Assembly: GCA_947172415.1 (NCBI GenBank)
Contig: OX359190.1
Span: 3,720,001-3,784,000 of the forward strand
From: Chondrosia reniformis
Taxonomy: Eukaryota; Porifera; Demospongiae; Chondrillida; Chondrillidae
Length of the DNA stretch: 64,000 nt
Direction: 5' to 3'
Made by a program: the position numbers and the translations under genes. Positions 1 through 64,000 of this stretch are shown in pieces. Under the pieces are notes generated by a model. The model saw only the letters and a program-made list of their open reading frames with translations. It had not been told where the DNA came from and did not search any database. Positions within the stretch are counted from its first letter, which is position 1. The number at the start of each line of letters is the position of its first letter.

Positions 1-1020
1 TCATCTTCACTCTATAAAGTCATGTTACAATATAAACTATAACCTTGTAAACTTACCAGTAAGCATCAAATGAAGAGATAGACTTTTATATGTACATAAT
101 TTCATTTGTGATATATCACAGAGTACGGTAGTACTCTATAAGTAGGGATGTGCGAAAAAAACATGGCCGCCCTATTCAATGTATTATCAATTAACACCTC
201 ATAAATCAACAACGTTGAGATTTTCGGTTGCATTCATGTGTTTGCAGTCGTTTTTGCATGCTTTTCTAAACGCTAAAACATGTTTCGATGCTCTACAACC
301 TTCGCAAAGTGGTTAAACCGAAATAGGCCAAATTCTGCAATTTCTCATTTTTTCTTCTTCTTTTTCAAATGAGCTAGTGCTAACATGCGAACTTACGCAG
401 GTACATACAAATACTAAATCGTCATGAATGTTTCCGAACTAGGGAATAGGCTACCCTAGATTTCAACGCGCTCCATCCGAAGCGTTGAAAGTGCCAAATT
501 TAGGGTCTCTTTGAACGCCATTTTTTAATTAAGTTTCAAATTCTCTATATAAAATAAGTAACTCGAGTGAGTAATATTTGTGGTACTGCCGCCACCCGCG
601 ATCGAATTTCTTAGGCACTTTGCAGGGCCTATATACAGTCGTATTCTTAACAATTATGCACCCTTTAATATTCTAAACTGAATGTTAAGAGAACGGTAGA
701 AAACATACTTATCAAATTTGGGATCTTTTCGGACGCCATTTTTTAATTTAGAGCTCTCTATTATATCGTCTATTCTGCTACTTTATTTCAAGTTTTAGTT
801 AAAAGTAGGGATGGCACGGTCTATAAGAGCAATATAGGGGGGTCTGCTGTAATCGTCAGCATACCGTCCATCGTATTCTTGTATTACGGGAATAGTTACC
901 TTGGAACTACATAAAATACATAACATATGAAAACTGATAACATATACACTGAGTAGGGTGGCCTTTGTGCCATGCATATCACATTATTCCAGTAGTTAGG
1001 TATATCAAGGTGTGAAAATA
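1..1020. other. Non-genic AT-rich left flank
   Basis: No coding region or RNA gene is supported here. Two diverged direct copies of a segment of about 55 bp are visible at 495-548 and 713-764, sharing the core cgccattttttaatt. They look like fragments of an interspersed repeat that I cannot name. Confidence 0.5.
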
Positions 1021-1037
1021 TTTGTGAAAAGGGGAAA

Positions 1038-1859
1038 GTGAGCTCTTGGAAGAAATGGCCAAAAAATCGACAAGAACGCAATCGGATTGCATGGGCTAGG
1101 AATCTAGGGGAAGGGTGCCAGACACCGTTGGGACAGGCCAGGAAAGCGTCAGGAAGATCGGATAAGGGGGAAGTGGTTTTCGTAGGAACACTGAAGACAC
1201 CCGTGAAAAAAGAGGATATCTTCTGTATCTGTGGTAAGAACAGGGAGTCGCTCGCCAAGAACAAGAGAGATTGGGTGGAATGCGAAGAGTGTAAGCGGTG
1301 GTCGCATCTGTCTTGCTACAAAATAGCGAAGGGGGTGATGGAAAGAGAAGACGTCCAATTCGTCTGTGTCTTCTGCCGTATGACTACGGTCTCATGCCAG
1401 AGAAAGGAAACAACAGCATGCCGGCAACAACAGGAAAGGCTGGCAGGAATGGAGAGGGAGATAAGTGAGTTAAAAGTAAAGCTAAAGGAGAGTAATGAAC
1501 AAAGTGAAAAGTACAAAGCAGAAGTTACTAGACTGAGTTCTAAGGTTGAGTGTCTAGACAGAGAGCTAAAGAGAAGAGAGGAAAGGGGAGGGGAGCTCCA
1601 TTCTACTAGGAGGGGGGACGGTACAGAGAAGCACTTATCCCAGGGAGAGCCTGAAAAGCCTGCAAATAAAGTTGGGGGTGTGGTGACCAGTAAGGGGAGT
1701 CAGGATACAGTAGAAGGGGAACAAATGGCTGCCAGTGCAAGAGGAGCAGTGCAAAGAGACCAAGGAAAGCAAGGACAGGGGAGGTCACAAAGGACGATAA
1801 AAAGTAGGAGGCAAGTAAAGGGGGAAAAAGCAAGAAAGACAGTTTCAGTGAGGCAGTGA
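1038..1859 (+). pseudogene. LINE ORF1: PHD finger plus coiled coil
   Basis: The 273-residue frame carries a PHD-like finger at about residues 63-113: CIC, then CEEC, a WSHLSC core and a final CVFC. From about 125 to 180 it is Glu/Lys/Arg-rich with heptad spacing, consistent with a coiled coil, and a basic Ser/Gln-rich tail follows. PHD fingers in ORF1 are known from CR1/L2-like LINEs and are thought to help bind nucleic acid or chromatin. The frame ends at a stop at 1857-1859, but coding resumes in another frame from 1873, so I read this as ORF1 broken by a frameshift. Confidence 0.75.
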
Positions 1860-1872
1860 AAAGAGGCAAGTA

Positions 1873-2157
1873 ATGGGTGCTATAGAGGTTTGGGGTACTC
1901 AAAGCTCGGATACCTGTAAGGAAGTAGCGAGGACAGTTGTGGAGAGTGTGGGCCCTCTCAGGGTTGGATTCTCAGTGATGACAAGGTATATAACGGGAAA
2001 TGACAAAGGGAAATGGTGGTTTGTCATTAAGGCACCAGAGGATATCCTTGTAGACCTTGAGAAGAATTGGAATCATGATGAGTGGGTACTTCAGAGAATA
2101 TGGGAGAAGTCTCAGTATTTTTTAGAATGGGGTCCTGTGTCGAGGAGATGCAGGTGA
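1873..2157 (+). pseudogene. C-terminal part of LINE ORF1, shifted frame
   Basis: A 94-residue frame begins 14 bases after the stop of the PHD frame. It has the look of a small folded domain, with GKWWFVIKAP and ending FLEWG, where LINE ORF1 proteins carry an RNA-binding or esterase-like domain. I cannot name the fold. A long run of G follows near 2180, between ORF1 and ORF2. Confidence 0.5.
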
Positions 2158-2232
2158 GGGAAGATATCCAGAAGCAAGTGGGGGGGGGGGGGTGGTGAGG
2201 GAGAAGTAGAGAGGGAGGGAGTAAAGCTGAAG

Positions 2233-3117
2233 ATGATGTGTTGGAACGTGTGTGGCTGGGGAAGAAGGGAGTTGGGAGGAGAGAAGGAGGAGTTTGATAT
2301 GAGGACAAAAGTAATTGACTTCTATGAGCCAGAGATGATAGCAGTGGTGGAAACATGGCTGAAGGGAGAGGAGATAATTGATGCAGAAGGATACAAATGG
2401 GTTGGGCGTAATAGGAGACTCCTGCATAAGAGAGCAGTGAGAGGATCTAGTGGGGTAGGGATACTGATAAAGGAGGAGCTGTTGAAGAGATGTAATCTGG
2501 AGATCTTGGATGCTGATAGTGAAGATATTTTGTGGGTTAAATTGGACTGGAAGGAAGATGAGTCAAGTTTAGTTTTGGCAGTGTGTTACATCCCACCGGA
2601 GACATCAAGCCGTGGCAAAGGCTCAGAAGAGACACTTCAGTTACTGGCTGAGCAGGTTGGCAAGTTTGGTGCACTGGGCCCCATAGTTACATGTGGAGAT
2701 TTTAATGCAAGATGTGGCAACCTGGAGGTAGAAGTGGATGGGATACCAAATAGGCATATCACGGACGTAATGAAGAATAGTCAAGGGGAAGGTTTTGTAG
2801 ATTTTCTAAGAAGCACAGAGATGTGTGTGGTGAATGGACAAATAGGAAGGGACACATTCACATGTGTGTCCAACAGAGGCTGTTCAGTGGTGGACTACTG
2901 TGTAATAGGAGTGGAGAACTTCCACCTTATTGAGAACTTTAAAGTGACACCAATGAGGGAGTCGATAGATGAAATGAAGTTGGAGGGGGAAGCAGTGAGA
3001 GTGCCAGATCACTCGTTATTAAGATGGGAGATACGGACAGAAGGAGTAGTCTCTCGAATTAGGACGGAGAAAAATAGGAAAGAGGAAAAAGTAAAGAGAA
3101 GGTATATTATCCCATAA
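2233..3117 (+). pseudogene. LINE ORF2 N-terminus: AP-endonuclease domain
   Basis: The 294-residue frame is an endonuclease/exonuclease/phosphatase-fold domain, which in LINEs nicks target DNA to prime reverse transcription. Visible motifs in order are MCWNVCGW (metal-binding Asn), VVETWL (catalytic Glu), SSGVGILI, CGDFNAR, VDYCVIG and the C-terminal VPDHSLL with its Asp-His pair. All key residues appear intact. The frame stops at 3115-3117 and the basic linker continues in other frames, so the enzyme is severed from the rest of ORF2. Confidence 0.8.
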
Positions 3118-3153
3118 GATTACCTAAAGGCAGAAGAGGATACTATCACTAGA

Positions 3154-3698
3154 TTGACAGAGAAGGTGGCGAATACAGGAAAGGATCAAGAGAGGATCGA
3201 TGAGGTATATGGAGAAGTTATGGTATTAATGAAGAAGTGTTTGAAGGAGGAAAAGTGGACTGCAACAAAAGATAGAAGACACCAACCTTGGTTCTCAAAG
3301 GAGAATGCCAGACTAAGAAACAGTTCCATAAGGCAGAAAAGGAATGGCTAAGCGGCATAAATAATCCAGAGAAGAGAAGACAGAAGAGAGCAATATATCT
3401 AGAGAAGAGAAGGAGATATAAAAAGGCAATTGTTAGGGCAAAAAGGAATTATGAAGAAAACAAAGGTATGGAGTTAGATAGTTTGATAAGAAACCAAAGA
3501 AAGTGGTGTAAGATGGTAAAGAAAATGAAGATAGGTGGCAAGCAGGGTAGACAGACAGATGTCTCCAAGGTGTACGACAAGGAAGGAGTGGCTAGAATGG
3601 GGGAGGTCAAAGGAGAGACTTTTATTAGACTAATGGAAGCACTGGTGCAATCTGTACTGCTGTATGGAGCCGAGGTGAGGGTTGTGGCAGAAAGTTAG
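3154..3698 (+). pseudogene. LINE ORF2 linker with RT domain deleted
   Basis: Overlapping frames at 3154-3351 and 3288-3698 encode the very basic linker that follows APE domains in LINE ORF2. At about 3630 the linker passes directly into SVLLYGAEV, which is normally the end of the reverse transcriptase. The palm motifs, including YxDD, are missing, implying a deletion of roughly 1.2-1.5 kb by comparison with typical LINEs. That size is an estimate from family architecture. Confidence 0.7.
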
Positions 3699-3712
3699 GG
3701 GCAGTTGAACAG

Positions 3713-4498
3713 GTGCAATTAAGGGCAGCAAGAATGTTTCTGGGAGTGAGTAAGCTACACCCAAATGTTTCCTTACAGTTTGAAATGGGGATGCTCCCAT
3801 TAGAATGGGAAGCCAAAAAGAGGTGCATTGAGTTCTGGTGGAGGATCTTAAGGTTGGACGAGGACAGACTAGTGAGACAGGTAGCACTGGAAGTTCTAAG
3901 AACGAGGGGCAAAGTACGATGGCTGAAGGAGTTGGAACAAAGCTTGGGGAAATTTGAATGGCAAAATGTGAGAATGGAAGACTTAGAAAGTATGTCCTTG
4001 GGGGAGGTGAAGTGTATGCTGACTGACAGTGCTGTGCAGGTAGTGAAACAGGAGTGGGAGGAAGAAGCTAAGATACGCTCAAAGGTGCAAATGATGGGTA
4101 GATTAATGGAGTATGATTGCAAAGCAAGGTGTGTGGAAACAGGAAGGAAGAATCTACGGCGGGTCCTAGTAAAGTTAAGAGGGGGAACGGCAGGGCTAAG
4201 AGTGGAAACAGGAAGGTGGAACAACTTAAAGAGAGAAGAAAGAATATGTAAGCAATGTGAAGAAGAAGAGGTGGAGGATGAAGAGCATTTCCTACTGCGC
4301 TGTGGGTCACGGGTGGAGAAGAGAAAGGAGTTGTTACAAGCCATGGGGGACACAGTGGAAGGATTCCAGGAGATGGGAGAAAAGAAGAAATGTGCTCTAA
4401 TACTAGATAGAGCCTGCAAGGAAGGAAGAGTGGGAAGAGCACTAGAGAAGATGTGGTATCACAGATTCTACGAACATAGTACTGATGTCACTGACTAA
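3713..4498 (+). pseudogene. LINE ORF2 C-terminal domain with zinc finger
   Basis: The 261-residue frame continues the LINE C-terminus after LYGAE. It is rich in Trp, Arg and Glu and contains a CKQC...EHFLLRC finger (4249-4312), a common feature of LINE C-termini (CxxC-x-HxxxxC). It ends at 4498, followed by about 110 bp of 3' UTR and the TAA tail. Confidence 0.7.
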
Positions 4499-4606
4499 AT
4501 GGCGATTTGTGGAAAATAACCCATTTTTTATGTATATAATTTAATTTATTGTCTGCACAGTGCTACATGGGGCAAACGCCCTAGTGTGCTTTGCACATGA
4601 TGCACT

Positions 4607-4607
<1 letters not shown>

Positions 4608-4642
<35 letters not shown>
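4608..4642. repeat. TAA microsatellite between two LINEs
   Basis: About eleven TAA units close the PHD/APE LINE. They are immediately followed by the 5' end of a different LINE whose start codon lies at 4657. The run is probably the 3' tail of the first element and the insertion site of the second. Confidence 0.85.
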
Positions 4643-4643
<1 letters not shown>

Positions 4644-4656
4644 CACGTGTGAAAAG

Positions 4657-5436
4657 ATGGCGGTGCGATCCCAAGTTCGATGTTGCCCGTGTATGAAGAC
4701 TGGGCGTTGTGTAAGGTGCCAGTGTGTAAAGAATGGTTTATCGTGTGTTGATTGTTGGCCTTCACTATCTAATCCAGCCAGATGCAAAAATCTAAACCGT
4801 TTGTCTTCATCAATTATAGCCGCAAATTCCAGCGTAACTGACAATATGGAAGATTCTCACACGCTAGATTGTGTTAGTCCGAACGATTCGGGATCTCAGT
4901 GTTCCCAAATTTGGGAGATGCTAAAGCTCTTTGTCAAGCCTGCATGGATTCTTAAAAGAATTCCTCGCCTGTCTCGACCATCTGCCGCTAGAAAATTCGC
5001 TGCCATCGTTGAGCAAGTGGTGTCGCGTAACGATGTGCCGGCTTGGGATAGGCTTCTCCAATTTCCTAGGAGATGCCTGCGCCTGCCTCAGCGAGGAGGT
5101 AAACGCTGGAACTTGGCGTCCTTGATTAACAAACAAGTGTCTGAGGAGAGCAACAACCTTAATGATCCCTCCCACAATGTCAGAAGCTATGGAAGAAAGT
5201 CAGGAAAGTCGTCAAAATCGCGGGACGTCACGGAGGCGTTGGCCGCTAGAGTTAGCAGTAAGCTAGAGGAGGGGGATTACAGAGGTGCAGTGAGATTGGC
5301 CTGCAGCAGGGACACAATAGCAGAACACTCCCTTTCCAACATTGAAACAATGAGACTGAAACATCCCCCCGGCATAAGAATTCCACCATTGAAGAACAAC
5401 CACACCCAACTTCTTTGGGTTTTGCTATTGATGTAG
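4657..5436 (+). pseudogene. RLE-LINE N-terminal region, Cys-rich finger
   Basis: The likely start is the ATG at 4657, just after the TAA run; the longer open frame upstream only translates the microsatellite as Asn. Residues about 8-45 hold a dense Cys pattern (CCPCMKTGRCVRCQC, then CVDCW and a final Cys), presumably a zinc-binding DNA-recognition module. The downstream part is Ser/Arg/Leu-rich. The frame ends at 5436, with the RT beginning in another frame from about 5400, so one frameshift separates them. Confidence 0.65.
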
Positions 5437-6701
5437 ATACAGTTAGGAGAGCTATCATGTCATTTCCGAATGGCTCTAGCGGTGGAATGGACGGTCTGTT
5501 GCCACAGCATCTGAAAGATCTCATTGGACAAGCAGCAGAGGAAGGTGCCGTGAGTGTTTTGAATGCACTAACTGCCTTGACTGCTTTGATCCTAGAAGGT
5601 AGGACTCCTGCACCAATCCGTCCTCTCTTGTTTGGTGCTAAACTTACAGCACTCACAAAGGAAAGGGGTGGTATTCGCCCAATAGCTGTTGGGGGGGCCA
5701 TCAGGAGGCTCATGTCCAAATGTGCATGCCTCCATGCTCTCACCACAATTCCGGACCTTTTGGCCCCCCACCAGTTAGGGTTTGGAGTTCCAGATGGCAT
5801 GGAAGCAGCAGTCCATGCCACAAGGATTTATTTGAGCAATTTATCCACCAACAAGGCTATCATTAAGGTGGATTTTAGAAACGTATTCAACAGTGTTAGG
5901 CGTGACAAAGTGATCTGTGTGGTCAAGAGGTTAATTCCTGAACTGTTACCATATGTCCACTCAGCCTACTCCATGGAGTCAGTCCTGTTATGGGACGAAG
6001 TCGAGATCACATCATCGGAGGGTATCCAGCAAGGGGATCCTATTGGTCCGTTGCTGTTCTGTTTGTCAATCCAAGATCTTGTGTCTAGGTTGAAGTCGGA
6101 GTACAAAGTCTTTTATCTTGATGATGGCACGATAGGTGGCACACTTGAGAACATTTCGGCGGATTTGAGGTGTATTGAGGAGGAGGGCCAGCAGCTAGGC
6201 TTATGCCTCAATGTAACAAAATCAGAGCTGATCTCCAATAACCGATCCGACGTAGAGGGTATGCTATCTGTTTTCCCTGGCTTGCAGTATGTTTGCCCTG
6301 ATCAAGCAATGTTGCTGGGATCCCCTTTGGGAACCAGTTCATTGGAGTCGGTGTTGGATTCCCAAATTAGCAACCTTCAATTGATAGGAGAGCGCTTGCA
6401 CCATCTCCATACTCACGATGCTCTTACTCTCTTCCGTCATTCGTTCTCTGTGCCTAAGTTGTTACATGTTTTGCGCACATCACCAGCCTTTCAAGCGGCA
6501 CCCTTGTTGGTCTCTTGGGACCAGTTGTTACTATCCATTGTTTCCAAGATTACCAACATCAACTTCCATTCAGATGATGCTTGTTGGCTTCAGTCCACCC
6601 TCCCTGTGTGGTCTGGTGGTCTTGGCATCCGAAGGGCCTCTCATCTTGCACCTATACTGCCTTTTTGGCCTCAGCTGATGGAGCGCACTCACTGGTGCTA
6701 G
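5415..6701 (+). pseudogene. RLE-LINE reverse transcriptase domain
   Basis: RT motifs are readable in order: GSSGGMDGL near the start, RPIAVG, LGFGVPDG, IIKVDFRNVFN (first catalytic Asp), GIQQGDPIGPLLF, then FYLDDGTIGG with the catalytic Asp pair, followed by GLCLNVTKSELI. In FRNVFN a Lys/Arg-Asn form replaces the more usual FKNAFN. The frame is open for 428 codons and then shifts near 6660, where the C-terminal domain continues. Confidence 0.85.
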
Positions 6702-7540
6702 ACCTGTTACCAGATCATCTCTCAACATCCCCTTATGAGGAAAGGGATTCCACTTTGAGGGCATGGAAGCAAGACTTACCACCCGAGACTCCTGTTCCAA
6801 CTGTGTCTACTAGCCAGAAGGCCTGGGATAAACCAAGGATAGACTTTTTGTTTGAGAGCATCCTTGCATCATGTAAGGATGATGTGTCTAAAGCCAGGCT
6901 GTTGGCAGCCAGCTCAGTAGGATCTGGGGCATGGTTGAATGCCCCGCCAGTTTCCTCCCTGGGGCTGAGGATGAGTGATGAGGCCATCCGGATAGCTGTG
7001 GGACTGAGAGTGGGAGCCTCTCTCGGACAGCCCCACCAGTGTGCACATTGTGGCATTGAGGTTGATCAATTTGCCAGGCATGGTCTAAGTTGTAGGTTCA
7101 GCCAAGGAAGATTTCCGCGCCATAACGCAGTGAATAACATCATCCAACATGCCCTCACAGCTGCGAAAATCCCGTTGCGGCTAGAACCTTCTGGGCTTCA
7201 CCGGTCAGACGGGAATCGCCCTGATGGAATGACCATGGTCCCCTGGGAACAGGGAAAGTATTTAGTATGGGATACCACATGTATTGACACTTTTTGTCAA
7301 TCACACTCCCGGAGAGCTGCCATTGAGCCAGGAGGAGCTGCCGCTCACGCTGAAGAGGAAAAGGCCAAGAAGTATGCTCACCTCGACAGAATCTATCGAT
7401 TCCAGCCAGTAGCTATGGAGACATGTGGCTCTATAGGTCCCAAGTCCAGGGATTTCCTGAGGGAGCTTAGCAAGCGTCTCAGGATGGTGACTGGAGAACC
7501 AAAGTCACATGCCTTCCTAGTGCAGAGCAGTCAACATTGA
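6581..7540 (+). pseudogene. RLE-LINE C-terminus: CCHC finger and endonuclease-like motif
   Basis: The coding part from about 6660 contains CAHC...HGLSC (a CCHC finger, 7039-7095), then RPDGMTMVPW followed by LVWDTTCIDTF. This gives the spaced PD...D arrangement expected of restriction-like LINE endonucleases. It ends with a conserved-looking tail (PVAMETCGSIGP). The order finger then PD...D matches R2/R4-type elements. The frame appears intact to its stop at 7538-7540. Confidence 0.7.
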
Positions 7541-7670
7541 GTTTATGGTTTAATGTGATTATTATTATTATTATTATTTATCCATTGTAAAATTTAAATT
7601 TTACGTTAAGGTTGTATTTTAATTTCTGGTGTTAGTATATTTCCCCGTTTTACTAATTTATTGTATTCAT

Positions 7671-8238
<568 letters not shown>

Positions 8239-8305
<67 letters not shown>

Positions 8306-8325
8306 TAATAATAATAATAATAATA
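8239..8325. repeat. TAA microsatellite, slightly interrupted
   Basis: About 87 bp of TAA units with a few interruptions (attaat near 8305). It forms the 3' boundary of the truncated LINE copy, so that copy has TAA repeats on both sides. Confidence 0.95.
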
Positions 8326-8706
8326 TATAACTGAGTCCTGGCCAGCTTAAGCTGTAGCTACATACTTAACATATACATGTAGGCATAAATTCCACTTGAC
8401 ATTAAAAATTTAACTCCAAAGCAAGCTAAAATACAAGATTCTCAATAATATAATAAGGATTTCTTCTGAGTCAAACATATCTTTTGAAAGGATCATCTTT
8501 CTACTTTCAGAGTGTTGAAAGATAATCTTTTCAATAGATTTAAGATTCTCCAAAAATTAAAAACCCCTTTCTATACAATTGAAAATGTAAATATAATCCC
8601 GTTTCCTGAAAAGTATTCACCCCTACTTCAGTTATCATGTGTGAAAGCTATGGTAAGCTAATTCACATAAAATGTCATGTATGTATGCATACATGTAGTA
8701 ACTCAC

Positions 8707-9015
8707 GAATAGAAATACACATAGTGTTCCCCTGATAATGTACAAAGAAGTTCTCCATCTGCACCTCTAGGACCTTGCTTTGTTGAAGCCTTATATGCAT
8801 AGTCATCATTTTTGCAAATTCTGAACAAGTGTATATATTGGTTGGTACTTATTTTGTACGTACATGTTAGAATACACAGAAGCTGTACATATATATGTTC
8901 GTATGTGTATAAGCAGTGAGTATAGATTGCATGAGACTCACATTTTGTTACGTTTGGAAAAATCATTCAATTCATCTTTAAATTCTTCTAAAAATTCTGT
9001 AGTAGTGACTTCCAT
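8707..9015 (-). CDS. Two candidate exons of an unrecognised - strand gene
   Basis: On the - strand an ATG at 9015 opens METV-like coding sequence to 8942, where a GTGAGT donor follows. After a short intron, a TTCAG acceptor starts exon 8820-8707 in matching phase (ICKNDDYAYKAS... to HYVYFYS), ending at another GTGAGT donor. Phases agree (2+1, then 2 left over). A possible further exon, ENLKSIEKIIFQ..., lies near 8430-8555. I do not recognise the protein. The METV ATG may be internal, since an acceptor-like TACTACAG lies just after it. Confidence 0.45.
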
Positions 9016-9167
9016 TGCAAATATTATATCATAATTACAAAAAATCTACATATATAAAATTAATATATATACACATATATATATAAGTATACAATAAAAA
9101 ACAACAAACCTTATAATTGGAAAAAATAGAGGAACTTTAAGATCAAAAGCCCATCTTAAAGCATCAA

Positions 9168-9452
9168 TATCATCATCATTAAACTCTGGATATTACCCCT
9201 GCCCACTCATGTCCCCTGAGGAGTGCAATGAGCAAATGGGAGGAACCAAAGTTTGAAACTTTCATCGTATGCCATACTGATGAGTCCTAATAAGGACGAA
9301 ACAGCTGTCTATGGCTCGACCATCTTTTTGAGTGGCTAGGGGGAGACTCTGGTTCCTATCAAGCGAACTTTGGTTCCGCCCATTTGCTCATTGCCCTCCT
9401 CAGGGGACATGAGTGGGTAGGGGTAATATCCAGATCGAGTTTAATGAGGATG
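9168..9452. repeat. Long hairpin with ribozyme in its loop
   Basis: The left arm (9168-9254) and right arm (9366-9452) are nearly perfect reverse complements over about 86 bp; both contain the string caggggacatgagtggg or its complement. The loop of about 110 bp carries a hammerhead motif. The unit looks like a small mobile element or the terminal repeat of one. Confidence 0.85.
9272..9314 (+). ncRNA. Hammerhead ribozyme, type I
   Basis: All core elements are present: CTGATGA at 9277-9283, stem II gtcct/aggac (9284-9288 with 9293-9297, loop AATA), GAAA at 9298-9301, a minimal stem III from the palindrome acagctgt, and the cleavage triplet GTC ending at 9309. Stem I pairs ccata (9272-9276) with tatgg (9310-9314), and further weak pairing outside could supply loop contacts. 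The layout closely resembles metazoan hammerheads of Penelope-like and small retroelement families. Cleavage would fall after C9309. Confidence 0.88.
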
Positions 9453-9465
9453 AAACCTTATACAG

Positions 9466-10780
9466 GTTGTAATTAGAATATTATTTAACACTGACACTGA
9501 ATTTAATTAAATTCATGTATATATAATTAATATGCTTAGAAAATATGTTTTATAGTTAGGTGGTTTTTACATATAGAACTGTATATTAAAACCACCTAAT
9601 AACAATTTGTCTAGATGAATTTTAAATGATTCAGTAACAACACAATTTGCACATTGCAACCACGAAGGTCTTCGTCAGCATAAAATGAAACTCTCTCATC
9701 ATTATATGCTGATAAAGACTTTCAAAACATATATATATATATATGGGTTATATAGATTGGTACAATATAGGCAGCATTGTACTTTAAATGTATATTGCAA
9801 GAATATTCTCGTTTATATGTATATATACGTATATATGTTTGTATGTTCAAATGCCATGCCATCTATACAAGCTAGACTTACAGTTTTAAGACAGTTGGTT
9901 AATATGTATAACCATACAACATTCATAAGCTGACAAAACCACATATAACCAGCGCAATATATTTGTATATCCCAACTATTAGTTTTTTCTTAGTGATTTA
10001 ATTTTAATTTTATTATTTCCTGAATATGTTTATGTAAGGTTTAATTTTCATGCATTATCCCATCTAATATTATACTGTATATGGATAGATAGGCATTTTC
10101 TTTTCTAATCTTGTTTCCCTGTCATATCATATTTACCATCATTTCCATTTTCTCATATACGTATATATACTTAAAAATGGGATAGGTATATTTACCCCAA
10201 ACATAACATTTAATTTGCACTCTTATAATCCTGGTTACCTACGTACTGTAGAGCTAAAATGGTATGTGTGTGAGAAATTTATTTGATTTTGGAAAATAAA
10301 TAAAACTCACACATACAATTGCAGTTGTAATTTACAGTATATAATAACCTTGAAATAGGGATATATAACATATACATATATATAAATAAAAAACATAATA
10401 GAGGATAACCCTCCATTCAAGTACTTTCTTTGTAGTCTTTTACAATATAAGGCATTAAAAATCTAACAAAACAATCAGCACAAAAGAAATATAGAAGCAC
10501 ATGTGTCCAGGACTGGGAAAATGGTCTGTTTGGGTTATCTAGACTGTTGCAAGGTTAGAATACACACCTAACTGCTTCAAAACGAGTAATTTCAATATCT
10601 TATTAGATGAGGAAAAAGACACCACAATATTGCCCCCTATATATACACTAAAATATGATAAAGTTTAACTAAAATATGTGTTATATAGATGACCTAAACA
10701 ACCCTTTCCCAAATCATGACACATAATATATAAATTCTTGCATATGCATATTCTAAATCTGTGTATATTCAACTTGTTTG
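9466..10780. other. AT-rich region without supported gene
   Basis: Rich in (TA)n and TATATA tracts. A short palindrome-like stretch lies at about 9559-9600 (aggtggtttttacatatag against a complementary accacctaat). No convincing coding sequence; possibly intronic to the unassigned - strand gene. Confidence 0.5.
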
Positions 10781-10788
10781 ATCATGAC

Positions 10789-10885
10789 CTTAAATAGAAC
10801 TGTTTTGATCCAACTCCTTTCCTCGTACTTGGTTCTACTAAATTTCTTTATATTGTATGAAAGAATACGCAAATCAGTTTCTGCC
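10789..10885 (-). CDS. Weak candidate exon, - strand
   Basis: Open - strand segment (AETDLRILSYN... to KTVLFK) preceded by an acceptor-like ACAATTAG and followed by GTCATG, a poor donor. Composition is coding-like. It could belong to the same unassigned gene as the exons at 8.7-9.0 and 12.0 kb. Confidence 0.2.
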
Positions 10886-10963
10886 CTAATTGTTAGTAAA
10901 CAATGTTTGATATATATACAGTGTGTACATATATAACTACGTATGTATGAAATACAAAACACA

Positions 10964-12010
10964 AAAAACTAATGAGAGAACAAAAACTAAATTACTGAAC
11001 CACCTAAGTCCTCATACCCTCAAGTTTTTGGTACTTAACCCTTTTATCAGTAACCCTCGAACTTACAGTTAGCAAATAGTTCAAATTGGTTGGTTCTGTT
11101 TTTATGACGGTTATTGATTGCATATTCAAAAATGGAAAATAGGGTTAATTATAGGTAATGCAATGTATTAAAGATGTGCCTTTGTCTTAAAGTCATTTTG
11201 TCAAAAGAAATAGGAAAAGCCATAAGTGGGTACATGAAACATCTTTTCAGCAAGTGTTTACTTTACTACAAATACCCTAAATAGTTGTGAATGGAGTACA
11301 TCATATTATATATGTAACGTTCTCCTCTCGAGTCCGTTATATTAGCACAACCACGCCACGGTTAACGACTTGTCGAATGAGCACTCGCAAAGTTAATCGT
11401 AATCCACTTATCAAGGAAACAGAAAAGATACTCTCTACTACCAAAAAAACATCATACATACACTTGTTCAAGACAGTCAAAAACCAGTATACAATGACGT
11501 AATCAATTCTTTTTTTTTTAAGTAGCTAGCCTAGCAACAGTTCTTTACATATAGACAGGTTAATTTTTGATAATTATTATTTTTGACAAAGTGACACCTA
11601 TCTTTAGATTCCGGGCCTGGCTAGTGAAGCTAATATAACAATATAAAGGATTATTAGCTACTGCTAAATTACCAATTCTATTTTTAAAGTTTATCAAATA
11701 CACATAGACCTCTGTAGAACTTTAGTAGCAGCCATTTCTATAGGATAGATATCACTAAATTTAATTTAGTTTCTAGTGAATGAACTGTTACAGGTCAAAA
11801 GGTTAAAAATATCAATGTACATAATGTGAAACCTCTTTGGTTGCAAAATATTATCCTAAATATCTTATGACTACAGTATAAACAAAAAAAGTGGTTGGCA
11901 ATTAAAGGGGCACCATCTTTTCATATATATATGAATACTGATTTTCCGTCTTTGGAACCCATATACTTCAATGTTATCACTTTGATTATTATTCATTTGT
12001 AGATATATAT
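10964..12010. other. Non-genic or intronic
   Basis: No supported gene. A 71-codon + strand frame at 11287-11502 has no recognisable domain or splice context. Confidence 0.4.
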
Positions 12011-12017
12011 ACCTTAC

Positions 12018-12106
12018 CCAACTGCTTGAAAGTTTGCAGTCCATAATACTGACAGAATCGATAAACAAGGCAACACTGTTAAGCAAAACCTGATCAGCAT
12101 CTTTCT
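12018..12106 (-). CDS. Candidate internal exon, - strand
   Basis: An 89-bp - strand segment with a strong acceptor (TTACATTTTCAG) and donor (TTGG|GTAAGG). It reads EKDADQVLLNSVALFIDSV and continues to KLSSSW. Size, splice signals and composition all suit a real exon. The product is not recognised; it is in the right order and strand to join the 8.7-9.0 kb exons. Confidence 0.5.
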
Positions 12107-13214
12107 CTGAAAATGTAAGAAATACATACACTTGCATTAATACAATAATAATTTTATACACAAGCGAGTTGTACAAGGAATAAAAGTTATAATATATACA
12201 GTAAACTTTACTACATAAGTATGTATAAAGAAAATCTTTTGTATGTGTATTATAGATAAATATTTTACATATGTATGTATATAAAATGTACTAAGTGATA
12301 TCTACAGCTATTAGCGAAGTTGTAGACCATTAGAAAATGTGACAGGATAACTATATACTGTATATAGTAGGATAGTAGGCTTATAAGGCATGCATTAGAA
12401 ACCTTCAAAGTCTATATAATAATTAACATTTTAATGGGATACTAATTGAGTATAAGATTAGGCGGAAGCTAAGTATATTGAAGTGATTCAGTAAAATTTA
12501 AGGCTTTGTGTTATTTAGGAGCATAGTTTATAAACTAAAATTCACCAGGGAAGACATTGAGATGGACTGCAATAATACACATTTTAATATACCATACATA
12601 TGGATGGAAGTAATAACGAAGGAAAGTTCATACATACTTAAAATTAAATAAGTAATTTGGGTTAAAAATTCATGGGCACCTGGGGTAGGGTGGTTGACTA
12701 AAATTTTGAATGTTTAGACATACAAAGCAACTTATACTTTCATAGTGTATTTGATTCATGAACTACTTACATGTGTACATTTAAAATTACATAAAACTGC
12801 TAAGAAAATATAGAATATAAGAATGACAGTACTTGCAGGAGGTAATAATTAAATCTTGAAATAGGATAGTTTACTATATAATTGCTAGGTTACAGTCAAA
12901 GGCGTACATACTACCATGTGATCAATATAGTTTTCTATTCCAGTATTAAATCTATATACAGTTGTCCCCATAAATTTTACAGCCATCCATATATTGCTGT
13001 TTCCATATAGAAACATGCAGGGACCAGGGGATGAACCAAGGGAAGCAAAAACACACTTCATATATCTACTTGTTTTTTTTACATTTTCAATGTATTTGGA
13101 CTCTGTATATTTTTCAGTGATAAAATTACATTAGCACCATCGAAACATTTGCACAGACATTGTGCAATCTTAGAGAGGTTATTTGAATCTAACATATACC
13201 TCTAATATACTTAC

Positions 13215-13316
13215 ATGTATAATTTTCATGAATCAAGCCCTTTGCCACTATAGTGGCAATGACACCTCCCACACAGTTGCTCAGTAGTGACTCATTGGCA
13301 AGGGGTCCAAATCAAT
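13215..13316 (-). CDS. Candidate exon divergent from SOD2
   Basis: The - strand segment reads GPLANESLLSNCVGG... to HENYT and ends at a consensus donor (CAT|GTAAGT). An acceptor-like TTCTCATAG precedes it, but the only open frame has a TGA two codons before GPL, so its 5' limit is unclear. If genuine, the gene starts head-to-head with SOD2, sharing an upstream region of about 280 bp. Confidence 0.35.
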
Positions 13317-13594
13317 CTATGAGAAGAACAAATGATATGGTCTATTTCTGTATATCTATTTCCTCCAGCTATTCGCGATTATCTAGCTCAATGGCCAAGG
13401 ATAGCTAATCAGAAGTTATTTTTGCGGTAGATCACAGCTATGGAGGTTTGAGAGTTGTAGCGGAAAATCCCTCGTTCACTTCGGGTAACGTGTCACCTTG
13501 TTTCCGTTTCACTCACGTGATAATTTATAAGCATCTCAGACATTGTTTTCCATTCTATCTAGTGTTCATTTTGCCCGGTTCTACTTGCTTCAGG

Positions 13595-15496
13595 ATGAGT
13601 ATAATAAGAAAAGCACTACCTTCTGCAAAGCGGTTTGTTCCCTTGTTGAGCAAAAGGTATGCGCACTCTCTTCCGGATTTGCCATATGAGTACAATGCGC
13701 TTGAGCCTCACATATCCAGTGAAATTATGAGGCTCCATTACACCAAGCATCATGCGACCTATGTGAACAACTTAGTACAAACTGAACAAAGGATCGCAGA
13801 AGCTATGACAAAGGGTTCGTGGTAGTTTAGTAGAAATCTTTAGAAATAACGATATTTCAGTGCGTTAATTTTTATCTTATGCAATTTCAAATAATTGACA
13901 TTCGAAGATGATCAGTGATTACAAATCTGATATAGCATTCATGAATAAGTATTGACCATTTATAAGATCGAAAGAGATGTTAATTAGGGCAACCAATATA
14001 TTAAATAATGTATCTTAATTTGGATTACCATATTAATTACCATAGGTTAGCTATTAGAATGAGTTTGAGCATATCAAAGCTTTTTTATGTTTAAAAAGTG
14101 TCAATTTAATTATGTAGGGGACACCAAAACAGCAATTGCTCTACAGCCTGCGTTGAAGTTTAATGGAGGAGGTCACTTAAACCACTCAATTTTCTGGACT
14201 AACTTGTCCCCACAGGGAGGAGGTCAGCCCAGTGGTAAGGTATTTATACTTAAACCTTATCTTTTATACGCTCTGCAGCTTGTGTCAATTTTATGTTTAA
14301 GAAAATGTATCTGAGATCAGCTTATGCGCAACTGTGGATTGGCAGTTTTGCAGTGACGTCAAGCCTCTCCAATACTGCTTTTAAACATCCACTGGCCTGA
14401 CTTGGAGCAAACATGGTATATGATTTGTACATGTAAACAAACCACTAGAGCTTTATGGTTTGTTAACAGACCATAGAAGATGACTGGAAGACTTAGAATA
14501 CCTACATAGGATCGAGAGTGCTGCTGCAGCTTCCTGTTCCTATCCTGTTACTACATTTCTGTATGTATGTACAAATTTTAACATGACTGCCATTTTTTAT
14601 TAGTGTACACATTTGAAATATATTAACATGACTCTGCCATGAAATTTCTTTTTCTTATTTAAATGTATTCATTGTTCTTGTAATAACAGATAAGTACTTG
14701 GGATTAAGCATCTGATGTTAGTTTCTTCCAACTGAGTAAAACACATCTTTAAGATGGTTCATCTTTTGTCATGTGAGCATCTAGATGAAAGATGAACCAT
14801 TTAAAGGATCTTGATTCATTCTTAAATAAGTGCAAATCTCTAAAATAGTTGCATATTGTCTAAAACAGCACCACACTGTATTCTCTCATTGCACTGTATA
14901 TATAGGTGATGTGTTGCAAGGTATTAACAAGGCTTTTGGTTCTTTTGAAAACTTTCAAAAGAAATTTTCAAGTCTCTGTGTTGGCATACAAGGGTCTGGT
15001 TGGGGTTGGTTGGTGAGAAGCTGAATGCATAATCATGCTTTAATTCATGCAGTAAGTTTATATTTATTTTTTTATTTTAAAGGGATATAATAAAGATACT
15101 AATGCCTTTGAATTGGCAACTTGTAGCAACCAAGATCCTTTGGAACCTTTAACTGGTGAGTACATTTACAGTAGTGATAATATCCCAAGTTGTGAATTAG
15201 CTTAAGATAAAGGTGACATTTTGGTTGATGGTATCCCTCAATATTGCATGGTTGTGGATTAAGTAGCTATAGATGAAACCTTGCTTAACAAACATGCAAG
15301 TAGATAGCAATATTGTTATCAGTCTCTTTCAATTCTTTAACAAGGTTTAATTCCACTGCTTGGAATTGATGTCTGGGAACATGCTTATTATCTTCAGTAC
15401 CAAAATGTCAGACTAGACTATGTCAAGGCCATATGGAATGTCATTAACTGGAGCAATGTCGAAGAAAGGTTGTCACTAGCTGTGAAGAGCACCTAA
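13595..15496 (+). CDS. SOD2: Mitochondrial Mn superoxide dismutase
   Basis: Converts superoxide to peroxide and oxygen in the mitochondrial matrix. Five exons: 13595-13814, 14118-14234, 14906-15012, 15083-15155 and 15345-15496. All have GT-AG introns, phases agree, and the total is 669 nt for 222 residues, the same length as the vertebrate precursor. The N-terminus is basic and amphipathic-looking (targeting peptide) before [18 protein letters not shown]. Metal ligands are present: His48 (RLHYTKHH), His96 (NHSIFW), Asp181 and His185 (DVWEHAYY). Gln165 in [10 protein letters not shown] marks the manganese type. The ATG at 13595 follows a stretch without usable in-frame alternatives of mitochondrial character. 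An AATAAA lies at 15606, 110 bp after the stop. No defects seen. Confidence 0.97.
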
Positions 15497-15605
15497 TAGA
15501 AACTTACAAACATTTTAAACTCAGTACAACGACTAGGCTTTAGTTGTATAATGTTTTGTAATTGCTATAAGATTTAAGCTGCACCTGCATGGAATTTCCC
15601 TTAAT

Positions 15606-15611
15606 AATAAA
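15606..15611 (+). terminator. SOD2 polyadenylation signal
   Basis: AATAAA 110 bp downstream of the SOD2 stop codon, in the expected 3' UTR position. Confidence 0.6.
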
Positions 15612-16202
15612 TGTAGAACACTATTTTAACTAGGTTCCTCAGCCTTGTGTCATATCTAGCGGTTGTACATCACTCCTTTAAACACACAAATATCAAGTTA
15701 AGGATCGAGGATGTTAACTGTGAAAACATGTCACCATGCAGTTAGCTATTCCATATTTAGTAAGAAATCCGAGATATGAGCTGTACATTTTCTTTGTAGT
15801 TCGCAATGTTATTAGATTAATCACTCTTTCTCTTTGGTTATGGAGCAAGAATGTGCATTAGACTATCGAGTTAGTACATGATAGTTTAGGTGGGTGAAGT
15901 AAACCGTCTGCTCTTTGAATGAATGTACTGGAAATAGATATACACGTACATATGTATATGTACATACTTGTAATCTAACTTTTAACATACAGTTTTAGAA
16001 ATGTGGTCACATGTGTAATATTACTACTGCATAAGTCTGCAAAAGGCCTTTGGTGATACACTTCATCATAAACCATAAAATTAGAGTACCTATGCATGAC
16101 ATGCATTTGGATATAGTGTGAACAAATAAGGATGGATGGATCGATCAGAATATAGAGGATCACAAAGTTTAGGTACATTTAGACAGGACCAACATTCCTT
16201 AT

Positions 16203-19200
16203 CTAAAAGGCATTTTCACACCATTCATTCTCCTTTCTGATCTGTTCCTCTTCTTCTGGTGTGAATTCATTCTTAATATTAAATGTTTTCCTTATTTCTT
16301 CAGGTGTTTTACCTAACAGCATCAAAAGTTAATGTAATTTTGAAATTTGGAAGTTATGGAAACTTTCCCATAAGTAAATACCTAAGTGAACCTATTAATC
16401 AACCCAGAAAAAGATCTTAAACAAACAGAGTGTCTGCTTTATTACAGCCTCATTACCCATCGCACATCTAGATATAGCTGTAACTTTTGGTGGGTTAGAA
16501 AGGTATGTGGTTTGCTCTTTGGTAAAACACTAGTCCAGCCAGACTGCTAGTGTTCAAACTATTCTTATAGCTAGATTTGAATTCTGGTGAATGGTAGGCA
16601 CCCTGAAAATAAATGCAAATGGCCCAAATGTCACTTTGCTGAAGGAAATTTTTTGACCTTAATTTTTTAGACAGCATTTTCTCTGATAAAACCTTGAATG
16701 GTAATAACAAAAACAACGTACATACCTACATATGGAATTAAACAAGGAATACTAATCTACCTTACCCTTAATCATGTTTGCAACAGTCTTGCAAGTAACA
16801 TCGAGAAGCCCCTTTATATCAAGGTAATTAGCAGCCTAAAAAAAGAAGATTAGACCACAGAAATCTGAGAGATTTAACCGCAATCAACACACATGAATTT
16901 ATAATTGTCCACTGAGATATACAGTACATTTTGGGTTGGTTGTCCAGAATAGACGTTGCAATCAGTAACTTGCGACTACCATATTAACAAAATTTCCCAC
17001 TAGAATGACATCACCATGCATGTGGCGATAACCTTTCACAATTATCAATTCCAATATCCGGTCTGGACAACTGACCCAAAAAGTACTTAGATACAGTTAT
17101 ATGCTACATGCACATACATATTCAACATTGCAATGACTTTACTAGACTAAACCAGGGATTTTGGGAAAGTTTTTAAGGGGAACTCCATCACTTTACCTTA
17201 TTTTGTTGTAAATAATACATAAAGCTTGTATATAGGCTTTATTTTCAACAAAAATCTTTCGTTCGTCAAAAAGGAAGCATAAGTCAACTCAATCAAGGCC
17301 CTCCCTTTTGTCTACTTCCACAATAGTGATAACATAATTGCTACGAAGATACTTAAAACCATACGCAATGCCATACATAATTACTGTAAATCGTGTTTTT
17401 CAATTCTAGTACTTGTGAAATCATAGAAGACATGCCTCAATGCAATGCATATGGTTGTAATAATAACACAAAAGGTGATGGTGCTACGCAAATCAGCTTT
17501 TTTCATCTACCAATAAAGAATAAGGCAAGAATGAAGATATGGATGGGCAAACTAAAGCTTCAAGAACCACACATCACTACACATACAAGAATTTGTTCAG
17601 AGCACTTCACATAAGATAAATTTCTTCCACAAATTCATCTCAAAGGCATCACCACCAAATATAATAGTAAAAGAAGGTTAAGGGATGATGCAGTGCCTAC
17701 AATGTTCTGCTTTCCTGAGCCATCAAAGTTACGTTCTCCCAGTGAAAAAAGAGCAAAGAAAAGGGAACAAAAAGAAATAGCGCATAAATTAGCTAGTGAA
17801 GTACCACCTAATGAAAGCCTTGATATTCTTCACACTAGTACTCTTTATGTTGAATCAGCTACACAAACAGATCCCTGCCCATGGATTGAGAAATTCAACT
17901 TACCTTATACACAAGAGAGCTATTCCCAAACTGATCCCTGGAATTAGGATCAGGTGATAGAGTTGAAATCGTAATTGCAAATTTTGGTTAGAGCACCAAG
18001 CTGGGGTAATAGTTTTTCTGAAGGATGCAAATTTGACATTGATACTTGATGGCAGGTGTGATATTCCTGGATGTAGTTAAAGATACTGCACCTATACAAT
18101 CGTGGATGCTGCCACCCATTTCATATCATTTTGATGCTTGACATTTTGCTAAAAGTGTTTCAAAAAGATTGGTAGCTGCAGGGAAGGCTTCGAAGTGCAG
18201 GGCATTACTATCATGGATTCAGTCAAAAATTAACCACTTATGGTGGTCAGTGTAAACATGCAATGGTGATAGGAAACTCTGTCTAGTCTGTCTCACCTGA
18301 CATCACTTTGTATGTCAGGTGAGACAGAAAGGATTTTAACATATAAGTGATACGGAATACTTCGATCACCCATCACTACTGCTTCCTTATCCAGGTGTAG
18401 CACATGACGACAAGAATGAGAAGGACCAAATAAGAAGATTTGAGCGCCGCAAAGCCCATAAGCGCCTTCAACAAGAAGTAGATAACCAGCAACAAGCTGT
18501 GAAAGACTTCCATGCGTACCTCAATACGGAGCACAACTACCCTGCCAAGGACTCTGATTAGCTGTCCCCATTAACTAAAAGTTAAGGAAGGTAAGGTGTG
18601 ATGCTTTTCTTTCACCTCGTGTATATCATAAGTCAGGCCCAAGAAATCTTCACCACCATCTACTTCTGCATCCCGGTGAACACAGCCCAACTGAGGCATG
18701 CACACAAGTCTCTCCACAATGTCAGCCCTTCTGACTATTCCAGAAAGCTTGACAGAGAGCTGCTTCGATATGGCACGAAGCTCGGGTACGTTGCCGACAA
18801 ACGCAGCTTCAGCGAAGTCACTTCATCGTTTGTGACTTCCTTTGCCGTCACCAATGCACTCTCCAAATCATCCAAGTTAGCATCGATCTGTACTTGACCA
18901 TACACTCAATGCTAGCTATAGATGCCACGGCAGAAGCAATGACGAACAACTTTTACACTTAAACAGTATCGCTGGGTGCTCCTTTTGCCTACCAAAGTTA
19001 AGTGTGCAATTTTCACAAATGTTGTGGCAATACTGGACAGAGGTCTATATACCCACCATGTACGTAAGCTGACTGTAAGCAGCCAATCTATATACACTAG
19101 AAGATATTCAAAAAATTATATTAGAAGTAGGGATGGCAGTGCTTCCAACAGTCACTAACAAATCTCCAAAAAGTAGCAAAGCTAGAAAGGGATCATGTGT

Positions 19201-21682
19201 ATGACTAACCATTTGTTGCAAAAGTTCAAAAAGAACACGGGCATCAAATGACAAAAATAACACGAGCGAAAATGCACATAGGTTGGCAGGTACAAGTTAA
19301 CGCGTGCTGATTTCTTTTTGAACTTTTGCAATAAATGGTTTGCCATACATGTTACAAGGATAACCATACAGAAGTGGCATATACACTTATGTATATGTAA
19401 ACTATATGTATCCAAACGACAGAGTGAAGAGATTGTTGGCTTAAGGTCTTGAATGCCCTCAAAAGTAACAAGAAATGGTAGTTTGCCAGGTGCAAGTCAA
19501 GTAGAAGTGGTAGAAACACAGAATCAAAAGTTAGGTTAAACTTTGAAGGAGAAAGAAGGGAGTAACAAGGGTTTGCAGGCAAAAGCTCCTGCTAAAGCAG
19601 ACACTATTAACTGCGTTTTGTGGTAGGAACAAGGAGTCAGCGGCTAAGGAGAGAAGAGATTAGGTTCAGTGTCAGGTTTGTGGAATGGAATTTTCCAAAG
19701 TTATTGTGGACAATGGTATAGAATAATAAGCTGTATATATTATTCTCCCCAAAGTCTTGGGGGAAAGAAAATTAATTGTAGGGGGGACAAGTTCCCCCCT
19801 TGACTACCCCTCTCTATGCAGCCCTGTGTAAGGTGGAAAAACATCAGCATAGTCACCTATCTCTTTACACATAGGTTATTCTTATCAAGTCATATTCTTT
19901 GTTCAGCTGTATATGCAGTTACGTACCTATAAGTTACGTAGATTAACACTCCCATCAGACACACAATTAGAAAACTCAAAAGTATAGAGCCAATAACAGC
20001 TGCTGCTTGGGGGAGGGGGGGGGGGGGGCATTTGCCCCCCTAGGATTGATTTTGCCCACCCTAGACTTTGGGGAAAATAATTATTATACAGCTTAATAAT
20101 TTATATCATTACCCCCCTAAATTTTGAAAATTCCATTTTGCCCCCTGGCCCCCAGTTCTGCATGCGGCCCTGAATAAAAATACTTGACTTGGTTAATGAG
20201 AGCCTAACTTGATCAGAAATACTCACCAGAATTAACTCAAACAGAGTACCCTGGTCAACCTTTAAAAATTCCTGGTCCCAGGCATCAATCTCTTCCAGCT
20301 TTTTATCCTTAAAATCTTCATCTTCAGGAGGTGGTGCATCTCCTCTGTGATGACTTGCCCATTCAATAACCTATATTACAAGTCATATGTATATACGTAT
20401 TACCTACATGTATACAATATCAGGTCATAAAAAAAATACAACTGCAGGGCAAAACCAACATGATTTAACACCAAGAAGAAGACAAAGACTTCCTGGGTCA
20501 TTGATGAAGGGTGGAATTCCCAGAAATAGTTGTCTGGCTAAGAATAGAAGAAGAGAAGCAGAAAACGCTTATATCCTCATCCAAACCTATCACTAGGAAT
20601 AGTTCCCTACAGGCTTTTTACTCCAAATTACGTATATGTAAGATGCTGCAAAATATTTCATACCTTTCTCATTATGGCACCATTAACATTTGGAAGAGGA
20701 ATTGGGTCTTCATCTTCTTCTTCCACACCAAGATATAAAACAAATTTGAATAAAAGTAAGTAATGAAATTGAATTGAAACTGGGAATTGTAACAATTGAA
20801 TTGATTGATTGAATTATTAGACTGGACCTCCACTAGTCCAGGGGACTACTTTTCAGGGAGGCCAGTAACAATACATACAACATATAAACATACATACAGT
20901 AAATCACTCATTATTATGGTCAGTTATCAGTTTGTTATCTGTTCAATGGGCAATGTTGGTTGTCAGGGGGTGCTATCACTGAAAATCTGCTGTCATGGCC
21001 TGGGCTTGAACTTGGGACATCCCATAATCAGCGGATCTTGAATCTTATGCCTTGGGTGTAGACCAGTAGCATCCCATATTGTAGATATACATAGCATAAG
21101 ACGAAAAATTCACTTGTACAGTTTGTTCATGTGTATCTGGGTGAATCAAGATCAAAATTGATTCACATTTAACACAATTTCTATACTTTCAATGAAACTA
21201 GATTTTAAGTGGTTTCTCTTTTTTATCTTTTAGTTCAACATTTTGAAGGTTTAGACATTTTCTTATAAAAATACATCCGAATTAATACTACTGTCATTAT
21301 TTTCCCGAGGGAAAGTTTGAGGCTAATAAAATTTTAATGTTTAATTTCTTGTCTATATAAGGTACTTGATGATGCTTTGAAAACGTAAACAACTACCAAA
21401 AAAATATCATAATACGAACTCTAGCAGTTGCATGGTCATTAGACAAATAACTGGATGTATATCGTAGTTATCCGCCCATTGCGTTTTTTGATGAGACAAA
21501 AATGTCGGCCAGGCTACTTAGCAAAGCGGCTGTTTAGGAAGTTAAAAATGGGAAATTACGTATCTTACACGGTTCCGAGGCTAACCGTCAAGCATATTCT
21601 TGATAGTCACTGACACTTTCGCAATCTCGACATCCATTTCGAATATTTCACCGTCCGAACTCTGCAGCTTGACGCTTGGCAT
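16203..21682 (-). CDS. SKP1: SKP1, core adaptor of SCF ubiquitin ligases
   Basis: Bridges cullin-1 and F-box proteins in nucleus and cytoplasm. Five - strand exons: 21682-21586, 20719-20664, 20370-20227, 16835-16766 and 16312-16203. GT-AG boundaries and phases all agree, giving 477 nt and 158 residues (human 163). The N-terminus [19 protein letters not shown] is near-identical to the family. The exon 2 acidic loop [16 protein letters not shown] is slightly short. Exon 3 contains [18 protein letters not shown], exon 4 [17 protein letters not shown], and exon 5 the F-box-contacting [20 protein letters not shown] with a terminal NAF in place of the usual Lys-rich end. Introns 1-3 hold a SINE, a ribozyme element and a THAP relic. 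Confidence 0.96.
17432..18245 (+). pseudogene. THAP-domain transposase relic in SKP1 intron 3
   Basis: ATG 17432 opens a THAP zinc finger: MPQCNAYGC, a long spacer, then ICSEHF with the C2-CH ligands, followed after an in-frame TAA (17612-17614) by [10 protein letters not shown], the AVPTIF box that closes THAP domains. A basic coiled segment follows to 17945. At about 18060-18245 another frame gives FLDVVKD and [15 protein letters not shown], typical of catalytic parts of THAP-linked transposases (P/Kolobok-like groups). It lies antisense to SKP1 within its largest intron. Internal stops and shifts show it is dead. Confidence 0.7.
18400..18561 (+). pseudogene. Unassigned coding-like fragment
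   Basis: A + strand frame reads [20 protein letters not shown] and continues to [16 protein letters not shown] before a TAG. Charged, helix-prone and coding-like in composition, but it lacks a start and a recognisable domain. Another coding-like frame follows at 18620-18897. Both may be remnants of the same DNA transposon as the THAP relic, or an unrelated insertion. Confidence 0.3.
19203..19345. repeat. Short hairpin (MITE-like)
   Basis: The arm at about 19205-19233 (ttgcaaaagttcaaaaagaa) is mirrored by ttctttttgaacttttgca at about 19311-19331, enclosing about 80 bp. Flanking ccattt/aaatgg extends the pairing with a small bulge. Confidence 0.7.
19611..19690 (+). pseudogene. Relic of LINE ORF1 PHD finger
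   Basis: One frame reads [15 protein letters not shown], a stop, then VQCQVCGM. This is directly alignable to the PHD finger of the LINE at 1.2 kb (CGKNRESLAKNKRDW then VECEEC). The Trp codon has become TAG. It is a short decayed fragment in SKP1 intron 3. Confidence 0.6.
19689..20132. repeat. Pair of inverted short repeats
   Basis: About 115 bp at 19689-19805 recurs in reverse complement at 20010-20132. Shared landmarks are ggaattttc, ttaagctgtata, ttccccaaagtct and a G6 run near the distal end. Similarity is clear but imperfect. These are two copies of one non-coding interspersed family; the second ends in a long poly-G/poly-C tract (20016-20040). Confidence 0.6.
20412..20640 (+). mobile_element. 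Small ribozyme-bearing element, copy A
   Basis: This stretch fills most of SKP1 intron 2 and is collinear with the 241-bp insertion at 48213-48453 (opposite strand). Both share agaagaagacaaagact-like sequence, the hammerhead core, a purine-rich GAAGAAG tract, a ctttaggtttagttcc-like block and a ctacaggc/cctataggc block before the end. It has no coding capacity. Ends are estimated from the better-bounded copy B. Confidence 0.7.
20495..20540 (+). ncRNA. Hammerhead ribozyme motif, copy A
   Basis: Core TTGATGA (20501-20507, first C changed to T), stem II ggg/ccc inside gggtggaattccc, GAAA at 20523-20526, and triplet GTC ending at 20534. Stem I has gggtca (20495-20500) opposite tggcta (20535-20540), partly paired. 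The sister copy at 48.4 kb has the canonical CTGATGA and the exact complement tgaccc on the other side of stem I. This copy is probably inactive because C3 is mutated. Confidence 0.65.
20795..21077 (-). mobile_element. tRNA-Leu-like SINE in SKP1 intron 1
   Basis: On the - strand the head reads GGGATGCTACTGGTCTACA, then AAGGC, AGATTCAAG and AAGTTCAAGCCC. This resembles a tRNA-Leu(CAA) D arm/A box, anticodon arm and B box in the right order and roughly the right spacing. The body continues to an (ATTGA/TCAAT)-rich tail at about 20795-20818. SINEs of this design are transcribed by RNA polymerase III and moved by LINE machinery. The tRNA assignment is mine by eye. Confidence 0.55.
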
Positions 21683-21821
21683 CTTTCCCAACTACTTCAA
21701 AATGGCCGTTTCTGAAGACCACTGACGTCATGCCCCAGTAACTATGTAAAAAATGGCTAACTCATACTGGGCAACTAAAACGTTATACATTGCTAAAAGT
21801 GGCGGATACCGGGCAGATGGA

Positions 21822-21960
21822 TTGAATTGAATTGAATTGAATTGAATTACAATGGGACCACTTAGCCAGTGCAGGCTACTTTACAGGGTTTCCATAAAAT
21901 AAAAGTTAAATATGCATGCAGTAAAACAAGAGTCCATAGAAAAACTGAGTAACATAACAA
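21822..21960 (-). repeat. Second 3' fragment sharing the (ATTGA)n tail
   Basis: Five or six perfect ATTGA units (21822-21848) are followed by sequence that aligns loosely with the body next to the tail of the SINE at 20.8 kb (gga.cac.tag.cca and ctactt.acagg landmarks). Likely a 5'-truncated copy of the same or a related SINE, about 140 bp upstream of the SKP1 start codon. Confidence 0.45.
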
Positions 21961-21970
21961 TACAAGAATA

Positions 21971-22170
21971 TTAGTTAGGGAGACATAATTTATCTGGTTT
22001 AGTTCTAACTACCTCTGGAGATACTTCAATAGCAGTCCAAAAGTGACAGCGAACCCGATGTAACGTGAGGCCTGGCTGACCATCAAACCACACGTATTCA
22101 TTGGTCTTGCAACTTTGCAGATACTTTTTTAAGCTATCATCATCCATTTCATCTCCATCATCACCAAGGT
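21971..22170 (-). CDS. Unassigned - strand coding-like segment
   Basis: An open - strand frame reads NLGDDGDEMDDDSLKKYLQ and continues through CKTNEYVWFDGQPGLTLHRV to a stop at 21971. The mix of acidic start and W/F/H-rich core looks like protein-coding sequence, but there is no start codon, and I do not recognise it. It may be a terminal exon or part of a transposon. Confidence 0.3.
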
Positions 22171-22556
22171 TGTGAAGCTTGATAGGGGATGTAGAGTAAC
22201 GTCGGGTATATGTTATGGGACACCTAAGGAATTGTCCTATAGACTTAAAAAAAAAACATTTTATGGAAAGCTTTCTGGTCGTTTAGGTATGGTCAGACAT
22301 TGTCTACCAAGGGCCCCTAAATTTGAGATTTTCCATTTCTACGTTATGATCCTGCGAGGCAATTAATTGCTGATATTTTCTCGGCCATTACCAGATGTGG
22401 AGGCAGTCTTCGGACGGTCATAGTGGAGCCACCCATCATCATAAAGTTGTAAACTTTGTTTTATTTTCATGTTAATCACAAAGCAACCAAATCAGAAATC
22501 AAACAAACAGGCTAAGTAAAAGGTTTGTACATGTCTGTACGTTAATCACAATAATC

Positions 22557-23774
22557 TCAAATAAACGCATATTCCTCTTTAAGTACAAAAGCTTGCTCTG
22601 TGTCTGGTATATTACTGCATCTTATGTGTATCCACTGATGACATTGATCACACTGTATCCAAGGTAGTCCACCATCTTTCTTCTCCTGTTTTCCACATAC
22701 AGCACAAATTCCCAGAATGTTTTGACATGGACACCTTCCAATGAATTTCCTCCTCTCTCTCTCCAACTGCTTTTGTACATTTTGTGCTTCCTTCATTCTT
22801 TTCTCTTCCTCCCTTAATTTTTTTCATATCCCTTTGCCTTTTCCTTTCGTTCTTCAATTTTTCTTCATGTCTTGTTTATCCTCTTTCTCCCTTATAACGT
22901 TTTCTCCGGATATGTGCTTTGGTAATGCCACAGTACATGCTTCACATTGTTTGATTTGAGGACCTCTAAGAGCCCAGCTATATAGTTTGCTGCAGCCTGT
23001 TGCGTGCATATGGTATTTTGTAATATGGCCAATGGCGGCTGCTTGGTGCCTTTTACCAACTTAAGCTTGACCCATGTTGTGTACAGTACATCATCTTTGA
23101 GATTGTACCCTTCCTCCAGATGTCTTTTAAATTTGGTCAATATTTCAGTTCCATTTGTGACTCAAGAGCCTTTTTAATGCCAATTCAGAGCTGTCAGCAG
23201 TTACTTTACACTCCTCAGCAGATGGAATATCAGGTGCTGATTCAACAGGGACTTGCAGAATGGGCTCAATAGGAACATTTACAGGTACAGACACAGTTGT
23301 AGATTCTTTGTAACTGCTTACAGAGCAATTTGCTGGTGCTAACTTCCATGGATCTATTGCATCTTTGTTGCATGGATATGTACCACTTCTTTTGAAAGCA
23401 TTGGTTATGGTATTCACTTTTATGGTGGAATTATATGCCTCTTTAAACACAGATGAAAAGCAAAGTTTATCTACACCTTCCTTGTTGCGGTTGAGGTGAT
23501 ATATGTTGCAACTGATGTCTTCCAATTCTGTTAAAGTGGTGCAAATAAGATGTTGGGGCTGTAAAATATTGTAATATAAATGTTCCTCTTCAGCTGTCAG
23601 GATGGTAGCTGGTCCTGGACATCTGTCTATATCAGCACTTGTAGATGTATAGGCCTGCAAAGTGCCCTTTGGGAAGTTGTAGAGTATTGCCGCCTGCCGA
23701 ATGCTGTTTGAACCATTCTGTACACTTTCAATTGCCATTGCTAAGTCTTCATTTTTCCATTGCTTTTTTACCAT
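22557..23774 (-). pseudogene. pogo/Tigger-like transposase, catalytic core lost, with C-terminal PHD
   Basis: - strand ATG at 23774 opens KKQWKNEDLAMAIESVQNG...FPKGTLQAY, a CENP-B/psq-type helix-turn-helix. The sequence jumps from about residue 70 to TITNAFKRSGTYPCNKDAID, the end of pogo DDE domains, so the DDE catalytic core is missing. After a stop at 23145, further frames (23140-22892 and 22796-22557) read a Lys-rich segment and then CAVCGKQEKKDGG, CDQCHQWIH, a PHD-like finger. C-terminal PHD fingers are seen in some invertebrate pogo proteins. Deletion plus frameshifts make it non-functional. Confidence 0.7.
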
Positions 23775-23857
23775 TTCACAAATCTGTAGTATCTTTGGAA
23801 AGGGTCATCTTTAGACTTTGGGAGCGTCTAAAGACACAGTTTTTCTGATTCTTCTTT

Positions 23858-23898
23858 CAACCAGACGTTTCCACCCTGGGGATCTACTTCAGTGACTG
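23858..23898 (-). ncRNA. Decayed hammerhead next to a Penelope-like element
   Basis: On the - strand: cagtca, CTGAAGTA (core partly lost), a short C/G-rich segment, GAAA, C, GTC, then tggttg. Stem I pairs cagtca with tggttg over six positions (two G.T). It lies about 120 bp beyond the 3' end of the Penelope-like GIY-YIG fragment on the same strand, where such elements usually carry hammerheads. Stem II is not convincing. Confidence 0.4.
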
Positions 23899-24015
23899 AT
23901 GTTGGCCTTCAAGATGTCTCCATTTATTGGCATTTTTTTCCCGCCATTTCCAATTACGTCATCGATGATTTCATCGATTACATCATTTCCAGAGGAAGGA
24001 GAAGAGAAGTGAGTA

Positions 24016-25130
24016 TTAGGATTTCCAACTGCTTTTTAATACAATTCCTTGATCCAAGTTCATTCTCACTTGACATTGTTGGATCTTCAGGGCTTCCTTA
24101 ATTCTTCCTCTGTACCAGTTCTCTTCCCTCTCCAACACTCTGGCTTGGCTACATTCAATTGGATGGCCAGTGTTTAGGGAGTGTACAGCTAAGCCATTGT
24201 TCACATCCCCCATCCTGAAGGCATATTTGTTCTCCGCCATCCTGACTTCAGCGTTCTTCCTATCTCTCCAGTGTACACTGCAGGGCAACTAGAACAGGGG
24301 ATCTGGTAAACGACACCTTTTATATCCATGGTAGGCTGTGGTTGTTTAGGCCTGGTGAGGATACTCCTCAGTGATGGCTTCAATATTCATCTTCCGGCAT
24401 GCTCTGGAGATCATTTCACTGAGGCCTTTCACATATGGAATAAAACGTTTTCATGTACCATCTACCCTACTTCCTTGGCTCCAGTGTCTCTTCTTCATGT
24501 GCCTAGCAGCGACTTTTCTGGGGTATCCATTGGCCTGGAGTACCCCTTTGAGGTGCTCTTTTCCTCTCGGAGGACACTGGATCCAGCACCACAGATCTTC
24601 TGCGCTCTGTCCCTGAGGCAAAGGGCAATGCCAGTTTTCACCCTAGGATGGTGATGAGACGAGAAGTGAAGGTGTCTATCGGTGTGGGTTGGTTTTCTGT
24701 ACAGGGAGTGCTCAAACTTCCTTTGTTCTTCTTCACTAGCACGTCAAGAAACGGGATAGAGCCGTCTGTCTCCTCCTCCATGGTAAACTGGATGTTCTTG
24801 TGTCTTCCATTAAGAAAAGACAGAAAACCCTCCAGCTGATCCCTGCCAGGCTCTGGCTACATTATGTAGATGACACCTTCATCATTTGGAGCCAGGGTAG
24901 GGATCAACTGGAGGATTTTCTGTCTTTCCCTAATGGAAGACACAAGAACATCCAGTTTACCATGGAGGTGGAGACAGATTGCTCAATTCCACCTCTTGAC
25001 ATGCTAGTGAAGAAGAACAAAGGAATATCCGTGTACAGAAAACCAACCCACACAGATAAATACCGTCACTTCTCGTCTCATCACCATCCTAGGGTGAAAG
25101 CTGGCATTGCCCTTCACCTCAGGGACAGAA
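24016..25130. mobile_element. Penelope-like retroelement, inverted head-to-head fragments
   Basis: Two fragments of one family lie back to back. The - strand part (24845 to 24016) reads from the late RT region (YRKPTHTD..H) through a linker to a GIY-YIG-type segment (GVVYQIPCSSC, YTGE) and an LNTGHPIE tail. The + strand part (24809-25130) carries LHYVDDTFIIW with the catalytic Asp pair, then SIPPLDMLV and YRKPTHTDKYRH. The RT portions mirror each other about 24845-24895, making a large imperfect palindrome. Penelope-like elements use a GIY-YIG endonuclease with an RT related to telomerase; 5'-truncated inverted partners are common. Stops and frameshifts abound. Confidence 0.85.
24022..24383 (-). 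pseudogene. Penelope-like GIY-YIG endonuclease fragment
   Basis: Frames at 24383-24201 and 24288-24016 give SLRSILTRPKQPQPT, then GVVYQIPCSSCPAVYTGEIG and an RTLK segment, followed in a second frame by LAVHSLNTGHPIECSQARV and REENWYRGRIKEAL. These are the GIY-YIG signature and the downstream conserved His/Glu region. A frameshift separates them. Confidence 0.75.
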
Positions 25131-25177
25131 TATATATATGTAAATTATTGGTCAACATACCCAACACATGCAAGTGA
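24800..25177 (+). pseudogene. Penelope-like RT fragment with YVDD
   Basis: The 125-residue + strand frame contains LHYVDDTFIIWSQG (RT motif C), a PNGRHKNIQFTMEVE segment, PPLDMLVKK and the YRKPTHTDKYRHFSSHHHP block typical of Penelope-like RTs. It is truncated at both ends and continues into unrelated sequence after about 25130. Confidence 0.8.
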
Positions 25178-25195
25178 AGAATTCTGCATGCTTAC

Positions 25196-25294
25196 CTGAC
25201 AAACAGCCTCTCCTAATGTGCTCTTGAAGTTTTGTGATCTCTTTATAGCTGCAGCATTCAGCACTCGGTCACCATCTCTTTGCCAGACCAGTAA
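25196..25294 (-). CDS. Candidate internal exon, 33 codons, phase 0
   Basis: On the - strand, AAAATTTAAAAG precedes LLVWQRDGDRVLNAAAIKR and the exon ends GEAVCQ at CAG|GTAAGC. The length is exactly 99 nt. Splice signals and composition are good. A coding-like - strand stretch with MSQTSVELDDAWLQHAKIL (about 25485-25400) could be an upstream exon, but I could not place a donor. Product not recognised. Confidence 0.4.
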
Positions 25295-25769
25295 CTTTTA
25301 AATTTTTGAAAATTAGCCAACAATATATTATTATCAATCAATATCTCAATATAATAATAGAAACCAAGGAAAAATGCAAGTCAACAAACATGCATGTGTA
25401 AATCCTGGATTTGCAGCAAAGCAATATTTTTGCATGTTGTAGCCATGCATCATCTAATTCCACTGATGTTTGAGACATTGCTCTGTCTTCATGAGGCCTT
25501 CTCCTACAGAATTCAGAAGGAATATAGCAGCTGTAGAATGTTTTGAAGGGGAAGTACCAACCCCAAAGTCTAATCTCAGATACAGAGAGTAACATAGTGG
25601 GGGCATCTGTCGTATATAAGCAAATGATATATTCTCTCATATGTTTGTTTCCAACTGTAATAGTGCTGATATTGTCTTCTTTTCAGGGTAGATGTTATTG
25701 CACTGACACCACCCAGTACCAAGGGCTGCACAAAATGTATCAACTCTGTTTATATATATAAATCCTGTG

Positions 25770-27100
25770 CGATGCCACAGTTGAAATGGTACCATCCCAA
25801 CAAGAGGAAGTTGTTGAAGTTAATCAGGACTGTAAGCCAACACACTGTGCCCTTTGGAGGGCACAGTGAGGACAGGGCTGTCAATACAATGAGGCATTAT
25901 AGTAGATCCCCCTTGTCCACATTGTTATCCAGGTGCTATCAGTTTAGAAGGGGCTTCATCACATTTTGAACAAGTGTACCTAATACCATAGGACTCTTAA
26001 TACTGCTCTAGAGGAGACCATAGAATGTATGGATGCATCAAAGGTAGGGCTGGCAATTCAACCACATAGTGCTGTTTTGGGTAGTAGGGCTGCACTACTC
26101 TTGGTAGAGTCATACTACTCTCAAAGAGCTTACATTCCTCTCAAAGTTTTTGGGACCACTCTGCAAGCATGCAGGTATTTTCCTCTGAGATTATTTAATA
26201 ACTGAAAGTTAACCTTACTTATACTCCTAAAGTGGGGACTTTAAGTTCTTTTAAAAACCTGTATGCCTATTTACCAGGTTCAAATTAACACTGTAGTGTT
26301 AACTGACCATGAAGCTGTATGTATAGAGAAATGAGAACAAACCAGAAAAATTAGAAGGAAGATGAATGAACAAATCTGCTTTAATTTGCTTGCTTCAGTT
26401 ATTTAGCAGTATACCTTTAATAATTTGTGATTTTGGATAGAATTTTATATATTTATATAGGTATGTACTACATTTATGTATATATGTATACATTTCTTTG
26501 TTCCTTGGTAATATTCATTCATTCATTCATTTTGTACAATTTTCGACTTTAAAGTATGAGCATAACTTGCAATTTTTGATTGATTATTAGCTAGCTTGAA
26601 GATTGAGGTAAGTTAAGTCTCTTAAAAGTGATAGTTGAGTCTGTTTTAACGTCACATGAAAGTTGACCAAGTATGCGTCTGCATGCATGCTTCTTTATGT
26701 ACAAATAAGCATACTTATAGCATATAGTCACATTACGTTCATGTGTATATAAGACTAGTGAGGTGTTTTTGTCTTCTGGCCAAAAGGAAGCCATACTGTA
26801 ATAAAAAGATGCATAAAAATAGTGAATATATAGCAAAGTCGAATGAAGTTAATGATCAGATATTCATAAGTGTATATATGCTGAATAGGGTCTCCTATAC
26901 AGCATGAAGGACTTCAACAGCTCAAAGGAATGTTGATTACAAAGATTTCATACAAGTATACATGATATTTACTATCCATAAATCCAAGTTTGAAATAAAC
27001 TGGCATGTATATGTATGCATAATAATTGCAGTGATATCATTCATATAAGTGCATGGTATCACAATAACAGGAATCAGAGTGGTAACAAAGAATGGGTGTT
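25770..27100. other. No supported gene
   Basis: Mixed AT-rich sequence. A 65-codon + strand frame at 25772-25969 is basic and His/Arg-rich without a recognisable domain. A short (ATTC)n run lies at about 26514-26530. Confidence 0.4.
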
Positions 27101-27140
27101 GCTAGCCCTGGTTTAATTGTCTATAATGGCAATTCTGCTT

Positions 27141-27292
27141 CTGTTAATATGAAATGATTATAACCAAACCAGTGTTAATATGACATCATTGTAATCAAAC
27201 CAGTGTTAATAAGACATTAATGTAATCAAGCCAGTGTTAATTTGACACGAATATAATCAAGCCAGTGTTAATATGAAATGATGGTAACCATG
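27141..27292. repeat. 31-bp tandem repeat, about five units
   Basis: Units begin ccagtgttaat and end taatcaa/g (27172 onward, period 31), with a diverged first unit. The array is short and degenerate. Confidence 0.85.
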
Positions 27293-27477
27293 TCTCCCTT
27301 AAAAGAAATGGTTACTTCTGCTTTTATGCAGTGACATACAGCATGCATTGACATTCAGTCATTAAATTACTGACAATATATATTAGTAAAATTAATGTAA
27401 AAAATGGAATTTACTTGTCAACTGTGTATAGCTGTTGCAAACTTATAAGCTAGGAAATTTTCAAAGTGTAGTATCAA

Positions 27478-27613
27478 ATGAATACCTCTAGAGAAAGTAG
27501 CAAGGCTTGCTCCTCTCAGAGTTATGAGCATATCTCAGAGCTAGATTACAAAAAAACTTTCCTAACTAAAAGACAGCCATTGGCAGAAGAAGTGGATCCA
27601 GCAGTAGATGCAG
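27478..27613 (+). CDS. Candidate first coding exon, + strand
   Basis: ATG 27478 starts MNTSRESSKACSSQSYEH and the frame runs 45 codons to DPAVDA, where CAG|GTAAAT gives a plausible donor. Composition is coding-like. The next candidate exon downstream (28420) does not match in phase, so the gene model is incomplete. Confidence 0.35.
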
Positions 27614-27934
27614 GTAAATCAAAGCTTTTTATGAGTGACACTAGTTAAGATGCTGACAAAGTTTCAATGTTGTGTAAAAATAGGTTTTGTTTTTTATAGG
27701 AAGTTTTCACGATTGTGGTACAAACAATATATTTGGGATGATTGTAAAGAGAAAGTATCACACTTACAGTGATTTTTCTTGTCAGGAGAGTCATTTGCAA
27801 CAAAACCAGTGACAATGGCTTCATAACTAATTTCTGTCGCTCCAGAAAAATATGACCACAGAGAAGAAGAGGAAATTATATATAGGCAAATAATAATTGT
27901 ATTGTTGCATGCACTTTAGACATTACATGTATTA

Positions 27935-28150
27935 GCCATGAAATGGCGTCAGGCATCGTGACACTTCGGATCCACAGAATGGCACAGATCCTTCTCGGCG
28001 ATTCCACGAACACTTCGTGAGGTGTCTGTGGACACTTCATGAGGGGTCAGCAGACAATTCGTGAGATGTCCTCAGACGCTTCCCGGTTGACTGCACTTCG
28101 CCACACGGGAATCTGCAGATTACCTATATATGCGGCAGATCCGTGGAAAA
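27935..28150. other. GC-rich island with internal repeats
   Basis: About 215 bp markedly richer in G and C than its surroundings. It contains three diverged copies of a cacttcgtgaggtgtc-like unit (around 28010, 28035 and 28055). No coding assignment is secure. It looks like inserted sequence of different base composition. Confidence 0.45.
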
Positions 28151-28419
28151 AAATAAGTTACTTGTGACGTGTACCATATATATGTATTCAAAACGATGGT
28201 TCACGAGTGCTAGGAAAAAACCATTGTTTTGATCAGAATGGGCAGCCTCTGGAACCATGCATCTACCTGCAACTTTACAAAAGTATTCAAATTAAGTACA
28301 TATACAACAGTGTAGATATATATGTATATATAGGCTTGTTACATTACATATATTAAAAGTATATATATATATATGTCTATACAAATATTACTGTATATTA
28401 TTATATGTACCTTTTGCAG

Positions 28420-28790
28420 GAAGTTCAATAATGATTATTTCCCAATTGTGTTAGGATTTGGTCCATCAGGGTCATTTAAAACAACAGCTCTTAAGGCGGC
28501 ATTGGCTATGCTGGGTGTTCGAAACCCAAGATTGCTTAGTAAATGCACTAGGGAAAACTTATTGGGGAATTGTCTATGCATAATTTACCACTAGGATTGG
28601 ATGTCCTTTCTTCAAAGGCTCTAGTTGAACAATGACTATTGACTTTTACAACCAAGTCATTAGTGGTACAGTCAGGCATGATAGAATAAAGCCACTTACT
28701 ACTATACTCATGTCTGCCAATTTTAACATTGGTGGCATTGAAAGGTATATTTCCCATATACGGTTTGGCTGCTCTGCACTGAGGGTACTG
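28420..28790 (+). pseudogene. P-loop ATPase-like pseudogene
   Basis: After a good acceptor (CTTTTGCAG) the frame reads FPIVLGFGPSGSFKTTALKA, a Walker A-like loop in which Phe stands where Gly is expected before Lys. It continues to LLSKCTREN. Two frameshifts later it continues as LPLGLDVLSSKALVEQ and then TIDFYNQVISG and PLTTILMSANFNIGG. The collinear reading across three frames indicates one decayed gene. I do not assign a family; the following 150 bp lead into the Helitron. Confidence 0.45.
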
Positions 28791-28943
28791 GTGTAACAAC
28801 GACTAGAACGGAACTGGTTGTTGGTTGATTGGGTTTGTTGGATAGAGAGGAACTACTGTGCACCAAGAGGTGTGATGTTTGTGACTCATTTCCTGATGTA
28901 TCATGTGGACCACTTCTCTTCCGTTACCTGGCCATTTCTGCAT

Positions 28944-30720
28944 TCACTCTTTGTTAGCCTTGACCATCTGTGGTTCAAAGCTTGATAGAGCCACACCATC
29001 TAGAGTCCTAACACGACTCAAGGCCACATATGCCATCCCTGGTTCAAACACTTTTTCTCCCAGGTCCAGCACAGCTGCATCTAATGACAGACCTTGAACC
29101 TTGTGTAGAGTAGCAGCCCAAAAAAGAATGAGAGGTAACTGTGTTCTCTGAAGCACAGTACCCTGTCGTCCATAGAACCTGACTGACATTGGTTTTATTG
29201 GCACCACTTCCTGGTGTCAATTTTCAATTGGAACTTTGTTTAGTTGTCCAACTCAAGGATTATGAAACTTGATAAGAACATACTCAGGTAGTGCACCTGG
29301 GCTTGGTTGATTTTCCACGTTTCCTGGCCATTTAAATCCTACTATGATACCTCGAGCACCATTTACAAGTCCATCTCCGCATTTTATGTTTCTTCGCAAC
29401 ATAATTTCTGACCCAACAGCCAGATTCAAATGCCTAGTTAAGCCACCACACTCTTTGTCATCATTGGGAATGAGTTCTTCTCGTATATGCTCATAGGATA
29501 CTGCCCCATGTGTGCATCTGCGACTCTCCAAAATCACATGTGATGCTTCAAATAACTGCACTGTTGCAGATCAGTTTGTGCAGCTCCTGGTCATTATAGA
29601 GGTCACAGTCTGAAACCCAAGGGAACAGTATAAGTGCATTCCTAAATGGTGGGGCCAAAAGATCCACTTGATTGTTGGATGTCTTGTGAGTCGCTAGGAT
29701 GGCAATGTCTTCCTGAGTGTGGTCTCCTATTCGAATTCTTTTCAGCAATGATAAGAAAGACTGATCATTGTGCTGTCGTATGTTATCTTCCAATTCAATC
29801 ATACTGAAGAAGTCTTTCAACAAATGGGATGCAAGCCTCTATGATGGCACCTTTGCACTGCTGAATATATAATGCCCATTTACAGGGGACAGTTGGTACA
29901 AATCCCCAACAGCAATAACATTAACTCCCCCAAAAATGTCATCCGTAGCAAAGATCTCGCAAAACCTTTGATGAACAGCTAGGAGTACCTCGTAAGAAAT
30001 CATGCTGATTTCGTCTACAATGATAGTGTGAACTCCTTTTCAAAATTGACGAAGTTCATTGAGAGCCAAAGCACTCAAATGCAACTAATGGGCTGACCTT
30101 CCATGTTCCACTTGCAGACTCAGTGCTCGATGAATAGTGAGTCCATCGATGTTAAAAGCAGCCACTCCTGTAGGTGCCATGACCATGCATCCATGGACAT
30201 CCTTGCTTCCCTGCACTGATCTTTCAATATGCTCCCTGATGGCATGGATCAAGTGTGATTTTCCTGTACCAGCCCCACTTGTGATGAACAGGTGGAAGCA
30301 TTCTGGAGGAGATTATAGTATTCCCATGTGGTATTTATGTAGTTCTACTGTATACCTGACAACAATCTCGAATACCTCTTTTTCTGTTTTGCATTTAGGC
30401 TCAGAATGAGCTCTTCAAATGCGTTCTTGGTGAGGCGAGATCGAGAGATGGCACCACTGGCATCAACATCCTCCAGCAATGTAGGTGCTACATCTGCCAA
30501 GTCTTCCATGTTCTCCTGTGCTATAAAATTTTCTCCGTTGTACAGTCCTCCATCAGCTTCCTCCATTGGATGCTTGACATCTTCTCCTTCTCCGAGTTGC
30601 ACATTGGGAGCCACAAGATCCATGTATGCATCATCTTGTACAGCCTGTAGCTGTTGCACTGCTCGCTGCACTTCCTCTGCACACTGGCGCCATATGGCTG
30701 TTCCATGTTAAATTGCGCTA
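28944..30720 (-). pseudogene. Helitron PIF1-type helicase part
   Basis: On the - strand in order: WRQCAEEVQRAVQQLQ, an acidic linker, SGAGTGKSHLIHAI (Walker A, near 30260), MVMAPTGVAAFNIDGLTIH (motif Ia), VDEISMISYEVL (Walker B, near 30015), VGDLYQLSPV (motif III, near 29900), then the 2B-like part with LNLAVGSEIMLRRNI and finally [11 protein letters not shown] and [12 protein letters not shown]1 helicases unwind DNA during rolling-circle transposition. All motifs are readable, but at least three frame changes occur. Confidence 0.85.
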
Positions 30721-31930
30721 AATTGTTAACGCTTTTACAAGTTAATTTCTCAGCATAGGAATAACTAATGCCTTTCAAAATAAATATTTAAAGTCCTTAT
30801 GGTTAGAATAATAGTCTTACAAATTTTGAAGGGCATCGAATAAACGTTTTCTTTGAAATTCTCCACCAAATTGGCACCCGTTTACAACACGCATAAGGTT
30901 TGAGCTTAGTTCTTGGAATAGCTACAGCCAATTTCTGTATATCATTGGAATCCTTATAGGTTAAACTAAACTTTTGTCGGCTTCGGTTTTAATACAGCTT
31001 TCCATTCTTGAGATAATAAAGAAAATGTCACTATTAAGTGTAATTAACAGACACAAATTTGGCCATAACTTGACTAATGAATCCGAGGCAGACAGTTTTG
31101 TATAGCAACACTTACTGATCACAATGAAACATTCAGCGTTATCCAACTGTTCTTCTAGACTAAGCACAAAACGATTTTCTTCACAACAACACTTCGCCGA
31201 TATTTTCGGCAGTTGTAATGATATTCATAAATACAGTTAAATAAATTCATTGACATTTAACACCTATCGTGTTTCGTCTAACGCAAATACAGTTAACAGT
31301 ACTTTTGGAAGTGCAATAGACGCCGATCATTGGCTGGGCGTACGTATGCATATATTTACAGCTTTGACTAAAGTGTTACTTTATTTCTCAAGTGAAAATC
31401 GCCTAAAATCGTGCAAAGAAATGCCAAGAAAAGCCAAGGCCATTCGTGGAAGTTGCCCACCAATTAGTTTGACCTTCAATTGTGGATTTGCTCGCGTTGC
31501 TGCTTAATATTTATTCGCCAACAAATGGTAAGTGTTTCAAATTGGGTGAATTGGGTCTTACTAGGGAGTCTTTAAAACACAGAATCTGTATAGAATAGCG
31601 GAATAACTACAATGGTAGATACGGAACGAACAACTTCACTTGATGAAATAACTTTAAAAAAGACACAGAAAGTAGATCAGCCAGAGATCCTATATATTAA
31701 AAAAAATTATTAAATAAATAAATTATTAAATGATTATAAATATATAAAAAAATAGAAAATTACATTACAAATTATACATGAATAAATACAAGAAAAATAT
31801 TACAAGATTTAACATTCTTCTGTCTCCTCTTCCTTTAACCCTTTCCACGCCAACTTATTGCGTGGGCGGCCCTATACCTTATGACTGACTTTTTCAAAGG
31901 CCACGTGATGTACGTAAGTGCGACGTGTAA

Positions 31931-32008
31931 GTGAAGAGAACAGACCAGGCACTAACCCTAACCCTAACCCTATGCGGTCGCATTAAGAGCCTGGTCAGTT
32001 CTCTTCAC
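31931..32008. repeat. Interstitial telomere repeats between inverted arms
   Basis: At 31952-31972 there are three and a half CCCTAA units (complement TTAGGG). They are flanked by gtgaagagaacagaccaggc (31931-31950) and its reverse complement with one mismatch (31989-32008). The telomere-type tract thus sits in the loop of a 20-bp stem. Confidence 0.9.
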
Positions 32009-32187
32009 TCACATGGTACGTATACGGTTAATTCGAAGGCTTTTTTCGCCACGGAGGGAAGGTTCCTGCCACCTGTGTGCACTAATCGTAAAGTGCAACT
32101 GTCTGATGACCACTTAACACCTGTTAGAGTTTGCTTTGGCCGCGCATATGCTAATAATTCGCTGGGAAAGCCTGCCGCCTATCTATG

Positions 32188-32246
32188 ACGATGTATATCG
32201 TCAACGGTTATCGGCTGCATATAATTATCATGACGATGTATATCGT
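32188..32246. repeat. Duplicated 14-bp palindrome
   Basis: acgatgtatatcgt occurs at 32188-32201 and 32233-32246, each in a similar context (atg before, then a cggt box some bases after). Possible protein-binding sites within the inserted element. Confidence 0.6.
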
Positions 32247-33174
32247 TTGCGGTCATTTAACTGGTACCTAAAAGGAAGGCCACATGTCAACTTTAATCAC
32301 TGATATATGTTCATCATACATCACATTTAGAGAGAAGTCTGGGAAACCAAAAGATGTAGCTACTCTAAATTCAGATGACGTGGACACTACTACACCTAAG
32401 GATACCACCAATCCAGACACAACAATGGACACTAGCAACCTATCATCAGGTACAGTAATTAGTGACCAGTCAACCACACAAGAAGTCACAAACCCAAAAA
32501 ATCTAATTGAACTTAATCATTCACAAAAGATTCAATGGTTTAGGGATATTTTTAACCACCCTACCTATTTCTCGAACTGGTAATTTAACAAGACAACACT
32601 AACAGATAATACTCAAGGCCAGTACGCGTAGAATTTAGCAATATTTAAAACACAATTCAACTATGTCAGCCTTGCTTGTCACTGTTGTTTTTTGCTCATG
32701 CACAAGCAGAGTCAAGATTGGCTAAAAAATAGATAAATATCAGTGTAGTCCTTTGTCAGTAGTGGCTTTCATAAAAGCCTTTTAATGAAAGTAAGATATC
32801 CAAATACCACATGCTATCAATAACTTAATCTTATGTTTCTCGGGCGACTTGTGTTTAAGAATAAGGTCGGTAGGTTTTAAAATAGGGTTGGTCAGGCCCA
32901 AGAAACAGAATTCAAGTTGAAGTGGCCTAACACGGAAGGCACTTTAAAACAACAGCATAAAAATCGGCAAGAATGCCTTTAATAGAAGGAATGTATACAC
33001 AAACAATATGAAGGAACAGAATAAACAGAATATTCATTGGCCTACAGGCATTTACTAGAAGAAATATAAACAAACGGCATGAATTAAAACTATGAAGCTC
33101 TTAAACAGCAGCGTGTCAAAGTAAGAGGGAACTCACTGATTGAAGGGCTAAATTCTTCACTTGTGAGACTTCGC

Positions 33175-33315
33175 TGTCTGGCGAGGTTTCTTCTCCCTGG
33201 CTGGCGAGGCTTCTTCTTCACTGGCGAGGCTTCTTCTTCTTCACTGGCTGGCGAGGCTTCTTCTTCTTCGCTGGCGAGGCTTCTTCTTCTTCGCTGGCTG
33301 ACGAGGCTTCTTCTT
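33175..33315. repeat. GC-rich minisatellite
   Basis: Variants of tggcgaggcttcttcttc alternate with short tggc inserts, about six units. The short open frame through it is a by-product of the repeat. Confidence 0.8.
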
Positions 33316-33539
33316 TGTGAGGCTTCAATTGATCACACATGTGCACCACATGTTTGAGATTGAATACCTGGTAACGCTTGGTTAACGTATTGATTTATTC
33401 CGGTTTGTAACCGCTAATGCTAAATAACGCATTCACTCTAACGATTAAAAAACGAATATTCTTTACTAATTAGCGATTGTTATGTGACGATCGCTATAAC
33501 GCAGCCTATCCCTCAGGAACAGCCATAAGGTACCGGTGC

Positions 33540-35030
33540 AAATGCTTCATGTTGAGCATTGAGGACTTTAAGATCACTTTCACGAGCAATGAAAGCAGCC
33601 ATGGCGGTTTCGTGTTATTGGAGCAAATCAGGCCTCCATGGAATGTACAATAACATGAGACTATAGTAGTAGTCATCACCATGGCTTGAGGGCATCATCA
33701 CAGGAGTACATAGACATGCCTGTTTGGTCCTTAACTTGATCCAACCCATATTGTCTTGCAACTTGTATCGAGGTTGGGATCGCCGTCCAGGTCCTGTATA
33801 GTCGTCTCTCTTCCAACTGTCTTCCCTTGGTATAGTATCATACCACACAGAAAAGTGAGTCAGAGTCATTTCTTCAAAGTCATCTTCCTTTGGCCTTGCA
33901 GCATATCTATCAAACAAACCTGTTTGAAAGATGGCAGTGTTTTCATCTCCCAGTTCAAATAGTTCTGCTCGGCTCTTGACAAGTCGTGTTCGTTTTTCTG
34001 GTCTGACGGTGTTAACAAACACAACTTTCCTTATCGACTCCTTCAGTGGCAAATGGCAAAGTCTGTAGGCAGCCTCTTGGGCACTAAGCTCTCGATGTGA
34101 CAGCCTAGTATTGCCTACTTTGGATAGTTTTTTGCAAATTGAAGCATTGGCAGGTAGAGTGTTAAGAGCATCTCTGATGGCCTTCTTCACTTCTTCACTT
34201 TCTCCCTTGCACATGTAAAAACAAATGTACGATGCAGTGCCATAAACTGATTCAATTAACTGTATGTCCATATCGGCCTGCCATGCAAGGAGGAGATGAA
34301 AGTTGTAAGCATTGATATTTTCTTCCCCTTTGTTCCGCTTAAGAAGGTAAAAGTGTGACTTGTTTCCTACATTGTTATTGTTCTTCAGGCGTGTTTCACA
34401 CGACAAAGGTCTGGGGAAGTCAAAACGACACTCTTTCTTCCTTTTGCTGGTCTTCTGGCAAGTACCAGTGTGCTTGTACTGTTGGACCCGAAGGATGGTT
34501 GATCTGAGTTCATCCTCTCCACAGTCCTCATCTGGGACATCAACAGATATGTACCTATCAATGAACTTGGGACCTGACTGGCTACCTACCTTGGTGTCCA
34601 AGTCTGGAGCATCTTTAATCCACCACAAGGAATGAACATGTGGTAATCCTCGCAACTGAAACTCAATTCTTCAAAAGAAATCAATCACTTCTCCAATTGG
34701 CTTTCCTGAACCTTTAATGACTTCTTTCACCAGATATTGGAAGTGATGTGCAAAATGGCGAGCAGTAACCACAGGATTACTGGCCATAAAGTCTCTCCGC
34801 TCTTCATCAGTTAGTTGATCCACCTGCTCCTCAGTCAGGTTCCGTCCACTGCAGTTGGCTAAAACCACCATTAGATCTTTCCAGTGATGTTCATCTGCGC
34901 TGAATGTGATAAAGAAAGTTGGAGGTCCTAAGGGAACGCAACATTGCAAACAGATGGATTTTTGCTGACTGCCAGTATGCTGCAGTACCACGAAAATCCC
35001 TGATGAAACTGTAGCAGTTTTCACATACAT
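33540..35030 (-). pseudogene. Helitron Rep (HUH) domain
   Basis: Frames 35030-34671 and 34655-33615 are collinear. The first has PTFFITFSADEHHWKDLM and the second MRGLPHVHSLWWIKD with the HUH metal site. A Cys-rich CQKTSKRKKECRFDFPRP follows, then YGTASYICFYMCKGE, where two Tyr spaced by three lie in the position of Rep catalytic tyrosines. Rep nicks and rejoins single strands during rolling-circle transposition. The catalytic residues look intact, but a stop separates the two frames at about 34660. Confidence 0.85.
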
Positions 35031-35147
35031 CAGGATTTTCTTCTGCCGATGATCTCTTCAGATCACCTGCTGTGAGGTAATGTTCCTTGCTTTATTCATG
35101 TTTATCTTCCTCTTTGTTAGCGTTCATATTGTGAGTTCCTGGATTCC

Positions 35148-36076
35148 TCAGACATAGAGCAACAGAAATGCTACTTTGCAGCTTGTATGCTTCCACAATA
35201 TTACAAGCCCAAAAGAGGTAAGATGGATGCGCACCCATCTAGCATCACTACTTAGGACACGGGTTTGAAAGTAGTCCAAGGGAAAAAGTTTGGCATTCCT
35301 ATGTGTTACAAAACCATTTCTTCCTTTGGGATACAAAGTAAGGAATGCCATTAGCTCCAGTTGAGACTCCTTGAAAACACTCACAGGTGCTGATGAGATT
35401 CTTTCCAACTGATGAACAGGAAATGCTCCATCTTGGATGAGTTTGGACACGGGTATGTCAGGTATCAATGTGTTGCTCCTCACAATACCCGACTCCTCAA
35501 CATGGTCTTCCTGACATTCGTGACCTTCCTTTGAAAACTGTTTCTCAGATGGATCAACCACCTTAAAGGGATTATTTTCCTTCAGCCAATTCAAAGCTAG
35601 CAACGACAGCAGTAGTACATCCTTGTGGCTGAAGTTGCACCCTCTTGCACACCTTCTGACTCACTAGGATGCTGTACATATACAATATCAGCATCTTCAG
35701 CTGGACGTGGCAGTTGGTCTACCGTGTTGGTCATTGGGGTGGGCAAGTTGATGACCTGACCCCTAATTGGCCTCTGGCGTATACGTGATAGCACTACCAG
35801 CTTCATTAAAGGAGTAACATGTGAAATTAAGCATTCCTCTAAGCTGCTGAGTCCTTGCAGCTCCTTAGGGACTTTAGAGACTCGCATATTATTATCCAAA
35901 ACAATACCTGGAGTCTTCTTTTTCTTCAAAGAGGATAGACATCTGGTGCAAAACCAGGTTTCTTTGTCCACGGCAGAATCCAACTTTATAAAATCAACAA
36001 ACTCATTGCCATCTTTTGAAAATTTGCCATAAATTTGATAGCACAATTTATGACACAATGTACACACACAAGCCAC
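35148..36076 (-). pseudogene. Helitron N-terminal helicase-like region
   Basis: Frames 36076-35597 and 35603-35148 read CTLCHKLCYQIYGKF with Cys pairs, a basic linker, PKELQGLSSLEECLIS and HVTPLMKLVVLSRIRQ, then ALNWLKENNPFK and LELMAFLTLYPKGRNGF. This arrangement is typical of the Rep-proximal N-terminal domain of animal Helitrons. Frame changes near 35600 and after 35148 break it. Confidence 0.75.
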
Positions 36077-37125
36077 TTTTCTGAACTTTTGCTCTGTTTG
36101 TCTCTGGCAGTTTGTTGTGATGTGCTGAATGTTTTCTTTTCTTCTCGGTGATGTCTGACTTGGTCAACTGCTTAGTGTCTACAGAATTCACCAATATTGG
36201 AATTTTCACACCACCTTTCATTGTGCTTTCCTCATTGTCATCAGTTAATTGTAAGTTTTCATCTTTCCTTTTGGATTGTTCTTGCATAGCAGCTAAAGTA
36301 GCTTGTTTCCTGCGAATGGTTTGCATCCTCATTCTTGCCTTCTCGCGGTCATTTTCTGCTTGTGCATGATTTTGGTTGGCCCGGTACTGTCGAACTTTCA
36401 TTGCATTATTCTGAAGTCTTTTGTCATGGTTTTCCTCATCATCTTTGTCCACATTTTCTCTGTAATTTCCTATAATGGCTTCCAATCATGCTTGCAATGC
36501 TGTCTCATTTTCCTTCTTCCGTCTCTGGCTGGCATCACACTTTAAAACTTGCAATCATGCTTGCCTTGTTGTCTTATCTTCCTTCTTCAGTCTCTGGCTG
36601 GCATTACATTTCCACACTTGCAATCGTGCTTGCCTTGCTGTCTCATCTTCCTTACTCAGTCTCTCCCTGGCATTACACTTTAGGACTTCCAATCGTACTT
36701 GCCTTGCTGAGTTATCTTCCTTCGTAAGTCTTTGCCTGGCATTACAGTTTAAGATTTCCAATTGTGTTTGCCTTGCTGTCTCATCTTCCTCCTTCAGTCT
36801 TCTAGCCTGATTAACACGTGATCTCAGAAGTCTCTCTTGTCTTTGCACACTTTTTTCAGCTGTGAATCTTGCTCGAGACAATGTCCTCTTTTTGCTTAAC
36901 TGCTGCTCACATTTTTCTGTCTCATTAATTGGTAATCGTTTCTTTGCCTGTCGGTGCTTGTCAATCTCAGTTGTTTACTCCCGTTCAATTTCAATTGGCA
37001 AGGGTGATCCAACACTGATGCAATAACTTTGCATACTTTGTTCACCACTAGACTCTATGGAGATTAACTGTTCATAGCAGTCTTCTCGATTTTGTTGTTC
37101 TTTAGAGGTATCTTGAATTAAACCT
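36048..37125 (-). pseudogene. Helitron N-terminus with 23-residue tandem repeats
   Basis: A - strand reading from about 37125 gives QDTSKEQQNREDCYEQLIS, a stop, then KHRQAKKRLPINETEKC and RARFTAEKSVQRQERLLRS, followed by four to five repeats of a unit like ARQVRLEVLKCNARERLSKE (69 bp, about 36830-36490). It ends in a charged segment to 36050. The repeat is predicted to be helical. Such Arg/Glu repeats occur at the start of some Helitron proteins. Confidence 0.6.
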
Positions 37126-37139
37126 GCATCTAATTATTT

Positions 37140-38090
37140 ATTAGCCTGCCTTTCTTTACTGGTGGTATATAGGGCCTGGATTGACTTCAACATCTCCACA
37201 TAAGAGGAGTAACAGTAGAAGCAAAGCCAGACATGAAGGTCGATGAAAGTGACGTTTTGAAATAAAGATAGCAACAGCCAATAGACCAATTGCTCTTTTA
37301 ATTGCAGGGCCTTTGTAGGACTAAACAGTGTACCACAGTGTACAATGTGCATGACTTATCGGGGTTATGTTTCATACAATGTTTACATCTTTTAGAGCAA
37401 TGACTACGCGTTGTCAGTTTACCTTCAGTTGGAAGGAACCTTCCAATCAATTTCATGATACTCTATACACAGACATGAAGGAAATCAATATGTGAAGACC
37501 AAGTAGACATACTATAATTGTGTACAGTATATTAACATTAGCTTTTGTCAACTTACCAACAAACATTTTGCCAACAATAACTTGCAAGGTAATTATATAT
37601 ATAAAGTGTTTTGTTTTGTAAGCATTATGTAGATAATAACGATTGTATGTTATGACATTCCATGTGTATTCTAGGCATAATGAAATGAGCGAGATAGTTG
37701 TAGCTTCGTTGTGTAATTAAGGCAATGTATACTGTAGACGTTTTTCGTCTTGAGCGAGTTTTGGTTTGTATATAGCAGCGTTCCTTTGAATGCTTTCTAG
37801 TTAGGCTTGTATACATTTGCTTGCCCCCAAAGACCGACTCTCTGCTGTCACTCTGAACCGTTGGGACAATATGTATATAAATGCACAAATGAATGGATGT
37901 ATGTACCATTTATATTGGCCGTTTTTAATTATGGTACTGTATGACAGTGTCATCAGGCTTTACGTTCCATGCAATTTTTGTTTTACATTAATAGGCTTTG
38001 AGGAGTCGAATTCATATGCAGCGTGAAAATGATTAATGCACATTGATGCGTATTGATGCGCATTAATGTTACCAGTATAAAAACATGGCC
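37140..38090. other. No supported gene
   Basis: AT-rich spacer between the Helitron and the ciliary pseudogene. Short open frames have no recognisable domain. Confidence 0.4.
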
Positions 38091-38127
38091 ACCTTCTTGA
38101 GCTGACTTTAAGTTTGCAAAGTACAGA

Positions 38128-40943
38128 CAGCTGATTTAAGTACAGAACAGAAATGTGACGTGACCTCACGAGAGATAGATGTACTGAGAGAAGAGATTGA
38201 GAGAAAGAAGGAAGAGAGGGAGAAAGTTCTACTCAGAGGAAGCAAGGCGAAGGATAGATGATTTCAAGAAACTTCAATATTCGAATTTGAAAAGAGATGT
38301 AGTCCGTAGCGCTGTTAACACTGTAAGTTTGTAATAATGACTAAAACTCCAAATTATTTAATATTTCTTAATCCATAACAAAGGGAAAGTTTTACAATTC
38401 TTCAAAGAACAGATTGCTACCAGAGTTAGTTTGTACTATATAGATGGCAGGTGACTGACTACCACATTTCAGGGTTAATAATTCAGCAGCCGGAATTATC
38501 CTTGCATACAGTCAAACTGTTAGAAAGCCCTGCGGTCATGTGACACAAGCTTGTATATTGATTAATTGCTGTACATAGTAGAAACTATTGGATTTAGCAG
38601 ATTTATATTGATGTATTTGGCATGTATATGAGGCGCTGAGGGGAAATATGGATAGAATAAACTATAAATATCCTAGACCTCTAACTTAGGATAATTGTAC
38701 AGTTTTAAATAAAATTTTCTTTTATTACTGCGGCGCCTGACATTCCACTGTCCAATATTATTGAATGATAGTGCAATGGAAAAGAATGTATGGGTATGTA
38801 ATGTATAAGCTATTCTGGTATAATGCAGGCTGCTTTAGTTGAGAAGTTGAGAAGTTAAGACTTAATTAAAAACAATGCCCTTAGAGTTAAGCGTTGCAAG
38901 CTGGGGACGTGAGGCATGAAGTGGGCTTCCAAAAGCTAAAGAATGAGAATAAGCAGCTTGTGGATAGGTTTCATGCCAAGAAATAGGAAATGTTACAGCT
39001 CAAGTTGAAGTACTGCATCGATACAAGGTACTCACTAGTAGGACCACACCCCCTAACTCCCTCACTCTACCCTACCTATAGGACACCACACCCCTCACTC
39101 TACCTTAGCTCTACAACTGCATCCCTTTCTCAGCCTTAGCTATAGGACCACACCCCTTACTCAGCCTTAGCTATAGGACCACACCCCTTACTCAGCCTTA
39201 GCTATAGGACCACACCCCTTACTCAGCCTTAGCTATATAGAACCATACTCCTTAATCAGCCATAGCTATCGGACAACACCCCTTACTCAGCCTTAGCTAT
39301 AGGACCACACACCTTACTCAGCCTTAGCTATAGGACCACACCCCTTACCCAGCCTTAGCTATAGGACCACACCCCTTACTCAGCCTTAGCTATAGGACCA
39401 CACCCCTTACTCAGCCTTAGCTATAGGACCACACCCCTTACTCAGCCTTAGCTATAGGACCACACCCCTTACTCAGCCTTAGCTATAGGACCACACCCCT
39501 TACTCAGCCATAGTTATATAGAACAATACTCTTTACTCAGCCTTAGTTATAGGACCACACCCCTCACTCAGCCTTAGCTATAGGACCACACCCCTTACTC
39601 AGCCTTAGCTATAGGACCACACCCCTTACTCAGCCATAGTTATATAGAACAATACTCTTTACTCAGCCTTAGTTATAGGACCACACCCCTCACTCAGCCT
39701 TAGCTATAGGACCACACCCCTCACTCAGCCTTAGCTGTAGGACCACACCCCTTACTCAGCCTTAGCTATAGGACCACACCCCTTACTCAGCCTTAGCTAT
39801 ATGACCACACCCCTTACTCAGCCTTAGCTATAGGACCACACCCTTTACTCAGCCTTAGCTATAGGACCACACCCCTTACTCAGCCTTAGCTATAGGACCA
39901 CACCCCTTACTCAGCCATAGTTATATAGAACAATACTCTTTACTCAGCCTTAGTTATAGGACCACACCCCTCACTCAGCCTTAGCTATAGGACCACACCC
40001 CTCACTCAGCCTTAGCTATAGGACCACACCCCTTACTCAGCCTTAGCTATAGGACCACACCCCTTACTCAGCCTTAGCTATAGGACCATACCCTTACTCA
40101 GCCTTAGCTATAGGACCACACCCCTTACTCAGCCTTAGCTATAGGACCACACCCCTTACTCAGCCTTAGCTATAGGACCACACCCCTTACTCAGCCTTAG
40201 CTATAGGACCACACCCCTTACTCAGCCATAGTTATATAGAACAATACTCTTTACTCAGCCTTAGTTATAGGACCACACCCCTCACTCAGCCTTAGCTATA
40301 GGACCACACCCCTCACTCAGCCTTAGCTATAGGACCACACCCCTTACTCAGCCTTAGCTATAGGACCACACCCCTTACTCAGCCTTAGCTATAGGACCAT
40401 ACCCTTACTCAGCCTTAGCTATAGGACCACACCCCTTACTCAGCCTTAGCTATAGGACCACACCCCTTACTCAGACTTAGCTATAGGACCACACCCCTTA
40501 CTCAGACTTAGATATGGAATTGTATTATCTTACATACTTCTCAATTACAACATTACGTTACAGAAAAAGCTATAACCACTGATTAAAGAATTTCAACATT
40601 TGGATTCAGACATACAATCAAGGGTTGATATCCTGACAAAGATAGAAGCTGGGACCAGAATAGTTCAAAAGATACAGTAGAACATAATTTAATTATTAGT
40701 TGAGATAATGCTTACAGTGTGTACTATATATATATAGGAGAGTGACAAAGTTGAAAAGCACTTCAGACAAAACATTGAAGACTATAGAGTACCAGAGTAG
40801 GATGACATGATTGTCATGTGATGATGATGTTGTTTGTCTTAGGTCATTATGTGAAGGAGAGAGCCAAAGTCAATGAACTGGAAAAGGAAGCTAAAATGTG
40901 GAACAGGAAACAGAAAATAGCTGAAGTGCATGGCTCAAGGAAT
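38128..40943 (+). pseudogene. CCDC96/CCDC113-family ciliary coiled-coil gene, decayed
   Basis: Exon-like pieces are collinear with this family, which acts in axoneme/basal-body structure. 38128-38332 has EIDVLREEIERKKEEREKV, then after a +1 shift RIDDFKKLQYSNLKRDVV ending at ACT|GTAAGT. 38832-39027 has FQKLKNENKQLVDRFHAKK, a stop, then EMLQLKLKY ending at AAG|GTAC. 40562-40679 and 40735-40792 are short coiled-coil pieces (ending YRVPE). 40843-40940 reads HYVKERAKVNELEKEAKMW and KQKIAEV, like the family's C-terminal block. In-frame stops at three places and a frameshift indicate a pseudogene. The family call rests on remembered motif similarity. Confidence 0.55.
39035..40515. repeat. 31-bp minisatellite array, about 47 units, with higher-order structure
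   Basis: Basic unit ggaccacaccccttactcag followed by ccttagctata. Variant units containing agttatatagaacaatact occur at 39511, 39637, 39918 and 40229. The last two are 311 bp apart, ten basic units, and the blocks they start are near-identical for some 250 bp. So a 10-unit higher-order repeat has been duplicated. The array lies in an intron of the CCDC96/113-like pseudogene. Confidence 0.95.
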
Positions 40944-41865
40944 ATCACAATTTACGTATTTACCTTGCTGCACTTAACACTGCGAGGTTGAGAGACTAAT
41001 ATTTTTTATTACTGCATGCGTGTTGCAGGTAGTATTTACTTCATTAAAATGTAGTTGACAGTAGCTTGAAATGTTGAATACATTTCAATAGATATAATTG
41101 ATGAGACCCGCCGCACACATGCATATAGTTTGTATACGTAAAAGTATTTACTGTCTTATTCTTATATGTATCTGCGTTATTTTACAAGATCCTCTAGTGC
41201 ACCTTCAAATGTTTCTAATGTAAACTCAAAACATGGAAGTTTCTGGCAATCTTAGGCCCATTAGGACAATTTTTGTGCCAGCATTTCTTCGCAGACAACC
41301 TTCTAGCTAGACGGATTTTGGACCTACATATAACCTTAGATCGTGGAGCTTGTAACTTAGGCATACTCGACTCTCTGTCATGCATATAGTGGCATATATG
41401 CAGACTATACATCTGCTCACCTGCTACACTGGGTCGCATCGTCAATCAAATAGCATTATGCCCAAATTATACTACTATCAAACTTTTCTGCATCTAAGAT
41501 TTACATTCGTATCATTAGAATAATTGTCGCTATTCGTAATTATTGCCAGGTCACTACTCGAATGATTCTCTCGGCAATCAAAATGAATCATTTCACGATG
41601 TCAACTATATAGCAGTAAACCATTGTGGTTAAATCAATACGTGTCAAAGGATTGCGAATACAGTCAATTCGTATTCTTTTGACACATGGATTCATTTACC
41701 AATATGCGGTATTTCATATTCTATAGTTAATTGCCAAAGAACAGTGTTGAACAAATATGATAACTCATTCAGCTAGCTATATATGAATATCAGCCCAACA
41801 ACTGTTTACATAGCTCATACTTACTAACACCAATTAGAGAAAATAAATTACTTACCTCAGCGACG

Positions 41866-42023
41866 TCTCCCGTCACCGATTTAGTGCTGAAAAGCACTCT
41901 TTTCGCTGTATGGCAGCTAAGTATCGCACACAGTGCAAATAGGATGAATTCCTGAAAGCTGGAGGAAAGCTTCAGACTAGGAGAATTCATGAACAGCGTC
42001 AATTTCGTAAAGAGAACACTCAT
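41866..42023 (-). CDS. Candidate first exon with hydrophobic N-terminus
   Basis: - strand ATG at 42023 opens MSVLFTKLTLFMNSPSLKL, then FQEFILFALCAILSCHT (a hydrophobic run that could be a late signal or anchor segment), and ends TGDVAE at GAG|GTAAGT, a consensus donor. A basic - strand frame with its stop at 41215 (LQAPRSKVICRSKIRLARR) might be a downstream exon. Product not recognised. Confidence 0.4.
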
Positions 42024-42651
42024 TGCTGATCTTTGTGCTCGGAACAATTAACGATTTCCATAGTAAAATGACCGCATACAACGCACGCAACTGCTTACCA
42101 TCGTTTCCATGGTTTTTAGACATTTACCAATGAAAGAAATGGCATTGAGAGTAGAGGTGCTTAGTGCAGTGAAAACAACAGCCATATTCCTAGCATCGGG
42201 TTACTTTGAGAGTTAGACTGTATGTAATTCGCCAATCTACCATCTATTTGGTATACATCCACACTGCACATAGGCTCTTTACATGGTGATAATAGGGGCT
42301 TTGGTGCTCCTTTTTTACAGGTGAAGGGATGGCAAGAATAGTTAGTGCATGAAATATACTGTTTACTATATGTGTAAAAGTGCACATGGTACAGTGCAAG
42401 TTACTATCAATACCTCCGCTATGTACATAGGCCATCACACAACTAATGATAGTTGTGGCACTGCTGTGCTGGCAGAATAATTGAAATGTAAGCAACTGCA
42501 ATGTTAATAATAGTAAAAATGTGGAATGTCCAGCTGTTCTTTAATGTATACAATTTTTCTGCTTTGCAGCTCAGGTACGGCATATGGAAGGGGTAGGGCA
42601 TATGACATTGTATTCCTGTTGATTAATGTTTTTCGTTATTCTTTCATGTAG

Positions 42652-42839
42652 ATAAATGAGAAACAAAAAAACGAAGAAAAAGTGGTAAGTGTGTATAATG
42701 ATACAAAGTCTGTATTATATACATGTTTATACAATATATTTAGAGGGAGACGTGGCGGAAGGAAAGACGAATGAGGAAAAAAGAGAAGGCTAAAGTGGAA
42801 GCAGCCACAGTAGAACCCCTGCTCCATCAACAGCATTAA
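42652..42839 (+). CDS. Two terminal exons encoding a charged C-terminus
   Basis: Exon 42652-42684 (acceptor CATGTAG, INEKQKNEEKV, donor GTG|GTAAGT, 33 nt) joins in phase to 42744-42839 (acceptor ATTTAG, RETWRKERRMRKKEKAKVE, stop TAA at 42837). Both splice sites are sound and the frame is maintained. The charged helical sequence could be the end of the upstream coiled-coil gene or of an unrelated one. Confidence 0.45.
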
Positions 42840-42849
42840 TACCACAGCC

Positions 42850-44240
42850 TGTACCACCACCCTCACCAAGCAGGCTGTTGCTACATCTTATTGCACGTAA
42901 CTATCACTACCATTAGAATTACTATTAGACTATTGCAATACACTAACTTACATTACGTACATGTATTAATATATTAAAGAAACAGAAACGGCTTTTTTCA
43001 AAGCCACAACTTTACAAAGATAAAAGATGTTCACAAATACTTCTTTTATATGTATAATTAATTTGATCATGTCCCTACAAATTTGTTGTTGTATTTCAAC
43101 ATTCACCCCAGCCCAAGCACAATCCATCGTATTGTCATGCTAAAATGCATGGCATCCATCAGTACATTTTTGACTAATTTCTGGTAATGAGGGTGCATGA
43201 AAGACTATAGAAAAGTCTAGGTATCCCTCTTTGCTTGTTGCTTAGTGTTCAAAGTAAAATCAACTCAATTCAATGAGATCAACACTGCACAAATCTTGCA
43301 ATGAAAATACATTACATATAGTCAATCCATTCTGTTATTATGCTAAGAATATAGACTTTAGAAGCTAGAAATTACATAGCACAGCCTAGAAATCTCTCAA
43401 TGCTTTTAGTTGCCCAATAAACCTATTCACTGAAATCAACACTTCGATAGTGTTGATCACACTAGATAGATACAGAAGATAATCTGAAGTTTCCGAAATG
43501 GAAAGGTTCAAACATCAGCATGCTATATGCTTGGAACTACCTTCAGCTGAACTGAATCTATAACCAGGTTTACTTAAAGTATATCTAAACAACTGGGAGA
43601 AGATGACATTTCCAAAATGTAATTCTTCACTGGGCTCAACATCCAATCCATTACTGGACTTTGAGTAGTGTTTGGGGGCACAATGGAGAAGTCCATTTGA
43701 AAATGGATAACACACAGACTAGGTCACATAACTGTACAATTGTACACTTGATTACTCACTTGAACTGATTCCTACGTGCGATTGATATGTTCACTTCAAT
43801 TCACCTATTGAATCTTTGGGTAGCACATTTATAGACACTCTATAAAATAAACAATGTTTGTATAATGATAAGGAAATGGTAAGTGACTACATATTATAAT
43901 TGATTACACATTGGAAATGAATTTAAAATCTAAGTACACAAGTAGCAAAAGTAAGGTAAAGTGGGCTCTCAAATGACAGCCTAACTTGAAAGAAAGGTTT
44001 CCTTTACCTTCTCACAACAAAGCAAGCGCGATGCTACCTAGACGTCAGGGTTCGTCATCAACTCACGTAGACACCATCGCTTATAAACTCTGTGTAATAA
44101 ATCCTTGTAAACGATTTAGGTAAAGCGTAAAGTTTATTACAGGACTGCTGGCTAACTTAGGGCACATCCGATTCAACTCACCTAGAGAACATCTCAATGC
44201 AATAAGTCCTTATCCGGCCGAAGTAATCCCAAATTTTCTA
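42850..44240. other. No supported gene
   Basis: AT-rich spacer. A 66-codon - strand frame at 43515-43715 has no recognisable feature. Sequence from about 44000 may already be the 5' part of the DIRS/Ngaro-like element. Confidence 0.35.
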
Positions 44241-44262
44241 ATGTACAAGTGGAGAATCCCGG

Positions 44263-44640
44263 TTGCAATCCGGAAAGAACCCGCAAGAATGGAAGCCATA
44301 CGTGATCGAATGTTTGGATTTGTTAGGTAGTTACTATAGGTTACCATCATTAGCTGACGTTAAACGAACGGAGGCAACAACTACGAGAGCTCGAGCTAAA
44401 TTTATCTATTCGACACGAGAGGTTACTTTGACTATGGCCACGGGTGAGGTACCAGAGGTTCCCGCTACTTCCAGCAATTCTATGGAAACAGCTATTAAGT
44501 CGTTGACGCAAGTGGTACAAAATTTGTAGCAGCAGAAGTCCACCTTTAACAAGTCGTTATTGGAGCTATCCGTAAAAGTTTCCCAGCCCTCAGTACAACT
44601 AACAGGGGATACGCAGCAAGCTCCAGTAGTCGAAGGTGCG
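44263..44640 (+). pseudogene. Short ORF at the left of the DIRS/Ngaro-like element
   Basis: The frame reads MQSGKNPQEWKPYVIECLD, then TRARAKFIYSTREVTLTM and a Ser/Gln-rich tail. It is interrupted by a TAG at 44527-44529 but then continues open (QQKSTFNKSLLELS) to about 44640. It is coding-like, but I cannot assign it; it may be an ORF1 or exon of the retroelement. Confidence 0.35.
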
Positions 44641-44940
44641 TTTGTAATGTTTTCGTATGCTTCTATGTATATATATTAAATGTTGTATGTGTTGTTTTTG
44701 TATAATTGACTATACATGTAAGTGTTATTGAGTCCAGGTGTTATAGCTGTTTTTAGTTGTGGGCTATTTGGCAGGAATTTAGTCGGTTACGGAAGTGGTG
44801 AATTCTATTGCTGTTGAATGTTGAATGTCAGTATGAAATTCAGTCATGAGTTGAGGTTTTGTGTATTCAGTGTTTCTTAGTTTATTCAAGAGTTTCTGGT
44901 TTAGTTTTTTGATGCTATGAAATATGATAGTCAGCATTGT

Positions 44941-45250
44941 AGTAACAGTGACAGTTTCAGTTCAAAGTTTATTGGAGGTCAAGTGCGATGTCATTGTGTC
45001 AGAATTTACTGATTAAACACAGTGTTTGTTTCAAGGAATTCAACGTTGTTGCACTTGTATGATAGTGCTTTTGTTAGCAATTTGGAGATTTTGGTAACAG
45101 TTATAGTTTCAGTTCAAAGTTTGTTTGAGGTCAAGTGCGATGTCATTGTGTCAGTATTTACTGATTAAACACAGTGTTTGTTTCAAGGAGTTTGAAATTG
45201 TTGCACTCGTATGATAGTGCTTTTGTTATCAGGTTGGAGATTAATTTGGA
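44941..45250. repeat. 162-bp tandem duplication
   Basis: gtttcagttcaaagttt occurs at 44954 and 45116, and the intervening sequence (ggtcaagtgcgatgtcattg, gattaaacacagtgtttgtt, gatagtgcttttgtta) is repeated with few changes. Two units. Confidence 0.9.
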
Positions 45251-45418
45251 ACAGATACATAGAAGTTAATTCAGTTAATGATGTGTCTTTGCTTATATAC
45301 CCACTGATGTTTGGGTGAAAACAGAATTTATTGTTGAATGTATTTGTGACTGCATTTAATATTAGTAACTTGGAGATCACATTTATTTGCTATTCTGAAT
45401 GCAGAGGTTGTATATGGG

Positions 45419-46258
45419 TTAAAGTTTATTGAAGTTTCCTTGACCATATCCTCCCAGCATGATTATGGGAAGTTGGTATGTAATATTTTTGGTTTGGTGA
45501 AAGTTATCTTCTTTCAGCATTATTTTGGCATTTTCCCATGAGATGTTGGTTCCAGTGTCTCTCACATGTACAGCAACCGAGTTGTTGTTGTCCACTCTTC
45601 TGACAGCCCGTTGGTGTTCCTTCAACCTTTCATTTAAGGTCTTTGAGGTTTCCCCAATGTAGTTGTCTCCACACTCACAGGGGATCTGGTAAATGACTCC
45701 AGTCACCTGGTCCTTGGGGGTTGGTGGCTTAACTCTGGTCAGTAGGGAACGCAAAGTGGTGGGAGCCTTGTGTACTATCCTGACTTTGAGGGGTCTGCAG
45801 GTCCTATGGAGAGTTTCACTGATGGCTTTGATGTAAGGTAGGCACAGTATCTTCTCTTGTTCATCCCTTTCCTCCTCTGGTTGCCTGTTGCCTTTCCTTT
45901 TGTGTAAAGTCCTCTTCACAAGTCCTCTGGGATAGCCATTGGCAATGAAGGCATCTTCAATGTGGTTGAGTTCTTTCTTTAGATCTTCTCCTTGGCAAAT
46001 GTCTTCTGCTCTTTTTCTTAGGCAAAGGATGGTGGCAATCTTGGTAGCAGGGTGGTGATTGGATTTGTAATTTATGTAACTATCAGTGTGCGTCGGTTTC
46101 CTGAAGACACTGAAATGAAACTGTTGGCTCAAGGTATCTTTTCTGACTAAAACATCCAGGAAAGGCAACTGTCCTCGCTCTTCTTTCTCTATTGTGGTCA
46201 GTTTTGATTTAGTTAGCCTCTTCACCAAGGTTCCAGTTGCAGAGGCCGTGGACATCAT
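45419..46258 (-). pseudogene. Penelope-like RT end plus GIY-YIG endonuclease
   Basis: A single open - strand frame of 279 residues starts inside the RT (LPFLDVLVRKD, FSVFRKPTHTDSYINY) and passes through CLPYIKAISETLHR into GVIYQIPCECGDNYIGETSK and NERLKEHQRAV, the GIY-YIG nuclease with its Arg and downstream residues. It ends without the usual Trp/Arg-rich tail. It is 5'-truncated, and the catalytic RT Asp pair is absent. Being intact in frame, it is younger than the copy at 24-25 kb. It lies antisense within the DIRS/Ngaro-like element. Confidence 0.85.
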
Positions 46259-46391
46259 ATCAGGCCGTCTCCACCAAGATTCCAGCCTTAAATATTAAAT
46301 TAATTAAATTAATACTTAAAAAATGTTAAATATTTATGATAGGTGACTTAGCTAAGGGAACAATGTCAGGCCTAGAGAAGTTGTTGCCAAA

Positions 46392-47070
46392 ATGGAGAGT
46401 GAGGATAACCAAGTGGAGTTGAAAGGAAAAGGCAAAGGAAAAGTTGGGTTTGCTCCGGGTGGTGGATTACCGGCTTTGCCAGGTGCCCTAGTCGAAAGGA
46501 TAAGGACCGGGAATTATGTAGATTTCACAGATTTGCTACCAGAGAATATCGTCGAACAATTCAAGGAGGAGAAGGACAAAAAGAAGAAGCCTATCCCTCT
46601 GGAATCGTTTACGGATTGGGCATTGTCTTTTAATGTCTTTGCAGCGGCAAATGTGTCTAACGAACCAGGGAGAGCAATGGATTTGTTTTCATACTTTGGG
46701 GTGATTACAAGACTGGCCTGCGATTCCGGTGGAATGCAGTGGCTGGATTCTGACATACATTTCAGAGAAAAAGCCGCTGCACTTTGTGGGAAAGTCAAGT
46801 GGGCTTCCCTGGACCAAGATTTGATGCAATCGGCAAGACAAGCCAAGATGAGGCGCTTGAGTAGAACCTGCGATAAATGGAATTCAGGATGCTTTTGCCC
46901 ATAGTACTCTTGTCGTTTCGATCATTTGTGCAGCATGTGTGGTAGGGATCACCCTGTCACAAAGTGTTGACGCAACCAACGCCCTTATCGCTCCTTTCAA
47001 GCTGATAAAAAAGAGGAAGGGAAGGAGTCAAGTGTTACCACAACTTCAGCCATCACTCATGCTCCTCGTT
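46392..47070 (+). pseudogene. DIRS/Ngaro-like Gag-type ORF
   Basis: The frame MESEDNQVELKGKGKGK leads to LPENIVEQFKEEKDKKK, FTDWALSFNVFAAANV and a W/F-rich segment (GGMQWLDSDIHFREKAA), as in DIRS/Ngaro ORF1 proteins. It ends NSGCFCP at a TAG (46902-46904), but the same frame continues CRFDHLCSMCGRDHPVTKC, completing a Cys/His cluster that would bind nucleic acid. So one nonsense change splits a zinc-knuckle region. Confidence 0.65.
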
Positions 47071-48212
47071 AGGTGTTTCCCCTATGCTTGATTGCTAATC
47101 AGATGGCAGTAACAGTTATAAATATATATATTCTATTTAAGGAATTTCAATCAGTCATAGAATTATATTGGAGTTGTATATTATGTGAACTGTGTATATA
47201 CTGTTATTTAAACAATTAAACTATGATTTTGTACTGGTTATCAAGTCTATTATCTATAATGTACAATGATATATGTGATATAGCTTTGTTATTATTTTCA
47301 TTTTAATTATAGATGGTAAATTTTTGCATGGAATTATAATGGAATATAATTGATTATAATGGCAATTTTTGGGAGCAAGAATTTATTTTATAATACATAA
47401 ATTTTGGTTCTTTTATGTTTTTATCAAACTGGTGATTCTTGGATTGTTTTTTAGGTGATGTGCTACCAAATTGTTTTGTGTCAGCAAATTGTTTAGCACA
47501 AAGATTTGTGCAGCTTCATGAGGTGTCAGTCCCTACTGTGCAACCATTTCTTCCAGAAGAAGCTATACTAGTTGACACTCCATTCAGAGTTTCAGCTTGG
47601 GAGAAGGCTTTACAAGGTCACCCTAATACAAAATGGCTTGAGCATTTGTTGAAAGGGTTACGATTTGGAGTTCGGGTTGGTTTTAATTATGCTAAACCTT
47701 TTAGGTCTGTTGGCATTAATTGCCGGTCAGCAATGGAAAAGCAAGAGGTGGTGGATGCATATTTGAAAAAGGAATTGAAGATGAAACATGTTGCAGGGCC
47801 TTGGAGGAATAAAGCATTTATTGGGTGTGTGACTAATAGATTTGGGGTTATTCCTAAATCAACCCAAGGTAAATGGAGGCTAATTGGCGATTTATCGTAT
47901 CCAGAGGGGTATAGTGTAAATGATCGAATACCGAAGGAATGTTCCAACATGGTTTATTCTTTGGTAGGGGATGCTACCAAAATGCTTTTGCAATTGGGTA
48001 GAGGTGCTAGGACGGCTAAGATCGATGTGGCTAATGCTTTTAGGAATGTACCAGTTCATCCACAAGATCGGCATTTATTGGGCTTGGTATGGAATGATGA
48101 TGTTTATTTTGATAAGCTAGTTCCATTTGGACTTGGGTCTGCTCCAATTTTGTTCAATGCGTATGCAGATGCACTAGAATGGATTTTGCGGCGTAGAGGG
48201 TGCAACTACATG

Positions 48213-48453
48213 AAAAATCTAAAATACCATTTTCCTACATGCTATATGCCTATTCTGTAAAAAGAGCCTATAGGGGAACTAAACCTAAAGAGAGCTTTAG
48301 ATGCAGATACAGTAGTCTTTTCTTCCTTCTTTTCCCTTCTTTCATCTTCTTCTCCACTGGGTCAGACAGCCGTTTCTGGGAATTCCACCCTTCATCAGTG
48401 ATCCTGGGAGTCTTTGTCTTTTTCTTTATCTTGATCTTCTGTGAATCCTTGGC
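48213..48453 (-). mobile_element. Small ribozyme-bearing element, copy B, with target duplication
   Basis: A 241-bp insertion inside the RT ORF, flanked by acatg at 48208-48212 and 48454-48458. It is non-coding and collinear in reverse complement with 20412-20640 in SKP1 intron 2. It carries a hammerhead motif on the - strand. The precise boundaries come from the interrupted RT reading frame. Confidence 0.85.
48359..48404 (-). ncRNA. Hammerhead ribozyme motif, copy B
   Basis: On the - strand: CTGATGA (48398-48392), stem II within gggtggaattccc, GAAA (48376-48373), stem III acgg/ctgt and triplet GTC (48367-48365). Stem I pairs ggatca with tgaccc (five of six). Stem II is only about 3 bp and is flanked by A.A, weaker than in classical hammerheads. 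The motif is conserved between copies A and B. Confidence 0.7.
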
Positions 48454-50679
48454 ACATGTTACATTACTTGGATGATTTTCTGATCATTGGAAAGCCCGAC
48501 TCTGATGCCTGTGCTAAACATTTGGATACTATCATTAGTGTTTGCCATGGATTAGGTATTCCATTGGCTATGGATAACTGAACTCACCTTTCTTGGGATT
48601 GAGATTGACTCTGGTAATCAAATAGCTAGATTACCTGGGACTAAATTGGCTAGGTTGAAGGGGGAACTTCTAAGGTGGGTTTCCAGAAAAGCAGCAACAA
48701 AGAAGGAGCTAGAGAAGCTGTTGGGATTGTTAAATTATGCCTGTACGGTAATTCCACAGGGCCGTTGTTTTTGAGAAGGATGTTTGATTTGTTAGCAGTT
48801 GCTTCAAAGAAGCACTATTTAATCCAACAAAGGGGGGAGTAGCCGAAAGCTATGTTGAGCAAGGAACATCGCACCAACAGGAGAGTATTAGGTGAGGAAC
48901 TCACCTAATCATTATTGCAACGATAGTCTTTAAATATATTTAAATAATTCATATGGCTCCAAGAAAGGATGTAGAAATAAAATGGGCATAGCATCATAAA
49001 GTTTAGGGTATAAAACTCATTTTAAATTAAGGGATTTTTTATTTAGGCCTCTGTTTGTTAGAAAACTGTGGACAAAGTTTGCATATAAAAGGCCATAGGA
49101 CTAAAGAAAACCTATGGGAAATTTATATGCAAACAATGTGTTATATTGATAAAACATTTCAATTTATCAGATAACTGAAATCAACACATATCATGGTACA
49201 TGTGTATAAGAAATATCTGGCGAACTTTTGCTTAATTAAATGAGCAAAATAATCAAGATATAATGATGAATTCAAAGTTACGATTGCGCAAGCTGGTGAT
49301 GTATTATGATGTTCCTCTAATGCGTCACCAACACCTTCGTATGTCGCTCCGTACACACATTTTGTGAATCATGTGACGTTGCAAAAGCGTCACCGCCTCG
49401 TTGCTAAAGAATATAATCCTTTCGAGAACGGCTATGACAAGTCGACGCTCTCCTACGAGAAAGAGCTACCGAATAAGCGAGTTGTAGCGAAGGTTAGATA
49501 AAGCGTATTTGTATACATTCCCGTTAAGTTTGAGGCAAAATTGTCCCTATACCAATGCAAACGAAATTCGTTTAGTCGACATATATACAGTAAAAGTTAC
49601 AATATACTATATATATATGTACGTATATATATATATACACACTACACAGTGCAAGTTACTAGCAAATATATAAAATATTAAATTACAATCAAGTACTACA
49701 CAGTACAAGTTACAAATTTAAGAGATCCAAGTGACTATGTAATATTAAAATTACAATCAAGTACTAGCTACACAGTGCAAGTTACAAATTTAAAGAGATC
49801 CAAGTGACCCCTAGGATAATCAGTATTTTAAACAGTACAAGACTGTAGTCACACTAGTACTGTTGCAGGCTTTGAAATCCTCAACTACTGCATAGAGAGT
49901 AGTAGTTGATACAGATCATCCAATTGCAAGGTAGAACACATGGCCTACCAATTACCTTTTCACACCTTAGTATAGACTGAAGATGATGCATCTGCATGCC
50001 ATATATCAACAAAGGCTTCAGTATTAAAGGGGTCTCAGCTAATAACCACCGCAGATTTGATTTGCCTTGTGAGGGAGCTAAGAACACCGACGGTTGGTTG
50101 CATGCATTGGCATAATCAACAGGGTTAGAGACCATTTTGTAACTTGTACACAAGGGACATCATATACGTATATAAAGGCCTTGGCCTTTTATGTCCCTTG
50201 TGTACAAGTAACAAAATGGTCTCTAACCCTGTTGATTATGTCAATGCATGCAACCAACCGTCGGTGTTCTTAGCTCCCTCACAAGGCAAATCAAATCTGC
50301 TGTGGTTATTAGCTGAGACCCCTTTAATACTGAAGCCTTTGTTGATATATGGCATGCAGATGCATCATCTTCAGTCTATACTAAGGTGTGAAAAGGTAAT
50401 TGGTAGGCCATGTGTTTTACCTTGCAATTGGATGATCTGTATCAACTACTACTCCCTATGCAGTAGTTGAGGATTTCAAAGCCTGCAACAGTACTAGTGT
50501 GACTAAAGTCTTGTACTGTTTAAAATACTGATTATCCTAGGGGTCACTTGGATCTCTTTAAATTTGTAACTTGCACTGTGTAGTACTTGATTGTAATTTA
50601 ATATTTTATATATTTGCTAGTAACTTGCACTGTGTAGTGTACTTGAGTGTAATTAGCTAACAAAGTATTTCACTATACT

Positions 50680-51075
50680 TATAGACATTCGCTATAAGCA
50701 ATTTCGTTACTGTATGTAGTACACATGGAAAACGTACTAACATGGATAAGAATAAAGCCTAGTTGAAAGTCAGCAATATGAATTTACTAATTCTGGACGT
50801 TTCGACCCAGAGGTCTTCATGCATCAGCAATATATGAGGAGTGGGAATACAATTCAGTATAAATAGGAAATTAGTAAATTCATGTTGCTGACACTCAACA
50901 AAGCTTTATTCTCGTAATGATCGCAACAAACACTCCTAATTCCTACACATGGACAAGTAAAAATATTAACAGATAACGTAAGAAGAGAAGACAGAGCTTA
51001 AATTACCACAGTTTTACTACGGTCGACCAAACGAATCCAGTCTTTCGCATCAATATAGGAACAACTCTGCCTCAA
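50680..51075 (-). mobile_element. Ribozyme-bearing segment within the right palindrome arm
   Basis: This segment recurs inverted at 52220-52580. Its core (about 50750-50925) is itself terminally inverted: aataaagcct/aggctttatt-type ends enclose cagcaatatgaatttactaa and its complement. A hammerhead-like motif sits asymmetrically inside. No coding capacity. Confidence 0.7.
50788..50834 (-). ncRNA. Hammerhead-like motif, copy C
   Basis: On the - strand: attg, CTGATG, a 4-nt insertion, AA, stem II gacc/ggtc (loop tctg), GAAA, C, GTC, cagaatt. The two-pair stem III (ACGT) is minimal. Stem I begins g-c, t-a, t.g next to the core. The insertion within CTGATGA probably inactivates this copy. Confidence 0.55.
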
Positions 51076-51689
51076 ACTTGACGGGAACGTATACAAAAAC
51101 GCTTTATCTAACCTTCGCTACAACTCGCCTGTTCGGTAGCTCCTTCTCGTAGGAGAGCGTCGACTTGTCATAGCCGTTCTCGAAGGATGATCTCTTTAGC
51201 AACGAGTCGGTGACGTTTACGCAACGTCACATGATTCACAAAATATGTGTACGGAGCGACATACGAAGGTGTTGGTGACGCATTAGAAAAACATCACAAT
51301 ACATCACCAGCTTGCGCAATCGTAACTTTGAATTCATCATTATATCTTGATTATTTTGCTCATTTAATTAAGCAAAACTTCGTCAGACGTTTCTTATACA
51401 CATGTACCATGATATATGTTGATTTCACAGTTATCTGACAAATTGAAATTTTTTATCAATATAACACATTGTTTGCATATAAATTTCCCATAGGTTTTAT
51501 ATAGTCCTATGGCCTTTTATATGCAGACTTTGTCCTCTGTTTTCTAACAAACGGAGGCCTAAATTAAAAATCCCTTAATTTAAAATGAGTTTTATACCCT
51601 AAACTTTATGATGATATGCCCATTTTGTTCTAGGTCCTTTCTTGGAGCCATATGAATTATTTAATTAATTATATTATTTATTTATATAT

Positions 51690-52580
51690 ATATATAGATT
51701 ACCTTAGTATATTGTAACTTGTACTGTATATATATAAGTTACCAATTTAAAAGGGGCCAAGTGACTATACAATATTAAAATTACAATCAAGTACTGGCTA
51801 CACATGCAGTGCAAGTTACAAATTTAAAGAGGTCCAAGTGACTCCTAGGATAATCAGTATTTTAAACAGTACAAGACTTTAGTCACACTAGTACTGTTGA
51901 AGGCTTTGAAATCCTCAACTACTGCATAGAGAGTAGTAGTTGATACAGATCATCCAATTGCAAGGTAGAACACATGGCCTACCAATTACCTTTTCACACC
52001 TTAGTATAGACTGAAGATGAGTAATCTGCATGCCATATATCAACAAAGGTTCCAGTCTCAGCTAATAACCACGTGCACAGCAGATTTGATTTGTCTTGTG
52101 AGTGAGCTAAGAACACCGACGGTTGGTTGCATGCATTCGCATAATGTACAGGGTTAGAGACCATTTTGTAACTTGTACACAAGGGACATCATATGACTTA
52201 CGTATATAAAGGCCTTGGAGTTGTCCCTATGTTGTTGCAAAAGAAATTCGTTTAGTTGACGGTATTAAAGTTTGGTAATTTTAGTTCTGTCTTCTCTTCT
52301 TATGTTTTTTGTTCATATTTTTACTTGCCCTTGCATAGGAATAAGGAGTGTTTGTTGCGATCATTATGAGAATAAAGCCTTGTTGAGGGTCAGCAACATG
52401 AATTTACTAATTTCCTACTTAATATTCCCATTCCTGTATTACTGATGAAGGTTGAAACGTCTAGAATTAGTAAACTGATGTTCAACAAGGCTTTATTCGT
52501 ATCCATGTGTGTACATTTTCCATGTGTACAGTGGAATTTCATAACGAAATTGCTCATAGTGAATGTTTAAGTTTAGTGAA
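51690..52580. repeat. Third, rearranged copy of the palindrome unit
   Basis: 51690-52210 matches the left inner arm (49640-50190) in direct orientation. 52220-52580 matches 51075-50680 in reverse complement. In this copy the order is inner-then-ribozyme segment, the reverse of the order read along the - strand of the right arm, so the two modules are permuted. Confidence 0.8.
52435..52468 (+). ncRNA. Hammerhead-like motif, copy D, stem II lost
   Basis: tatta, CTGATGA (52442-52448), only five nucleotides where stem II should be, GAAA (52454-52457), C, GTC ending at 52461, then tagaatt. Stem I begins a-t, t-a, t.g, so the first pair has changed from g-c in copy C to a-t here, a compensatory pattern. 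Without stem II it is unlikely to cleave. Confidence 0.5.
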
Positions 52581-52972
52581 GTACGTTGTACATTACACTA
52601 GACAGTGAAAGTAAATATATATATATCATCTTTCTATTAAAGATACAATATCATATCTTGAATCATTTTAGATGTCTGTATACATGCAATCAATGAGGAT
52701 AATACAATGCCATTCCAGCTCTAGTAACTTCTTTAAATAATACACCACAGAGGGGTATTAGGATGTTGTGGAAATACATTTTGTAACTCTCACAACATAA
52801 ATGAGGGGGCCATAAAACTCTAAAAGTTCAGAGGGCCCCAAATCTCTGGTTCATGTTAACCAAAAAAGCTGCCATTTTCCCAGTAAATTAGGGCCAGGGG
52901 CCTTTTTGCTAGTAATTTAGGCCCCACAGGGCCTTATTCTTGAGGGGGCCCATATTAATACTACAGCAGTCT

Positions 52973-53474
52973 AAATGTGTCTAAAGTTGTACGAGTGTGG
53001 CTTGACAGAAGTGTTCTTCATGTGTGTTAGGTTGTAAAGGTGTAGCTTAGCACAGGAGTTCTACTTGTGTCTACGTGGGTCTAAAGTTGTACAGGTATAG
53101 CTTAGCGGAGGCGTTCTACCTGTGCCTAAAGTTGTACGAGTGTAGCTTGACAGAAGTGTTCAACGTGTGTCTAACGTTGTAAGAGTGTAGCTTGATAGAA
53201 GTATTCTTCATGAGTCTAAGGTAGAAAAGTGTAGCTTAGCAGAGGTGTTCTACGTTTGTCTAAAGTTGTACGAGTGTAGCTTAGCAGAGGAGTTCTACAT
53301 GTGTCTAAGGTTGTACGAGTATAGCTTACCAGAGGGGTCCTACGTTTGCCCAAAGTTGCACCAGTGTAGCTTAGCAGAGGAGTTCTACGTGTGTCAAAAG
53401 TTGTTCCAGTGTAGCTTAGCAGAGGAGTTCTACGTGTGTCTAGAGTTATGCGAGTGTAGCTTAGCAGAGGAGTT
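52973..53474. repeat. 45-bp minisatellite, left block
   Basis: Unit approximately gtctaaagttgtacgagtgt followed by agcttagcagaggagttctacgtgt in two parts; about eleven units. Short ORFs of repetitive sequence on both strands come from the 45-bp (15-codon) period and are not genes. Confidence 0.95.
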
Positions 53475-53652
53475 CTTAGTCTGACATAGGACGACCAGAG
53501 TTCTGCCTCCATTTTGCTATGACGTCATTTTGTCAGATCAGTGGTGTGGAAGATAACTTGACTAAATCGTTTTAAGCCCCATAAGACCATGGGTAAATGA
53601 TAACTGTTAAATAACCTTTGATCTTCACCGCAATGTGTGTGAGAGTGTAAGA

Positions 53653-55182
53653 ATGGCTGCGACTATCGAAGGAACACTAAGAAAGAGTATCAGAGACATT
53701 GTGAGGAATCATGGTTATGACCGTTTGAAGGAGGAGCAGCTCTTAGGAGTAGAGAAATTTGTAAGCGGATCAGACGTATTTGTATCTTTGCCAACTGGCT
53801 TTGGAAAGTTGTTAATATACAGACTTTTACCTCCTGTCTCCAATCGCATCAAGGGATATACAGAACCAACGTCAATTGCGTTAGTTGTTATCCTCCCTTA
53901 TGGCAGATCAGAAGGCATGGTTTCTTCCATGGAGTTTAAGTGCTGAATTTCGCCTAGCATGACGCAAGTGCTTTACAACGAGTGAAAGAAGGCCATCACC
54001 AACAGGTATTCCTGACACCAGAGACTCCATGCCATGGACTAGGTATTCGGGTAATGATCATGTCAGAATCTTTTCCAGACAAATTAATTGCTTTTGTAGG
54101 TGATGAAGCACACTGTATTAAGAAGTGGTAAGTTAAATTAGGATATCCATGCAGTTCAATAACAAAAGTTTTCAAAAGGCAAATCTATGCATGCATGCAT
54201 AGTACATACTTTTACTTGCTCTTATGTGTTATAGGGGTGAGAGTTTTCGTTACGATTTCCTGCAACTTGGCGAAATCAGGAGCATTATACCATCCACTAC
54301 ATATATACTTGCCTTGACAGCAACTGCCACTAAAGCTGTGTTTCAAGCTGCTGTTACCACCCTGCACATGAGAAGCCCTAAAGTAATTGCAACAACTCCT
54401 GAAAGACCAAACATATTCCTCAGTGTAGTGGCTAAGAAAGAATTAACTAAGGTTATTCAGGACATTGCCACTGTTGTTGTATCCCCTGAAGGAGGCAATC
54501 CTTGTACTCAGCTTCCTAAGACTCTGGTTTTTTGTAGAAAGTAAGTTATAAAAGCATGTATGTGTGTTTATGGTGTACACATACCTATTTCGTTTATCAA
54601 ACACATGCTAGAAGTCCTTTGTGTACAATAGTTTGTGTTTATAGAAGAAGACAGTATAGCCCAGATAGACTTCAACAATGAGTTTGACATTATATATCAA
54701 TTAATAGTATATAGAAGTATACCTTGCTTGCTAAATGGAATAACTAATCTCTTAGACTATATACATACTTTGCATTTTGTATATGTAGATGTGAGGATTG
54801 TGGTACTATATATATACATACCTCAAGCACTTCCTTAGAGAAGCCTTTGTTTATCCACAGGGAGCACCATTACTTCTTGGTAATTGTTTTTGCGAAATCT
54901 ATACAAGGGCATCCACAACAACAATGAAGGAACAGATTATCGAGGCCTTCCAGAAGGAGTCATCATCATTAACAGTTGTAGTTGCCACTCTTGCTTTTGG
55001 AATAGGATTGGACATACCTGACATCGAGCAAGGTATTCATATTGGCCCCTCAACTGACAGTGAGTACTATGTTATGAGATTGGCCGAGTTGGAAGGAACA
55101 ACTCTGCAGCAAAAGCCATTTTGATTTCAAAATACAATTGTCATGCAAGTGACAAGATGAAGTCCTATGTCAGCATGTTTTA
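53653..55182 (+). pseudogene. RecQ-like DNA helicase of the TIR element
   Basis: Superfamily 2 3'-5' helicase. Exon 1 (53653-54127) has FVSLPTGFGKLLIY (motif I; Leu replaces the Ser/Thr after GK), FLTPET, and FVGDEAHCIKKW (motif II, RecQ-type DEAHC..W). Exon 2 (54235-54540) has GESFRYDFLQLGEIRS and ILALTATAT (motif III), ending CRK|GTAAGT. A last exon from about 54838 has YTRASTTTMKEQII and VVVATLAFGIGLDIPD (motif V). In motif VI the expected GRAGRDG is MRLAELEG, so the arginine finger is lost. At least three frameshifts exist. It looks like an inactive copy of a mobile helicase gene. Confidence 0.85.
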
Positions 55183-57225
55183 AAGCATGTAAGTGTGGTA
55201 AATGCAATGATTATGCAATATATGCTTAGTAGTATTGTCTATCCATGTAAGTATTTTATACTTGTTAACTTTGTGAAAAAGTGGTTTGAATTGATGAAAC
55301 CTGCTGTGATGTCGCCCAACTGCAGTCTCAAAGGCTTGCTGTGATATAAGTTCTCTCTCCACAAGTTTGATGTCTGGTGTAGTCTTTGGTTTCACATGAT
55401 GATCAGAAAGGGATTTGGGTTTTGTCAGTCCTTCATCAAAATTCTGTTGCACTTCCATCAAGTAATCAATAGACCTTGAAAGGTGAACAAAAATGTCTCT
55501 GCTTTGGTGGCTAATTGTCCATGGGCAAAGTCCTTGAGATGACCGCACATAAGTAGATATGCATTATTAATTTACAGAATAGGATATAACTATAGACGTA
55601 TATGAATTAGAATGTAGAAAAGTACACGTTGCTCACCGATTCAAGTGTTCCATGAACAGATCACATGGAATGTTGCAACCCTTTTGTCCTTTTGTGTTGA
55701 CAAATCTGCCCCATATCAATTGATTTTACAAACTGTCTGACAACATATAGTGGAGTTGCATGGTGATATTAATGCTTTCAATGCATACATGAATGTACAG
55801 AAGAACAATATAGTAACTGCCATATTGTGGCAACATGCATATAAGTTCAATGCATATGCCTTTCTATGATTGGTGAGCATGAATATCATGGTCATAACGT
55901 TCTAGTAACTCAACACTGCTGGCCCATCTCCTTCACTGATTGCATCCTTAAAACACTGTACCAAAGCAAGCCCATGAGCATGAGTTCCCTTGCATATAGT
56001 GGGTGGTGTTGGTGAACTGGGTGATTGCAGCTCCATCAGCTGACCCTGATCAATGTCAGTGTCATATTCAGAATCATCTGAAGAGCTGTGCATATCCAAA
56101 AAAAACACCATCTGCAACAAGATCCTCCACATATGATTCTACCCTGCAAAAGAATAAGGAATCCTCTTTGTTTGTTGTAAACTCTACATCTAATAGAAGT
56201 GAAAAGGATGGCTCTTCTGTAATTCCAAAGAATTGTACAACTTCTGGTCTCTACATGTAAATATGTACAACTATGTTGATCTATGTGTATACACATACAA
56301 ATATAGAAAATCTTTTGCCATAGCCTGATTAATATATATGTTACATACATAGGCATGCATACATCTAACATCCGAGATAGCTCTTCGTAGTGTCTCAGCA
56401 ATGGCATCTCTCTATCTTATATAGGCAGAGATCCTGGATTATCTTCTGCGTTTGAAGCAAAGGGCTTGAATGCACCGTAAGTTGCAGGGGTTGCAACTTC
56501 AACTGTATCTCTATACATAATTATTTGGGAAACAACATGAAAAATCTACATATATATTTCATAAATTATCTATTATTGTTACCTTTTAAATATACCTTGT
56601 TTGTGGTATGTCCTGACACAGGATTAGACTGAGCACTGTCCCCACAAATCTTGCTTTTTGGTTACTGATTTTTGCCAGCATTGCAATGATCAATGACAGG
56701 ACACCACCAGCTTGGTCGCACTTTTTCTTTGGTATGCATATCTGCAAAAAGTGATATAGCTGGCCACAGTGCTTGATTAGGTCTCTTTCGAGATTCTTCT
56801 ATGAGAACGACAGCAGACTGCATGCATCATATCTGTTGGGGAAGGAGTCACTGCTGCTTCCAGCTTTCTTTAACTCCATTTTCATCTCATGACCAAGTTC
56901 AGCAATGACGAATCCTCGTAATTTATGATATCTCAAAATATGCTTTGCTGCTGCACAATACTTCTTCTGGGCCATTATCTTAATTACATCTCAATTGCAT
57001 ACAGGAGATGAACAATATATTGGACAGGAAGGATACTAGATCAGTACCTGCAATGTAATATGCACAAGCTAGGAGATATCTTCATGTATACATACAGTAC
57101 TGCTTAAAATTCTTTTCCCACTTTGAACGCGTTTGGTTTGAATGCTGTCCTAGAGTAATCTCGATCCCTCGCGAGTACTTAAATCGTATTAACAGATTTT
57201 TAGTCAATTAACAAGTCAGAAATTG

Positions 57226-57420
57226 TGAATAAGCTGAATAAACGAAGAAGTAGATGAATTAAAGAGCTCAACGATCAATTAATAGACGAATTGAAGTGGT
57301 AAACGAATTACAAGTAGAGAAGCCAAACGTACGTTCCTAGATATGGGTGTGAATAAGTTGAATTAACGAGGAAGTAGACAAAATAAAGAGCTAAACGATC
57401 GATTAATTGCCTTTGTTTCC
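57226..57420. repeat. Direct repeat inside the TIR element
   Basis: gtgaataagctgaataaacg... (57226) and gtgaataagttgaattaacg... (57351) introduce two similar stretches of about 65 bp, each containing agagct.aacgatc.attaat. Confidence 0.75.
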
Positions 57421-57462
57421 TTTCGTTTAAAGGGGTCCCACTTTTCAGAAAAAATCATTTTC

Positions 57463-57790
57463 TTACTGTTGTTTGGTTTGAGGCTTAGATTTAGTTTCTT
57501 TGGATTTCGTCTCCTTCCTGGTCTTTGTTTGTCCTACACGATCGATTTTAGTCTTCCTACGCCTCTTCATTGGTTGCCAGTCCAAGAAATTAATGATCTC
57601 TGCGCAATAACCACGAGAACTTATCTTTACCGTGACTTCTGTTCCTTTCCTGGCATCTCTAAGATTGTCTTCTACATGTTTCATGTTTATTCAATTAATT
57701 TTCCCGTTGTCTTGCAAATCGAGCCATTTCACAGCTATTTCGTTCTTTTTAAAAGGTTTACAAGCTATCTCTCCGTCGAAATAACAATTT
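57463..57790 (-). pseudogene. Basic ORF inside the TIR element
   Basis: The - strand reads YFDGEIACKPFKKNEIAVKW, a stop, then NMKHVEDNLRDARKGTEVTV and a Lys/Thr-rich tail (KTKIDRVGQTKTRKETKSK) to the stop at 57463. One frame spans the whole segment with a single nonsense codon. It may be an exon of the partner protein or a third gene. No domain recognised. Confidence 0.35.
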
Positions 57791-59076
57791 CACACGTCAA
57801 AATGCTGCACTATATTATTTGTCAATTAAAGAATGTATGGTGTTAGTCGTTCGAGTACATGCGACTGTCCGAGAGTTCTAGTGAAACCTATGAGGAACAG
57901 ATTCGTTTGGTTTGCGTATTTTTGGTAAAGTAATTTAAGCAGTACTGTATATATACTGCACATGCAATGACTTATATATATATTTTTTTCCTTTTTCCTT
58001 TTTGGACATGCCTGTATCCTTGCTAGATCCCACCCTGTCTCTAGATGAATATAGTTAAATAGTACTATATTATTAATGAAGCAATATATTTGATGATCCT
58101 AAGCACAAAGATAGATAGGGATGCCATGCATGGATTGCTTGTACAGGGAGAAGAAGATATAGTATAATGAAGATCTCATGATTTGAAAAAAAACTTCACT
58201 GATTTAGAAGATGAAGAATTCCAATGTCTACATGTATACATGCACTATGTTCCTGATCAAGCCAGATTTTAAACTCACAACTGTAATATTTAATAGACAT
58301 ATATAGTGACTCATGGGCCCCTGCTTGGCCTTGTGCTCTTTTTTATGTGCATGTGTCACTTTAATAAATGATAAATAAAATAAATCAATATACTTTCACA
58401 GGTGCAGATGTTCCTTAAGTTTTTTATGTTGCTCTATTTTGTGGCAATGTGGTTGACTGCAACCTGAGTCGCTTTGGAGTGGGTGTCCAACTTCCTGGTG
58501 GTCTGGAGTGTTTTCCCAGTGGAGAAACAATTCTTGATAGGCTTTCCTGCTCAACAAGAGGCTGTATTGTTGTAGGTATAACAGCCTGTAAGTTGGTCTT
58601 CACATCCTGTTCCAGCTCTTTCAATCGCTTTTTCGTAGTTATTCAGCAATGTATTGCAGCTGAAGCAAATATATTCATCACCATGAAAGTGCGCTTATTC
58701 AAACGAGAAATTGGGGATTAGGAGATTCTCCAGCACGAAGGACTTAATAATTTTGTGAACTGACTCTGCAGAGGCTCCCTAAAGAACAAGCCTCTTCTTG
58801 TCAGACAAGGTTGTAGCTGTAGGTTTGTTGCAAATGTGGCAATCATCTGGTCGCTGATCTGCCATCGATACCGTGTTTGTGCACCATGGAATTCGCTGTG
58901 TACCTTTGACACCTCATATATGAATATTTGTGGGTGATAATTGTCGATGTTTATGTGTGCGTATAATGCGTGGGTGGAACGATTTAGTCGAGTTATCTAC
59001 CAAACCACTGTCCTGCCCATTACGTCATACGAAAATGGAAGCAGAACGGTGGTCGGACAATGTCAGACTAAGGAGT

Positions 59077-59345
59077 TATATGTGTGTCTAAAGTTGTAGA
59101 AGTGTAGCTTAGCAGAGGTGTTCTCCGTGTGTCTAAAGTTGTATGAGTGTAGCTTAGCAGAGGAGTTCTACGTGGTTCTAAAGTTATACAGGTGTAGCCT
59201 AGGAGAGAAGTTCTGCGTGTGTCTAAAGTTGTACGAGTGCAGCTAAGCAGAGGAGTTCTACGTGTGCCTGAAGTTGTACAACTGTAGCTTGACAGAGGCG
59301 GTCGAAGTGTGTCTAAAGTTGTACGAGTGTAGCATAGCAGTGGCA
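59077..59345. repeat. 45-bp minisatellite, middle block
   Basis: About six units of the same 45-bp repeat, same orientation as the left block, continuing exactly where the left block was cut by the TIR element. Confidence 0.95.
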
Positions 59346-59347
59346 TT

Positions 59348-60512
59348 ATGTCATTGAAAGTTTGGTCCTAAAATTTTGGTCCTGGACGAATGTTTTAAGA
59401 AAATGACTCAGAAAACTTTGGTCGTACTCTGAAAATTTTGGTCCTATAGGTTATATACTAGGTCCAATAGTCCAATAGCAAATATAAGAATTATGAAAAA
59501 AATATAAATTGAAGTATTTAAGGCAGCTGATAATGCAGTTTGGTCCACATGCAAGTTGATATATAGTTCAGTACAATAAAACAAGTAGTTCGAGTTTAAA
59601 AAACTCGTGGGGCGCCAGGCGCCCCTAAGTAAACTCAAACTACTTGGCTGGTACAAATTAGATGTCCGGTTCTAGTTAGATGTCCGGTTAACCGATTCCG
59701 GTCGACTCTTGTTCTATGCCGTCAATTTTTCAAGGCCAAATCTCGTAGAAAACGCTTTCACGCAAGCTTTACGTTACATAGTATTCATAAATATGGTTTC
59801 TAAATCCTTTTCGTTCGTTTAATGTTCGACGTTAAGGAAGAGAAAGCTAGTTTTAAGCTAGAAAACGAAAGCCAGCCGAACGTCCGCCATTTTGGTGACA
59901 GATATATATATACAAGGTTACGAACAGGAAGCCATACGTTAACATAATTTCTGAAAACAATATATGGGCGCCTGTGGCGCCCCAAAAATATAATTACAAT
60001 AAATGCCAAAAAAGGATAAGAAAAAAGCTAGTTCTTGCATCTGTCTCTTCGTGTTTATAAGCAAGAACAAAAGAAACTAGGAACACAGAGGACAAAACCA
60101 AGATAAAGTTGGATCTGAATAGTCGAGTTAATCTCTAAATATTTTGGCGATAAAAATTGGCTAGCCTTTATATAGACCGTCTTGGCACTCGATTTATATG
60201 TCACTTTTCCATTGGTCAAAATGCCCAAGCTTGTATCTCTACTTCAGTCTAAGGTCGACGATTGTCACCACTACTTAAGTTATGGTCTCATATGTAGTTG
60301 TGGGAAGCGCTTCCGCAGCATTACTATTAAAAACGAAGGGTACGATTAAAGTTCTTAGGGTAGAATAACATTTCCGTCTTTAATCTATCCGCACGAATAG
60401 CTATAACGTGATTTTAAAAGTGAATAATGACACAGGACCACTATTTTCAAGGTAGGAACAAGAGTTTTGAAACATTTAGTCTGGGCGGACAAAAGTTTTC
60501 CCCAGACTGTCC
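59348..60512. mobile_element. Possible 1.2 kb non-autonomous element in the minisatellite
   Basis: The repeat array breaks after agcagtggc and resumes at agttttacatgtgtc. The ends of the interruption are imperfectly inverted: gtcattgaaagtttgg against gtcatggacagtctgg on the other strand, then aaaattttggtcc against aaaacttttgtcc, and aatgttt in both. It carries two small GC-rich hairpins (ggggcgccaggcgcccc near 59609 and a related gggcgcc...ggcgccc near 59966). No coding sequence. Confidence 0.4.
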
Positions 60513-60524
60513 ATGACAGTTTTA

Positions 60525-61015
60525 CATGTGTCTAAAGTTGTACGAGTGTAGCTTGACATAGGCGGTCTAAGTGTGTCTTGAGTTGTACGAGAGTAGTTGG
60601 ACAGGGGCAATCTAAGTGTGTCTAGAGTTGTTTGAGTGTAGCTTTACAGAGGCGTTTTAAGTGTATCTAAAGATGTATGAGTGTAGCTATGCTGAGGAGT
60701 TCTAAGTGTGTCTAAAATTATACGAGTGTAAATTGACAGAGGCGTTCTAAGCATGTCTAAAGCTGTACGAGTGTAGCTTTACTAAGGAGTTCTAAATGTA
60801 TCTAAAGTTGTACGAGTGTAACTTGACAGAGGTGTTCTACGTTTGTCTAAAATAGTAAAAGTTTAGCTTTACTGAGGAGTCCTAAGTTGTCTAAAATTTT
60901 ACGACTGTAGCTTGACAGAAGTGTTCCACGTGTGTCTAAAGTTGTATTAGTGTAGCTTTGCTGAGGAGTTCTAAGTGTGTCTAAAGTTTTGCAAGTGTAG
61001 CTTAGCAGAGGTGTT
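60525..61015. repeat. 45-bp minisatellite, right block
   Basis: About eleven more diverged units (gtctaaagttgtacgagtgt-like), same orientation as the other two blocks. Confidence 0.95.
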
Positions 61016-61019
61016 CTTC

Positions 61020-61700
61020 ATATTTGCTGCCTGTATTTATAGCACTACAACTGTAACTTACCTCATTATAAAAAATGTACAGTCGATCATTTTCTTTACT
61101 CAACCATATGTTAATTGCATGTGACATAAAAAGTCCTGTAATGGATTGATCTCATGCTCATGAAAGAGAATTGATTAGACATTAAACAACCCTAAAATTA
61201 ATATCGGTTAATCGTCTTGACAATCTTTTAAAATTAAATATACAATAATTTGGGAAATTTTCATTGTTTAAAATATTTTCGTAGTTGGCCCAAACCACTC
61301 ATTCACTTGTTTGTGCCTATCAGGAAGTGCATGAGATTGGCTTTAGACCATGAAAATATTTTATTATGAAAATATTCCACACAAAATCAAGCATTTTCCC
61401 AAATCAGGTTAATTCGTGAATAATAATTAATTACATAAACAATACATATATATGTTTATAGCTAGTGAAAAAACGTTCCCTCCTTTTGAGACATTTATTG
61501 AATGAAATGTCTAAAGGAAAAAAGAAAAATTATTAATTTATAATTTACATATATGATACCTACAAGTGCATGTTGTTTACCATTGAACCCTTCCCCTGTG
61601 TTCCCACATTGCTTTTAGGGAGTTGCATCTTTTGCATCTCCCCCTGAAAGCAAAATTGTAGAACCTACATCTACACATGGAAAATAGATGGTAATAATAT
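61020..61700. other. No supported gene
   Basis: AT-rich sequence without coding, RNA or repeat assignment. Confidence 0.4.
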
Positions 61701-61725
61701 ACACAAAAAACTGGTTAAGACACAT

Positions 61726-62030
61726 CTTACATTTTACATGTCCACTCTTTCTTGTCTGGCTTCTTTTTGGTTTGAGGGCGGGGAACTGTGTGAGAGGGGT
61801 GGGGCGGTGGAGGTGGTGGGAGTAGTTCTTGGAAGGGGGAGGGACAAGATGGTGAGAGTAATGTTGGGTGGGTTTGTGAGGGTGATAGGGGTTATGTATG
61901 GTGGGGGTGGTGGATTGGTGGAGGTGGTGGAGGAAATGTTTGCATGTGTGACATGTCCACAAATTTCCGATTTTTGTAAATCGTCTTATTAGCACTTTCA
62001 GAGGTGTCACATTCCAGGCGGAAGTGTCTC
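61726..62030 (-). CDS. Candidate Pro-rich exon, - strand
   Basis: A - strand frame reads TSESANKTIYKNRKFVDMSH, then a PPPPPP tract, one stop, further Pro/Ser-rich sequence and TKKKPDKKEWTCKM before AAAT|GTAAGA. The end looks like a true exon (basic, then WTC at a donor), but the CCA/CCT-rich repeat makes chance open frames likely. Low confidence. Confidence 0.25.
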
Positions 62031-62246
62031 TAGCATGTGACCTGCGCGTGAAGCGGAGCACCAGCCACTGAAACGTCACGAGTCATCACTAGTCGTTACG
62101 ATGTTAAATTATCAATTGTGAAAACTTATGAGCAATTTATATAGTATAGTGGAGGAAGGCCAACGACAGAGGAAGGCCAATAAAGGCCTACGTGACCGAA
62201 ACGTTCTATTTTTCTTTTGATTATACTACGTTAATAATCAAAAAAG

Positions 62247-62289
62247 AATAGAACGTTTCTGTCACATAAGCCTTAATTCCTCAGCTATT
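62247..62289 (-). ncRNA. Hammerhead-like motif with GUU triplet, - copy
   Basis: - strand: aatag, CTGAGGA, a 17-18 nt segment for stem II, GAAA, C, GTT, ctatt. Stem I aatag/ctatt is perfect (62289-62285 with 62251-62247). CTGAGGA fits the CUGANGA core. Stem II pairs poorly, so activity is doubtful. Confidence 0.45.
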
Positions 62290-62302
62290 ATTAACGTATT
62301 AT

Positions 62303-62345
62303 AATAGCTGAGGAATTAAGGCTTACGTGACCGAAACGTTCTATT
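62303..62345 (+). ncRNA. Hammerhead-like motif with GUU triplet, + copy
   Basis: aatag (62303-62307), CTGAGGA (62308-62314), attaaggcttacgtgacc, GAAA (62333-62336), C, GTT (62338-62340), ctatt (62341-62345). Stem I is perfect over five pairs, stem III is the minimal ACGT form, and stem II is weak (ggc/gacc with a mismatch). Confidence 0.5.
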
Positions 62346-62379
62346 TTCTTTTGATTATACTTCGTTAATTGCTCATACA

Positions 62380-63320
62380 TTTTCGCCATTGATAATTACA
62401 TAGATATTAGTAGACATGCAATATGCTTACTGTTTCCACTTACCTCTTACAACAACAATAAACTCCGATCAAAGAAACTGTATCGCTACCGAGAAGCCTT
62501 ACTTGACATATCAACTTCGGAAGTCTAATGTTTGTACCAAATATTTGGGTGCATATTAAACGTCATAAGACGTCATTGTATGATGGCTCAGCTATACTAC
62601 TAATTTTGGCTGACAATCACGTGACAATACCATTACTCGAAGGAGAAGAGACAAATGGAAAACGAACCGATTATTAGACAGTGGAGAATTGTATATCTAA
62701 CCATTTTTGGACATCAATCTCTTCAATAAGTAACAGCCTAAAAGTTGTATGTATACTCCTGGAATATTCCCTTGTTTAACTGAGATATTAAGTACTAGAG
62801 GCGCCTGATAAAGGTACGAAAATACTTTTTCGATTATAATTTAAAAACTAAAGGGAATTTTAAAGGAGTATACATACCATCGTTAGATATCATTATCCTT
62901 CATAGGTTGGTGTCACCATTTATTCTATATTCGTATTTTCCACTGTCTAATAAAACATTTTTGGTGATTTGGCACCTAACACTTACGGCCACTTACGTTC
63001 TCCTTTAAGCCTGCAATCGTGATGCTCTTGTAGCCAAACTATTAAGAAAGAATAGCGCTTCAATTCTATATAATTTGTTTAGTGATACGATGTTTCTAAA
63101 GTAAAATAGAATAAATTAAAAAGAGTGTTAGTTAGCGACTTTTATCGAAAATTTCCGGAAGTATGGACATGTTCCACTAGCGTTGGCTGGGGGTGCTGGG
63201 GTTTATGTTGGATTGAGGGGATGGATTTGTGTTGTCTTCAAACTAGAGCAAATCATCCTATAATATATTTAAAATAGAATATGGGATCTAAACTATATTT
63301 ACATAAGCGTAACAGTATAC
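62380..63320. other. No supported gene
   Basis: AT-rich spacer. No coding or repeat assignment is secure. Confidence 0.4.
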
Positions 63321-63327
63321 CAATACT

Positions 63328-63609
63328 ATGGAAGCTACAGTACCTCTCAACCGGTTTACAGGCTTACCTACAGCTTGGGTATATGGACATATTTCTTACG
63401 GTGTCCAATATGGACTGTTGCGGGAAAAAGAATGCTCTTTTTGTGCGCTGATTAAGGATTTGTCAGGACAGAACACAAGTAGAGAAAAACAAATCATGGG
63501 CCTGTGCCACACTACGAAGGTGACCTTCTTTCGTTTGACAGAATTAATCTTCAATAAATTCGTAAACACATGTTATACACTTCCTTTCATTAAAATTCCT
63601 ACCAATTAA
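63328..63609 (+). CDS. Unassigned ORF, weak
   Basis: A 93-residue frame starting MEATVPLNRFTGLPTAWVYG with three Cys in CSFCALIKDLSGQ and GLCHTTK. There is no family match I can name and no splice or promoter support. It may be chance. Confidence 0.15.
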   Translation: MEATVPLNRFTGLPTAWVYGHISYGVQYGLLREKECSFCALIKDLSGQNTSREKQIMGLCHTTKVTFFRLTELIFNKFVNTCYTLPFIKIPTN

Positions 63610-63929
63610 TAAAATAAACTTGATAATCACTTGGTTATCAAGTTTACTTTGTTTAGCTTAGGTATGCCTACGGGTTGCATAGTTTATGCTTCGCAAATGG
63701 GGCCGAGTAAGTCAGCCAAGGTTTATTGAAAGGTATATCGTACAAGCAATGAAACTCACTACTTCCATGGTATCCATTGTCCCATTCGCAAGCGTCTGAA
63801 ATTTTATCAAACAGCTGGAACCTTGTCCAACAGCCAGATTTTGCTATAACGGCTGAAATGTTTTGTTTCAAGTAACAATTTGGCAGTACCATATATATCA
63901 ATATCACTATAACAACCTACACTACAACG

Positions 63930-64000
63930 ATGAACATCGAAAAGTGGTTTTTGCTTATAACAGTGTTTTTCAATGCTACAGCTGTCTATGACTCCCTTCG
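63930..64000 (+). CDS. Start of a probable secreted or membrane protein, cut by window end
   Basis: ATG 63930 opens MNIEKWFLLITVFFNATAVY and a few more residues, a typical signal peptide (basic start, hydrophobic core, small residues before a likely cleavage site). The frame is open to the edge. The rest of the gene lies outside the window. Confidence 0.45.
   Translation, partial: MNIEKWFLLITVFFNATAVYDSL

Follow-up and report, generated by a model that had tools for sequence, protein, structure and literature searches.

A 5,594-bp element in the 64,000-nt stretch of DNA analysed here (the window) is, with good probability, an old cut-and-paste DNA transposon that encodes a helicase and has become inactive. 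Its most likely lineage is AcademH, which reportedly occurs in animals and fungi, to go by the title of Kojima 2020. The element lies on contig C2 of a 15-contig, 117-Mb genome, presumably a eukaryotic one given its size and spliced genes. It and its relatives share conserved termini bounded by 9-bp target-site duplications, elements of this kind link a RecQ helicase gene to a gene of the DUF6589 family, and both genes of the window copy are decayed. The AcademH name is the most likely one by comparison with the published description of that lineage.

The first-pass annotation had described an element at 53470..59077 with inverted ends, a 5-bp duplication (gagtt) and a 45-bp minisatellite on both sides. 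The inverted ends are present: the two termini form ~95-bp inverted repeats that are 81% alike (left versus right, 97 nt, E 3.3e-18, in the genome search) and resolve into two imperfect arm pairs (53440-53528/59019-59107 and 53534-53571/58978-59015). When the ends of the copies were laid out together, their common terminus was found to start TAGTCTGAC(G/A)T. The conserved terminus TAGTC and the 9-bp duplication outside it therefore place the element at 53477-59070, to which the earlier bounds were moved. Anchored at TAGTC, the flanks match at 8 of 9 bases; the 5-bp reading therefore falls inside a 9-bp duplication that carries one substitution, gagtt being part of its unmutated core; an interim reading of 7 bp was dropped after the terminus had been fixed at TAGTC. 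The features of the element are collected in Table 1.

Table 1. Features of the window element and its insertions, in window positions.
Feature	Position	Strand	Details
Left target-site duplication	53468..53476	.	AGGAGTTCT; 8/9 identical to right copy
Left terminal inverted repeat	53477..53571	+	begins TAGTCTGACAT; 81% match to right end
Helicase exon 1	53653..54129	+	Walker A region to DEAHCIKKW, then gtaag; broken
Helicase exon 2	54236..54541	+	GESFRYDF..LALTATAT..TLVFCRK; 73% identical to C5 copy
Open frame with helicase C-terminal remnant	54795..55121	+	match at ~54909-55076; motif VI unrecognisable by eye
Transposase C-terminal remnant	55183..55563	-	assigned by eye; DNA match between window and C5 copies 87.8%, 632 nt, 55384-56001
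DUF6589 match, DLFMEHLNR, candidate catalytic E	55594..55779	-	PF20231 profile 315-376, 26.0 bits (cut-off 27)
Further decayed transposase remnants	55900..57000	-	frames by eye; 0 family matches here
Nested inverted-repeat element	57095..57947	.	853 bp, CAGTACTGCTTAAA, TA on both sides; foreign to transposon
Second inserted repeat	57984..58392	.	~410 bp, 95.6% identical to L061 1018-1426; foreign to transposon
N-terminal exon of partner gene	58430..58865	-	C-x2-C ... C-x2-C, zf-AD-like; stops and frame change
Right terminal inverted repeat	58978..59070	-	from arm pairs and genome search with right end
Right target-site duplication	59071..59079	.	AGGAGTTAT; 8/9 identical to left copy

The minisatellite does flank the element on both sides and, by eye, is continuous once the element and one duplication are removed; within the window it occupies 52970-53476, 59071-59343 and 60518-61017. 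Its core has 555 matches genome-wide with at most two mismatches, against 0 for the reversed control, and all 50 exact matches among the 100 of the 555 that were listed lie on C1-C14 at ~30-57% of the contig, which suggests a pericentromeric repeat. The window element sits within such an array, the C14 element described below adjoins one, and one of the 66 other loci examined has the repeat. Of the two sequences inserted into the transposon, the nested inverted-repeat element looks Tc1/mariner-like by eye, and the second repeat is apparently a younger insertion.

Elsewhere in the genome, the ends of the window element are found at more than 20 further places (at least 24 matches to the left end and at least 23 to the right, including the element's own and both ends of some copies), and several copies share both ends, each with its own target duplication, so that the second copy on which the transposon reading had been made to depend exists. 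The copies of 94-163 bp (L042, L043, L044, L049 and L054) are MITE-like, and the RecQ query led to a related set, 638-1,369 bp long and with TAGTCTCG termini, that has kept RecQ exon 1 between its ends. A second long copy on C5 (L059), for which one end was located and the other not found, is 88% identical to the first 165 bp of the window element and matches it over the left end (88.8% over 205 nt), the helicase part (80.3% over 1,024) and the transposase part (87.8% over 632); it holds an extra ~2.2 kb, Tc1-like by eye, at the point where the window copy runs uninterrupted (54768/54770). The element on C14 (2985768-2993293; 7,526 bp) has whole ends, with 82-bp terminal inverted repeats 97.6% alike, an 8-bp duplication GGCTGCAC and both genes inside, on one strand; stops interrupt its DUF6589 matches, and introns may account for some of them. 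On C6 (3.24-3.28 Mb), three stretches ~11.55 kb apart with identical match scores (L050, L051 and L052) each carry an inverted-end fragment and a 76% DNA match to the first exon of the partner gene, and are perhaps a tandem segmental array carrying a transposon piece.

Target-site duplications were assessed in the 21 copies with both termini placed, namely 7 of the 14 two-ended copies (the window element included), all 13 of a second group of elements and the C14 element. L003, L004, L005, L006, L040, L056 and L058 were dropped on the grounds of one or both termini missing or unrecognisable or, in L058, of mismatched flanks; ten one-ended loci and the partial matches L016/L060, L022 and L036 were left out as well. 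In L039, L049 and L054 the right terminus was set manually where the alignment puts the counterpart of TAGTC. The flanks agree at 9 of 9 bases in 16 of the 21 copies and at 8 of 9 in three (the window element, L043 and L039), so that at length 9 a match of at least 8 bases is found in 19/21 copies, against 0/420 swapped flanks, while the remaining two (C14 and L049) have an 8-bp duplication. With at most one mismatch allowed, no copy (0/21) matches at lengths 5, 6, 7, 10 or 11, and C14 and L049 alone do so at length 8; the swapped-flank control gave 5/420 at length 5, 1/420 at length 6 and 0/420 at lengths 7-11.

The left gene of the window element is a decayed RecQ-family helicase, as the first-pass annotation had it, though a broken one. 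In exon 1 the first open frame stops at 53943, the DEAH box lies in a different frame, and the Walker A motif reads GKL, versus GKT. The best NCBIfam model for its three pieces is TIGR00614 recQ_fam (E 5.1e-4; E 1.7e-13 for 54203-54541; E 2.5e-7 for the C-terminal remnant), as it is for the three helicase pieces of C14 and the piece of L061; none of these pieces reaches the whole-protein cut-off of 219.8 bits, because each is a single exon. Pfam Helicase_C is above its cut-off in the window remnant (E 1.6e-5, 25.5 bits against 23.5) and in L024, and DEAD in L024 and L061, with 15.6 of the 26 bits in the window copy. The structural neighbours of the C14 helicase exon in the PDB are mainly RecQ, BLM, WRN and RECQ5. 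Core RecQ motifs are legible in C14 and L015, and motif VI is lost in the window copy.

The second gene, which had been described as convergent and zinc-binding, is indeed convergent and Cys-rich; it is now re-identified as a decayed DUF6589 protein with a Cys-rich N-terminus, probably the transposase. Both genes are located inside the element as claimed, and both are broken. The window DUF6589 match contains two stops, and its DLFMEHLNR motif recurs in other copies. DUF6589 is above cut-off at C14, C1:4.94 Mb, C3 and C5, and below the 27 bits in the window (26.0) and at C1:4.71 Mb (24.7); the C14 equivalent of the Cys-rich exon matches zf-AD weakly (E 0.048, 14.3 bits, cut-off 28). The motifs GGDQLTVARAR (C14 and C1) and EHLN (window, C5, C3 and C14) are candidates for the second D and the E of a DDE transposase, and the first catalytic D of the triad was not located in the DUF6589 copies. 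The earlier suggestion that the partner supplies DNA binding or transposase activity is therefore likely given DUF6589 and the Cys-rich N-terminus, the catalysis itself being predicted. When viral contigs were scanned with the DUF6589 exon of C14, no relative was confirmed, and a full-text literature search turned up no mention of DUF6589. A RING-finger open frame next to the C5 copy (L059 1486-2121), with a RING region alignable to structures of BRCA1, RAG1 and TRIM, had been considered as part of the transposase and was set aside because its three close copies (87-88% identity; on C3, C2 and C4, with open frames of 319 aa) are not near any DUF6589 match; it is another multicopy gene or mobile element.

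Genome-wide, DUF6589 matches (8 in all) fall at six loci, on C14, C3, C5, twice on C1 and in the window, and a RecQ match lies within 5 kb at four of the six (window, C5, C3 and C14); the two C1 loci have none nearby, the nearest being ~51 kb off. L015, which lies 3-4 kb away from that on C5, combines RecQ matches with a stretch like the end of the C3 transposase (38%, 65 aa, E 2e-16). Near a C1 DUF6589 remnant, three long open frames on the minus strand of L070 (6747-8946) appear hAT transposase-like by eye. The order of the two genes is mixed, convergent in the window, C3 and both C5 loci and tandem in C14. Such mixed orientation would sit well with DUF6589-RecQ transposons forming a separate superfamily unrelated to Academ, defined by 9-bp duplications and TAGTC, with the helicase as an ancient core of the machinery and a shuffled gene order. 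We regard this as unlikely, since the pairing of a helicase with a 9-bp duplication matches the AcademH description, in which, as excerpted from PMC10045372, AcademH is the Academ lineage that encodes a helicase and makes 9- or 10-bp duplications and AcademX the one with a nuclease and 3-4-bp duplications. It is on this fit that AcademH is the best filing, and the first-pass view that the element matches no confidently nameable superfamily is not supported. In the available part of PMC10799480, the domains used to describe fungal AcademH helicases are DEAD and Helicase_C. The length of the window element also lies near the 5,565-bp average given for Academ elements of a bivalve library in an excerpt of PMC10294476, which lends weak support to Academ.

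A quite improbable alternative is that the element is non-autonomous and has captured a host RecQ gene. The two broken genes and the short copies holding RecQ exon 1 alone would be in keeping with capture, and so would the ranking obtained with the window RecQ query, in which L023 (41%, E 1.7e-9), one of two loci taken for putative host RecQ genes, falls between C3 (35%, E 8e-11) and C14 (32%, E 3.9e-9); identity alone does not separate host from transposon RecQ. A splice donor right after DEAHC..W does: it is present in the window, L061, L014 and C14, and not clear in L015, whereas the host-like L023 and L037 read on past this point without one. Further points against capture are the higher identity of L061 to L024 (47%) than of L024 to L023 (35%), and the recurrence of the helicase-DUF6589 pair across diverged elements.

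Kolobok elements offer a precedent for a RecQ accessory gene, KolobokH and Kolobok-1_CCri both encoding RecQ helicases (in Kolobok-1_CCri, from the complementary strand), according to the sections of PMC9587614 at hand. The same sections give a 4-bp TTAA duplication for Kolobok and report KolobokH from fungi only, and the duplications of 8-9 bp, non-TTAA in 21/21 copies, contradict an assignment to KolobokH or another Kolobok group, which is hardly credible. That the inverted termini belong to a segmental duplication, which the similarly spaced fragments on C6 might recall, has a negligible probability, as it is contradicted by 21 sites that each have their own, different flanking duplications.

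The movement of an intact element may be pictured as follows. The partner protein, with its Cys-rich, presumably DNA-binding N-terminal part and its DUF6589 part of presumed DDE type, would bind the ~95-bp terminal inverted repeats, cut at TAGTC and insert the ends into target DNA at positions staggered by 9 bp, and repair of the resulting gaps would produce the 9-bp duplications; the RecQ-type helicase would probably unwind DNA at the ends or help to process the gaps. Helicase-carrying transposons of this kind have already been described; the window element adds an example to a known kind and does not introduce another mobile system. The useful additions are the mixed gene order and the link that ties DUF6589, a Pfam family of unknown function whose likely role is that of a transposase, to a helicase-bearing transposon; with its nested insertions, the element is also an example for annotating the source genome.

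Among known systems, Helitrons resemble the family described here in encoding a helicase within a transposon, but they are not known to have terminal inverted repeats or target duplications, both of which this family has. KolobokH and Kolobok-1_CCri, DDD/E transposons, are alike in carrying a RecQ helicase and unlike in their 4-bp TTAA duplication (PMC9587614, as excerpted), and AcademX, although an Academ lineage too, has a nuclease and 3-4-bp duplications in the available text of PMC10045372, against the helicase and 9 bp found here. AcademH combines a helicase with 9-bp duplications as this family does: the duplication is 9 bp, within the 9 or 10 bp of AcademH, in 19/21 copies and 8 bp in 2/21, the helicase carries Helicase_C above cut-off in the window copy, itself decayed, and in L024, and DEAD in L024 and L061, and TIGR00614 places its pieces, each below the whole-protein cut-off, in the RecQ family.
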